Shown piece after piece: positions 1 to 64,000 of a stretch of DNA of 64,000 nt. The stretch spans positions 2,604,001 through 2,668,000 of the forward strand of contig JAJFPB010000009.1 in assembly GCA_020881915.1 (NCBI GenBank), given 5' to 3'. Under the pieces are notes generated by a model. The model was not told the DNA's origin. It did not search any database and worked only from the letters and a program-made list of their open reading frames with translations. A program made the translations under genes and the position numbers. The first letter of the stretch is position 1. Each line of letters begins with the position of its first letter. This DNA is from Paramyrothecium sp. XJ0827 (lineage: Eukaryota > Ascomycota > Sordariomycetes > Hypocreales > Stachybotryaceae).

Positions 1-84
1 TCAGGTCAACCACAGCAGACGCTGGATCCGACGCTGGCGGGCTCTGCAGGCCTTGTGTTGGGCTTGGAGAGGCGTTTTCTCCGT

Positions 85-861
85 TCAATTCGCCAAGCAC
101 CTTTTCAAACAATTGCAAGTGGGCGCCGTGAGCTGTCCATTCTTGGGCATCTCGGTGATGATCTTTCGAAAATCCGCAACGCGACCAAGCTGGGATTTCT
201 CGGCGGCTGTGAATCGCCCCCACATGGCGAGAAACTTGCTAGGCCAAAGGTATGTGTCGTTCACACAGTATCTGCGAGTATAAGATAGAACAGCGAAGAT
301 AACAATGTGCCATATGTGGACCATGGCCTCCATGCCAGTCGCGCGGACCGCGAAGCGGCTGTCGCCGGGACAGCGCTCGAGGATCTGGTCGAAGATCTTC
401 TCGATGTTATCAGAAACCCGAACAGCCTCGGATATCTCCCTCGACCGGCCCCAGCTAAACGGCGTCTCCTTGTTCATGTAGTTTTCGACTCGAGCGAGTT
501 GTTTCTCGAAGTTGGGAAGGGTGTCGCGCTTCTTCTGTTCGGCCTTAGCCCTGCGCCGCTCCGCTTGACGCTCCTTCTCGGCTTCCCCGGCGGCTCGAGC
601 GCGCGTGAGGCCTTCTGCAACGGTTCGTACCTCGGGAATGGTGGTGGCCATGGAAACCATGATACTGAGGAGCTCTTCTTTGGAGAGCAGCTCCAGGCTC
701 TCTGCGAGATCGGCATTGGCAAGCTCGACCATGCTGTTGTCCAGAACGAGATCCTGTGAAAGGGAGCTGGCAGCGACTCCATAGGGTCGCAGATTGGGAG
801 GCAGCGTTGGAGCTCTTGGCAACGCATCAGGCGCAGCACGCTTACGGTTTGCTGGCGGCAT
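85..861 (-). CDS. Possible Cut8/STS1-like nuclear proteasome tether
   Basis: Single-exon gene of 258 residues. I take the Met at 861 (MPPANRKRAAPD) as the start because the 36 in-frame residues before it (from 969) are Leu-rich and read like translated leader. A basic N-terminus with an RKR motif is followed by a short helix (LLSKEELLSIMVSM, about residues 58-71), a charged coiled-coil-like Glu/Arg/Lys stretch (about 85-115), and a helical domain containing FSWGRSREISEAV. Cut8/STS1 proteins tether the proteasome to the nuclear envelope; they have a basic N-terminus, a short LLxxLdxxxLrxll helix and a helical C-terminal domain, and this order resembles them. The resemblance is in layout, not in a diagnostic motif, so the family call is tentative. 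No splice signal is needed to explain the frame. Confidence 0.4.
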   Translation of the reverse strand: MPPANRKRAAPDALPRAPTLPPNLRPYGVAASSLSQDLVLDNSMVELANADLAESLELLSKEELLSIMVSMATTIPEVRTVAEGLTRARAAGEAEKERQAERRRAKAEQKKRDTLPNFEKQLARVENYMNKETPFSWGRSREISEAVRVSDNIEKIFDQILERCPGDSRFAVRATGMEAMVHIWHIVIFAVLSYTRRYCVNDTYLWPSKFLAMWGRFTAAEKSQLGRVADFRKIITEMPKNGQLTAPTCNCLKRCLAN

Positions 862-2399
862 TGGATCAAAACTAGGATCAAGTGCAGATTGTGATTTTGA
901 GAAAATAAGGTGATAGGGAAGACTGAGCAAAGGTAGTGAGGCCAAGGGTAGATGAAGAAGAAGCAACACGCGTCATTCGGCAATTAACGTTAGAGCGTGT
1001 TTATTAGTGCCTGCAAATGCTAATCATCTCCCGTTACTCCGTACCACCAGCCACGTTTCCGACCCTGGAGCCCCACAGACCCTTGGCCTTGCAAACATCC
1101 CTGTACTCTGTAAGAGCTGATCAAGTTCGTTCCCAACAGAACCACCAAAAAGGAAGGCATATTTTGTCAACCGACATTTAGTTTAACCATTCTCAACCGC
1201 CTTTCCTCGTGCACTTCAATGCTTAGTTACAAATGACCTCGTAGACGTAACCCGTTTTATCACCGCCTTGAAGAAGGATGGCGATGACACCGTCTTTGCA
1301 GAAGGCCGGGATGGTCAAGACAGATCTAATAGACTTCATCAGAGACATTGTATCAAGTACAAGGATGACAAGAACGGTTTCTTTTCACTCTAGGCGGAGG
1401 AAATTTCTCATACCGAGCATTCGCCAAACAGGTTATTCCGATTGAACACCAACACCATATCGACACTACAGAGGCACCAACAAAATGGCAAATGTAGTAA
1501 CCAGCAGTAGTGAAACCTTGGACACTCTCTATATGAAAAAGAACACAGGTCTCTACTAAGAAGGGAAATTGGACAGTTGCCTCGGTCAGTTCCACGTACT
1601 CAGAAGCGACACGCACGCCATTCCATTATCAGCTTCTTTACAGGCACTTGGATAGAATTAAAATGCTGCCCTTGCCTGCATCGTGGTCCGCTGTTCGCAC
1701 TACCTGGCCAGTTCATTAGTAGGTCTGAAAACGTGCGATGCGACGGCCCCTGAGAGTCAGTGTCTCTAATCTTAAACGATATGGCCTTACTTCGGCCCTC
1801 GCACAAGACATGCTCACCTTACCAATCGCTTTTAATGCGTGATAGATTTAAATAGTCTAGAAAGTTTATAGTCGTACGGCTTCTTCCAGTTCCCGTTGCA
1901 TGAAGATGCCAACTATCGGATCAGTGGCCAGCTAAAAAAAATTACTCGGGTACTAGCGACCCGTCTCACGTGCCTTGCATTTTCAAACACGTAATGAGCA
2001 CCAAAGACAGTAATTGTCGCAGCAGAAAGCGGACGTTCCACCAGCAGAGTGATGGTTTCGGCCGGGTACAGAGTAGTACGAGTTTAGTAAAAATATTCGA
2101 TGGCTTGCACGCGTCCTTATTGTTGTGAGACAACCACGTAAGTATTAGGCCCGCCGCTCAAACACGGGAAACGGTGCGGCTTCATGGGGAACCGGGTGAT
2201 TCAAGATTTCGCCAGCCGTGTCAGATTTTTCTCAACAGCAGTCAACTTTTTGTAGCTTGTTTTCATACAAATAACCCACGGATCCGCTCATCTCCATCGA
2301 TAATGGTACACTTCTCAAGGTGGACAAGCAAACAATACTCTTCTTGGTTTATTCCAGATCCCTTTTCACACACCCTTTTCTGATACCATTCCGTAACCC
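862..2399. other. Intergenic region, no gene seen
   Basis: About 1.5 kb between the leftmost gene and the NmrA-like gene. Open frames here are short, lack motifs and lie on both strands. The last 200 bp before 2400 are pyrimidine-rich and presumably carry the promoter of the NmrA-like gene. Confidence 0.5.
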
Positions 2400-3323
2400 A
2401 TGTCTCTCCCAACCTTTTTCGTCTGCGGCGCCACGGGCTCCCAAGGAGGGGGTACCGCCAGACAGCTCAGAAGCCTCGGTGCTGAAGTTCACGCCGTTAC
2501 CCGCAACATAAACTCACCCAACGCTCAAGAATTACGAGATCTTGGGGTCAAGCTTTGGACTGGCGATTACGATGACTTGGAATCATTGAAAACAGCCATG
2601 ACGGGATGCTCTGGTGCTTTTCTGAACTTTATGGCCAACTTTGATAATTTCGACGTCGAGATCCGTCAGGCAAAAAGCTTCTTCGCCGTTGCGCATGAAG
2701 TCGGGGTGAAGCATATTGTATATACCACTGGCGTTGGTGTTAACCAACCCGAAAAACTCGACCGCATCCCGGGCACGCTGATGTCCAACGTCTATGAGAC
2801 TAAGCAGGCTATCGAGGACGAGGTCCGTAATGCCGGCTTTCAGTTTTGGACTCTTCTTCGACCAGGCCATTTCATGACAAATTACCTCGATCCGATGGTA
2901 TCCATGTTTCCTCAGCTTGTCGAAAAGGGCATCTATGAAACAGCCTTTAAGAAAGGAACTCTCATGGGATCGGCCGATAATTACACAATCGGTAATTTCG
3001 CAGCTTATGCCTTATTGGACCCCTTCAAATTCCACGCCCAAGAGGTCGATTTCATAGATGAGTTTCTTACCATCGATCAAATTCTCGAGAAGATCTCTGC
3101 GGTAATTGGACGAGAGCTGAAAGCGGTGTATCTGGACGAGGAAGTTGTCCAGAGGCGTAGAGTCTATGACCCAGTTGTACAAGGCCAGCTCTTTAATTCA
3201 AGCATGACAAAGCTTGTTGATCTAGAGAAGGTGAAGAGTTGGGGTGTTCCACTGAGCTCCTGGGATGCTTTTCTTGCGAGAGAAAGGAAGAGCGTTCTGG
3301 CGACGTTTCAGAAAGCGGCTTGA
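2400..3323 (+). CDS. NmrA-like NAD(P)-binding protein
   Basis: Uninterrupted frame of 307 residues, the usual size for the family. The N-terminus carries the dinucleotide-binding loop GATGSQGGG (residues 10-18) after a beta strand, followed by the Arg-bearing second strand AVTRN and by GDYDD, the pattern of atypical short-chain dehydrogenases of the NmrA/HSCARG group. Known members either sense the NADP/NADPH ratio (nitrogen regulator NmrA) or reduce small molecules such as isoflavones. The classical YxxxK catalytic pair is not obvious: the expected position reads VYETKQAIED (Y and K four apart), so catalysis is possible but unproven. No cofactor partner gene lies next to it. The role could be redox sensing or secondary metabolism; the sequence does not decide. 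Confidence 0.85.
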   Translation: MSLPTFFVCGATGSQGGGTARQLRSLGAEVHAVTRNINSPNAQELRDLGVKLWTGDYDDLESLKTAMTGCSGAFLNFMANFDNFDVEIRQAKSFFAVAHEVGVKHIVYTTGVGVNQPEKLDRIPGTLMSNVYETKQAIEDEVRNAGFQFWTLLRPGHFMTNYLDPMVSMFPQLVEKGIYETAFKKGTLMGSADNYTIGNFAAYALLDPFKFHAQEVDFIDEFLTIDQILEKISAVIGRELKAVYLDEEVVQRRRVYDPVVQGQLFNSSMTKLVDLEKVKSWGVPLSSWDAFLARERKSVLATFQKAA

Positions 3324-4259
3324 GGCGCTATTGAGGTTGTGGATTCAATGGAGCCGAACGAGGTGAACAGGTTGAATCCAGTGGTATCTCAGTGCTGGGG
3401 GTTTTCTCAAGGTCCAAACGCCAGAATTGAATCGATAGTACAGATGAGTTGTTACTAGCTCAGGATCGCAAATAGTTTTGTTAACTCTCCACCCTCGATG
3501 GTGCTACAAATGACGTGGGAAGTGAAGGATTCAGCTCCAAATATGGTTCTAACTTGATGGGATTCAACGGCTATTCAATTTTGCCCCGGCATATGACTCG
3601 ACTTGAAGTCACCTGTTTTTCTCGTAGTTTACTATTCCAACCCGAATCGGGTGCGCGTTCAACAATAAATAGAGCATGAAGCTCACGCTCAGCTGCGTCA
3701 TATAGCTTGTAGAACATCGCAATAGCTCCATCTTCAGATCATATATTCTGCATCCGTCACGGGGACACGCACATGTATACATGGTCCTGATGCCTGGAAG
3801 GTGGTATGTTCTGAAGGTTAATGCATCTGGCCGTAACTCCCTTCAAGAAGTGATCGACAGTTGTACGAGCGACGGGCCATAGCGATTTGAAGTTCCAGAG
3901 AAGATTGACGGCCCGTTGCATTTGAGCCCCCCTCAATGTGTTTAACAAGCATTCAGAGAAACCGACCAGCGTGGAAAACTTGCCACTGGCAGCATCATGG
4001 TACCTGTATGCGTCAAACAAGAAGAGAAATGAATTTGCCCTAAAACATTGTACCACTGGACTCTGCAAATGAAAAGTTACCATTTTAATAGCCGTTAGTT
4101 ATGAATGATGCATGCAAGGTCCCGTTACACAAGACGACGGCTTCCGGTACTGACTAGATAGCCATTTGATATAATCAACGCCAACGCATATCGGAACCCT
4201 GGATCAGTTTCCGTAGTTCTCCTTTCCATGTGATGTTTTAATCTTAACGTCAATAGTCA
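3324..4259. other. Intergenic region with a possible regulator relic
   Basis: Non-coding apart from a minus-strand frame at 3757-4083 that ends in a helix reminiscent of the C-terminus of fungal Zn2Cys6 regulators (RAVNLLWNFKSLWPVARTT). No DNA-binding domain or upstream exon was found, so it is treated as a possible remnant only. Confidence 0.3.
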
Positions 4260-5775
4260 TCATTCTGCTTTCCAAAGAAACTGCGCAGCTGGGTGGTCAT
4301 CTGGTGGGTAAGCCACACCTTTCCTCCCGTACAAATTCTCACGATACGTGCCTCCATCCACGGCATAGCCATCCCAAAATAATCCGCGCTGTCTTAGGAC
4401 AGGGATCAGATAGCTAATCACCTCCTCAAAACTCTCGGGCATCAAGGCATATGCAAGATTGAAGCCATCAACATCTGCCTCTCTCACCCACCGCTCCATC
4501 TCATCAGCAACCTTCTCGGGCGTGCCCACAACCGTCGCGCCTAGGCCTCCAATTTTGATGTGGTTGGCGACCGTGTGCTTAGTCCATTTGGGCACTTCAG
4601 GTGTCGCCTTCGACCATGCTTCAACAGCAGAACGAATCGCGTTAGACTCAACATGTCGCAACTCTTCGTCGTCGCCATACTTGGCCAAGTCGATACCGGT
4701 CCAGCCACCAAAAAGGGCCAGAGCCCCATCTTCAGAGCCGTAGCTTAGATACTCCTTGTATTTGGCCTCAGCTTCTTCTTGCGTTTTGCCGATGATAGGA
4801 CACAACATGGCCAGGAACTTGATGGAGCTGGGATCACGCTGGTACTCATCCTTGGCGTTGTGTCGGATTTCCGCAATGTTCTTAGCTACAACAGAAGGGC
4901 TATGCCCTGCGACGAAGATTGCCTCGGCGTGTTTTGATGCAAACGCCTTGCCTGCCTTGGAAGTGCCGGCTTGCATAATGACTGGAGTACGTTGTGGAGA
5001 AGGCTGGCAGATGTGTGGGCCAGGGACCTTGTAATACTTGCCCTCGTGGTTGATTTCTCTAACGAGGGCAGGGTCTGTGTAAACGATGTTTTGGCGGTCC
5101 AACTTGACCGCATCCTCTCTCCACGAAGATTGCCTATATCGTTTTAATAGACGATCAGTGAAGTGCTGAACTCGCGACTTACCAGAGCTTGTAAGTCACA
5201 TCCACGTACTCGTCAGCCATGGCGTAGCGATCATCGTGTTGTGGTTGCTCGCTGTGCCCCAGGTTACGAGCTGCGGAATCAAGGTAGCCGGTGACGATGT
5301 TCCAGCCCAGCCGACCACCAGAAAGGTGATCAACCGTGCTTAGCCGTCGGGCGAGGTGATACGGCTGCTCGTACGTTGTGGCCACAGTCACACCGAAACC
5401 AATGTTCTTTGTCGCGGCTGCCATGGCTGGAACAACCGCCAGAGGTTCATTCACAGGCCATTGCGCGCCCGAGATAATGGCAGGATTAGGGTTACGTGGA
5501 CCTTTGTAGACATCATAGGATCCCTGGAAAGTGTGAGTTTTTCACATCTGGGAGTCAAGGTAGAAACTTACGAGAACATCGGCGATGAAGATCCCGTGGA
5601 ATTTGCCTTTCTCGAGCAATTTCGCCAGCTCTACCCAATGAGAAACGTTGTTGAAATCCCACGAACGATCTCGGGGATGACGCCAAAGCCCGGGCGATTG
5701 ATGTCCGCTGCAAGACTCAACGAAAGCATTGAGGATGAGCTTTTTCTTCGTCTCATTGCTTGTGCCCGACGCCAT
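4260..5775 (-). CDS. FMN-dependent monooxygenase (NtaA/DmoA type)
   Basis: Three exons: 5775-5572, 5523-5183 and 5133-4260, with 48- and 49-bp introns (GTAAGT donors), giving 472 residues, the usual length of the nitrilotriacetate monooxygenase component A group in the bacterial luciferase superfamily. These cytosolic enzymes use FMNH2 delivered by a separate reductase to oxidise amino-polycarboxylates, dibenzothiophene sulfone, sulfonates and similar substrates. Visible hallmarks: HGIFIADVL then GSYDVYKGP across intron 1, LSGGRLGWNIVTGYLDSAARNLGH, LDRQNIVYTDPALV, and SPQRTPVIMQAGTSKAG followed by FVAGHSP. The start at 5775 (MASGTSNETKKK) is preferred over an in-frame Met at 5829 because family members begin close to this lysine-rich strand. 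It is transcribed away from a sodium:solute symporter 577 bp upstream, so the two may share a promoter region. The substrate is unknown. Confidence 0.9.
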
Positions 5776-6352
5776 ATTGAATACCTCACAACGGAATCTT
5801 GTATGTCGAAGAGATAACGATCGCGGCACACTGGTCTCACGGCCCTATGATCACTCGTTAAATCATCCCCGAATGTCAAACACGTGGGTGATGCTTGAGA
5901 CTAGTTTGTCCGATCGCGCACACTAAGATTTCGGTAATCAACAGGGCCGGGATGGTGTGATTCGATCGACCGTAACGCCATCGCTGCAGCACGGCACGTC
6001 ATACCAGGAAACTGGTGGGAGGGCCATTCATCCGACGCAATTAACCGGAATAAAGTTCAATATGAATTGACCATGATCAACACCTTTGATAAGACTTAAG
6101 CGAGGCCTCTCAGGGAGGAGCGTGCGCGGAATTTGTCAATGAGTGGTCGGGCGAATCGAAAGAGACAAGACAACGCTAAGTACTGCATAGAACTAACCTA
6201 GCTGGACCATAGTTTGTGGCATCATCACAGCTAATAATGTGCCACGACAAGCTTGTATCCGATGGGCGGAGAACCATCTGTGCCTGATGCAGATGAACCA
6301 CAGGGACGTGAAGTGACATCCAGCTAAATACCATGCCTCGAAAGAGGATGGA
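5776..6352. promoter_or_regulatory. Shared upstream region of monooxygenase and symporter
   Basis: The 577 bp between two divergently transcribed starts. A GATAAG box (6088-6093) is present; GATA factors of the AreA/NIT2 class control nitrogen-source genes in filamentous fungi, and DUR3-type transporters are typical targets. One box alone is weak evidence, since it occurs often by chance. Confidence 0.35.
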
Positions 6353-8657
6353 ATGGACTCTCATCCAGATGCTGCCTTTCCTCCACCAGTTCTGGTGCAG
6401 CGTTCATTTGCAGCTACACCCGACAACATGTCTCTCCTTGCTAGAGCAGAAGTGGAAGCCAACAGCATTGAGCCGCCGCTCTCTCAAGCTGTTGGCTACG
6501 TCGTCGTCATCGTAATCGGTTTCCTCATTGCGTTCATCATGATGTTCTTGACGCACATCTTGAAGAAGACCGTGGGGGAAGACAACAAAACAACGGAAAT
6601 GTTCATGACTGCAAATCGAAGTGTTGGCACCGGCCTGACGTCTTCGGCAGTCATTTCATCCTGGCTCTGGAGCACAGCGATGCTTGGCAGTACTCTGGTT
6701 GGTTACAATTTTGGTGTTGCTGGACCATTCTGGTTCGCAGCCGGGTATGTGTCGTCCGATCTCGAACGATTATACCTCGTTAACTGTTCGTCAGATGCTC
6801 TCCAATGATTGTCTTCTTTGCTCTGATTGGCATCTCATGTAAACTCAGAGTACCTGAAGCCCATACATTGCTTGAGATTGTGCGGATACGCTACGGCAAA
6901 ACCGGCCATATTGTGTGGATCGTGCTATGTCTCATCAATAATATCATTGCCATTGCAAACATGCTGCTTGGTGCCAGTGCAGCAATCACGGCCCTGTACG
7001 TTGACGCAAACTTCCTTCAAGGCGTTGGAACTAATAATGCTAGAACCGGGATACACATAATTGCGGCTACCTTTCTCCTACCTGCTGGTGTTGTCCTGTA
7101 CACCTTTGTTGGGGGCATCAAGGCAACGTTCCTGACGGATTACTTCCACACATTTGTCATCACAATCATCATCTGCTTCTTCACTATCAAGACGTTCTTG
7201 GTACCAGAGATTGGATCACCGGGCGGCCTGTACGATCTTATTGTCCAGGTGGGACACGATCATCCCGTATCCGGTAATGAGGGAGGGTCTTTCCTGACCA
7301 TGACTAGTAAAGATGTGAGTTCTCGAGGCATTTCAGTCACAACATCCCATTCCTGATTACAGTACAGGCCATCTACTTTGGCATAATCCATGTGCTAGCG
7401 AACTTCGGCCTTGTCATTATGGACACTGGCTTCTTCGCCAAGGCGTTTAGCGCCGCTCCACAAGCGGTTGTTCCTGGATATATTGTGGGTGGAATTGCCT
7501 ATTTTGCTATCCCCTGGTGTCTTGGCACTTTGATGAGCTTTTCCGCGCTTGGACTAGAAGACACTCCACGGTTTCCAACATACCCTCGCCGGATGTCACC
7601 GGTAGAGGTGTCCAATGGTCTCGTGCTACCTTACGCCGCCATCGCTATCGCGGGCAAAGGAGGTGCTGCCGCAGTCCTGATTATCACCTTCATGGCTGTC
7701 ACGTCCACCATTAGTGCGCAGGTCATCTCTGTCTCGTCCATCATCAGCTTTGACATCTACCGTCAGTACTTTAATCGTGCTGCTACAGATCGCGATGCAA
7801 TTCGGTGGAGCCACATTGGCGTCGTCTTCTTCGGGCTCTTCTCGGCAGCCTTCTCCACGGCGCTATACTACGGCAGCGTCGACCTCGGCTGGACCTTGTA
7901 CATGCTCGGTGTTTTGACGTGCCCCGGCATCTTTCCAACCGTCTTCACAATCCTTTGGAAGAAGCAGTCTAAAGCTGCCGCCGTCGCCTCCCCCCTATTA
8001 GGATTGGCGACAGGTATTGCTGTCTGGCTTGGCTCGGCATCTGCTTTGTACGGCGATATCACTGTCGCTTCCACTGGCAAGTCGCTTCCGTGTGTGTACG
8101 GGACCGTTGCATCTGCACTCAGTCCTGCGCTGTACTCTGTCGTCATCACGCTCATCAAGCCCGCAAACTTCAAGTGGGCAGACTTCCGGAATGAGCGTCT
8201 TGCATTCGAGGTGGCCGAAACTCAACAGGCTTCCGAGGCGACGCGGACGCACGTTCAGCATTTGTCAAGCTACGCTGCTGACAAGGCGCGCCTGAAGCAC
8301 TGGGGCATGTTGGCGGCCATATGGTCGGCAGCGACATTCTTGGGACACTGGGTTCTTTGGTAAGTCTGGATTATGTTGATGCGGCTCCATGACTAATTGA
8401 CCGACAGGCCACTTCCAATGTATGCGTCGCGTTATGTGTTCGGCAAAAGCTTCTTCGTTGCTTGGATCATTGTCTCAATCATCTGGGTTTGGGGCACAAT
8501 GTTTGTCGCTGGCTTCTATCCAATTATTGATGGATGGAACCAACTGAGGCTGGTGTATCAAGGACTAAGAGGTTCTGATAAAAGTGGAAGTCAAACGAAC
8601 GGTACGCAAAGCCCTGATAGTGATGGTTCTGTTCTTCAAACTCGGAAGGAAGGGTAA
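6353..8657 (+). CDS. DUR3-like sodium:solute symporter (urea-type)
   Basis: Four exons: 6353-6744, 6795-7314, 7368-8359 and 8408-8657 (introns of 48-53 bp), 717 residues, close to fungal DUR3 length (about 690-730). The product is a plasma-membrane protein with roughly 15 hydrophobic segments of the solute:sodium symporter family; in fungi this family is dominated by Dur3, which takes up urea and polyamines by proton symport. Visible landmarks: QAVGYVVVIVIGF in the first membrane span, MTANRSVGTGLTSSAVISSWLWSTAML (the SSS signature region), GGIKATFLTDYFHTF, and FMAVTSTISAQVISVSSIISFDIYR near the middle. At exon 3 the AG at 7366-7367 is used, not the one at 7361, because only it keeps frame. 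The stop TAA overlaps a GTAAGT sequence (8654-8659), so a further small exon cannot be excluded. It is divergent from the FMN monooxygenase, which may process a nitrogen compound it imports. Confidence 0.85.
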
Positions 8658-9601
8658 GTTTACATTATTATGTGCTGCATTGAGAAACATTGTCGGAAGA
8701 TAAAGCTTCCCAGGCAAGACTAGAGAGCAACAAGTTCTATCTGACATCATTTCCTTCATTCGATGGCTTGGATGACTTGAGCGTTCCTTTCCCAAACCCA
8801 TCAGACCTTCATTTCTAAAGATACGACCAGAAATCCAGCATGGGCTTTCGCACGAGGGGTGGCTTACGGCATAAATACCATCGTGCCAACCTTCCAGTGG
8901 CTTTAGAGGCGAAGATATTACCCGGCCTATGGCTCACCAGTCTTAACACCCGCACTCCGAAACTTTCGTAATGAAGGACACAATAGCTGATCTAAGTTAA
9001 GACTTAAACTCCCAAGCGAGTTGCATCTGGCGAGCATAACCCAAGTCATACAATAGTTTTGTACAAACACCTCCCACAACACAAGAGCTGCAAAAGTGCA
9101 AGCTATTGTCTTATACAATCATGTAAATTACCATGTAATATCGGATGCTTCTCATTTATGCGCAGAATTCGGGATTAGAAGCTGGGATAAAGTCTCAACA
9201 GGGGAAGAAGCAGTCTTTTTACGTATGTCAGATAGGACTGGATATGACGCTGGATGTTCGTCATTGTACGGAATTATACTCATTCCGATCGTATCGGAAG
9301 ATTGCATTTTGTGGGGTTTTTCATGATTCATGTGTATCCGTTTCGTGTAAGGCTTTAATCTTGGACCTGCCGAATGGAATGCAAGCTCCAGCAGGGGGCT
9401 AGTTGCAATTTTGACAAAGCAACACGGACACGTCCCTCATGAACTGAAACATTGTTTAGTGCAAATCTATGAACTGAGTCTTAACAGAACACCCACCCGC
9501 AACGTTTTCGCTTGGATATTTCCATTTTGTTTCTCTCTCATAATCTTTTTCGGCTGTGGTAATGGACGGTTCCCTGGTGCCGTGAACCTTGAGCGCGTAA
9601 A
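8658..9601. other. Intergenic region, nothing recognised
   Basis: About 0.9 kb with only short frames on both strands. The final 100 bp are pyrimidine-rich ahead of the start at 9602. Confidence 0.5.
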
Positions 9602-10931
9602 ATGAGACCTTCTGTGTTTTTCTGTATAGCGCTCGGTGGAGCTTTCACTTCTGCGGAGATGTGTGAGCGAGCGGTGTTCGTTAAGCTGCAACCGGCGGAA
9701 ATAATCTGCTCGGGCAGAACCACATCTACAACATTGGAAAGGTTACTCAAACAATCCAGTTGATTGCCATCCCGGAATCAACCATGTGAGAAAGAGGGAG
9801 CGCTGATTCTTTTGCAGGACTTACACTGATTGCGAACCGACAACTTTTTCATTTGCGACACAGAAGTCGCCCAACGTGGTAATCTCAACAAAGGGATCAA
9901 GTCCTTCAGACGACATTGACATTGTCAGCAAGATCGGTATCCAACCAGGCCAAAGCACAAACAATCGTCCCAAAGGCCATGTGAAAGCAGGAAAAGTCCT
10001 CATTTCGGAAACATCTCACAAAACCTCTACACGCAAGATATCCGTGCTGGATCCCCAGACCACAAAACGGCCTCAGCGCTATTCTGACACCCCATCGGTT
10101 GATGCAACGACGAAGGCCCATAAGAAAGCAAAAACAACCTCTAGTGTGAAGAAATCATCTCAAAAAAGATCAGCATCATCTACGACCAAGGCGTCAAAGA
10201 ACTCACAAGCTCGAAGCCCCTCAAGTACGCTGGGTACGATCCATACTTCGGAATCAAAGACTCCCACGGCAAGGACATCCGCATCGTCGTCGGCATCAAG
10301 ATCCAGGTCTTCCACAGCTATGGCATCCGTCTCACCGCGGCTATCAAGATCAAGATCGATCTCTCCGACAGTGACGTTCAACATGGCAACAGTTCCTTCG
10401 TTGAGCCTCTCCTTATCGTCCACTACATCCTTGACTACTACCTCCGCAGCTACAACACCATCCTGTGCAGACCTCCCGAATGGATATTTTGTCGACGGTG
10501 CCCTCGCCCCTTGGTACATCTCGGATCAGGTGACGGCCGATAGCTCAGCGGTTGTAGCCGGAGGGCTTGCTGAGTATCCATATGCATTCGCACTCATCCC
10601 TTCCCAAACATCATACGCCCAAGTATACTTGAACAATTATCTCCCATCATGTGGTAGTCCACCACCAATCGTCACTCTCAATATTCGATTTCGTCTCCAG
10701 TTTACTGGCGCGTCGGAAGGATGCACCATACGAGTGGCAGTCAATCGGTCTCCAGATGATATTGTGATCATTACAGACGACGGCTCGCAACCAGGAGTTT
10801 GGCAGACGTATGAAGGGACTCCTGTGCAGGTGCAGCTGACATACGACCCCCTCTTTACTGTCAAACTTGCATGTGAGAATAATCAGCCAGAGACACCTGC
10901 TATTCTTATCACAGCTATATCAGCTTATTGA
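9602..10931 (+). CDS. Secreted Ser/Thr-rich protein with CBM-like C-terminus
   Basis: The long frame beginning near 9876 has no ATG of its own. Splicing exon 9602-9741 to 9818-10931 (76-bp intron, GTTACT donor, TTGCAG acceptor) gives a 417-residue protein starting MRPSVFFCIALGGAFTSA, a clear signal peptide. Residues about 90-250 are Ser/Thr/Lys-rich with many serine runs, as in O-glycosylated wall proteins. The last ~155 residues, from CADLPNGYFVDGALAPWYIS, form a compact domain with NG-YF and LAPW motifs like carbohydrate-binding beta-sandwich modules (CBM4/9/CenC type) seen in many fungal surface proteins. The +3 to +6 positions of the donor are not consensus, which lowers certainty about intron 1 but not about the coding frame. 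Function is unknown; cell-wall or extracellular glycan association is inferred. Confidence 0.7.
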
Positions 10932-12383
10932 ATAATTCAGCAACTATGTAATACGAACGTCATTCTGGGTAGAATCCTGCTACAACAATAATGAGCCCAG
11001 TACTTGATTACTGTGACTCCACCAATCGTTTCGCCGAGTCCATCGGACCTCCCATTGGACACGAGGACGCGGGAATGTGCATCTGCACGCCTAAACCAAT
11101 GTTCCAGTCAATGAAATTGGCTTACTTCCGGCCGTGGTAATCTTGTGGCTTGGGAACACCTTTCTTTCCCCCACCCCGACGGTTCCAGAATGTTTAGTAG
11201 CGCGTGTTGACTTCGTGCGCAATACTGTTCTCATTAGGTTCTCCGTGTGCAAAAGTTCATTAGTCTCGTTGCAGTCTACGGTTTACTGGGAGTTTAGTGG
11301 TAAGAGAGAGGGCCAAAGGGTAGTTGCGAGTAAGGTTAAGACCTATAGTGCTTGTCATGATAGACGTCGGAACGGTGCCATCTAAGTCCAGCTAAGACAA
11401 CAGTGGCAAATATGCAAGGCGTCAGAAAATGAAATATCAGAGTTTGGAATATCATCACACGGCTCTACAATTTGCAGACAATAAGTCTACACTAAAACAT
11501 CGTATATATATGCCCAAATTTTCATTTTTCGCATTGTTTCGACCACCACCAGAAGCCAAAAGGCTACCCCCCGAATTCGTATTGTCACCAGCCGCATAAA
11601 CATCAGAGCCTTCCAAATAGAGGAAGAAGACTATTATCGTAAGAAACGCATCCTGTAGAAGAGTGCCTTGGTTGTCGCGGGCAAAGATCCTGTACGTGTA
11701 TGCTCAAAGCATTAATCATGCCTTTCTTCTGCGGTGACTTTAGGGTCTCGTCAAGTATTGGCGTAAGAAGCACAGGTTAAATCAGCCCTGAGGTTCTGCG
11801 CCAAAAAGCCATGATGGCTCCGTAATTTATATCATTTTAATGATTACACAATGAAAAGATTGAAGTGCCCTGCTTCAATAAATCTAACCTTTCCCCCACA
11901 AACCTTTTCAGATTGATCCCCCCGCGATATGCAGCAGCAAGGTTGCGGTATTCTCTAAGCTTGCATGGAGGAATTTCGAGCCCCAGTGGCTCCGAATTGC
12001 ATCACGTGAGCCGGAGAAGTGTTAAGATAAGAGTAATCTCCGAATTTCACTATTCATGCTTCTTTCTTTTGTGCTGAGAGTTAATAATAATTTGTCAGAG
12101 GCGTGGTACATCATCAGAAGACTGGCATTCAATATTTCAATCAGCTACATAATAGGCGGCTGAACCTGCCCGAAGCGTTTTCTCAGCAAGGCTTAGACTT
12201 GATGTCACTATCCTCGCTTTTACACCTTTAATGCACATGCAACGTATCGGCGTTTTCTCGCATATAGCTGCGCCTCTTCACAGCCACAGCCTCGTCTCAC
12301 GCGATTCAGGCACTTAGGTCGAAATTCTCCTACGTTTCTTCAACGTAGCCCTTCTAAAAGTTTGTATCTGACGCTTTCTTGAA
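10932..12383. other. Intergenic region, nothing recognised
   Basis: About 1.45 kb without frames that show family motifs or signal peptides. It is somewhat AT-rich around 11400-12100. Confidence 0.5.
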
Positions 12384-13763
12384 ATGGATTATAAACAACT
12401 TAGTCTCACCAATGATGAAATCAGGCTCGTTTAAATTACGCCCTCTTCCAGTCCAGATGCTTCTGTGGAGTGTCACCTGTTGCAAACACCTTTGAGCTCA
12501 GCCCAGCAATATGTCGCACTCTCCTACTGCTGGGGAAACCCTACCAATAAAGCCGCCATAATGGTTTCTGGAACTTTGGTACCAGTTACAGTAAGTCTCG
12601 AAAGCGCACTGAAAGATCTGCGCCAAAGAGGGTACCTCGACATCTGGGCCGACGCACTTTGTATCAATCAGAACGACCCAGAAGAGCGGAGCCAACAGGT
12701 GCTGAGAATGGCCTCAATTTACCGTTCAGCATCTAAGGTGGTTTCTTTTCTTTCGTGTGAATTTCCAGAAGACGCAAGCATTTTGTCGACCCTTTTCCCT
12801 CGTGCTCTAAAGGAGGAGCAGGACTCGTTGCGAGTACAAAAAGAATATGAGAGGCTCACCAAGTCACTACCCTCTCGGAAAACCATTTGGCCCCGAACGA
12901 TTCGATCTTCGAGAAAAGATATTCCTCCGCCACCTCCGTTACAAATTGGACTTGACACTCTTGAACACGCAGGGCTCATGAGATTTCTCCACAATCCGTA
13001 CTGGCGTCGGGCCAAGATCATACAAGAAGTGACAACAAACCCAGATCTAGAGATCATCTGGGGTCGTAAAAGTCTTTGAAATAGAGACCTTGGTGAAAGT
13101 TTCGCGCATCGCAGCCAAATCCAACAGTATCCAATGCCCCAGGCAGCTAATTTATCTCCAGACTATCAACCACATTCGAGAGGCCCAGCTGAACATGTCG
13201 CCTCCGTCTATACTGGAGGTCCTAGCAACGACAGCGGATACTGAATCATCGGAAGCACGCGATCGAATATACGCTCTACTTGGAAATACATCTGACGACA
13301 ATATTTTTGTCCCGTTTCCAAGCTATACCCTATCAGATTCAGCAATCAATAAGGATATGACTGTACAAATACTTCGAGTTACCAAGTCTCTCGATTTCCT
13401 CCTTCTCAAGAATGGAGAGGTAGGACCGTGGCTTTTAGACTCGTTTGCTCCCGAAACATTAAGGATTACTGGAGTGTTGATCAAAGAAATCAATGCTTGA
13501 AAAAGATTAGAGCAACCCTCAAATGCCAGATGCGGCTTGGTGTAACATCTGAGGGACGATTAGGATGGTTCAATAGGAATGCAGTTCTTGGTGACAAAAT
13601 CGCAGTTCTGTTAGGGTGTCGGTTTCCAGTTGTGCTTCGGAAATGTGGAAATCACGGCTATTGCATCGTTGGGGAGGCCATCATTCATGGTCTTATGTTT
13701 GGTGAAGCTATGGAATTGAATAAGAAGAGGAGGTTGGGGCCTGTCGAGTTGGTTAGTGCTTAG
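12384..13763 (+). pseudogene. Decayed HET-domain gene
   Basis: A heterokaryon-incompatibility gene with at least three breaks. It starts at 12384 (MDYKQLSLTNDEIRLV) and hits an in-frame TAA at 12432-12434. The same frame then continues with the HET signature YVALSYCWG and LDIWADALCINQNDPEERSQQV, and on to IIQEV, where the Trp that normally precedes this motif is replaced. Around 13058-13079 the frame shifts: the next block, with EARDRIYALLGN, is in another frame and stops at 13500. The C-terminal hallmark (GDKIAVLLGCRFPVVLR, then GEAIIHGLMFGEAME) is in a third frame to 13763, and too little sequence lies between these blocks for an intact protein, so an internal deletion is likely. HET proteins trigger cell death after fusion of unlike strains; loss of such genes is common. 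Confidence 0.85.
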
Positions 13764-16240
13764 ATTATTCAATTCAATTGCAAGCCTCTATGCAGAAAAA
13801 CAAGTACCTGTTAACGCAGTGAGTGGTAGTTATTTTGATTGTCAAATTCGGTGCTTTATATGGGGTTGCAAATACTAGATCTCCCTAGGGCATCATTTCA
13901 TTACAGTTGCATGCTTATCATCTACATCACGGCTAGTTGAATCGATGTCTTGGTCTAAAAGTAGTGGTTCTCAGCAAAGGTAAGTGATAGCTAAAACAAT
14001 CTCCAATTTTCTTCAATGCCAAGAATCTTCAGTTTCGATATTTGTTATGAATCCACGCAAGCACGCAGAGATGTTTACTTATAGCTAGGGGCGGAAACAG
14101 AGGAATACATAAATGGATAGTACGATTCAAGGATGAATAATACCAGGGGTCTTGAATGACAGGGGGAATGTTAAAGCAAGCACAATATTTAGTTATCAAG
14201 CCCCTTTGGAAATCACTTGAGGAAACTTGTCTGCCATCACTGTCCCATGAATGTGATTTGCGAAATTCCGGCCACGGGCTGGAATGACGATGTAACTTAC
14301 GGTACTTTGATGGAGTTGTAGTATAGATTTTATGATAAGATACTTTTGTATTTCCTCGACTTTAGCATGGCTTCAAGTATTAGACGAAATATGGACTTTT
14401 CGGTAACCGGTGGAAACACCATTCTGCAAAGCCCCTCATCCATCGGGGCCGCAACCGTAGCAATCAACTCTTGTAGAATAATTCAAAGCGCCGAACATCA
14501 CATCATTTCCCTCTGATGCGGTGGTGTTGGAGCTTCATCAAGTCTCAGGATCAGTTGCATTCATTGGAATGTCCTGTCAAGGTTTCTGCACCAATCAGTC
14601 ACGGCGGTAAACCCACAATTCTTCAAAAATGCGAGACTGGTGTAAAATGATGATTCAATTCAGCTGCTTCATGACATCTATCGCTTCACCAGGAATTTTC
14701 TAGAATGGAGTCGCCTTCTACCATGGTGCAGCTATTCTGTCAAGTTCGCTATGCTCCTTGATCGCCATGACACGCATGCGAGATAGTGGGGGCGCCAGCG
14801 ACGAGCGGAGTACACGCGTAGCGTCACCATACGGTAAACAGCGTATGAACTCAATAAAAACGTTTCCGTGACATATCGACAAGTAATAGAAGAGATTGAT
14901 GGGGAAAGAAGCTTCACAAATTCACTTTCCTTAAGGCGACAAGAGATGTGCGGCACAGGAATTTGCCTGCCCCCAACATCAAGAGAGGGCTCCAGAACTC
15001 GATCAAGGAACCCTGTCAATACAAACAGGTTTCAATGTCCAGCATAACACGGCAATACTAAGCATTCACCTTGTTGGATCCACAATCAAGCTCCTTTCGG
15101 CAAAACTCCGCGGTAGTCAACGGTAGGCCGACCGAAATGGGCAGGCCGGCAACAGATAAAGTGGCTGTGGAACTGCCGCTAATCCCATGTCACGGCATGG
15201 AGGACGAGCAAGTCTCCTGTTTCATCGCTAGAGCCGTTGCATGCCCATGTGTTCAATTCCAATGCGACGTCTCTAATTGGGCTCCTAGGCGGACTCCAGC
15301 TAATTGCCTTCCTCATTCCCCTCACATGACGACGATCGTTTTGTCCCTGGATTAGCGCAGGCTTGGCGTTACCTGCATTCAACCCATTGCGTTGTCCATC
15401 ACTAATCAAGCAAGTCCGATAGGAGGTAAATTATCCCTCGACTTGCGCGTCCTTCGCATATTTCCCACCGAGTCTCACCTTGCGGATGTAGGCATTCCGC
15501 CGTTGGCAGCAGCCAAGCACAAGCACAACTAGTGGAGAGATCCACTTATGTGACAGTGAGCACGTAGCCCAGTTTAAGTTGTTATGATGGCTGTTTATGT
15601 CGTGCGTTGGGCAATTCCTGTGTCTCTATGCGAAACCCTGCCAAGTACGGCCCCGGTATTCCCCAGATCATAATCTGGGACGCAGCTCGAGTGGCTTGAT
15701 CTCAACCGAGATTCTCGATGAAGGCTTCAGAGGAATCATTGCCCTCTTATGAAGCATTTCTGTCCACAGCATGGCGAACGTGGAAGCATCCCACTCTCGC
15801 ACCGACCTCAAGCAGGGACTGCTTTGGCTTTCCCCTCCGAAAGACTCCAAAGCGAGCAAAGTCTGTGGATCCTCTCGTAAATATGTGTTCTCATATCCCC
15901 GCATTGAATCATCTGCCATCTTCGGCCCGCAAAAGAGGCCCCTCGAGGATCGACACCCCTGGGCATCCTTTATGCTCCATCCATCCGACCTGCCAAGCTC
16001 GTTGTCCCCACCGTGCTCTACTTAGGACGAAGCCAAGATCCAGGAACGTTTTGTGGGTGACGAGGTGCTGACTGACCGACCATGTAAGCGATAAGTCATC
16101 TCTTAAAGTTTTGTACGGGGACCTCGGAGCTCTGCCACGTAATGGCATGATTTAGGATATAAGCCCGCCGTCTACTCACCGCGGTCGTTGGTTCCACCGA
16201 CCTCGCGTTGCAAAGTCGCATAGTTGACTCCACAGCCACC
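13764..16240. other. Long intergenic region, no gene seen
   Basis: About 2.5 kb. The open frames at 14732-15019, 15071-15355 and 15668-16332 overlap each other on both strands, have no recognisable motif or splice continuation, and look like chance. No repeats were noticed. Confidence 0.45.
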
Positions 16241-18333
16241 ATGATGCCTCGTTCATCCCTCGTAGTTGGGGCTGCAGCTCTGGTTGCTTCAGGTTTGTGC
16301 CATGGCCAACCCTTCCGGTTCGTCATTAACATCCAATCGCAGCATCTGCTCAGTCCACGTACTGCGATGACCTTGGTCGATGCTTTGCCTCGGCCGCCGG
16401 GCCTGGTGGCATTACCTTTGGATTTGCCATTCCTGAGACCTCAACCGCCCCCTTCCAGGCCATCGTTCAAGTCACCGCACCCATTGAGGTGGGCTGGGCC
16501 GGAATCGCTTTCTCCAGTCGCATGACGAACGTCCCGCTCGTCGTCACCTGGCCTAGTGGAGATACCGTGAGGGCCTCGCCTCGAGTGGCCTTCTCCTACT
16601 CATTGCCCGGTGTCTATTCCGAAGCCACCGTCAGAGTCCTTGAAGGTTCCACCGTCAACGAGACGCATTGGGTTTCTACTTTCTTCTGCGATGGCTGTTC
16701 CTCATGGTCAGATCTGGCTCCCAACCCACCCAACTCTCTTGATCCGGCGGCGCCAAACCCCTTCGGCCTTGCTTATTCCACAACCCCAGTCAACGACCCA
16801 GAGGACGACAGCACCGGCTTTTCCATTCACAACAGCGCCCAAATCGGCCTTGTGGATCTAAACCTTGCCCAAGCTGCTGAGTTCAATGATTGGATTGGCG
16901 AACAACCCCCAGCCCCCACCTCGGCAACACCCTCAACAACATTCGTTACCTCAACCATCGCTTCGACACCGACGACACCGACCGCTACCGCACCGGGTGG
17001 TCCCCTTCCTATTCCCACATCATGCGGTTTGGAGGGCCAATTCCCCCTCGAGACTGCCGAGGGATGGGGTATTGTGAAGATTGCCGGCAGCCTTCGAACT
17101 CCGAGAGCCATGGCCGTCGACAAGCAAGGCAACCTCCTTGTTATTCACGTTGGCGCCGGCCTCTCAGTTCACACCTTCGACTCGAATGGCTGCATTGGAA
17201 CATCCAAAGTCCTCATCGACCGGCCGCAGCTAACACACGGAGTTGCTCTTTCGCCTGACGGCAAGACTGTCTTTGTTTCCTCTGCGACAACAGTGTGGAG
17301 CTACAGCTATGATGCAGCATCACAAACCGTGTCCGAGGAAACTGTTGTGGTCAGGGACATGTACCCAGCATCACATGTTACTCGAACTCTGGTCATTCCT
17401 CCCGCCACGCCGAACTTGCTGGTAGTGAGCCTCGGAAGTCACACCAACCTTGACGGACCTTCCGTGATCAAGGAGACTGGAAGAGCAATCGTCAAAGTAT
17501 TTGATATCTCGACTCCTCCCAGCGCTGGTTACGATTACAATACCGAAGGCACCTATCTCGGATACGGGCTTAGAAATGAGGTCGCCATCGCCGTCGACAA
17601 CAATAATATGTAAGGCTCCTCGTTGCAATATGGCACGAGTAATAAACTGACACGAAACAGGGTTTGGGGTGTAGAGAACAGCGCCGACAACTTCAACCGA
17701 ACCATCAACGGTGTTTCCACTGAGATTCGTGAAGATAACCCGGCTGAGGAGCTCAACTACCGTAAGTATAAACATGCAGCCTTTTCTTAAGCGACTGTAC
17801 TAATGCTTACTACAGTGGGTGACCCATCCGTGTCCAACGAGGACTGGTATGGATATCCAACCTGTTACACCGTCTGGGGAGGCGAGCAGTTCCCCGATGG
17901 CAACCCAGCCACGGGATCCCAGTTCATCCCTGCTCCCAACTGCACCTTCACCGACGCGACATGCGAGGACCGAAGTGTCCGTCCTCGACTTACCCTCCAG
18001 GCCCACTCTGCTCCCATCGATGCCAAGTTCGACCCGGAGGGCAAGAATCTCTACGTTACTCTCCACGGCTCCTGGAACCGTGATACACCAACGGGCTACA
18101 AGGTCGTCACCATCCCTTTCACCACTAACGAAGAGGGAGGTTACGAACCTGTTGCTGCCCAAGACAGCAGGGACGGCTACGATGACATTGTCTGGGATCC
18201 TCAGACAGACTGCAACAGCTCCAGATGTTTCCGCCCCAGCGGAATTGTCTGGGATTTGGAACACACCCGTCTCTACGTCGCCAGCGATAACACGCGCCAG
18301 GGCGAGATTTATGTGCTATTCAAACGGGCGTAG
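16241..18333 (+). CDS. Secreted AA8 cytochrome-AA12 PQQ sugar dehydrogenase
   Basis: Four exons: 16241-16292, 16343-17609, 17661-17761 and 17816-18333, 645 residues. Only the 50-bp first intron (GTTTGT donor at 16293) joins the frames; it gives a signal peptide ending ASA just before QSTYCDDLGR. Domain order: an N-terminal cytochrome b domain like that of cellobiose dehydrogenase (about residues 20-200), with Met78 in SSRMTNV and His180 in FSIHNSAQIG as candidate axial heme ligands; a Ser/Thr/Pro linker (about 205-240); then a sorbosone/glucose dehydrogenase beta-propeller (about 245-645). There LAHGVALSPDGKTV-like, LRNEVAIAVDNNN and LYVTLHGSWNRDTPTGYKV blades are typical of the PQQ-dependent AA12 family. 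Such enzymes oxidise sugars outside the cell and can pass electrons through the cytochrome to lytic polysaccharide monooxygenases. No CBM1 is present at the C-terminus. Confidence 0.88.
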
Positions 18334-19785
18334 ATGGAGGGAGCAGCAGCGAGGGGCATTTCAAGCAAGCTGTATCTATTTATAAATTTGTAAATATTGT
18401 TAGTCCAATTTGACTTCGTACATATTTTGTCACCCAATGTAGCATCATCATGATACTTAGCTGGCTCGCTATGTCACCTATCATGTACCTGTTGAATCGT
18501 TGATTGATTGTTGTGTTTTATCTAGCCCTCAATATTGGAGATTTTCAGGTATCGATACGCTGAGCCAATTTGATGATAATAATGCTATAATGTGGCTTAC
18601 CTTCAGCCGGAACGAACGTCGTTCATCTGATTGTTTCTCCCATGATACCACGTCTGCATGGGTTACCGAACGCATTATGCCCATTTATTGACCTCTTATC
18701 CCTGTACCTATGACGCTACGGCTCCTTTTCCTCCTCACCGTCGTCTCCATTGCAACATCTCTCACAAACTTAGCCTTGTCCCAGCTTCTTTCCTCGCCGC
18801 CTCTCCGCCATCTCGCCGTGACTCTGGTCTCCTCTTCGGCACTTTGAATATGATTCAGAATCCGTTTCTGGACCCAATTATGGCTATACAACGCAGAATG
18901 ACGGGGTAGCCGCATAGGTCCTGCCGAACAAGAGCAGTCGGCCATCGCAGATGTTCTTCTAGACGTCCTCATGGCGGTAGTCGACCAGGAGCCTGCCAGG
19001 CACGAGATGGGGACGTCAATAATTTTTAGTGTTAGCGTGCTGGGCAGGGGATGTTGCCGAGGACATTATTGGCCACGCTGTTCTTCATGGGTTAGTCCAG
19101 GGTTCCCTAAGGAGCGAGTCAGCACATGGAGTGATTGCAAGACCTGGTGGGCGAACATGTCTGCTCCAACTCCAAGTACTTGCCTGGTTTATGAGGGGCC
19201 AGCCACTGTTAAGGGCTTTTGTAATGGCAATTGTCCCAAAACAAGTGTCCCAAAACAAGGGCCCCAAAACTTATTATAGTCAGTCAAGAGAGAAACTAGC
19301 TCGTCTCGATCGTAGACCATGGCGAAAGAGGTTGAGCAAATGTGGCTCGTTCAGATGAAAAGAAAGACCCGAGAACCCGGTCAAAGTGGAAAATGGAACG
19401 AGAAAAGCCGTAGACATCTTAAATACCACCAAAATTAGCACAGCGCTCTAGTATTGTCATTCGGGGCCGGGATACTTTGTGCCGGTGGGAGGTGGATACT
19501 GTCATGGAGTATTGATGCCCCTTCCCGCCATCTATTTTGAAAGTGCTCTAGTAGAATGCCAGCCTGTCTTGTTGTTGCTGTACTCAAACTTATCAATACG
19601 GAGTAAGCATCCGTTTTCAGGAATATTTACTGTGAATTTAATCTCTCGACTTAATGACTATCCCGACTTCCCTCTGAAAAGTCCACAATCTTATCATCTA
19701 CGACACGTGAGTTGAATGGAATATGTTCCACCCTATTGCATTATAAGTCGTCGCTCCTTTTCCATATGATTCAATACGGGAAGAC
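18334..19785. other. Intergenic region, nothing recognised
   Basis: About 1.45 kb between the 3' ends of the AA8-AA12 gene and the UstYa-family gene. A 46-codon hydrophobic frame (18710-18848) exists but has no supporting feature. A short duplication, TGTCCCAAAACAAG next to a near copy, lies near 19231-19260. Confidence 0.45.
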
Positions 19786-20766
19786 TTACCATCTGTCAAA
19801 GGCCCAATCTCGTACTGCTGCGAAGTTTCGACAGGTGTGTGGTTGTCCAACACGAGGTGTCAGGGCTGGTGGACTTTTATCCGTCCTCCAAAAATACCAT
19901 TGCACTGTGGTGTCGGCTGTACAAATTAAGCGCTGTCGAATAATTTCCACGCAATGGTCTATATAATGTCAGCTGGCTTGTTGCCACAAATTTATATGAT
20001 TCATACCCATGTGTAGCCACTGTAAATAATCGAGGGTGCCATTGGCATTATACATGGACATATTGTATCTTTCAGGATAAAAGCTCATGCGGATCATGTT
20101 CTGATTTGTTAGTTGTACCAGTCATCAATTGTCTTAGTACGGTTTTGGTCGCTTACTAGACAATGTAGCTGGTGGAAGACATCCAGCCCGCCAAGATAGT
20201 AACTCTCTAGTCCCGGAACTGGAATTCTTTCCACATCTTCTGGGACATCATCTTTTTCCAAGTCTTCTGGGGAGATCTTGATCCCCACTCCGTCTAATAC
20301 GACATTAGCCTGGTTGATTTGGTGCAGCACGGCTCCAGACTTGGGTTGCTTACGCTTGTACAAATCTTCCCAGAGTTCATCTGTTCTATCATTGGGTACG
20401 CCCTGGTACTCCGTAGTGTCGTTCCCAAAAGCGTCATTTAGTTGGATAGTTTCGTAAGAGACTATGCTCCCTGCAGGTGCTTATATAAACTTGTTAGCCA
20501 GTGTTCAGTAGCATGAAGATGGTCAACTTACAAGGACCAAGACTAGGGTCAACGCACTCTCGTTGTGTACGGATATGTTGCACCACAAGCGCAACAATGA
20601 GAACAATATTCAAAGAGTATGACAGGAAGTTCCAGCTGCTTTGATGTCGTCTTTTTAGTAATGTGTGGACGTCGTGCAAAAGACCTTGTTCTTCTGATTC
20701 ATGTTCGGATTCGGTGTCTCCCGCAGGATTCTCTGACATCTTCTGATAGTCATTGGAGTATGCCAT
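19786..20766 (-). CDS. UstYa-family (DUF3328) oxidase-like protein
   Basis: Four exons, 20766-20532, 20479-20157, 20100-20007 and 19958-19786, with introns of 52, 56 and 48 bp that all keep phase, 274 residues. An acidic, cytosolic N-terminus is followed by one membrane span (about residues 46-62) and a lumenal domain with the family motif SPAG after the first intron. Both copies of the HxxHC signature are present: HQLHC (181-185) at the end of exon 2 and HMDHC (216-220), split by the last intron. UstYa/UstYb proteins carry out oxidative macrocyclisation in ustiloxin, asperipin and phomopsin biosynthesis, on precursors passing through the secretory pathway. The gene lies head-to-head with a repeat-bearing secreted peptide gene 834 bp away, the expected substrate arrangement. 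Related proteins also act in other pathways, so the substrate link is inference; the family call is firm. Confidence 0.9.
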
Positions 20767-20948
20767 AGTTGCTGTAACGTACAGCACGGACTGAAAAATA
20801 CCATGCACCTCAGAAATGGAGGGCCTAAAAGCATTGAGTTCCCTCGAGGCAGTGGAGCGACCCAGTCAGCTGCCGAGAAGCTACCTTTGTAACCTCTTTT
20901 ACCGCTTATCAGATTCTCCACCGTGACAGCCCACCACTCCCACGCCAG

Positions 20949-21053
20949 TAAGTCAAGGGAAGTAAAAGCGGATAGCCCTAAAAGCTGACAGCCCCTTACG
21001 TTGGTTCACCAAATTACCCTATGGGGCTGTCAGCTTCTTACTCCCTTGACTTA
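20949..21053. repeat. Inverted-repeat (MITE-like) element
   Basis: Left arm 20949-20995 begins TAAGTCAAGGGA and ends AAGCTGACAGCCCC; right arm 21023-21053 reads GGGGCTGTCAGCTTCTTACT and ends CTTGACTTA, the reverse complement of the left arm minus a ~17-base insertion. The loop contains the perfect palindrome TTGGTTCACCAA (21001-21012). The structure could fold as a long hairpin and looks like a small non-autonomous element or its footprint, placed in the shared upstream region of the UstYa-family and repeat-peptide genes. Confidence 0.7.
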
Positions 21054-21600
21054 GAGGCTTGGCATAGGAACAAGGGTCTCTGTGATAGGGCATCTTACGA
21101 GAAATCAGTGATATGAGCCTTACTTGATCTGCAACTTCCGCTTAATAGGAAGGTAACATTCAAGAAAGCGCATGCTCAAACCATGTGCGATACCATGCGT
21201 CGTACATTTGACCATTCGGTTAACGTCTCACAGCATTATCAAGCGCTAAAGGATTCATGCAGTGGGACTTGGTGCTGATCTCGGTCATTATAACCAGCAG
21301 AAGATACGACGCTTCTCCTTTCATTGAAGCCTTGAAGTCCAGAACCCGAGGAGACCGCTCTTGGCAGCGCGTATCATCCCGCCCCAGAAGGCCTCGTTGG
21401 ATTCATTACAGAAAGTCTGATAAGGAGGAGCTTAGTATAAGTATCACAAAGTCTCCAGCCCATACCATCTAAGAGACAACGGAATACTAGCAAAGACTCA
21501 TTCGATTACTCATTCACAGGTAGCAAACTTCCATCCTTCACACCGCCCTCTTACCCTCTTTTCAACGCAAAGTCCTGACTCCTGTAGACCACTTACCAAT

Positions 21601-21885
21601 ATGAGGTCTTCTATTGCGGTCGTCTTACTTTCTGCCGTTGGCATGGTTGCTTCTGCACCTGTTGCCACGCAAGAGACTGTCAAAGGAAATGCTGATGCCA
21701 GAGAAAAGCCCTCTATCTGGCTGCGTGAAGAACAAACTGGTGCGGATGCTAGAGAGAAGCCTTCGATCTGGCTACGTGAAGAGGAAGCTGGTGCGGATGC
21801 CAGAGAAAAGCCCTCGATCTGGCTGCGTGAAGAACAAACTGGTGCAGATGCCAGAGAGAAACCTTCAATTTGGCTCCGTGACTAA
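21601..21885 (+). CDS. Secreted tandem-repeat peptide, candidate RiPP precursor
   Basis: Intronless frame of 94 residues. A signal peptide (MRSSIAVVLLSAVGMVASA, residues 1-19) is followed by a short leader and four near-identical 17-residue units with consensus ADAREKPSIWLREEQTG, starting at residues 31, 48, 65 and 82; the last unit is cut short after WLRD. KPSIWLR is invariant in all four; only the Q/E-T/A pair after the glutamates varies. Signal peptide plus repeated core is the plan of dikaritin precursors (ustiloxin UstA, phomopsin, asperipin, epichloecyclins), which are cut from the repeats and cyclised by UstYa-type proteins, one of which is encoded head-to-head upstream. Unlike those precursors it has no Lys-Arg kexin sites; the only basic borders are single Arg residues (AR-E and LR-E), so processing would be atypical. 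A secreted multi-copy signalling or pheromone-like peptide is the main alternative. Confidence 0.8.
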   Translation: MRSSIAVVLLSAVGMVASAPVATQETVKGNADAREKPSIWLREEQTGADAREKPSIWLREEEAGADAREKPSIWLREEQTGADAREKPSIWLRD

Positions 21886-22722
21886 AATGTCGATCGGAAA
21901 CCCGACAGAAGAGTTAAATTAAGGTCGATTTAGGTACTAGTTATCAACTTAAACACTGTTTCTTTTGCGATTCAAGGTGCCTAAGTGGAGAAGGATAAGG
22001 GCATGTGATAAATACCTTTTGCGTCTGCCCTTCTTACATCCCTTTAAATTTGAAGGTCTCCTCAAATTCGGTGTTCTTGCGGACTCATTGCCGCAAATAA
22101 AAGAGATTGCGCCATTTTGTCCCCCGGTCACCTCATTCTGCCCCGAGCCCTATTGCATGATTCTCAAGGCATGATGCGGCCCCTAGAATTACAGCAGATT
22201 CTGCTTAGGGTTCGAGCTGGTCATGGATCTTTGATAAGAATTGCCTCTTTCAGTAACTTCACTGATTTGGATATTTGCTGCATTATTAATCAGCACTTTT
22301 ACATGCATCACCCGCTGCCACCTTGCAATCACCGACCTCGTGTTGCTTAAAATCTGCCACGAAGCCCGTCATTGTAGGGAATATGAGAATTATTATCTCA
22401 AAGAGTTCTTACTTTCGTGCATTCTTGTAAGACCTGTTGAACGAAGCACGCCGTAGACGCGTGATCTCTTACAAATGATCCTCTTACAAATGATCAAGTG
22501 TCGAGTCTCTGGAACGGAATCCTGGGGCGCTTGAGGTTCATCTGATGTAGTCCTACCGGAAGTTGTGGGCGAGAAGGCTGTACTGTCCAAGTTGAAGTGA
22601 GGTCAACAGGAACACTTATTCAATAATGAATACATTGCCATGGCTTCCTCCACTGAAACCATATTAGAAATAACTAAATACAAACTGATGCATTTCATGG
22701 TTACCTAATTTCGTATTAGAGT
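21886..22722. other. Intergenic region, nothing recognised
   Basis: About 0.8 kb between the converging repeat-peptide and hydrolase genes; it has short frames only. A short direct duplication, CTTACAAATGATC, occurs twice near 22469-22496. Confidence 0.45.
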
Positions 22723-23679
22723 CTAGAGCTGAAGAAACAACAGAACTTGCTGTGCAAAGTGAGTCGCATATTGGAAAAGGAAACCATGGCCGCTGTTGGG
22801 GTAAATAATGAGCTGGCCATTGGGAACTGCCTGCTGAATAAGGTAACTGTTCGAGGTCGGGATCATGTAGTCGTCCTGTTGCACAATGTTAACATACATT
22901 CGAATTTTAAAGCCGGTTCGAATACCTACATGTCCATTGGCCACCAACACAGGGATCTTTAAATCTTGCAGACGATCGTAAGCGCCCTCGAGACCTTGGC
23001 TTGTCTCCGATTGAGTAAAGGCTTGGCCCTGCTTCACCTGTGCCAAAAGTCCTTTGCCCTGATCACGGAAACCATTGCTAAGCCACTCAGCAGGTGTCTC
23101 GCCACTGGTGGCCTCACTGCGTTCGTGAATTCGGGCCCACCAGGCTTCGGTGGCAGCATTTCCCTCCCTGTTCTTGGGGAAGAACAGAGTCTTGAAAACA
23201 TCAACGTTGACATTCTGCACACCGGCCACGGATCCAACATCATCGTTCGGAGATACGGCAAGATTAGGTCCGTAGCTTGTTCCAGTGCCAGTGAGAATCA
23301 GTTTGCGAATCTTGACCTTGGTAGGATCCGCGTTGAGTGCAATTATCTGAGCAACATAGCCGCCGAGACTGAAGCCAAGAAGATCTACCTCGGTCTCCCC
23401 GATGAGCTCCAAAAATTGAATGATATCCGCTGCAGACTGGCGAATCGTGGTAGCCACTTCACCAGTGCTTAGTCCAACTCCAGCATAATCAACAGTGATT
23501 ATAGGTCGACTGGCGGCGAGACTGTTGATGAACAGTGGGTCCCACTTATCCATGACTCCGCGGAAGTGAATCAAGAGGACTAGAGGGGTGCCAAACCCCG
23601 TACCGAGACGTCGATAAGCAAACCGAGCCCCGTTTGGTGCTTCGACATACTTTGTTGGTGCTGTCTGTTGGGTGGACAT
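22723..23679 (-). CDS. Alpha/beta hydrolase
   Basis: The frame is open for 318 residues, but a 54-bp in-frame intron (22929-22876, GTAGGT donor, CAACAG acceptor) is likely. Removing it joins LVANGH to DDYMIPTSNSY, the usual acid-loop motif of the family, and gives 300 residues in two exons (23679-22930, 22875-22723). Fold landmarks: PLVLLIHFRG (oxyanion strand), then the nucleophile elbow LLGFSLGGYVAQ (Gly-x-Ser-x-Gly), DDYMIP with the acidic residue, and the catalytic His in NSGHGFLFQ near the C-terminus. No signal peptide is present, so it is probably cytosolic. The closest fungal relatives are uncharacterised hydrolases similar to bacterial haloperoxidases/esterases. It is the next gene after the repeat-peptide gene, transcribed toward it; membership in the same cluster is possible but unproven. 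Confidence 0.88.
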   Translation of the reverse strand: MSTQQTAPTKYVEAPNGARFAYRRLGTGFGTPLVLLIHFRGVMDKWDPLFINSLAASRPIITVDYAGVGLSTGEVATTIRQSAADIIQFLELIGETEVDLLGFSLGGYVAQIIALNADPTKVKIRKLILTGTGTSYGPNLAVSPNDDVGSVAGVQNVNVDVFKTLFFPKNREGNAATEAWWARIHERSEATSGETPAEWLSNGFRDQGKGLLAQVKQGQAFTQSETSQGLEGAYDRLQDLKIPVLVANGHVGIRTGFKIRMYVNIVQQDDYMIPTSNSYLIQQAVPNGQLIIYPNSGHGFLFQYATHFAQQVLLFLQL

Positions 23680-24700
23680 CTTTGGTAGCCAGCACGTTTC
23701 CTGCTTTTTAAGAGAATGGCTGAATGCAAGTAGTTACGAATTCCGTGGTGTTTGTGTTGATCCATAATTGCAATTTTGACAGGCTAACCGACTCTTAAAT
23801 GAAATACACCGACCAGCAACTGGACGCGACAAGCTCTATATCTACGTCTGTTCACTAATCCATCGGTAAGTGTTTAGTAGGTCCGAGATTGTGATTAGTG
23901 ATCCATTCGACCGATTACAAAACGTCTTCAGGTGACGGAGCCCAGGACACGCCGCCTTGAATGCAGGCGGTTACTAACGTACACACTTCGCTTATTCTTT
24001 AGATTGATTGCATCACGCTTCGCCTATCAGATGTTGAGGAAATACTAATGATGCGGGCAGCTGGATCCTTTTTAGAAGTATTACCATTCTCGGCCTGATT
24101 TGTGATGCGGAGCGAATATTAATCACAGACCAGTCTCTAGACATTCTCACTGATGATTGGCCAAAAGACAGACAACAGCGGGTCTCCTTATGTTCTTGGA
24201 AGTGCGAATCAGAGAAGCCCAAAAGACTACAAGTTATCCAAGTTATCCGGCCAGAATTACTGTGGCCAACAGCCACAGGCTAGATGTTTGATACGTCAGT
24301 ATCGAGTACTTTGTGCGTCACCGCCGGTTGCGGTTGGACTTCATCAAAGATTCTAAGAGTGCTGTCATATTGAAGGATCATACCGATGCAATGCTATATA
24401 TATTGAAGACGCACGAGATGTTAACAAATCGACCTGAGCAACTCAGTTCATTTTCCACCGACCTTGAAGTTGGTGATGGTAAAAACACGAGCGATTTCGC
24501 TAACTTGCTATTAAAGGTACAGCGCAGGCCCAGGAGTCTTCCAGCTTATTGTAGATCCGTAGACGTCGAACCCAAATAATTAGACATCGGAATTTCTATA
24601 CGACTGGGATGCAACCATACCGTTACTGCCCTTCGACTCGGCATCTTTGCCATAGTCACCTCCTTTGTCTTGATCTGCAGTCTGGCATACCTCTGGGTGG
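23680..24700. other. Intergenic region, nothing recognised
   Basis: About 1 kb with small frames only, including the promoter side of the hydrolase gene. Confidence 0.45.
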
Positions 24701-24820
24701 ATGAAGTGCCACAGAAGTGGATGAAGTGCCACAGAAGTGGATGAAGTGCCACAGAAGTGGATGAAGTGCCACAGAAGTGGATGAAGTGCCACAGAAGTGG
24801 ATGAAGTGCCACAGAAGTGG
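24701..24820. repeat. 20-bp minisatellite, six perfect copies
   Basis: Six head-to-tail identical copies of ATGAAGTGCCACAGAAGTGG, with partial extension (GTGG) to the left. The 20-bp unit is not a multiple of three, so the frame read through it rotates; the minus-strand frames spanning it are repeat artefacts. Perfect identity suggests recent expansion, so copy number probably varies between strains. Confidence 0.95.
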
Positions 24821-26732
24821 AATTATGCAATTCGAGACCGTGGGCATTGTGCGAATAGAAGTCTGCAGCAAAGTAATGTGCTGCCTGTGCCTGTCCGGAT
24901 GTTGCCTGACGATCCTTGTTCTTTCTTATCAAAAGAGCTCAATGGTGAACGCCTGAGACCTTAACGTCGGAGTTCTGGTTACAGGTAAGGAGAGTTTTGC
25001 TTGAATAGACATGCCTGCGGCTTTATGAGCCCGTATTTTCCACCCTGCCCTAGTAGCGTCGAAAATAGACATAAGGAGAGACCGTTCCGGATCTGCCGAT
25101 CGTGTTTAATCCTCCGCCCTTTGGTCATTCGGGGGTCACGTAATCAAGGCATTGCGCCCGAATCATAAAGTATACCACACGCAGTGCATGTCCACGAGGC
25201 AAGCCTCCAGAAAGCGATGAATAACGACAGGTCCACATTCCATGTTCATTTCCACAACCCATGCCCTTGTCTGTCTCTACATCCGGCTTCAGTGTCCTCG
25301 GAAAGCTTTTGCAGCGGTGCATGGGTGTGCGTCTTGTGTTTATTTCCCAATTCCCGAATAGGAACATTCAGCTCTATACTTCAACGCCAGCCTGTATTAA
25401 GGAATTTCAAATGACGGAACTGATGGTCGCTGCTTGGAATTTAAATCAGGCCAATACGAGGTCATCTAAAGGATGTTTACGTACCGAATCAGCCATTTCT
25501 ATCCATATCTGTATTTCTGCACCGGGACAGGAAAGTCTAGACTGCCTGACCATGTAAGCCACAACGTTTCCGTTTTATTGCCTGGAGAGAAAAGAAGTGA
25601 CATTTCCAGCTCATCTCGAACGTTTGTCAGGAATATTTTTGGTAGATTATGGCTACTTAAGCGTTGTATTCTTGTCGACCAACCGAGCTGTCGAAATGAG
25701 CAGACATGCATGAAGTACATTGTCATGACGGGCAGCAGTTATGTGCGCTAGGCGCTGATCTTTCTTGGCCAATTTTCTGACATCACGGTTAAATCATGAG
25801 AAGAGACACGGCAGTTGACTTTCCTGCGGGCCTGAACTACGGCTCAAATCTGCATGCAACTCGGTGAATTAGTTATGCAACGTCCAGTGGCCGACTATCA
25901 CCGCCAAGAACTTTGCGCGTACCCTGAGTGAGGCTGACATTGAATACAGACTCGGTAAAGGTTCAGCCATGTCTCAGACGCCTTTACATGATGTGGTCAG
26001 GCTGGGGTTTTCCATGTCATGCAGGCTGTCCAAAGAGGAACCTGCACGGACTCCCCGTTGCAGAATACGACTCTGTTAGTGGCTGCCTGGAATTCTTTAA
26101 ACGGTCCTGCAAAAGGCCTGGGGTTCCCACATTGGGCTCAAGACCGGACCTATCGGATTTGTCGGCTGCTTCAGCATTGTAGGTGTATGCTTATTCGGGT
26201 ACCGACCGCCCGACTTCGACTCGCTCCACCTCCGCGGGAAGCTGAACGCAGCTAGATGCAGTCCCTTCCTCCCAAGCAGAGCCACTTTGGCGCATCGGCC
26301 GGCATCAAAAGAACCAATAGGAAAGAACACCGTTTCTCACAAGGCAGCGCCGTACCAATCACGGCACAGCAAATAGCGCCACAATCTGGTGGAGACGCAC
26401 CCGGGCAAACATGGCGGTGACGGGCCGATCAGGTACGCCCAGCAAAGGTTGCATATGGACCATAGTTGTTATGTGATGTTTAATTTCGTAACGCGCGACG
26501 AATAGCTGAGGCCCCTGCCGCGGCATGATGACGATGCATCGAACAACACCACAGAAAACAGAGCTGAAGTTCTCCAAATTAGGAAGTGCAGCACCATAAC
26601 GCCCACCGTGGTTTCAATATTATGCATGTTCTGCTTCGCGGTTTGCAATATCAACGGTGATGGTTGCAATATCAAATTGATCAATATCACCAACGTGACT
26701 CAAGGAAGCTTCCGGGGCAGGGCTTCTCGAGA
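24821..26732. other. Intergenic region, nothing recognised
   Basis: About 1.9 kb of scattered short frames on both strands with no motif, signal peptide or splice chain that I could follow. Confidence 0.45.
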
Positions 26733-26739
26733 TATAAAT
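26733..26739 (+). promoter_or_regulatory. TATA box of the GLEYA-domain gene
   Basis: TATAAAT about 95 bp upstream of the ATG at 26835, with a CA/CT-rich stretch between them, as in many fungal promoters. Confidence 0.5.
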
Positions 26740-26834
26740 CAGGGTCGATTTCGTGTTCAGACGACACTCGACACATCAACCACAACTCTCCCTTCCTCAG
26801 CACCGTCCTACAGATCCTCCAGGCTCATAACATC

Positions 26835-28034
26835 ATGAAGTACACCTTCCTCGCGGTTGGCCTCGCCAGCATCACAGCCGCCACAGACATTTGTCAGAAC
26901 AACTGTGGTCGTGCCGTCGCTGGAGCAGGTAGAAATCCTGCTTTTGACGCTCGTTCCTCTCTGTGCTCGGCCTTTGTGACGACAACGACAACAGTTACTG
27001 CCCCGTAAGTTTACTCCCGCATTATCTTTTCAGCTGAAACTGACTCAGGTCGTTCTACCTGTAGTCCCACCACTATCACGGGTCCTATCATCTATAATCG
27101 CAATGTCCACGATGAGCGAGCCCCCGAATTGACTGCAGCGGGTCTGAGTGCTGCTGGTCTTACTGCTGCCGGTCTTACTGCCGCTGGACTCACCGCGGCT
27201 GATGCGACCGCGGCTGGTGTTAGCGCTGCTGCCACCGCGGCCGCCGTGACCGGCGAGAAGCCCGCGTATGCCTCTGCTTGCCCCAACGCCGAAGCCTACT
27301 GGAGCGCTTGCCAGTGCATTAGCGGCGTCAAGGCTACCGTTGTGACCGTCACGGCTCCAGGCCCGACGGAGACGGTCGCAGGTCCAACTTGCACCCAGGG
27401 CCTTGAGTACGCCATCTACGGTCCCCTTGATGGGACTGCCCAAAGACAAAACCTTATCGATGCGGTTCCCTTGGGTCATCAGCATATCGATCTTGCACTT
27501 CAATTCTCCGGCGTGGAGCCTGATGTCACAGGTGTCACTCCGTCTATCGGCACAATCGTCCAGTTCACCGATGACTACACTGTTCCTGTCAGCTTATACG
27601 GTAAGACTGGCCCTGCTGGCTCAGAGATGGGTCTCAGCATTGTCTCCCACCGCGGTCATCTCCTGCCCGCCGTGGCAGGCCTCTATACCCTCTTGCTCGA
27701 GACCTCAGACAATGCCGTCTATGCCTGGGTTGGTGATACCGCTGTCTCCGACTGGACCTTAGCCAATCCCTCCGTCAGCCGCTTCTGGCCCCCCGACCCC
27801 GCCGAATCGTACACATATTCATTTGAAGTTCTTGAGGCAGACCTCGGCAAGCCTATTCCATTCCGTATCACTTGGATGAACTACGGCGGCCCCGGAGCAT
27901 TCAGCGCTAGTCTGGTCGACCCTCAGGGCAATGTCATTTTGGGTGCCAACACCCAGAAGAGCCCACTTCTTCTTACTGGTTGCACGGGTATCGATCTTGT
28001 CCCAGATTGGGTGCCCTGGGCCGAAGAGATCTAG
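26835..28034 (+). CDS. Secreted GLEYA-domain (adhesin-like) protein
   Basis: Two exons, 26835-27004 and 27065-28034 (60-bp intron, GTAAGT donor), 379 residues. A signal peptide (MKYTFLAVGLASITAATD) precedes a small Cys-containing region. Next comes an Ala/Gly-rich tract (about residues 75-115) with short repeats of AAGLT, then a second Cys segment (ACPNAEAYWSACQC) and a domain starting CTQGLEYAIYGPLD at about residue 155. The literal GLEYA motif and the following WVGDTA and FRITWMNYGGPGAFS strands match the GLEYA/PA14-like adhesin module, which in fungi binds ligands at the cell surface (yeast flocculin-related). No GPI anchor signal is visible at the C-terminus, so it is probably released or wall-bound by other means. 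Confidence 0.82.
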
Positions 28035-29705
28035 ATGAGTAGATGCGCGGTTACTGTCGCTAGTTCAGATTTGAGGATAGTTTGCGAGACGATCGAAGAG
28101 GTCGCGAGGATCGTTGATAAGCAGAATGGTGAGGTGAGGCAAAAGGGAAACCCAAACAGGAGCTATTAGATAGTTGCATCAGTGAATACACAGCTCTTTT
28201 TCCTCCTGTTGTGAGGGTATGCCGATCCATTATTTCTCTATTGTGTAAGGATAAGTGTATCTTTTTTTAGACTCTCGAGATAGTCACTTGCATGTCGAAA
28301 TGTTGCTGAAAAACTGCATTCGCAAAGGAGCCTAAAACACGGACATTTGGTACAGGGTAGTTGACTTTGACGCGACCTGAGCGGCCTTTCATCCCTTGCG
28401 TCGCGAACATAAATATCCTTCTAGGACGCACTACCCAGACTAAGCTGAAACTTCAGTCAAGAGCCTCGGTTGACACTTGTCATATGAACTACCATCTCAT
28501 AGCAATTTCAAAGGGTTATGAGTTGTCACGTCTGTTTTGTGGTTAGGTATTAGCTTGCAAGCCGGGGTTTGTGTTAGATGATCAAGTAATATCTACATCT
28601 TGGAGAAAGGATCAGCGATGTACACGGAAACATTGTCTGCAAGTCATACTTTAGTTCATCAGATATATGCTAAGCGGGACAGGATTTTCTCCCTCATATC
28701 ATGTCCTTGATATTGGCTCTTCTTTTCTAGAACATGCCAATCTAAGCCCCAATAACATACCTCATGGCTGATTATGCCTCTTAAAGGTTTCCCATCTGTG
28801 TCCAGGCAGAGAGAGTCGGAACTACCAGGAGAGGAAGCAATGCTGATACCTGAGCAATCCTCACGACATCTTTGCCAAACCACTTTTTGAAGCATGAAGA
28901 TGGGTGGCTGAGACCACGAGGCCATGGTCAGATGTTGGACTGTAAGTTCTTAAAACGGCAATGTATGATATACAGCAGCCGATCCCTGTAGCAATCTCTT
29001 TCGCCTGTGCTGACCGTAATTTTGCGGCTCATGAGGCCCGGATACTCGGTCCGCAACCCTGGTGAGCACACAGCCCCGCGACATGGGTGACTTGGTAATA
29101 CGGAAATTTCAATAGGATGACAGGATCATTCCATATGCAAGACGCCCAGATAGTATCTTCTACGCCTGCACTAGCTAGGTAAAGATTCCATCCGAAGCAT
29201 TTGACGAGCTAGTTGATGAAAAGTTCCTCTGAGTGACTGCACCGGGCTAAGTTCCGGTGCATCCGCCAGTCAGGGTGCAGAATTATACTGGCGCTTTCCC
29301 CTACACTGCAAGCCCAGTGTGAATCCTTGCGTCGTGCTACAAGGGTGGCATCACGGTGAGCAAGTAGAAGTTCTGCCATGTTTGAGCTCGGATCAATCGG
29401 CTGTGGAATCTGACAGCACCCATGTGCGTGGCTCACCGAAGCGTTCAAACAATCATGCTAAGGACTAGGTTTCACACAAAGGGTCCCATGGGAGCCATGT
29501 AAATTGAAATAGACACCGACTTTTCATCACGTCCCCAGAGACTTTCAAGCGAGAGAGAGGACTATTTAGCCAGGCTTGTTCTCCCGTCCAGAAGTCAAGA
29601 TTCCCTGAGAGCTCGGCAGCCACCTTCAACACTCAAAAGCTGGTGCTGACTTTCTCCTCTTCCTTTAAAGTCGATTTCCCTTTTCCTTCGGCTCCAAAAG
29701 TCAAC
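28035..29705. other. Intergenic region, nothing recognised
   Basis: About 1.7 kb. Minus-strand frames at 28659-28925 and 29209-29448 have no recognisable content. An AT-rich TATTTA lies near 29563, about 140 bp upstream of the peroxidase ATG, and could serve as its TATA element. Confidence 0.45.
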
Positions 29706-30971
29706 ATGAAGTCAGTTCCTATTTTGGCCGCCGCTCTGGCAGGCGTCAATCTTGCCACGGCTTATCCAGGGATGGGCAAGCAGCTGGAAGACATCCAAAA
29801 TGCTGTCCACAAACGACAAGAAACAAGCACAGAATTGATCGGCGATTTGGAGACACTTGCAGACGAAGATCTCACTGAGACTGGTGCAATTATCAAGGGA
29901 ATCCTTCTCGGAACCGAGCCGGTCATCGTCCACGACCCCAATGAGCAGCCGGTGCCGCCTCCGCTGGGCTCGGAGGAGTGCGCCGCTGATAAGTGCTGCG
30001 TCTGGAAGCATATAGCCGAGGAGATGGAGGCCAGCATGGTCGGCAATGCTCTGCGTTGCAACGATCTCGCCAGAGGGGCTGTGCGTCTTGGTTTCCACGA
30101 TGCTGGAACGTGGTCTCGTAGCACCGGCCGTGGTGGCGGCGCTGATGGCTCCATTGTCCTTGCCAGAGAGTGCGAGGATCGCCCTGAGGATAACAAAGGT
30201 CTCGAGGAAGTCTGCAGCCAGATGCGAGTATGGTACGATAGGTGGAAGGGCTACGGCATTAGTATGGCTGACTTGATTCAAGTCGGGTCTACTGTTGGTG
30301 CTATTGTGTGCCCACTAGGTCCTCGTATGCGACTCTTTGTTGGTCGTAAGGATAGTAGCACCCCTGCTCCTAGGAACATTATGCCCTTCCCTGATCAGTC
30401 TGCCGACGAATTATTGGACTTGTTTGCAGACAAGACTCTCAAGGGTAATGATCTTGTCAACCTTCTCGGCGCTCACACCGTTAGCCAGCAGCGCTTCCAT
30501 AATGTCGCCCGCGCCAAGGATCCCCAAGATAGCACACCTGGCGTCTGGGACGTGCTGTTCTATAACGAGACCATCAACCCCAATGCTCCACAGCGTGTTC
30601 TACGGTTTGAGAGCGACGTGGCATTGGCTAACGACCCTAGAACTGGCCCGCTGTGGCATCAATTTGCCAGGGGAGGCGAGTTTGCACTTGGTTGGGCTCC
30701 TGTAAGTACTTTCCGGGTATTTGAGCATTCCTTTCATTGAAGCTGACCGTCTCCACAGGGATATGCTAGAGCCTATATTCGCGTCAGCATGCTCGGCGTC
30801 TACAACATCAATGACCTTACCGAATGCACTAGTGTGCTTCCCAAGGGAGTGGCATTCAGCGATCTGCCTCCTGATCCAGCTCTATCCAGTTTTCTGAACG
30901 GCAAGAAGCAGGACAAAGAAGCTGCTGATGCTCTATTGGAAGGAGACTTCATTCCCACTCCGGATGCTTAG
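29706..30971 (+). CDS. Secreted class II (AA2) heme peroxidase
   Basis: Two exons, 29706-30701 and 30759-30971 (57-bp intron), 402 residues. A signal peptide (MKSVPILAAALAGVNLATA) is followed by an unusually long acidic pro-region of about 70 residues that contains a Lys-Arg kexin site (HKRQ). The catalytic domain shows the distal site RLGFHDAGTW (Arg127, His131) followed by GGGADGSIV of the distal calcium site, and the proximal heme ligand in NLLGAHTVS (His257). This is the fungal secreted peroxidase family that includes lignin and manganese peroxidases; ascomycete members are diverged and their substrates are mostly unknown. I cannot identify the three acidic residues of a Mn site or the surface Trp of lignin peroxidase with confidence. 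It fits with the laccase and AA8-AA12 enzyme elsewhere in the window as an oxidative lignocellulose or detoxification function. Confidence 0.9.
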
Positions 30972-32041
30972 AGTCATGAAAAGCTTGGGCATTTGGTTCA
31001 TGAGATGGAAGATGGAACAACAATTTGTGTCATAAAAATCTCAATATAATTTCCCAGAAGTCCAAGAGGCTGTCGGCTCACTTGCTTCCACAATCCACGC
31101 TGTCTAATTCACGCCAACTTAGTGTCAAAGAGATGGGAGAAAAGGAAGAATTCAGAAGGTGCAAGATGGTTGAAAGGGTTTGCTGGAGTTATATTCCAGT
31201 ATTATCTTCATAACTAAATCTGCAAGTAGCATGTTTGTCTTCACTCATGCCGAGAATGTTGGTTCTGTACGTGATCATTTTTCCAGCCGGGGTTGCTGCG
31301 AATAAGCACCGGCCACCCAAACGGGAGGACGCCGCAGCCTCCGTTGGTTCCCCATCTTGATTCTCCGCACATCCATCTCCTCTTTCTGCCCTAATTTGCC
31401 ACTAAAGCTCATGACCAACACAAGAGGCTAATAATGGAGAGTAGCACTGTCCCCACGACCGATCCAGAAGTGTTGGCTGCTCGCGCATTGATCAACCGTA
31501 GCACCAAATGGGCTAGCGATCAAGGCTCATAGCCTCTCATGGTCTAAAAGCAGGTAGGTGTCGAGTCGCTTCGTTCCGCGAGACGTATCCCGATCGCGCC
31601 GTTATCTGTGCCTTGCCTGGCGATCTTATAGTTGGAAGCTGCAAAGTTGGCTGTGGTTTCTTCGCATAACAAGAACTACGTATCTCCAATTGTACATATC
31701 GGGGCTTGGCAAAGATCTCACGCTTTCACCTTGTTCTGACGTAACGCGGAACCAAACGAGTATTGCGAATGAACCGATTGGAGGCGGCCTTATCGTTGCT
31801 GTCCTAGTGATAAGGTTGACGCCACGATCAACCCCCCGATCCGGTTCTTGTTAGTGTGCCAATGGTTCTCTTTTCCTCGGCTTTTCTATGACCCTAGGGT
31901 GATGCCTGAGGCAATAGATCTGGCGAATTTAACAATCGTCATTCCTCTCTCTCCCAGTTTCCCCGCTTCTGTCCCTTCCACACCACAGTACAAAATCCAA
32001 AAAAGGGCAATTCTCTAAATACCATCAAGCCATATCTCATC
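30972..32041. other. Intergenic region and metallothionein promoter
   Basis: About 1.1 kb without recognisable coding sequence. The last 100 bp before 32042 are CT-rich then CA-rich (31938-32015), a pattern common upstream of highly expressed fungal genes. Confidence 0.45.
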
Positions 32042-32110
32042 ATGTGCGGAACTGACTGCCAGTGCGGGGCTACTTGCTCGTGCCAGGACTGTCCTAAGCA
32101 TCCGAAGTGA
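32042..32110 (+). CDS. MMT1-type metallothionein (22 residues)
   Basis: A very short frame starting MCGTDCQCGATCSC, 22 residues in all, with six cysteines at positions 2, 6, 8, 12, 14 and 17 and ending in a Lys. Length, cysteine spacing (C-x3-C-x-C-x3-C-x-C-x2-C) and the CGAxCSC core agree with the small fungal metallothioneins, especially the 22-residue MMT1 type of the rice blast fungus, which binds zinc, is highly expressed and is needed for virulence. The upstream CT-rich leader supports real expression. It overlaps a longer minus-strand frame (32015-32374) that has no support. An in-frame stop and no splice signal make the gene complete as it stands. Role inferred: metal binding or redox protection. 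Confidence 0.85.
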   Translation: MCGTDCQCGATCSCQDCPKHPK

Positions 32111-34782
32111 GGCATACGAAATGAGACTGTAGGTGTCAATGACCAAGTTTACGAACGAGATTTTGGGGCTGACAATATCTCGTACAGACGCATAAGGGGA
32201 AAAGACGTATCGTTGGGGAGGTAGTCTTGTGATCTCAATCGTGTTACCATGAATAGGACTGTATTTGATGTTGAATCTTGTGACACTCTTTGGACAAGTT
32301 GCCTGGTTTGTACCACTGTTTGGAGGTAGGGGGAGCGAAAGGTTAAGTAGAGTTATCAAAATAAAGAAAATCATATTCCTGAAAAAGTGATAATGCGTGA
32401 ATGTTCAAGCATCACTCTACATGGCCACGAACGAAGGGGGGGGCAGTGCTATTCGAACCTGTTGTCCTTAGGGGCTGGCACGAGTTGCTTGAGTACAATC
32501 TGATAGAGGTTAGGTAGGCTGTAAATTGCACGATGTTGTCGGTTGCGCTGTCGGATTCTCCCAAGTGCGGTAGATAGTGGAGGCTGTTGCAAGGCGAATG
32601 TAATGCTGAGGCTCAACAGCTTTCAAGATAATACGCCAAGAAAGATGCCCTTGTCTATGTTACGAATGAGGCATTTTAAAGCTCACAGAGTGGAGATCTC
32701 CTTATCAATCAACATCAAGACTCCTACGTCTATTGATGCTGGTTCTCAAGGTTTCACCGGGCATATCCTTGCTCCGCCCCTCGCGGAACGATAATGCCAG
32801 ACAGGACGTATCTCTGGACCTATTTACATCAAACTTTTGCCTACTGACGGCTTTGCAACCTACCATCGAGATGTCCAGGCTGTCTTACGCGGAGTAGATA
32901 TCCCTGTCCGCTCATTCCTACCACAACACAATCACTTATATCCTCCTAGCGAGCCTTATTGGACCTGCCTCGGCAGAAACAAGTCTTCAGGGACGATAGT
33001 GGCGATAAAACAAAGCAGGCCATGGGGGACTGCAATCTATACTGATTGAAGGACAGCACTGTAGCTAACAGCATTCATCCCGAGTCCTCCTCCCGGCTCT
33101 GCTACTGGTATTGAGGAAGAAGACAAGGACAGCAGCGTTCCTAATGTCGCTCCGGGTGTTGACACAAAACGAGCAGGTTTTCGAATGTCTTCAAACTCGG
33201 CTTCAATTCACCTCAAATACAGGAGACCGAAAGGGTCATGGATCCTGTTCGTAAAGGAGGGCTAGCACCATTAGCTGATCAGCCCTCCGATTCCGTGCCT
33301 TTCAATTCCTCGTAGAGAATTTTGGTTGTGATCTGATGGAAGAAACAAGAAATAGCCTTGGGATCTTGACGCGATAACAGTTTACTCCAATTTTGAAGTC
33401 GCGCGGCTTTACGTGTAAGCCCCCGGATTATTTTTCAACTCAAATTTGACACCCTGGGCCCAAGGCAAAACTGCCGTTTCCCAACCAGGCATAAATGTCA
33501 AGCTCTCGTATATCGCTCTTTAGTCGACTTGCTCTCAAGAAAATACGGCAGAATCATTTCGCCTGGGTTCAACCTCGGGGCAGTCCCACGCCAATAACCA
33601 TGGCGACTTGTAATAAAGAAGGCAGGTGTGGCTACTAACAGTACTAGACACAGAAGTCGTAAGTCATGACGCCAAGCGCCATAATCAGTGTATGACATGC
33701 GCCACCGAGCCTGTTATGACAATGACTCATTGTCCGAATTAAGAATGGATAACATCCTTAAGCCGGGATCCCAGAATCTAGCCTCCAACAACAAGCCAAA
33801 CGCTAAAGAGATTTGATTGCCACTAAGGCATAGTGAATCCCGTATGGATCAATTTAGACTCCGTTGCTGGACGTGGAGACGTCCAATGCAGTGAACGAGA
33901 ACGCGGTGGGTGCAATTTTGAGGTGATGTGAGGTTGAGTCCTCTGATCTCTCACCTGTACTTGGCGCCGAATGTGGATCATCGCAATTAACCGCTTGCTG
34001 GTGCAGGGGAATTTTCATGGGATGCATACTTCGACTACGCCGGTGGCGTGGTACAAGTAATACCAAGGCAGCTTGCAAAGGGCTCTGCAACTAACTAATA
34101 GTCGAGCACGGGGTCGATGCCGGGCAGATTTTTCCTGATCCCGCTCGGGTTGCTGGTCCCGCTTCCTGATGCACGCACCTCGATTCGGAGTTGACTCCGT
34201 TGATTCGAGCGGCTATTGCAGTACGAAATGAATCCCCAGATCTTCTTCCGGATAATTCAGCCTTGTGTGGCAGCTTCCAATTCGAGCAAGTTCTTTGGAG
34301 GTAAAGCCGCAAGCACTGATTCGTGCGAGTATAGGAAGGTAGAGGAAGCCTTGTACCCCATGAAGGGCAATACTCCTTGTCGGTGAACGGCCGTCGCCGT
34401 CAAGAAAAATCGTCGACCCGCCTGTGGGCTGGTATTCGAATGAACCAATGCGAGATGTGCCGGCTTGACACAGGAGAACCCCAGCCCAGGGATCTTGGCT
34501 CCGCTCCTAGCATGGTAAGGTCTCCCGGCTAAAAGAGTTTACCAAGAACATGTGATTACTCGGGTTCAAGCAACGGGAGTCGACGTTGACAGAAGTTGTT
34601 CTGTCTAGAATTGTTTTCATGCGTAATGCTGTTTCCAAGCTTGAACAAGCTGTTACCAGGTTCATGGTTGATTGTATAAATGATTGCCACAACCCGCCAG
34701 GCTCATGGAGACTTGTGTGGTTCAAGCCCGCAATTTTACCAAGCAATTCCATTAGAGACCAACTCGGTTTTTAGTGGGCATC
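32111..34782. other. Long intergenic region, no gene seen
   Basis: About 2.7 kb. Frames on both strands are short and without motifs. An eight- to nine-base G run occurs near 32437. I see no transposon ends or tRNA that could be folded convincingly. Confidence 0.45.
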
Positions 34783-35809
34783 ATGGTGTCTTTATTCAAG
34801 GTCTTGACAGTGCTCATTGCAGCTACGCTCGACTCCGCCATGGCGGGGACGGCGGGTTGCGGCAAGTCTCCTCCAGCGAGCGGCACCAAGAGCATTGGCA
34901 ACCGCCAGTACATCTTGCAGGTTCCCAGCAACTATAACCCCAACACCGAGTACAAGCTCATCTTTGGGTTTCACTGGCTCAATGGCAACATGAATACAGT
35001 TGCTCCACAGTACTACGGTCTGCGGGCGCTTGCCGGCGAGACAGCCATCTTCGTGGCTCCCAATGGCATCAACGCAGGCTGGGGCAATGGAGGTGGATCC
35101 GACGTCACTTTTGTGGATCAGATCCTTGAACAGGTCCAGAGCCAACTTTGCGTTGACGAGAAGCAGCGCTTCGCCGCCGGCTTCAGCTATGGCGGCGCCA
35201 TGTCGCACGCAGTTGCATGCGCAAGGCCAAGTAAGTTCAGAACGAGAATGTCCCTTTTTTTGTTGCGTACTGACAAATGTTTGAGATATCTTCCGTGCCA
35301 TTGCTGCTTATGGCGGTGCTGATCTGAGTGGCTGCGCCGGCGGCAACACTCCGGTGGCGTACCTCGGCATCCACGGCATACAAGACAACGTCCTTCCCAT
35401 TGCCCGAGGCCGAGCGCTCCGTGATCGTTGGCTGCAAGTCAACCAATGCGCTTCGAAGAACGCTCCAGAGCCCAATGGAGGAGGCCACATCAAGACTGAG
35501 TACAGCTGCCGTCAAGGCTATCCTGTCTGGTGGGTCGCGCACAGTGGAGGCCACGTCGGCGATGCCAGCGAGAACGGCGTCAATTACTTTGCCCGCTATA
35601 CTTGGGACTTCTTCACCAAGGCTCTCGGTAACGGCGACGGCGGTGGAGGGCAGGACCCGGGCAACCCTGACCCGGGCAACCCTGACCCTCCCGCCAACTG
35701 CTCAGCCAAATGGGGCCAGTGCGGTGGTCAAGGGTGGGCCGGAGCAACGTGCTGCGTGTCTGGGAGCACTTGTCGGGCTCAGAACCAGTGGTATTCTCAG
35801 TGCGTTTAG
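34783..35809 (+). CDS. Feruloyl esterase (CE1) with C-terminal CBM1
   Basis: Two exons, 34783-35230 and 35286-35809 (55-bp intron), 323 residues. The ATG at 34783 ([21 protein letters not shown]) gives a signal peptide. The catalytic domain (about residues 25-275) has [10 protein letters not shown] at its start, the nucleophile motif [10 protein letters not shown] (Gly-x-Ser-x-Gly), an acid in [10 protein letters not shown], and the His in HSGGHVGD, the layout of fungal feruloyl esterases of the PHB-depolymerase-like CE1 group. These release ferulic acid from arabinoxylan and pectin. A linker with a repeated DPGNP motif leads to a fungal cellulose-binding module (about residues 288-323) with [15 protein letters not shown] and a terminal NQWYSQCV. 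It acts outside the cell on plant walls. Confidence is high for the family and lower for the exact substrate (acetyl versus feruloyl). Confidence 0.9.
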
Positions 35810-37322
35810 TTCTAAGAGCAAGCGGCAACTGTACATATCTTTGAGTTGTGATTCATCATCGATCGGCGCATCACATGCGGCGATGGATATTCTCGGACAG
35901 ATGCATCCTCTGACGAGCGATCAAAAATCTCAAATACCTGAATGCTCAGAAAATCCAAATGACAAACGCAGGGAGAAACCCATCAGGATTTTATTAATAT
36001 GTGCAAGCTATGACAAGTGGTGCGAATCTTCGCCCTAGGCAACAAGGACAGTCGCTTGAGAAGGCCTAAGTAAACAAGACTTGATCATCTAGAGCCAGGT
36101 AACTAACACGCTTTTATTGTAAGAAGGTAATTAATGAGAGACTTGGAACACTTAAAGCTGATTTACGATCGATAAACTTTTGGAATTCTTCGTTCAGGCA
36201 TCGAGAGATTGGTGCTTCGGAGGCATGACATTTACTCTCGGGCTGAGTCTTGGGATGGTACCTGACCCCATCACCATGTCTCTTCTGGCCAGTGTTTGTT
36301 TCCGAGCCATCCATCTGTCTTGGGTCGAGTCTTTCTCTTCATGAAAAAGTGCCATGCTTCCATTCTTCCTCGTTTAATGCATGTCCTCGCTATTTGTCTA
36401 GTTTGTCTCAAGCACTTGAGCAATTTCATGCTCGCTTGACTCCAGGGTAGCTAGACAAAAGGCAAAGGCACGTCATTTCTGCCACACCCAGGGTTTGCTG
36501 TGGACGCATGAGTTCGGCACACAAGATTACAAGTGTACCTGGCCTTCAGCCCTATAGGGTGATGCGGCCTCAAGCGGCAACTGAGCAAGCCCAGTATTGT
36601 GGAAGGTCTCGTTAACGACTCGACAAGGGGCCAGGCGGCCGGCCTTAAGTGAGTAGTCGACTGCGTCGCCTCAGACGAGCGTTGCACCCGCCAATACTTG
36701 CCCCAAGCATGACTGGCTGAGAAAGTCTACGGAGACGATGAAGCTAAGAACTCGACATGGCATCTTGTTCTGAAGTAGAGAAAGGCCTTCCCCGAAAAAA
36801 GTACTTAGTGAACGTATCACATTGAGCCGGTAATGACACCAGATATCAAGAGTTGGGCCTAGAGAGATAAGACAGCTCATCCGAAAAATACCGATAAGTG
36901 GCTTGAAAGGACGTTTGATGAGTGCCGAACTTGTCCCTCGATATGCAAGTGCCAAGCTGAGTAAACAGAGGGGCCTACGTTGACTGGTTAGGGATCCAGC
37001 ACGAGAGGAGCTGAGTGGTGCATACCGAGGCTTACATGCATGTTTTCACGCATGAAGGCGTAAATCGTTACCTAAATCAGACTTTCAGCTGCCCTCCGTC
37101 AATATTTGTGTTTGGCACATAGGTCGCAATTCGTTGAGGGGCGGCATGGGCTTAAATTAAGCAAAGTGACTGTGTCGGAGAAGGAGGATGCAATACAAAG
37201 AGAGAGCGGAGCCGCGAAAATGGCGATTCGACTTTACCATATAGATTCCCGACTCCCACCGATCCACTTGATATCACCAAATTCTTGATCAGCCATTTGG
37301 TCTCACATCAATCTTCACCACG
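35810..37322. other. Intergenic region, nothing recognised
   Basis: About 1.5 kb with short overlapping frames on both strands and no supported gene. Confidence 0.45.
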
Positions 37323-39703
37323 ATGGCACACGAAGAGGACTGGGAGACGGAGCCGTCAAGTTCATCACAATCAGACACAACAGATATCGACGAGTCCACC
37401 TTAGCACTCCTCGAAACACCTTTATTACTTCCCGTACCTCCCGATGCGGCATGCCAGGGTGATGAATTGTGCGATATCTGCAAGGAGCTAAAGCTTGCCC
37501 CAAGGAGCTTTGTGGTGCTGGAGGGCGACAAGGAGTACAACAATGCCAACGAACCTGACGAGCTGAATATTTCTCTGGGCAAAGTAGAGGACATTGCCAA
37601 GAAGACTAGCTGTCCTCTTTGCCGTCTTGTGTTAGTAGCCCTCGGAGGGGATAAAGTACCATTCCGTGAGGATGGAGAGTCTGTAATTGTCGACTTGAGC
37701 TGGAATACCGACGGACCAATCCCGGATGCTGATGCACCATGGAACCATACGCCAGAGGTTCGATTACTGCGCCCTTATGCTCGTATAGCCTCTGGAGACT
37801 TTCTTCGGTCTAACACACTCAACCTTTTCCCTGAGATCACCTTGCTTGCCAATGACTCGCCCACGTTGTCCATCTCCTATTTCGTTCGCCCTATACCGAG
37901 AGACAAAATCGACTTTGGGCTTGTGAGAAGATGGATGGCGATCTGCCGCACACGCCACCAAAGATCGTGTCGGGAGAACCCTGTTCTGAAAGAGCTGAGG
38001 CGGTCACATCCTGCTATTGAGATTCCAGAGTTTCGATGCATAGATGTCGAGCAGAAATGCCTAGTTCAGCTGGGCGCTGGTGAACGATACGCGGCTTTGA
38101 GCTACGTTTGGGGCCGCAGGAAATTCTTTAGAACCTTGCAAAACAACGTCGTCGATCTTGAACGACCGGGCGCTCTTACTGAAGACAAGTATTCCTATCA
38201 AATTCCCCCAACAATCAGAGACGCGATCCATGTGGCACACGAGATAGGCTTGAGATACTTGTGGGTGGACAGCTTGTGCATTATCCAGGACGGTGACGCG
38301 GAGCACAAGGGTTATGCTATCAAAGCCATGGATTTGGTTTATGCCGCAGCAGATATTGTAATTGTTGCAGCTGGTAGTACTGATGCGTACTCAGGCATTC
38401 GCGGTATCTATCCAGGGTCTCGCGGCGTTCGACAGCCTATTGAAGAGATACCGGCTGAAGACAACGAGACCGGCCAGGCTTTCCGACTTGCCTTCAAGAC
38501 AAGATGGCAGGATGGGATTGAGAGGACTCCGTACTATACAAGAGGATGGACGTGAGTGTTGTTGTGGCATTTTCATTCCGGATTACACAGCTGACTGGTA
38601 GCAGATTCCAAGAGACACACTTTGCTACCCGATCACTGGTCTTCCTTGATGGAAGGGTCACATTCAGATGTCAAGCAGACAGTGACTGGCAAGAGGACCT
38701 GTTCGAGCCCGAAACTGAGACTACAAGTGATGAAAATGATGATCACAGGCCTTTCGATGACGATGATATTGGCGAATATGAGGGACTCATTCAAACTTTC
38801 TCGGACAGAGTTCTGTCATTTGATTCAGACATTTACAATGCTTTTGCTGGTGTGTCTCGTCAGCTTTCGTTCCGGATGCATTCGAACTTGGTTCACGGCA
38901 TACCGGCTCGTTACTTCGACTGGTTCCTTCTTTGGTATCCACTCGCTGATCAGACTCGTCGGCCTAATGCTCCGAGCTGGTCCTGGTCTGGGTGGATCGG
39001 AGGCTGCTTCCCTCGCATCTGGGATTGGTATGAGAGAAGCATTTCGAGTGTGAAGCGCGCCATTCAGCAAAGAACATGGATCATTTGGTATCAACGTTCT
39101 GGGCATGACACTGAAGCTTGCACGCTTATTTTCGAGCATGGGAAAAGCCACAAAGGCTCATTGAAAAAGACAAATTTTTACGGCGGTCTTACGCATCCAC
39201 GCTTTGCCTTGGATTGCACCCGCACGGAGCCAACCATCAAAAGATTAAATGGCGGCGATGCAAAGCCCCCAGTATACTCAGTGGATATTCTCAACGAACA
39301 ACCAGGCTCGGGATTTCTCCAATTCTGGACAGTGTCCATTACACTTAGCCTCAACGAACCCACCAGCATCGATGATGACAAGGGACCATCGCATAGCAGA
39401 CACCGACTCGGAATCTACGGTCGCACTGGCCGAGAGCTTGGTACCATTTCAGTTCATTCCTGGTGGCTAGAAGAAAACCCAGTTCCACAGGAGCGTGAGT
39501 TCATCTTGATCTGCGAAGGGAGGGATAAGAGGGCTGAGGTAGGCCGGGCCGATGACGATGAGGAAGGATGGAGGTACATGGTCATGCTCATTGAGTGGCA
39601 TGGTGAGTATGCTGAGCGGGTTGCCATTGGATCTATTGGCAAGGAAGATCTTGAGGAAGCTCTGGGAACGGGAATAGCTTGGAAGGAAATCATTCTTGGG
39701 TGA
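37323..39703 (+). CDS. HET-domain protein, intact
   Basis: Two exons, 37323-38551 and 38605-39703 (53-bp intron), 775 residues. The intron is fixed by restoring the conserved TRGWTFQET motif across the junction. A Ser-rich acidic N-terminus is followed by paired Cys motifs (LCDICKEL and SCPLCRLV), common before HET domains in this group. The HET domain runs from about residue 250 with YAALSYVWG, LRYLWVDSLCIIQDGD, AADIVIVAAGS and RGWTFQE. The C-terminal part has an acidic run (DDDD) and NAPSWSWSGW, typical of this subfamily. Such proteins mediate or modulate cell-death responses on fusion of unlike individuals; the protein is presumably cytosolic. Unlike the HET copy at 12.4 kb, no break is visible. 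Confidence 0.92.
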
Positions 39704-40509
39704 TAAAGTGTATGTCCAAATTGCCGCACTTGCAGTTGGCCGAGTGAATACCATTTACGCTACTTATCAAAACCAAGAGGGAAATTCCCCATTCCCCATG
39801 GCGTCAAAGCCCTATATACCCGGATTGATACATCTAGTGGAACCTCTCAGCAACAGTCTAAGTCAATTGACTCGTAACGTCCAGCCACTGTGACCTGTAA
39901 CTGCTAGAATTTGGCAAATACTCCTCGTGAGAGGATAGTTTTAGTAGATTTAGACCGAAATTCGGCTAGGTAATGGGGTGTTCAACCTCCATCGCCGATT
40001 TAGATAGTCGGGGCTTGGGTGGCCCAGTGAATTACCTCCTGCATGCTGTAATCAGGAGAAGACTAATGGCAATAAATCAGACTGCCGAAAATATTCAGAG
40101 GTCTGCTCGTCCTATTTATGCCTTTGCTAGATCTATAAACAGCATTATTGTTATTCGTTTTTCAGAGTTAGGCACGGGAACCCTGGTTCTTGAATTTACA
40201 TTTCACTTTTATGGCACACTCCAATGTTCAGGGCAGGATTGGCGAGGAAGCTGTTGCTATTATAGGCGAGAGTCTTATAGAAGAAGTGGGCTATTCCGTC
40301 TTCGTCACGTTCAGACGCTTTCAGGCGGTACTACCCTGAGACCCTGCAGCTATGATGGCCCGCCCACGCTCTGTTCAAGATAATTTCCAACAGGTGAAAG
40401 TGATGAAAATCGACAATTCAGTCATTTCTGTCACCCCAGCCTCCAAGATTTATATCCACGACGCCTTGCATGGTCCGTTGACCTAAAGGGTTGGCTAAGA
40501 TTTGTGGAT
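39704..40509. other. Intergenic region between converging genes
   Basis: About 0.8 kb between the 3' ends of the HET gene and the small secreted protein gene; nothing was recognised in it. Confidence 0.45.
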
Positions 40510-40932
40510 CTAGATTCTCGCAGATCCAACAGTCTGGGTGAAGCAGGTGAAAATAGGGGTATCCGGGGCCACAGTGACGGACTGGCCAGTACAGCCAGGC
40601 TGGCTGAAGAGGGTGACTATGATTTTTTATGAGTAAAATTAATATAGCATTGCTAATAGACTAGCATTCCACGTACCTGGTGATGTAATGTCGGTGACCT
40701 GCCTGACCCTCCAGCTAGGATAGGAGCCTACATGAGTAGCGGCCGCTTGGCAGACTCCGGCATTCTGGAATTGAGTAAAGACTTGAGAGTCTTGCAATGA
40801 GCCCTGGCAGTTGGGCTGGTTGAAAAATTGAATCAAGAAGATGCCAAATGGCTCCTGGCGCTCCTCGAGGACGGGAGCAGCAGTAACGCCAATAGTAGCG
40901 ACAGCAAGGCTGAGAAGACCAGAGAACTTCAT
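40510..40932 (-). CDS. Small secreted cysteine-containing protein
   Basis: Two exons, 40932-40677 and 40616-40510, with a 60-bp intron (GTACGT donor, CATAG acceptor), 120 residues. Without splicing the frame ends after 97 residues in AT-rich intron sequence; splicing instead adds a coherent tail (VTLFSQPGCTGQ) with two more cysteines. A signal peptide (MKFSGLLSLAVATIGVTA) and a short pro-segment are followed by a compact domain with four cysteines (PNCQGS, GVCQAA, PGCTGQ, FTCFTQ) and the motif SYPSWRVRQV. It belongs to a recurrent type of small fungal secreted protein with CQGS/SWRVR motifs whose function is unknown; effector-like roles are possible but not shown here. Confidence 0.82.
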
Positions 40933-41032
40933 TTTGGATAAGAGGCGGGATATAATTCAAGAAAGATGTCTTAAGAAGAACCGTGATGGAGACCTGTTGT
41001 GTAGTTTCAAGTTTTTGAGATAGTCATGCCAT

Positions 41033-41040
41033 CTTTTATA
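41033..41040 (-). promoter_or_regulatory. TATA box of the small secreted protein gene
   Basis: TATAAAAG on the minus strand, about 100 bp upstream of the ATG at 40932. Confidence 0.55.
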
Positions 41041-44000
41041 CTTGATATTTTTACGCTACTTCTTGGTACACCGACATTGTCTCGGCTTGTAGCACAATAG
41101 TGCTCTCCGAGATCCTGGTAGGTATGGGGCATGAGTGTACGACCCCGGTCATGTAAGCTATACCCTGACTTGGCAGTAGGTGTTGACCATTATTGACAAA
41201 TAGCAGGCCACATGTCAATGTTTGCTATGAGTGATTTTTTGGTTGGCATCGTGATATTTTACCCCTAGTAGCACGAAGCATGAAACATTCATGTAGTTAC
41301 TTTAGCGTCAATCATTTATTCCCGGAAACCGAATGAATGCCCTATCAGTCCGGCAAGTGGCAATAGAGCCAGTGATGAGGAGGAGGCGAAGACCCTGTAT
41401 GGTACCCTGGCAGTTGAGTATAGGGGTAGAAGGTCGTATTTCTACATATCATCTGCCCAAAGAATCCATTTGCTGTTTTATTTGACCAGGATTTAGCTCC
41501 GGGGTTTTGTCTCTATGTTCTTGTCTCATATCGATCAGAGGCTAAGACAGCTCTACTCAACAATGTCTCGAGTAGTTGGCAGAATCTACTTCCGATCCAA
41601 CTATTGAAATTCATCCATTTGCTGGCTTACGTCTGCCCAGTTATGCTTTAGGCTTCACGCTGATGGATGAGTGGTGCAAGAAGAGCGAGGTAGCATCCGG
41701 GACAAATACCCGACTAACCGCTCTGTATGACGCTGTCACGGGAGTGGCAAATGGCCACGCCAAGAAGCTATTTGGAAAGACAAATCTTTGCATCACAGGT
41801 TTTGGCAAGATATCTCAAACAAGCTTAGTGAAAACAACTTCGTATAAGCCATCCTGCTGTCGAACATTCAATCATGTGGGTCAAATTCCCCCTGGTAAAC
41901 AATTTTTTCTGGCTTTCTTACCCGATTGAGTACTACTTGCATCTGGGTTTCTGCATCAGGGCTTCTGCATCGCTCTCCCGTGGCCAAAGAATTACTACTT
42001 TTGGTAATAAAACGAAAAGCAGGCAATGAAATGGTATCTTCGGCAAGTACACTGCGGCGGAGCGGCTCCCCGTCAACATGGTACTATGAATACGAGATTG
42101 GTCCACATAGCCGGACCTACCGGCCGACGGAAGCGCAGCTTTCGAGTGGGTTCGCCATATCGGAGAATTGCGCCGTTACTAGGAACGACAAGGCGCAAAG
42201 CAGATCGGTCAAATGGTCAATTAATCCCTGAAGATTGCCATCCTTGTCATTTTGCTTAGAATATCTACCTCGCAAAGGCGTATGACCAGCTCAAATAGAT
42301 GTAACTCCGGTGTGATGTCCTCACAAGCCACTTGATGCGCAACCTGACGCAAGCGAATGAAAAACTCGTAAACATAGGAACAGTATATTAATGGATTGGA
42401 TAGGCCGATATGGATCACTGTGTCTCTGTCCTTCTGGTAGCATCTTTCGCTCGTTTTGCAGTGGACATATGTTTATGATGCTGCTAGTCCAGACAACCAA
42501 GTAATACAAATCGCCCCTAGTAAAGTTTAGACTTTCACTTCGAGATCGGATAGCTTTGCAGAATAGATTGAGCTGAGCATTTGCACATTCTAGCTTAAGG
42601 GACAAGAAAGAAATCCTTTGCAGGGATTCGTCGGTTTCCAAGCTGAAATAATACATGAATAGATGACTTCTAGGTTAGAAGGGGTGAGGCTGGATATCTC
42701 ACGATACAAACCGTTCCAGTGCAGATGACCATAAGTCAAGAAGCCCAACAAGTTGAAAGCCTGGCAGTTCATCGTTCTCACTTGTCTTGCAGCAAGAACT
42801 GAAGTCTTTGCAGTGACATAGTCACATAGTCAGCAAGTCAGTTTGGCAGTGTAACAAGTCATACCCATTGAATGGTGGATAGGCCATGCCAGGAAGCCGG
42901 TGAAGTGCACACATGTGAGTGTTTCTCTATGTTCTTTCTGCCGATTTGACGACTTGCAACGCCCCTCTTAGAATCTCTCAAGGGTCTGTGGTAATCCAAA
43001 AGCGATTAACGTGAGCAGTGGGATCTTCAATTCCCTTGCCTCTGCATATCGGATAACGATGGCATCCCGCAGCACTCTTCGGCGTGCGCTCCTAGCTTTG
43101 CTAGCATAGCTTGGGACAAGCCGCCCCGCATGAAATATCCTGTGCCGCGACGATGGTCAATGCAGGGCTCCAGAGCCCATCTGGCGTACTGCATTTATGC
43201 AGCCTAGGGCAACCCTGTTTGCTTTGTTGTTCCACCTACTAATGCCTCATGAATTTGCCCTGCCTCGCACAAAAGCCATCAAGCTCAGAAACCACAGACA
43301 CAACGGTGCATGGAGAGCCGGCCTGGCGTTAGTCTAGTTTGTTAAAAACATCCTTTTCGCTAGACGACGCAAAATGCATACGGTAACATCGTATGCAGAT
43401 GTGACAGGGCTGAGAGACGAACCTGGGCGTATTATTGCTACTTTGAGGCAAGACTAGTGTCATGAGGTTTGGGTATTTCAAGTGGACTCAAGCACGCCAA
43501 TGACCTCGTAACGATTGGCTGCAGGAGAAGCATGGTGCAAGGTCACATGATCGTTCTCCGAATGTAGTAATTGGCCCTCGACCTTAACATATTTGAGTAT
43601 CAGGGGCGGCCAAAACACAGCTCGTAGATATAAACCCTTAGACAAGTAGCTGTTGCACCGCCGCCTTCAAGATTGAGGAAATACATCATTGCAATCGACT
43701 GAAGTGCGGTATTTCTTTCGAACCGTCTATAAGCGCCCTCAATTGGACCTTCGATCACGTGATATGCTGTGGCGTCCTCGCTTCATCCGTCTTGATTGGG
43801 ATGAACTGACAAAGTCCCTTGATATGTGTCTTCGTCCAAACACCGCTTCAACGAGAGAAATTTCATTATCATGCCGCCAATCTCGTGAGGCCACGTTTTC
43901 CCTCATGAAGTAGGATCGGTGTGATCGATTGATCCTTGGCGGGATGCACCTCATCTGCTGTGCCGCAGGGTAAATGGGCCAATGTGGTCACCAGGATCAA

Positions 44001-44314
44001 TAGTTCCAACAAGGGCTCCTGAACCTTGTATTCTTTGTATGTCTCAACCTTGGGCTAGCGACCTCAACACTATCCCGTGCCTCAGTCATGCATCTTGGAT
44101 CACTTAGTTCAATTGTTGGCGCGTCGCGTTCATTTCCGGCCACGAGTATCGTGACATTGTATTGGACAGGGACACACTGAGAGCCTTGGCTAGCGTCTCA
44201 AGGACCCTCAAAATGCTCAAGCGAGTGAAGTACTTTAGTATTCATGTCGCACAAGAAATCCTTAGCGCTATCACAGGATAAAGTGATGATAAGTGAATGG
44301 TTTACAGGAAAAGG
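41041..44314. other. Long gene-poor region
   Basis: About 3.3 kb. The frames at 41576-41929 (no ATG start), 41926-42231, 42321-42656 and 43689-43913 show no motif or splice continuation. Possibly it holds decayed coding sequence, but nothing can be named. Confidence 0.4.
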
Positions 44315-44321
44315 TATATTA
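44315..44321 (+). promoter_or_regulatory. TATA-like box of the KP4-like gene
   Basis: TATATTA about 100 bp upstream of the ATG at 44417, the same distance as the TATA boxes of the GLEYA and small secreted protein genes. Confidence 0.45.
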
Positions 44322-44416
44322 AGCTAGATTCCCGACGTGTATTCAGAGTGAAAAGACAAGCTCCGCACTTCTCAAACCCTGCGCTCTCCATCCACAGCTT
44401 CTTGTTTATCGCCACC

Positions 44417-44973
44417 ATGCGTTTCTCCCTGCTCACAATCGTGGCCTTTGTTGCCAGCGGAGTCGTTGGCTCTGCCATCCCGCATGATCATGCAGAGCAC
44501 GAGCACGACATCCGGTCCGAGGACTTGCACTCTTCTCCGAACCCTCGCAGCCAGATCGGAATTCGCGACTCCTTTGATTGCCAGGGCAGCAGCGTTTGCG
44601 GCACCGTTCCCGTTGCCTCTTGCGATCGCGCCGTCAACTTCAACATCATCCGAAATAACGATGTGAACTACGGCGCGCCCGGGTAAGCATCCAATAGCTC
44701 TCCTACTCGGCGACAGCTCGCTAATCCATTGAGTCTAGTTCCGGCCGTCGCTTCACTGGAGCCTGTAGTGCTCGTACTAGCGGAGGCACAGGCGGCAACC
44801 CCGGATGTGGAGTCTTCATCCAGGGTAAATCTCACTGCGCACGTAGCGGAAACGAGATCTGGTGGGATTACCAGCATATTCGAAGCAACGGCTGCCGTAT
44901 CTGTGGTACCAAGCACTGGGGTGATGGATGCATGACGACCATCAACTATGTTTCTCAATGCAACCAGTACTAG
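44417..44973 (+). CDS. KP4-like killer-toxin family secreted protein
   Basis: Two exons, 44417-44682 and 44739-44973 (56-bp intron, GTAAGC donor), 166 residues. A signal peptide (MRFSLLTIVAFVASGVVGSA) and an acidic His/Asp/Glu-rich pro-segment (about residues 21-55) precede a domain of about 110 residues with ten cysteines, the number found in KP4. Landmarks are CQGSSVCG near its start, CGVFIQG in the middle, and NGCRICGT followed by TINYVSQC at the end, which match the conserved KP4 pattern. KP4 was first found in Ustilago maydis virus P4 and blocks calcium uptake; relatives are encoded in many ascomycete genomes and some affect plant roots or competing fungi. The reading frame is complete with no break. 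Activity is not implied by the sequence alone. Confidence 0.85.
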
Positions 44974-46187
44974 TCGATGATTGTGGCTTTGCTACATGGT
45001 GATATCGAATCATGGTGGAATCATTCATCTCGAATTCCTCATCATAGTTTCCTCAAAGGGAATTAGATTAGAACGAGAATGCGCCCGAAATTGACCCTTT
45101 GCCAACTAGGTACGGCAAGCATGAACACAAGGTTGAAAACCCATACCGCTTCGTATGGAAACAAGTGAATGTGTGACTCTTATGCAGCCCCAGGAGTACA
45201 AATTCAATTTGGCGAGATGGAGCCGGCTACATGAGTTCTGCAGAAGCCTCCGAGGTTCACTAAATTGTTGAAACTGACCTCACGCTTCCAGTTCGGGTCG
45301 ACTGAGTTACTTGCTTCAGGCTGCTAAAAGATATGGCTAGTATTTCATAAATCAATCAATCTAACCTGGCGACTTAATCATGTTGAGCCTTTACCGTTGA
45401 GGGTTTTCATATCGAGGTCATCGTGAGGGGAAACATAGAGGCACATATAATAAATTACAGATACTATTTCTCTCCGAGAATTCGCATGTTGGTCTATTGT
45501 TACCTAAGAAATTAGGTATCATTAATTGATCAGGATCTAGCTACAGGCTATGTATTTAGGTCAGAAAATAGTAAAATATCCCATTAGATGTTGCCAAGGT
45601 CATGACCAGTGCAAAGCTCTTCTCGCATAGAAATGTGGCTAGGAGCGAATAGCACAGGAGCTATCGCAAGTAGCACCTCTGCTTAACCTCAAAGTTTTGC
45701 GCAATAATAGAACATAGTAGTTGTAGCAAGATAATTCTCACACGAGAGGCTTAGGCAATGTTTTTCATGCATCAAAGTTGATGGTAACACAAATCTAACA
45801 ATTGACATGTATCAAGTTGAATATTATGCAAATAGTTCATTGCACTAGGTTTCGTTGACCAATTCGGTTTATGTAATTCATGCAGGAGCTTTGTGGTCTC
45901 TGGAGAGGCGAAATGCGATAACTAAAAATAACCTGAAGATGAAACAGCACGTTGGTTGTCGCTGACAGGATTCTGATCCTTACATGTAAGCTGGCCCCCA
46001 TGCGCATTTACGCAACCCCTTCATTACATAGCTCAAACGAAGTCAGCATCCTTCGTTCATTGAGTCCTATGATGTGATGACTGATTCTCCTCACAAAACC
46101 TCACAACAAACAAGTGAAGTGGATACTTACAATCAACACCGCCTTTGCACGAGTCCATCTGAAGCCTGTACCTGACAAGACCTCACT
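44974..46187. other. AT-rich intergenic region
   Basis: About 1.2 kb, rich in TA and lacking even short plausible frames between 45300 and 45950; consistent with a mutated repeat or simply non-coding sequence. Confidence 0.45.
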
Positions 46188-47629
46188 ATGCCTCTGTTCG
46201 GGGAGACTTCAATGCTCCAATTTGCGCACTGGGCCATTACCGCCATCAGTTTCATAGCTAGCTGCCTGAGCAACTTTCTCGATATGTAGGTCTATGGTCC
46301 AGACCAATAAGCTACCAGGGCTTATATCCCCTCCAGTGGACAAAGTTTTTTTCCGCCGAATGGTCACCACCAAACACATCTGGACGGTCATACGACCGGA
46401 CGCGTTGAGCTATGGGTATGTTCTCCATACTGCCCGTAACTCTCTTACTCTGGAGGCTCATTGGGGTTCAAAGGATGCACCTTTCCCTCTGGGGCCAGTG
46501 GTCCCCGCTGCCCTAGGGAACCCGCCGCAACCATTCCGGCTGCTACTTGACCTTACATGGTCCGCTCTTGTTGTGCCAAGCGCAGAACTCGATACGTCCG
46601 ATGTAGATCCTGGGTTTCTTCTGCGCTACTTCTCAAATAGGTCTTCTACCTTTACGCCAGGCCAACAACGCGAAGAGATTTCGTACGCTGGTGTCCGTTT
46701 TAAAGGCAATGTGACCTCTGATACTTTTCGGATGGCCGGCATCGAGACTTATCAACAGTCCTTTCTCAATGCAGACTCTGTGCGCGCAATATGGATCGAC
46801 TTCTGGACTCAGTACGACGGAGTGCTTGGTTTAAGCCCTAAATGGAAGTCCTCGGATGGCAACGGCAAGGACCTTTTGCCGTCACCATGGCATTCAATGG
46901 TTGAGCAAGGCCGCCTCGAGCGTAACATCTTCGCCATTGAAATGCCCAAGGGTCCCAGGAAACGCCTAGGAGGTAGCCGCACTGGTGAACTCAGCCTTGG
47001 GGCTGTTAATGTCGCATACAAGTCAAGCGCTTTCATGAGTTTACCAGTCATGACACACGATGACTATGACCGTATCTGGGCGGTGCACGCAGAGTTTCTA
47101 TCGTGGGGCAACGAGACCAACCAAACTATCGTAAGCTTGCCCCCTTCTACAGCCGCCGTCTTCACCACAGAGTCGTTTATCGGCCTACCTGGATCGCTAG
47201 CGGAGCAGATAAGACGCTCCGTCGACCACTACTGCGATTTCATGTCCTGTTGGGTGGATTGTGCGCACCGCGCACACATGCCGAACCTGACGTTTGGACT
47301 TGCTGGTCAAAATTTGACCTTGACGCCCTATGACTACTCACCAGAGATGGTACAGGACGGGGCCAAAGCCTGCTCTTTTGACATAGTATCGACTAAGAAC
47401 ATGTACGGTCTACATTCCCTCATTCCGCCAACCGCAGTGACCTTGGGGACCACATTTTTGGCAGCGTTCTACAGGTATATTGACCTCTTCTACTGCCTGT
47501 AATGAATGTTGAGCTGACCCAAGCGCAAGTGTGTTTGACGTGGATCGAATGGAGATCAGATGTATGTGAGTTCATCTCCCATCTTTTGACTTTGAACTGA
47601 CGATTGTAGTGACGAAATCCTTAACATAA
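46188..47629 (+). CDS. Pepsin-like protein lacking catalytic motifs
   Basis: The core frame (46456-47474) reads as an A1-family aspartic-protease fold: NPPQPFRLLLDLTWSALVVPS at the first active-site strand, YDGVLGLSPKW, ELSLGAVN, and LPPSTAAVFTTESFIGLP at the second. The first motif has DLTW in place of DTGS and the second has lost its Asp, so proteolysis is unlikely. A spliced 5' end (46188-46285, 46337-46415, then 46456; introns of 51 and 40 bp) gives a signal-like start (MLQFAHWAITAISFIASCLS), but the 40-bp intron is very short; an unspliced start at 46294 is the alternative and has no signal peptide. At the 3' end, splicing 47474 to 47530 adds SVFDVDRMEI, the expected last strand; a further intron to 47610 or a stop at 47569 both fit. 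It is probably a secreted non-catalytic binding or decoy protein, or one in decay. Confidence 0.7.
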
Positions 47630-48064
47630 CACTGTACCATCGAGCTGGCAAATTTACAGCGACGCAGTAGTAATAAACCAATCAGAGCTACGGAATGCAG
47701 TGCTCGCCTCGGGCACCCGGTAGATTGAGTTCTGCAGTCAGGAGAGTACGAATAAAAGAGCTTAATCTACCATATCAGGATGGCAAGTCCATTCCCATTG
47801 CTTTTAAATTGAGAAGCATCTGCGGCGCGCATCGCGCAGAATCCCCTTTCCACTCCTCCACATGTCCATGAAACACTTGGCATTGTCCCTGTGGCTTGTG
47901 ATAGGCCCCCAATTTTTGCGGCTGTGCTCGTACGCAATCAGCCCCTGTTCTCAATCCCAGGCACCCTTTTCTGGTCTGACGGTTTCCTTCTGCACTACCG
48001 TATCGCGTCGTTCACGTTCAAGGAGCCGTAGCTTACCAGCCACTGGATGAATCACTGACACGCA
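47630..48064. other. Intergenic region, nothing recognised
   Basis: About 430 bp between the pepsin-like and F-box genes. A frame at 47862-48050 shows no motif. Confidence 0.45.
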
Positions 48065-49505
48065 ATGCCATCCAGCCTTGGCGCCCACAAGTCATGCCCC
48101 GAGAAGTCTACGCCCTCACAGGGGTCTTCAGCCACAGAAACCGGGAGGCCGTACACCCGTCTCCCCACCGAGATCTATCTGATGATATTTCACTACTTCG
48201 ACTATGAAGACCTACATAACCTCCGTTACGCAAGCCCTTTCTTTCACAATCTTCTCTCTCGGCGCTTAATGCGCAGTTTAATCGACGACTCGGTCGTGAC
48301 GCACGTGCTTGTCAGTTCCTGTCGTCACTGCAGCCGCTTCGATCCCTCATTCAGTTCGCTGGTCTGGAAGACACGTGAAAGACTGGCGCTGCGACAGCCA
48401 TACGAAGCTCTATGCAAGGACTGTGCATATGCGTTACGCCTTCTCTCACCCAAGTCCATCTGGTATCTAGAGCCGGGCGGTCAAGACCGTTCATTGTGGG
48501 ACACCCGGTTTTCTAGAGACTCTCCGTGCGCCATCAAGCAGGAGGCTTGTACTTGGTGCAGTCGACTACATATCCGGCCAGGTTCGACTCAAGCATGCGC
48601 CGAAGCATTTCAGCAAGCCAAAAACTTTGGCTACGGCGCTCGACTATTCAGAGGCCTGACTTTCCTGGTCTCCTTTGTGCTGGGCTTAGTATATTCACGG
48701 GACATTGTGGGCGTTGCGGTGAGCGGCTCGGTGAGTATCATTAAGATTTGCTGAAGTCACTGGCAGCTGAAGCCCGCTGACTTATGGTGGTAGTTGACAA
48801 GTCTACTCATGGTGATGGTCTGGCTCATGGTGCTTGCTGATCCGGATCGCGATCCTAGCACATCACGCGGCTATTATACAAGACAAACTCATCGGGTAAG
48901 CTCGATTCCTGCGCAACTCTGTGCTCGTATCATCATGGTTGCGTTGGCCATAGTTCCAGTAGTGTCAAGCACGGAAGCAGCTGCCCTAGGCAATAGGAGC
49001 TCTGTCATGATCTCAACAGTGGTCCTGAGCTATTTTCACCTGTGAGTAGCAATCCTGACATTAATGTGGCAGTGCACCTCGCCTAACCGTGTGCATTCAT
49101 AGTCTGAACTGCTCGGTTACTTTGATTGGCCTCTGTATCATATGTAGTAGCTATGATCTCCGCATCGTCCAAAGTCGAAAGAACTTGCCTTTGTGGAGCA
49201 ACTTGGCAAAGTTAGGAGCTCAATTCTTCGTCTTTTTTGCCTACGCTGAAGCCCTGATACGGGAGCAAGTTGGTTACAATGAATCTAGGCCGACCTTTGA
49301 GGTACTGAAGCGAGATTTTCTGCGGTATTGGCCTGCGTTTGGTAACAATCTGAGGGACTGGGTGTCTCGGGAGGAAGGAATGGCTAATTGGGAATTTTGT
49401 TTGACCGCGGCTATAATTACACTTCCCTACTTGGCAATGGTCTGCTATGACCTTGTAGCTGATGTCAAAGCGCGCAGAGCAAGAAGGAGGCAGGGAGACG
49501 GGTGA
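48065..49505 (+). CDS. F-box protein with multiple membrane segments
   Basis: Three exons, 48065-48730, 48794-49041 and 49103-49505 (introns of 63 and 61 bp), 438 residues; all junctions keep phase. The N-terminal F-box reads RLPTEIYLMIFHYFDYEDLHNLRYAS (split here at about residues 32-57) and is followed by a Cys-rich segment (SSCRHCSRF, CKDCAY, ACTWCSRLH, three CxxC-type pairs) that could bind zinc. The C-terminal half carries about six hydrophobic segments, among them LTFLVSFVLGLVY, LLMVMVWLMVLA, IIMVALAIVPVV, LIGLCIICSS and LTAAIITLPYLAMVCY. F-box proteins select substrates for SCF ubiquitin ligases; a membrane-anchored version is unusual and would act on membrane or ER proteins if active. 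The function is not known. Confidence 0.75.
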
Positions 49506-49791
49506 TGACCCAGGAGAATAGGGGTTCGAAAAAGTAGATTGTCGCCAGGTGAAGTTCGGGCTTCCTTCATCCTTTCTCCAAGTCACAATTACTAATGTTC
49601 TTCAAAAAAGAAGTTACTCGGGAGTGGATGGGTAACATATGGACTCTCAAGCCAATTGGGACCTTTGACATTGCTGGAATTCCGGATCTCCACCCGAATG
49701 GTACCATGAGACTTTTGCCGTGAATCAGGTATCTGCAGGGACTCATCTAGGATCTAGCTATCTATAACGCGCTCTGGTGGCCCTTCCAAAT

Positions 49792-50918
49792 CTACAAGTC
49801 GGGACATTGGCTTTGTTTGACGATGTAAAACTGATCCAAGGCCCTGACAAACGCCATAAAGTGAATTGTGAGCCCAATGGCCATTCCTACATGGAAGATC
49901 TGATGCGACTGGCACCAGATATCGAAGACACCAGGCTTCCACGACTCGGTCACTCGCAGCTGGTTCAGGAAGCAGTGTCAGCCTCAACTTGTAGATATCA
50001 AAGCTATAACAGAAGGAACGAGGCCACTTACCGCGTAAATAGTCACGGACACTAGATAGGTGAGAAGAGCCAATCCATAGAGCGACGCTCCATACTCAGT
50101 CGATGCCCGGGACCAGCCAACCTGAAAAATCTTGATAGCGATGGGGTAGAATGCCGAAGATGCCATGATGGAGAAGACCACGCCGCGGAGTGGTCGCATC
50201 CTGTGGGCTTGGAAAGATTTCACGAAGAGGACCAGCATGGCCGCGATGAATTGGGCAACAAGGTCAACCTGAAATGCGTGATTTAGCCAGCAAGCTCCCT
50301 CGAATTTCAAAGAGGACAGACAACAAAGAGATGAAAAAGAAGACCTACGGCAATCCAGGTAAACTTGGCCTGACGTGAAGCGCACGGGAAGGTGTACCAA
50401 AGGCCCGGTGGGAAGCACCCGGCCGTGACGGTGAGGATTCCCACAAAATCGAGCTTGAGGCAAAAGAAATGCGTTGCATGCGAATGGTTGGACAGGACAT
50501 GGTAGGTCGTCGAAAGAAGGTAGCAGATGGTCCCGCCAAGGAAGAACAGGAAGAAGACGATTGCGTCGTCGGCGCTGGTGGCTTGATACCGCTCCTTGGC
50601 GTGCACGCTCCACCACGAGCCCAGCACGACCATCCAGACGGCGGCGAAAAGGTGAGTGTAAATGTTGCCCGTCTCGTTGTGAATGTAGCCCATGCTCTTG
50701 ATGCACTCCCAGTACGAGTTGGTTTCAGGCCGCCAGCCTGAGAGGATGAACTCATTGTCCTTGGCCCACTCGGGCAACTCGTCGAAGAGGAGGAGAAGTT
50801 GCGTCTTGGCCTTCTGGAGCAGGGCGGTCGTGTCCGAAGTGTCAAGGTTATGCTCCTCGGTGCTGTCTTGGTGCACTGCCGGCGACGCCATTCTCTGCCT
50901 CACGGTGGACTCCATCAT
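49792..50918 (-). CDS. PAQR (adiponectin-receptor/Izh, HlyIII) membrane protein
   Basis: Three exons, 50918-50349, 50268-50032 and 49959-49792 (introns of 80 and 72 bp), 324 residues. The last exon lies outside the long open frames but is fixed by the conserved ending RVTESWKPGVFDIWCQSHQIFH. The family's seven-span topology is visible: NETGNIYTHLFAA at span 1, YLLSTTYHVLSNHS and LDFVGI (the zinc-site Asp and His region), FYPIAIKIFQVGW, and the SHQIFHV His pair in the last span. Fungal Izh proteins work in membrane lipid and zinc homeostasis; animal homologues are ceramidase-like receptors. The start at 50918 has a second Met one codon later and another at 50891 (MASPAV); any is possible. Confidence 0.92.
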
Positions 50919-52813
50919 AAACGAGACAGTCCTTTCTGCAACGGGTATTTGGGATCTAGAGGCGACAACTTGCTTTTGCTCTTAGGCCAGTAGAGAGGGA
51001 CATTTGGGGATAGGCCAGATAGGCTGCCTGCACCTAAAGGGGTTCGTATCCGTTTAGGACAGCCATCAGCGGCCATATGCAGTTAGCCTGCAGTAAGACA
51101 TTTCACACCTTCCAAAGGCGGATAGTAATGGCTTGGCACAAGGGCTTTCACTTTCAGCCGCTCCCTGTGGTAGCGCTGAGATCATGATGGAACACGCACA
51201 AACTACAAGTATTGGACGAAAAAGTTTAGAAACGAAGTCTGCAAATGGATACTTGGCTGAGTTTGTCAGCGCCAAAGTGGCCCTGAGACAGACATACTTC
51301 AAAACAAGGCAATCCAGATACCCATTGAGGAAACTTCGCAGCTCCAATTTTCGCTTTTAGTGAGTGCATTTCATTGCTAGCTCAACCATAGCCTAGCAAG
51401 CCTAGCTTCGCTCAGGCCGTAAAGAATACAAGCCTGCGAGCAAGGCTGGTCCACAATGGGGGCAGTACGTCCTGCGTGTTGGACCGTACCCAAAGCCGGC
51501 CTAGAGCTTTGCCTAGGGACCAGCACAATCAACGAGCTAATCTCTAAGACACTTAGCACATAAACTCATGTCGATTTTAAGAGCCAGTATTGAGGATGTG
51601 CAATCCGAGTAGCCTCAGAATTTATTTTCAACTTGACCGGATACTTATACAAAAAAGCCCCCAAAGCTTTTCCCATCCTCACTACCCATGTCAGATTCCA
51701 AAGTCATACTTACTCCGACCGCTTGACCGAAACGTACAGGGGTCTGTGTTATGTAATCCCAGTGCCGAGAACAATTCGCTGTTCAAAATGGTTGCCGAGG
51801 TAAAACTTCAGATGAAGTTTGACCTCCAAATTACACAATTTCGCGATAGTGCACCTACCATTTATCCCCTACTTCACATAGGCAGTGCACGAACTTTGAC
51901 CATTTTTTCACTACGCCTACTTTGAGTCCAGCCGTGTTCGAGAAAATTTTGCGTTTATGCAAGACGCACAACATCGACTTCATCGAACATTTTGCTCAAT
52001 CCGAATGGCCAAGTGGTTTCGAGGCTATCCTGCGGATATCCACCACCTCGGTCAAATATATTTCGAAAAGTATGCAAATACCGCAGATAGCTCCGTTCCC
52101 TGAAAAATCGACGTCAAGTCACGAGCAGTGGGTTTAGTAGAAGTTGCCAAGCAATGCAAACGCAGAAATGAATCCACATGGAGATTCACATGTGAGCATC
52201 ATGTGCTTGCAAGACTGAGGTCTGAGGTAGTCTGGTAAGCATGGCTAAATATAGAGTATACTTAAAAATCTTCGACTGGCCTTGAATCTATGTAATCAAA
52301 ATTGTCGAGGACGCCTGTGGCGATCGGAGATTGAGGTAACGCGTGATGTGAAAAATCCTGAAAGGGCCAATGGAGGTATACCTGATTGCAGCAGACATAG
52401 CTCAGCCACTATAGCCTATGAACTCATCTAATATATCTGCTTAAATTATATATACATTTCCCATAACAAAGGCTTTCCAAATCTATGTTTTAGCTTTCTA
52501 ATAAAGTATTCTCTTCTAATTAGCGCCTTAAAACTAAAGATTATATATTAACCTACCACAAGGCTTATAGCAACCAGTAGCTCCATTATAATTAGTAAAC
52601 AATCTCAAGGTAGGCTGCTTGTCTATCGTCGCAACGGGCAGACCGATAAGTAGCGTTGAAGACGTCGTATATACTTTTACAATGCTAAATGCTTCTTTAA
52701 GGGCTTCTTTAATAAATTTTAATAAGTGAAGCCTATCGCCAAAGTAAGACACCAGCAAGTCGCAAAGTCGAAGGAGTTAAGGAAGAGGCTGTAAATATTT
52801 CAGAATGTATAAG
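50919..52813. other. Gene-poor region, AT-rich from 52400
   Basis: About 1.9 kb. No supported gene. From about 52380 to 52560 the sequence is strongly AT-rich (TATATATA-type runs), and a minus-strand frame at 52534-52758 without an ATG may be a remnant. This looks like mutated repeat DNA. Confidence 0.4.
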
Positions 52814-54238
52814 TTATCTAGTTCCAAAGTTTTCCCCCCGTCTTTCAAAGAGTAAACTCATTGCGATTTCAGTTCCTTCGTCGTCATTAGCTTCAAGAGT
52901 CTTAATAGATTTAAGCTCATAGCCTTCAAAGACTTCTCGGTTGAACCCAACAGTATTGAGGTAAGAGTAGTTATTATCCAATCCAAGAAGTACCCTAAAT
53001 TGCGCCCCTTCCTCCCCAGGTGCGTCCTTTTTAAACTCCGCAGGCTGCCCTTTTTTTCCAACAGCAGCATGAGCTGCCGGGACAACCTTTTTGGCAAGTT
53101 CATTTTCGACGATATCTGAGATTAGATGGAGTTCTTTAAGGTTATCCCACTTTCCGGATCGCTATAGGCCGCCTTTAGTATATATAGTCAACGTAAATGT
53201 TCATAGAAACTCACTTACCATGGCAGCCTCAAAAACAAGTTGAGAAACGGGTACGGATTTCTTCTCTGCTTCTGGATTTGGCACCCGTTTACGCTCTGCG
53301 TCCTGCGCCCAGCCAACGTCTGGCCTGTACATATATCTGTTTGCATCATTTTCTCTATAACGCTCGTGTCCGACAATAGCTAGGTTGTCGTCGTCGTCGT
53401 CCTGGTTGTCCTTGTCCTCGTTTTCCTTGCGCTGCTTGGCCCTGCCAAAGCTCATTCTTGCCACAGGAAAACCGTCACCTTGGATCGAGTTAATTCTATA
53501 AGTCACCCAATCATCCGTTGCTTTGAACTTCTTATCGAGGCCTAAAGCAGGGATTGAATCGCCCACACCATTGAATTTGTCTGGTTCGATCTGGTAATTC
53601 TGGTCTATACGTTGAGTCCACTCAGGGTTTGTACTGGTGGGATTTTTCAGGCGGTCGACGCCTGTACCGCCAATGGTCCATAGTTTCTTCTCTGTTTCCG
53701 TCAAATCATCCGGTATTTTCCGGCTCCCGCAGCCCTCGGCTCTGCACCGTATGTCCGTTTCTTCCGGCGATTTAGGTTTCTGATCCGGGGTTTTATCCTT
53801 GGGTTTAGATTTTTCAGGCTCGCGGCTGCCATCATTGCTGGGTTTCTTGTCGGAAGGGCCATTGTGGCCTGGCTGATTGCCATTGGGATTTCCCGCAGGA
53901 GGTTTATCTGTACCAATTTGAATTGGCCGGGGCTTGCTGCCGTGAACATTGGCAGGTGTTTTGCCTGGTCCAGCACCAAAACCACCACCGCCAATCTTGA
54001 TTCCGCCTGGCCTACCTCCAATGCCGAAAGGAAATCCCCGAACATGATGATTTTTAGAATCCTCATATACTTTTCTCGTATTATCAGTTACCTTCGTGGG
54101 ATATGATCATATATTGCAAGGTGCGTTCTTACATTCCAAAGTACTAATAGTAGAGCTTGAGATTGCCCTGCCGGAGCTCTCGGGTAGGCTTCCCAGAGCA
54201 GCCAAGGTAAGTAAGAGGCCTGGGACGTGGAGACGCAT
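52814..54238 (-). CDS. Unrecognised secreted Gly/Pro/Lys-rich protein
   Basis: Three exons, 54238-54133, 54069-53219 and 53161-52814 (introns of 63 and 57 bp), 434 residues; phases agree at both junctions and removing the introns clears all stops. A signal peptide (MRLHVPGLLLTLAALGS) is followed by a low-complexity region (about residues 50-140) that is Gly-rich (GGRPGGIKIGGGGFGAGPG), then Pro/Lys-rich. A short Cys motif (CRAEGCGSRK) comes next, then a more structured C-terminal half (about residues 160-434) starting KLWTIGGTGVDRL and containing an acidic DDDDD run and a basic RKR. I do not recognise the family. The gene is surrounded by AT-rich DNA and tandem repeats, a setting often seen for effector or other fast-evolving genes; this is context, not evidence of function. 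Confidence 0.65.
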
Positions 54239-54422
54239 GATGAAAGATGTAAGATCAAGGTGCCAACGAGATCAAATCAAGTGACAGCTAAATCAAATGA
54301 CAGCTATTGGACTTTAGGAAAATGGATGTCAACGGTAATGATTGCTGCTGTGTTGGAGAAAAATTGATGAAGGAAGATACTGAGGACGCTATATGCCTGG
54401 TTTATAAGAAGTCATCTCTGGT

Positions 54423-54943
54423 GTTGGTAGAAAGGAAAGCCCCCAGAGCTTCAAAATATATTTAGCATCACCGAGTTATTGTTGTTTATGTTGAAACAAC
54501 AAGACTAATAAATTCAGTTGTAACACGAATCTTTACCCGTCTCACTAACACAAAATCTTACCCATCTTACCAACACGACCAATCTGAAAGTAATTTTAGA
54601 GTCGTGTGTCTAATGTTGGTAAGACGAAAAGCCCTTAGAGCTTGAAAATATAATTAGCATCACAGAGTCATCGTTAGTTACATTAAAACAAGCGGACTAA
54701 CAAATTCACTCCCAACACAAATCTTACCTATCTTACCAACACGACCAATCTGAAAGTAATTTTAGAGTCGTGTGTCTAATGTTGGTAAGACGGAAAGCCC
54801 TTAGAGCTTGAAAATATAATTAGCATTACAGAGTCATCGTTAGTTACATTAAAACAAGCGGACTAACAAATTCACTCCCAACACAAATCTGAACACATCT
54901 CACCAACACGACCAACCTAAAGGCAATATTAGAGTCGTGTCTC
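54423..54943. repeat. Tandem ~166-bp repeats with internal palindromes
   Basis: Three units in direct order. Two are nearly identical (period 166 bp, e.g. GTCGTGTGTCTAATGTTGG at 54601 and 54767); the left unit is diverged and carries an extra partial duplication (offset about 192 bp). Each unit contains an inverted pair, CTTACCAACA...TGTTGGTAAG (54567-54576 with 54614-54623; 54732-54741 with 54780-54789), that encloses a second pair CACGAC...GTCGTG. The right end at 54934 keeps only part of this. No coding potential is seen. Confidence 0.85.
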
Positions 54944-55313
54944 TTCAAATTGAGAGAATGCGTAGTGGGAGAAAACGACAGAGTAGCCGCGTGATCCGTG
55001 TATTCCTTGACTAAAGACCCCAGTCGGACCCCAAAAGCCCCCATTCGGACCCCATTGTGCGCGCGCATGTGCCACATGAAACAGCAATTGTTAATAAGGT
55101 ATTTTAAGAAACTCAGCTTCGAGGAGGATTGATGGGTCAAGTCCTCCACGAGGGATTTGATCCAGCTATATGTATTCTTAAGCGTAGTTGGCTAATGATC
55201 AAAGTCTCCGTGTTAGAGCCAAACCAAACCTATACATCGGATGTTGATTTCCGCTGTTCATTCTCCGAATTTGTTTTGAAGCTCCATTGTCTCGCCATCC
55301 AACTCGCAGTACT
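54944..55313. other. Intergenic region before the ankyrin gene
   Basis: About 370 bp. Short near-repeats of CGGACCCC occur around 55020-55055, next to an alternating TGTGCGCGCGCATG tract. Confidence 0.4.
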
Positions 55314-56579
55314 ATGGAGCTGCTAAGTTTGCCTGCCGAAATTGTGAAGGATATCATTTCCTCCATGGTGCAACAGCTGGGGATAATAGAATCCATGAGA
55401 GTTCGTCTCACATGTCGTGAGTCTTATCGATTAATGGGTCAATGACTTCTTCAGCTAACAGTTATAGGTCTGTTTGCCCACGAGATCCTTGATGCTCTTA
55501 TTGCATCCCGGGTCATTGAAGCTGTATTTGAAAAACGCAAGCATAGACTCAATAAGCAACATGGAATCATGGCGCGATACTTATGCCATCGAGTCCGTAC
55601 CGATCAGCCGCTGACTCATCCATGGGTTATCACAATCCGTGAGACCTGTAAGATGTTAATGGCACATTATGAGAGCTTGGGCCATGCCGGTCAACAGACC
55701 GAAATATTGGAGGGAAGAATATGTCTGTGTCTAGCAGTGAACGCAAGTCATAATATCTTCAAAGTTCTTACAGGACACGACGAGGACGACAAGGCTCATT
55801 ATAACGGTGGTACTTTAGAGAATTGTCTTGCAATAGCAGCATGGATAGGAGATTTAACTTTGGTCAAGTCTTTGCACCGCGGTTCAGACCCAATATCGTT
55901 CTTCGGAAGACCATCATGGGCCGCAGCTGCAAATGGCCATATTACTATATTGCAGTTTCTTTTCGACCAGGGTGCCTTACCGTTCGAGCCCAATTTTACG
56001 GTTGGGTACGGCTTCAGACTCTCCGCATCTCCTATAATAGTGGCATCATATATGGGCCATACAAAAGTTGTCCAGCTCTATCTTAGAGAAGCATATTATA
56101 GTGAAGAGGCGCGCTGGGAGGAGAAGGCAGCAATCCATTTTGCGGTAATGGCGGACAAGGTCAACACCCTGAAGCTTTTGTTGGAACACTCGCGAGATTA
56201 TTTTAGCACCATCGAATACCTTATGGAATTGGATAGTGGACTTGTGTTAAGCTCGCACCTGGGTTGCATCAAATCCGCCAGGCTCCTTTTGGATCATGGT
56301 GCAAACCCTGACGAGTGTGATTCAGGCCAATACTCATGTCTACAGAAAGCAGCAAAGGCTGGCTACGAACAAATCGTCAGGATGCTGCTCGATGCCGGGG
56401 CATCGACCGAGGCACCTAAATATATGATACATCGCACCTCTCCTGAAAAAATTAAGAGGTATAAACGAGAAGACGCACTGACACTCGCTAGATTAGGCGG
56501 TCATACAGCTATCGTTAATATTATTGAAAGAAGACAAGCAGGGCAGCAGGACCGAGCGAGTAGAGTAGGGTTAAACTGA
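55314..56579 (+). CDS. Ankyrin-repeat protein
   Basis: Two exons, 55314-55416 and 55468-56579 (51-bp intron, GTGAGT donor, TTATAG acceptor), 404 residues. The first exon supplies the fungal-specific N-terminus (MELLSLPAEIVKDIISSMVQ), a leucine-rich helix similar to an F-box start and joined across the intron to TCRLFAHEILDALI. At least five ankyrin-like repeats follow: LAIAAWIGDLTLVKSLHRG, WAAAANGHITILQFLFDQGA, IVASYMGHTKVVQLYL, LSSHLGCIKSARLLLDHGAN and LQKAAKAGYEQIVRMLLDAGA, then LARLGGHTAIVNIIE at the end. Ankyrin repeats mediate protein-protein contacts; proteins of this build are abundant in plant-associated ascomycetes and mostly unstudied. Confidence 0.88.
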
Positions 56580-57598
56580 TGAGATTTTTATTCGAGTTCA
56601 ATAAATCACTATTATTACTTACCTGGGACCATGATGACCACTACTAAAGACAACCAGCACCGAATTTCGTAACAAGGACCGAGTAGAGCGTCTCATACGA
56701 TGACTTGGAGCCATAGGTAAGTCGTGATAAAGGCTCTTGCCCTAAATCCTTTGGGTGACTACGCAAATTCAAAGTATAGCCCACCAATACCAGCCCTCGC
56801 ATCGACCTCCGTTATCAACGAGTTTGCACTCGAACGCAGAATCCACCTGGCCATATCATGTGAGGAGGTGCTACATCATCGTCGTCTCTGTGTTCTTGAG
56901 TTCCCATGGTGAGTCAACCAAGCGCTTCAATTCTAACACCCTGGCGCAAAGGGTTTGGCTGGCAGACGAGGCCGGAGGGGTACTATGGCGCCAAAAGGAC
57001 CTATGACCCATCCCGAATTGGGTAGAAAGATTGTGATGAAATCCGCTAGCCCCCATTACTCACCAACTATAGCTGCCAATGACAGCCATTTGGGTGATCT
57101 TCCCAGCTAGAGAACCTAGATGCATAGCAAGCGAACGGAGAAGTAAGCCGAAGGATTTACTTCGCCCTGCTAGAACCTGTTTCGGACCCTTTGATGGACA
57201 TGCGCTACACTCCATTGCACACGAGTGGCTTGGACAGAAACGGAAGTGCGTGCGAGGATGCCTTGGGTTTTAAAGGCCAACAAGGAGTTATTCAAGGGCT
57301 AAATCGGATGAATAAAGGCGAAGTAAGTGGAGTAAAGCTGGTTTATAATATAACATAAGATACATGTTACCTGTGTTGCCTAAGGCACCAGCTTGCTACT
57401 CTTATTATGGATAACCTACTTGATTATAATTTAAGCTATATAAAAATAACTTAACTCTTCCACGCTTTCCCCCTTGGAAAGTTTAGACAGATAGAGTGCC
57501 AATCACTATATCAAACCAAGCCCAAGGCAAACTGTAAGCTTGTGGAACGTTCTTAACAAGACTGGGCAACACACGGATATTGCTTGAAGAGTAGCTTC
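56580..57598. other. Intergenic region, nothing recognised
   Basis: About 1 kb. 57300-57460 is AT-rich. Short frames at 56724-57006 show no motifs. Confidence 0.45.
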
Positions 57599-58284
57599 CT
57601 ATCGAGCGACTTCTTCGAGTGGGCGTGATGTTGGAGGGGTCGACTTCAGCGTAATGGGCAAGGATCCATCGGTGGTATCGGTAGCATTCCACAGGATCGT
57701 CCAGACTCCATCTGTATCAGATGGGCTTGCGCTCCAAAAGGACTCCATCGAGCCATCGGATTTAGTATGGAAAGCGACCGTCCCGTAGAAGTCGAAGCCA
57801 TCTTTGACTTTATCGGAGTTCTTGGAGGTGTCTTCGAGCTGGACCTTGTGGGAGGACGCGGATGGACCTGGAACAGTGAAGGTTAAGTTGGACCAGGTCG
57901 GTTCACCTGTAGTGGCCGTTGTGTTGGGGGAGCCAAACCAGACTCCATCACTGTTCTTCGTAACTAACAATAACTTGGTCAATTTGTGATTTCTCGTGTC
58001 CTTCCCTGGTGGTGGTTATACTTACAGACAACAACGGCTGTCTCAGTGTCATCGATGCTACTAGCGTTGACAATGAACAAGTCCGCTGCAAAATCACAGT
58101 CAGTCAATTCCTCGGAATATATCGATCCTTGGAGCAGCATACTTCCCGTCGACATCAATGGTTGGCCACCGAACCCTTCACCATAAGCATACAGCTGGAA
58201 GGATTCAACGGTAGCTTGACGTTTGTTCAAGCGAGTCGTAGTGGCAGTCATGGCAGAGGCAAGGAGTGATTTGGTGATGAGCAT
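57599..58284 (-). CDS. Secreted protein of unknown function
   Basis: Two exons, 58284-58026 and 57963-57599 (62-bp intron, GTAAGT donor), 207 residues. The acceptor GTTAG is chosen over a nearby AAG because only it keeps the frame (VVVFTKNSDGVWFG). A hydrophobic N-terminus (MLITKSLLASAMTATTTRL) is followed by Lys-Arg-Gln, a likely kexin cut, and then by FQLYAYGEGFGGQPL, a pattern seen at the mature start of a group of fungal extracellular proteins. The rest is rich in beta-strand-type sequence with no cysteine pair beyond the single TDCDFAADL. Function unknown. Confidence 0.75.
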
Positions 58285-59821
58285 TGTTGCGGTGGTTCAG
58301 AACTTGTCGGATGATAAAGGCAGACTAATGTGAGAAATGAGCGATTTGTACGATGCACCAAGGAAGATGGAACGGAAGTTGTTGGTCTTAGGAACGTTCA
58401 TCTGTTGGAAAAGAGCTTTGATATAAGCCGTCGAAGGAGTACTACGCGTACTGGAGACCCCAGGCATTTCGCCTTGGGCAAGTTGACTTACACGCTTGGG
58501 ACAAATGCCGATGTCTCCGTCAGATCCGGGCTGAGCCCATATTCCCCACATTTCAAGATGGACGGGCGTGTTGCACATACCGCCGAACTCGAAACCCTGA
58601 ACTTCCGTCCCTGCTGCGCCATTCATATCACACATGCTATCATTTCAAGCCTCGTCATCATATAACAAAGTCTGCTATCGGCCTCGGTGTGTTAGCGCTG
58701 GTCTATTTGTCAAAATTGGAAAAGGGTTGCTTTCTAGGTCAGGGTCAGCCTCCTTACCCGCTTCAAGGTGCAGGGGTACACGTCAGCCAAGTCGGCATGT
58801 GGGAGCTAGTTCGGGTCGTGCCGGCTCCCTGCTAGCCTGCAAAACGTGTTTAGTTCACCGAGAAGATTGACAGACGCAACATCGCTTTTGTCGCTGAATT
58901 GGGAAACTACGCCCGTGGGAAGCTGATCCTCGTCTGAAATTCTTCGCCCAAAAGCTGAGTCTATCGGAGGATAATGCAGAGTCATGGTGGGTACGTAATG
59001 CATTGGGTGATGTGAATGCAGCTAGGCTTGACGTTTCAGACCCTGAACTGCCGGCAAAAGGCCAAAGCGTTTAGGGGTGTGGTTGACGGGACTTTCCACG
59101 TTCACAGACGCTTAAATTAGTCAAAAAGGAATCCCTGAATGAGATCCACCAGGGCTCCATTCTTGGTTTGAGAGTAGTACTATGCTTCGCAGCTAACATG
59201 AGGTAAGAGACCCTTTTCTGGCGGATACCACCTCGAAATAACCCTGATCTTCAGGGCACTTGTCATCGGAGCACTGATCTAAACTGAGTTACGCAATCCC
59301 ATGGTACATGCAACAGGTCTAAGCCTCTTTTGATTGACCGGGCTCCAAGGATGTTGAAGGATCATGAGGACACATGATGGACCCTCGACGATAACGCGTA
59401 GATGTGACATGGTAGACAGCCACTCATTGCGACTGTGACGGTCAAACGCATCTCATCACTTCCTTAACTCATGTTCGGAAGTTAAGCAAGAAAACGACCA
59501 ACCGAGGCACTGGGAATGGCGGAGGGGAGACTGGCTGTCGCAAGCCGACTCCGCCCTCCTGATGCCGGGGCTCAGACAGGAGGTCGACTCCCTGTTGCAG
59601 GCAATAGACCCGCGATCAAGAAGCATGGGATGCCAATGCACGATTCGAACCGCTCGCAATCAGAGGCTCAACTACTTAACAGCAAGCAGCTTCGCTCGTG
59701 GTTCAAAATTGTCACTCACGACCCAGCTCAATCTACTTTCATTCGCTACTCGTCTCTAAGATCGCCAGCCCAGGCGCTTTTACCTTTTATTAAGACAATC
59801 ATTGCCTGACTCACAATCGTC
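58285..59821. other. Intergenic region and laccase upstream region
   Basis: About 1.5 kb with no supported gene; frames at 58297-58665 overlap on opposite strands. The last 120 bp before 59822 are pyrimidine-rich. Confidence 0.45.
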
Positions 59822-61572
59822 ATGATTCCCTCCTTGTTCTTCACCAGCGTTCTGCTAGGCGTGGCGGCCTCCGTACCTGGCTCAGCCAAACAACGGCGAG
59901 CGACGTGTGAAGGCAACACTGCGTCAACACGTTCGGAATGGTGTGACCTCTCCATCAGCACAGACTATTGGACTGAGCCTGTAGATACAGGGGTGACTAA
60001 GGAGTACTGGTTTGATGTAACTGACGTTACTGTCTCTCCTGACGGAGTCAGCCGCAGCGCTATGGCTATCAACGGCTCCATCCCTGGCCCAACCATATTC
60101 GCCGATTGGGGTGACAATGTCGTGGTACACGTCACCAATCATCTTTCCACCTCTCTAAATGGTACCAGCATTCACTTTCATGGTATTCGACAGAACTATA
60201 CCAACCAGAACGACGGTGTTGCCGCCGTAACTCAATGCCCCCTTGCCGTTGGCGAGTCCATTACCTATACTTGGAAGGCTACTCAGTATGGCTCCAGTTG
60301 GTACCACTCGCACTTCGCCCTCCAAGCCTACCAAGGCGTTTTTGGAGGCATCGTTATCAACGGCCCTGCTACGGCCAATTATGATGAAGACCTAGGCGTT
60401 GTCTTCTTGAATGACTGGGACCATCAGACTGTGGATGAACTCTATGCCACAGCACAGAGGAGTGGCCCCCCTACACTTGACACCGGCCTAATTAATGGAA
60501 CGAACGTCTATGGTGCAGATGGAGATGACTCGCAAACTGGCAGCCGACTTAACATCTCGTTTACTGCTGGAACTTCCTACCGAATGAGACTTGTGGGCGC
60601 CGCTGTTGACACGCACTGGAAATTCTCCATCGACAACCATACCTTGACTGTTATCGCAGCCGACTTGATCCCTGTCGAGCCGTACGAAACTACTTTCGTC
60701 GACATCTCCATGGGTAAGTGCTTGCGTAAGCTCTCATTAGCGTCCAATACTAACCCATGCTATCAGGCCAGCGATATGACATTATCGTCACAGCGGACCA
60801 ACAAGACGTTGCCGATAACTTCTGGATGCGCGCTATCCCCCAAGCTGCCTGTTCTGATAACGACAACAGCAACAACATCAAGGCCGTGGTCTACTACGGC
60901 GACTCCCCTTCCACTCCTGAGACTACCGGGTACGATTATACTGACAGCTGCGATGATGAGACAAGCAACCTTGTCCCTTACGTTTCTAAGAATGTCGAGA
61001 ATTCAGATTGGAGTGCCCTTGAAACGGCCACCGTCGGGCGCAACACTGCTGGCGTCTTCAAGTGGTACCTCAACAGCACCAGTCTGCTCGTCGACTGGGC
61101 CGAGCCAACCTTGGGACAAGTCCTAGACGGCGTCACGACATATGAGACGGAAAATGCCGTTCTAGAACTCAGCGAGGCCAACCAGTGGGTATATCTTGTG
61201 GTACAGACCACCCTTGGTGTGCCCCACCCAATCCACCTCCATGGCCACGACTTCTTCGTCCTCGCACAGGGGACTGGAACATACTCAGCATCGTCCGTAA
61301 CTTTGAACACCAGCAACCCCCCTCGCCGCGACACGGCCATCCTGCCGGCATCAGGCTACCTTGTTATGGCTTGGGAGACCGACAACCCCGGCGTCTGGCT
61401 GATGCACTGCCACATCGGCTGGCACACAGCCGAGGGTTTCGCGCTGCAGTTCATTGAGAGATACAGCGAGATCGCCGGTATTTCGGACACGGGCGTTATG
61501 ACCGATACGTGCTCAGCATGGTCTACTTTCCAAGAGGAGAATTCAATTGAGCAGGAAGATTCCGGTATCTAA
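59822..61572 (+). CDS. Laccase (secreted multicopper oxidase, AA1)
   Basis: Two exons, 59822-60713 and 60767-61572 (53-bp intron), 565 residues, the usual size of ascomycete laccases. A signal peptide (MIPSLFFTSVLLGVAASVPGSA) is followed by a kexin-like KQRR. All four copper motifs are present: HFHGIRQ (from about residue 118), WYHSHFA (about 161-167), HPIHLHGHDFFVL and HCHIGWHTAEGFALQF. The residue after the last His region is Leu (ALQF), as in higher-potential ascomycete laccases. The enzyme oxidises phenols with reduction of oxygen to water; roles include lignin attack, pigment formation and detoxification. It ends GISDTGVM...CSAWSTFQ, then an acidic tail, so the DSGL-type C-terminal plug of some ascomycete laccases is represented only by the final DSGI. 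The exo-polygalacturonase gene lies tail-to-tail downstream. Confidence 0.95.
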
Positions 61573-61811
61573 CACAAGATACAATTGTACGTGTCTGCAG
61601 TCATGGCCACCTGACCAGATAGTAGGTCTAATGATAAGAGGAAATTTCAAATATAAGAGAGGTCAAAAAGATTTAATGTGTCTCATCATAGTTGACCATT
61701 CAGAGCATTTAGCCTCTGTTCAGGCGTCGTTTGCATCGGGATAATCTATACTAGCTTTCCTCAAGAATTCTTGCTAGAGGGTAGGTCAGATAGTCGTAGT
61801 TGGCGGCTTTA

Positions 61812-63293
61812 TTACCCAGGGATGCATCCGACACCGTTCAGCTTCAACAAGCTTTCGTCCATGTTCCTGCATGACCACTGAGGAGTCTTTCCACTAGGCG
61901 TTGTGATGCTAATGTTTTCGGCTCGGATGTTATCACATGTCTTCAAACAAAGTCAGCTTTAGTTTCAGTAATCTCGGAGGTTTCATCGTAAGACTTACGT
62001 TGGGAGTGCTGCAAATCAGTGAGCCCACAATCGGATCGTACTTTTTGGAGATTGTGCCGTAAAAGTCCTTGAAAAAGACGTCCGTGATGTTCATCTTCGA
62101 AGGGTACAGCGCACAGCGAGTGGCGTTCCTCTCTCCATAGCATTGATCGATCTTAATAGCACCATCGTTGTTGTCGTTGTGGAAACGCTCGTAGGTAACG
62201 TTACGGACGTAGCCAGAACCGCCGCCGCCTCCGAGGCCGGGCTGGAAGTCGGTCATGGTACCCGGCCACACCTTCAGTCGTGCTCCGTCCGTAGCGTTGC
62301 TCAAAGACACATTGAAGATATACAGGTTCTCGACAATGTCGAAGAACTCGGGGTATTGGCCCAGCGAGCCCACAGAGATACCGTGCGAAGAGTTGCACAC
62401 AAGTCCTAAATTGTTTGTTAGTGAAAATCCTTGCTGACAGCAACGCCAGGTACGTACCCTGGACAATGACGTTCGTGCTGTTTGGCTTGAAAGACACACA
62501 ATCATCATCATGATCAAGATATGAGTTCTGAATGACGATGTTATCAGAGCGGTAGGTATCCCAACCGTCCAGGTTCTTGGCTGGGTTCTTGCTACTGGAG
62601 CCAGCCTTGACTTGGAAGTCCGAAATAAGAACATCAGAACTGTTGGCAATGAGGTTGTGCCACTGCCCACCGAATGGTTAGTCGTAACTAAAATTTTGGC
62701 CTGAATGTACTTACGTTTGGTGAGTTGAGCATCTTCAGCCCTGTAATGGAACCTCCGTGCAGGCCGTCCGTGATGAGAAGAATGGGACGCTGAAGAGTCG
62801 CGTTCGTGGCGAAGCGGTCGTACCATTTCTGCCCTTGCCCATCGATCACGCCCTGCCCATTGCCGTAGATGTTGATGTCGTTGCCACCAATAACCCACAT
62901 GCTGGACGATCCCTGGAAAGGAAACTTGAACGTCCTGGGCAGCCAGTAGTCGATGTCATCATGAAACTTGATGATGCCTGTGATGGCAATATCGACATGG
63001 TTCAGGAATCGCAAGTCGAGTGGGCTTCCAATAGTGTATTCTTCATCCAACACCACAGTACCACCGTTGTTGCATTCTTCAAAAGCGGCGAGGATTTTGG
63101 CGCTGTCATCCTTACCCTTCGTGCAACTTGGCTTGACGAAACAGGTTTTGGTTCGGGGCGCGGACACAGGGAAGGCTTTATAGGGCTTCAATGGAGTAGC
63201 CTCAATATCAGGGCGCTTTGGAACCGACCTCTGCGCATTGGCTAGGTTGCTAAGCAGCAGGGTGGACAGGAGGAGGAGGTTGGAGAGGACCAT
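61812..63293 (-). CDS. Exo-polygalacturonase (GH28)
   Basis: Four exons, 63293-62715, 62662-62458, 62405-61999 and 61940-61812 (introns of 52, 52 and 58 bp), 439 residues. The frame changes twice; all junctions keep phase and the last exon adds TCDNIRAENISI and a C-terminal Cys pair. A signal peptide (MVLSNLLLLSTLLLSNLANA) is followed by the parallel beta-helix domain with the four GH28 motifs: NLDGWD (for NTDGxD), HDDDCVS (the catalytic DD), SSHGISVGS (G-HG) and RLKVWPG (RIK). The WDTYRSDNI loop and long insertions fit the exo-acting group, which removes galacturonic acid from chain ends of pectin, here outside the cell. The gene is 238 bp from the laccase stop, in convergent orientation. 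Confidence 0.93.
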
Positions 63294-64000
63294 GATGACC
63301 TTTGATTTCCTTCCGAAAATTCCGGTGTGCCTGAATACGCACCGTCTTCAGAGGAGCGCTACCCGATTGATCTTATAATCACAAGTCCTCGGCCTCGGCC
63401 TATGGCACATGGCGAGCGGCTCATGGCCTCTGAGAACGACACTTTCCGCGGGTCTGGGGTAACAGACTCCACTCTCCGATTCCCTGGAGCACCAATACCC
63501 CAAATCCTCCGTATTTTCAAAGCTGACATCGATTTTCCCCTGCAGTTGGAGGACGGCTAATACCTACGCCTTCGTATTTTGGCTAAATTGAAGATGCTAG
63601 CTGGAAACGGAAGAAAGTCGGGGTAGGTTGGGGTTTTACTCCCTCGATCCACTTCTTCGTCGTCATGGCTCGATCCTGCGAACTTCAAATTCGATATCGG
63701 GGTCGCTCAGGATTCCTACGTGGCGGGGCCTGGCTATTTTGCCTTCAATATTGTCCAGGGTTGTGATGATTGGTGGAAAGTCTTCAGCCCCTGTTGTTTT
63801 CGGTGAATTGATAGGACGAAGAGACACAGCCTGCACGGACTGATACATGCATCTCAGGGTCAACAGAAAACCCAGAAATATTAGGCAATCCTGACGGTTG
63901 GTTATTATGGAGGCGCAATTCAGAAATTGATGCATACTGACTATATATAAGTCAGGCATTGTATAAAACGACGCTATAGAATGAGCCAGAGAACCCAAGA
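63294..64000. other. Right-edge intergenic region
   Basis: About 0.7 kb including the polygalacturonase promoter side. A 111-codon minus-strand frame (63663-63998) could be the 3' exon of a gene beyond the window but has no recognisable motif. Confidence 0.35.

Follow-up and report, generated by a model that had tools for sequence, protein, structure and literature searches.

A candidate dikaritin-type RiPP pair: a UstYa-family oxidase gene head-to-head with a tryptophan-containing repeat precursor free of dibasic sites

The window analyzed here, a 64-kb stretch of DNA (C15:2604001-2668000, in a genome of 51.8 Mb on 15 contigs that is fungal by its UstYa and HET genes and its introns), harbors a UstYa-family (DUF3328) gene on the minus strand and a repeat precursor gene on the plus strand. 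The two genes are divergent, with start codons at 20766 and 21601 and 834 bases between them (Table 1). A sequence-only reading had described this head-to-head pair of a UstYa gene and a signal-peptide repeat precursor, and had interpreted it as a dikaritin-type pair with a Trp core and a putative cyclic product. The observation is confirmed here with a corrected gene model, and the interpretation is partly supported.

Table 1. Positions of the paired genes and their features within the window
Feature	Position	Strand	Remarks
UstYa-family (DUF3328, PF11807) oxidase gene	19651..20766	-	six exons, 277 aa; gene model, Pfam, paralog introns
UstYa exons	20766-20532, 20470-20354, 20293-20157, 20100-20007, 19958-19790, 19732-19651	-	
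Single hydrophobic span, presumed membrane anchor of the UstYa protein	20572..20637	-	approximately residues 44-65; hydropathy scan
First HxxHC motif, HQLHC	20160..20174	-	residues 158-162 of the UstYa protein
Second HxxHC motif, HMDHC	19951..20013	-	residues 193-197; split by intron 20006-19959
Shared upstream region	20767..21600	.	834 bases; contains inverted repeat 20940-21062
Repeat precursor gene	21601..21885	+	single exon, 94 aa
Signal-peptide-like N terminus, MRSSIAVVLLSAVGMVASA	21601..21657	+	hydropathy 2.64 over 11 residues; cleavage point by eye
Invariant 12-mer ADAREKPSIWLR, unit 1	21691..21726	+	
Invariant 12-mer ADAREKPSIWLR, unit 2	21742..21777	+	
Invariant 12-mer ADAREKPSIWLR, unit 3	21793..21828	+	
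Invariant 12-mer ADAREKPSIWLR, unit 4	21844..21879	+	one Asp and the stop codon come next

The UstYa gene is real and intact. Its corrected 277-aa model matched PF11807 with 148.6 bits, the curated Pfam cutoff being 25, and both HQLHC and HMDHC are present; the H, H, and C of the two motifs were unchanged across 17 aligned proteins. Hydropathy scanning revealed one hydrophobic stretch only, and the protein thus displays the two HxxHC motifs and the single N-terminal membrane span of its family. The 3' end previously placed at 19786, however, had to be abandoned: the stop codon there falls inside an intron, and the gene runs on to 19651. The earlier 271-aa model with this end scored 138.3 bits and, when aligned with its relatives, lacked a C-terminal tail and harbored an insertion of about 20 residues, because the introns 19789-19733 and 20353-20294 had not been removed. 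The first of these introns leads to a last exon encoding RVVDDKIVD (RVVEDKIED in the C12 paralog), and the second is 60 nt long and without an in-frame stop. All splice sites are predictions, picked by eye from the GT/AG consensus and homology. A search for PDB chains similar to the UstYa protein, performed with the 271-aa model, returned none at E values up to 1.

The precursor is a real gene as well. Its product consists of the signal-like start, three copies of ADAREKPSIWLREEQTG (with EEEAG in the second), and then ADAREKPSIWLRD, and the 51-nt period was recovered independently by Tandem Repeats Finder. Of the four near-identical 17-residue units reported before, three are full, but the fourth ends at 13 residues; similarly, KPSIWLR is kept in all units, but the invariant part is longer and comprises the 12 residues of ADAREKPSIWLR. 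The four 12-mers are identical as peptides, although their coding sequences vary in 8 nucleotide columns. This variation takes at least 11 changes, every one of them synonymous and at a third position. Taking 26 of the 103 possible non-stop changes to be synonymous, the chance of this pattern is about 3e-7 when counted by changes and 2e-5 when counted by columns. In pairwise comparisons of the units, spacer included, synonymous changes amounted to 0.17 to 0.75 per site and nonsynonymous ones to 0 to 0.06. The exclusively synonymous changes in the 12-mers indicate that the precursor is a translated protein and that its peptide is under selection.

Trp is the sole aromatic residue of the repeat, and Tyr, Phe, His, and Cys are absent from the whole 94-aa precursor. 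The unusual feature of the pair is its lack of dibasic sites, which mark known precursors: no KR, RR, KK, or RK occurs across the 94 residues, and even a relaxed kexin pattern has no match in the precursor. One kexin-type P-domain was found by searching this genome. The hydropathy and repeat scans revealed a putative signal peptide followed by repeated cores, as in dikaritins, and at least three near-identical repeats with a 17-residue period after the signal peptide, as in Kex2-processed repeat proteins (KEPs). Because no dibasic pair separates the units, the precursor nevertheless falls outside the KEP definition of Le Marquer 2019.

We then examined the surroundings of the two genes. The UstYa-family gene adjoins the precursor, as in dikaritin clusters. 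The inverted repeat in the shared upstream region has 39-nt arms that are 77% complementary, inner 17-nt arms that are 94% complementary, and a small tandem duplication. It is transposon-like, yet its own place was its only match in the genome (in a DNA search that passes over very frequent words, with up to 3 mismatches tried), and we rejected a mobile element between the genes. Running Pfam on all six frames of positions 18301-27002 (E up to 0.01) revealed only the UstYa gene and an alpha/beta hydrolase gene, which adjoins the precursor at 22723-23679 on the minus strand. Since this hydrolase had no match at an E value of 1e-6 in the stretches around the other UstYa loci, we kept it out of the cassette. 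When all window ORFs of at least 60 aa were compared with 25 UstYa-locus stretches (L018-L042) at the same threshold, matches were obtained only for UstYa exons, a frame opposite them, two HET-domain ORFs, and ORF 40642-40956. The two HET (heterokaryon incompatibility) domain ORFs lie at 12435-13076 and 37272-38552 of the window, and both match a stretch of L039 that is located a few kilobases from the C12b UstYa genes. An oxidoreductase gene at 16330-18333 combines a cytochrome domain like that of cellobiose dehydrogenase with a TrAA12-like domain.

The tyrosinase domain PF00264 had no match in the 64-kb window, in line with what had been noticed before, and the nearest matches are on C15 at 1997842 and 3065707, more than 390 kb from the window ends. 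The pair lacks the tyrosinase required for ustiloxins and phomopsins, and with its one UstYa gene it had been regarded as possibly minimal or incomplete. It need not be incomplete: a tyrosinase is reported not to be universal among dikaritin clusters (PMC12048977), and asperipin-2a of Aspergillus flavus also combines a repeat precursor with one DUF3328 gene only (PMC7329392). Four genes are described as sufficient for asperipin-2a production (PMC10512285). Unlike what is expected for the window pair, asperipin-2a harbors a Tyr-to-Phe ether cross-link (PMC12186524), and its pathway involves a transporter and a reductase (PMC12048977), neither of which was detected by Pfam in positions 18301-27002.

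We next studied the other UstYa genes of this genome. Twenty-eight UstYa exon matches were grouped into 15 loci including the window, and 10 to 26 kb were fetched around each of the 14 others (10 kb at C10, C12b, C8c, C7, and C14). A strict scan of 300 kb over the 15 loci, looking for ATG-led single-exon frames that begin with a hydrophobic stretch and contain internal repeats, returned exactly three proteins, namely, the precursors of the window, C12a, and C8a. All three harbor Trp in every unit and are divergent from a minus-strand UstYa gene at about 0.8 to 1.2 kb, the distance to the nearest UstYa span being 835 bases for the window precursor, 1174 bases for C12a, and 974 bases for C8a. 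The C12a precursor contains 3 dibasic kexin sites and the C8a precursor contains 9, while the window precursor has none. The C8a precursor (C8:562272-562814; L032:3772-4314; UstYa match at C8:560684-561298) resembles the window precursor in being head-to-head with its UstYa gene, encoded by a single exon, and provided with a Trp in each unit, but its units are NNQAGWG with KR or RR sites. In our tree, the C8a UstYa groups with P0022 (Purpureocillium), P0028 (Fusarium), and P0030, apart from the window gene.

A looser scan, without the demand for a signal peptide, added repeat ORFs at C5, C9a, C9b, C1, C10, C12b, and C8c, and none was accepted at C11, C9c, C8b, C7, or C14. Nine of the 14 other UstYa loci thus carry a repeat ORF (10 of 15 with the window), a count made with score thresholds that varied (17, 9, 10) and after dropping antisense, low-complexity, and plainly longer proteins by eye; C10 and, above all, C12b with its two units are weak cases. 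The C8c unit contains both Trp and Tyr, and the other six ORFs from the looser scan have no Trp in the parts shown. The adjacent UstYa and precursor genes are divergent at seven of the nine other loci (C12a, C8a, C9a, C9b, C1, C10, and C12b) and codirectional at C5 and C8c. With repeat ORFs at 10 of 15 loci, the pairing is unlikely to be due to chance, the control for this count being confined to the remainder of the window and the sequence flanking the UstYa loci. In a published survey, DUF3328 genes are reported to peak at the position adjoining repeat-precursor genes (PMC7329392).

This pairing bears on the idea that the window precursor yields a linear secreted repeat peptide, similar to a signal or a pheromone, and that the UstYa protein serves another substrate. 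Such a peptide would be in keeping with the single-Arg units, which resemble simple protease substrates, and with the 6120 of 7878 fungal repeat precursors reported to have no UstYa gene nearby, among which W is as frequent (PMC7329392). We nonetheless consider it improbable: the precursor has the UstYa gene as its direct divergent neighbor, similar pairs exist at other UstYa loci of the genome, and in the same survey, precursors annotated as mating factors or pheromones are, with three exceptions, without a nearby UstYa (PMC7329392).

Among the repeat ORFs found next to other UstYa genes, the core is HHQGAKTN in L025:7151-7792, AVAYGRHTDDVP in L027:7105-8079, GDPILDIN in L035:1891-2445, and DSDEAVVYPASVDQTWVDA in L040:6956-7198. 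The one at C5 (L023:4921-5685) lies amid several UstYa genes and carries DADAAEKYKLY units, which resemble the DADAATXYV[A/V]D type of Le Marquer 2019. ADAREK of the window precursor is similar to DADAAEK at C5, and two C5 unit forms agree with the window unit at 6/17 and 5/17 positions, a similarity that 2.5% and 6.2% of shuffles also attain before any correction for multiple comparisons. Unlike the window precursor, the DADAATXYV[A/V]D type is described with a Tyr core and KR.

The C12a pair turned out to be the sister of the window pair as far as the UstYa gene is concerned. The C12a UstYa gene (C12:706286-705204) encodes a predicted 258-aa protein sharing 45% identity with the window protein over 227 residues, and each of the two genes has five introns in the same order and at corresponding positions, with phases 1, 1, 0, 1, and 2. 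They were sisters with a support of 100/97 in a tree of 45 rows, consisting of the window protein (271-aa model), C12a, 15 paralog rows derived from exon matches, and 28 database proteins. Database hits under 180 aa in length or ranking after P0030 did not enter the tree, nor did the C7, C8b, and C14 paralog matches or the additional gene matches at C5, C8c, C10, and C12b. Several of the paralog rows are long-branched. Using the earlier models, C12a outscored all 67 database proteins against the window UstYa (201 bits, next 179), with 41.0% identity over 229 residues; P0002 reached 44.5% over 191 and P0006 46.6% over 131. Among the database proteins, the closest to the window UstYa gene are P0001 (Cudoniella acicularis), P0002 (Apiosordaria backusii), P0003 (Aphanocladium album), and P0004 (Akanthomyces muscarius). 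In a single-exon search of the same genome, the top score apart from that of the window gene belonged to a match on C8 (31% identity, 87.6 bits). It ranked above the C12 exons, which are 54% and 50% identical but shorter, because the C8 match is one long exon. The sister status assigned to C12a rests on the tree and on the whole-protein scores.

The C12a precursor (C12:707460-707792) is encoded by a single exon head-to-head with the C12a UstYa gene and has a signal peptide and three units reading (S)AD(G/E)AFFV(I/V)NW, followed by KR or KKR. As in the window precursor, Trp precedes the final Arg by two or three residues, but the core is FVINW and there are three units. When the C12a unit is laid in register on ADAREKPSIWLR, AD, W, and the last R coincide, and NW-KR of C12a faces IW-LR of the window. 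We regard this register as no more than suggestive. The units agree at 4/13 positions, which is equaled by 6.3 to 7.0% of shuffles, and unit homology was therefore rejected as independent evidence, so that the homology of the two precursors rests on their position and gene pairing. The leaders are alike at 9/30 positions, a likeness that may be due in part to signal-peptide composition. A MAFFT alignment of the whole precursors was set aside, as it placed the repeats out of register.

The same register raises the question of whether the window pair is a decayed cassette that lost its dibasic sites, L having replaced the K in front of the final Arg in each unit, and has ceased to give a mature peptide despite the survival of both reading frames. 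The precursor is indeed without any dibasic site, IW-LR stands where C12a has NW-KR, and no relatives of the precursor were found. However, the 11 minimal changes in the 12-mers are all synonymous, so that Leu-Arg is kept under selection in every unit; the UstYa gene retains an open reading frame with its splice sites; and the register is itself weak, since 6 to 7% of shuffles equal it. Decay thus appears very improbable to us. The reading as a dikaritin-type pair is strengthened by the sister UstYa gene at C12a, which agrees with the window gene in arrangement and exon-intron structure, and by the existence of a third pair of the Trp type.

Relatives of the precursors were then sought in sequence databases. 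For the window precursor, none was found at E values up to 1 among 2575 word-sharing candidates from 5.8 billion proteins, and for the C12a precursor, none at E values up to 10 among 124 word-sharing candidates from the protein database. Within its own genome, the window precursor matched only itself, and in the fetched UstYa loci, it had no match at 1e-6. Restriction to a lineage and missing gene models are both possible reasons. The cores PSIWLR, NNQAGWG, EKYKLY, YGRHTDD, and GDPILDIN were absent from the main texts of the literature searched.

Taken together, we propose that the window pair is a two-gene dikaritin-type RiPP cassette in which the peptide is released at single Arg residues and the core is oxidized, most likely with a link at Trp, and we assign a probability of about 0.7 to this reading. 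The signal peptide would take the 94-aa precursor into the secretory pathway, where it would meet the membrane-anchored UstYa protein, presumably a dicopper oxidase by virtue of its two HxxHC motifs, in the lumen of the Golgi or nearby. Oxidation of the core units by the UstYa protein would most likely create a side-chain bond to the indole of Trp. Up to four copies of a peptide around EKPSIWLR would be freed by a protease that cleaves behind single Arg residues, namely, those ending DAR and WLR. The calculated [M+H]+ of EKPSIWLR is 1028.589 for the linear form, 1026.573 with one cross-link, and 1024.557 with two. Copper, location, and oxidation are transferred to the window UstYa from its family, where CctR, a DUF3328 protein, is described as dicopper, O2 dependent, and membrane anchored, with its HxxHC part proposed to lie in the lumen of secretory organelles (PMC12435403), and where DUF3328 proteins are reported to be needed for cyclization of the ustiloxin, asperipin-2a, and phomopsin cores (PMC7329392).

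Cross-linking at Trp and cleavage at single Arg are the most tentative parts of this scheme. The peptide ends are uncertain, single Arg residues being the only sites on offer. If a ring is formed through an aromatic side chain, as in ustiloxin, asperipin-2a, and phomopsin, it must use the indole, since Trp is the sole aromatic residue, and the product would probably be oxidized and cross-linked at Trp. Trp as the reactive residue is still a guess, because W is not enriched in precursors with UstYa (it occurs in the repeat of 20.5% of 1758 DUF3328-linked precursors versus 24.5% of the others; PMC7329392) and the open-licence literature searched yielded no example of a Trp cross-linked by a UstYa protein. 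Cross-linking of Trp is reported for some products of the plant burpitide cyclases, those of the lyciumin type (PMC12186524). Their BURP-domain enzymes use copper with four planar His residues (PMC12435403), but they belong to another protein family and to other organisms, and the analogy is limited to the chemistry.

The UstYa protein could instead hydroxylate, halogenate, or desaturate Ile, Leu, Pro, or Lys, the product then not being macrocyclic. Hydroxylation and halogenation have been ascribed to DUF3328 members (PMC12435403), a DUF3328 desaturation is described in phomopsin (PMC10512285), and a core without Tyr or Phe would fit such chemistry. The closest analogy, however, is the asperipin-2a repeat pathway, which has a single UstYa and yields macrocycles, and we therefore judge this outcome rather unlikely.

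The window pair belongs to a recognized class, that of signal-peptide repeat precursors beside UstYa genes. In a survey of 1461 strains, 1758 of 7878 KEPs were accompanied by DUF3328 genes (PMC7329392), and such KEPs share with the window precursor the signal peptide, the near-identical repeated units, and the adjoining UstYa gene. They differ from it in having Kex2 sites (KR, RR, or KK) between the units (PMC6339444). The survey of Le Marquer 2019 requires dibasic sites, and it also allows for kexin cutting elsewhere in some fungi and finds kexin sites in almost all, but not all, ust-RiPS precursors (PMC6339444). The Trp core had been considered unlike the Tyr-based ones; Trp is indeed the sole aromatic residue, but precursors with Trp next to UstYa genes have already been surveyed (PMC7329392), and repeat types such as YVW and XSDW are listed by Le Marquer 2019 (PMC6339444). 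According to a 2022 review, only five dikaritins have been reported (PMC10512285).

We tentatively go one step further, on a conjecture that we would not yet favor, and envisage that the genome carries a small family of minimal Trp-specialized UstYa-precursor cassettes, the product of the window cassette being linked from the indole to Ile, Leu, Pro, or Ser and released at single Arg residues. If this is true, surveys demanding dibasic sites would miss such single-Arg-cut precursors, and if the peptide is made, the dibasic-site rule of genome mining will have been shown to leave out precursors. With one oxidase, a short and clear core, and two more Trp cassettes in the same genome, the compact pair offers a convenient test of UstYa on Trp.

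Two further tandem repeats were noticed in the window. One, at 24697-24821, consists of 6.2 perfect copies of a 20-nt unit, a length not divisible by three, and no signal-led repeat protein emerged from the strict scan at this place; the other, at 54547-54944, has 2.4 copies of a 166-nt unit at 93%.
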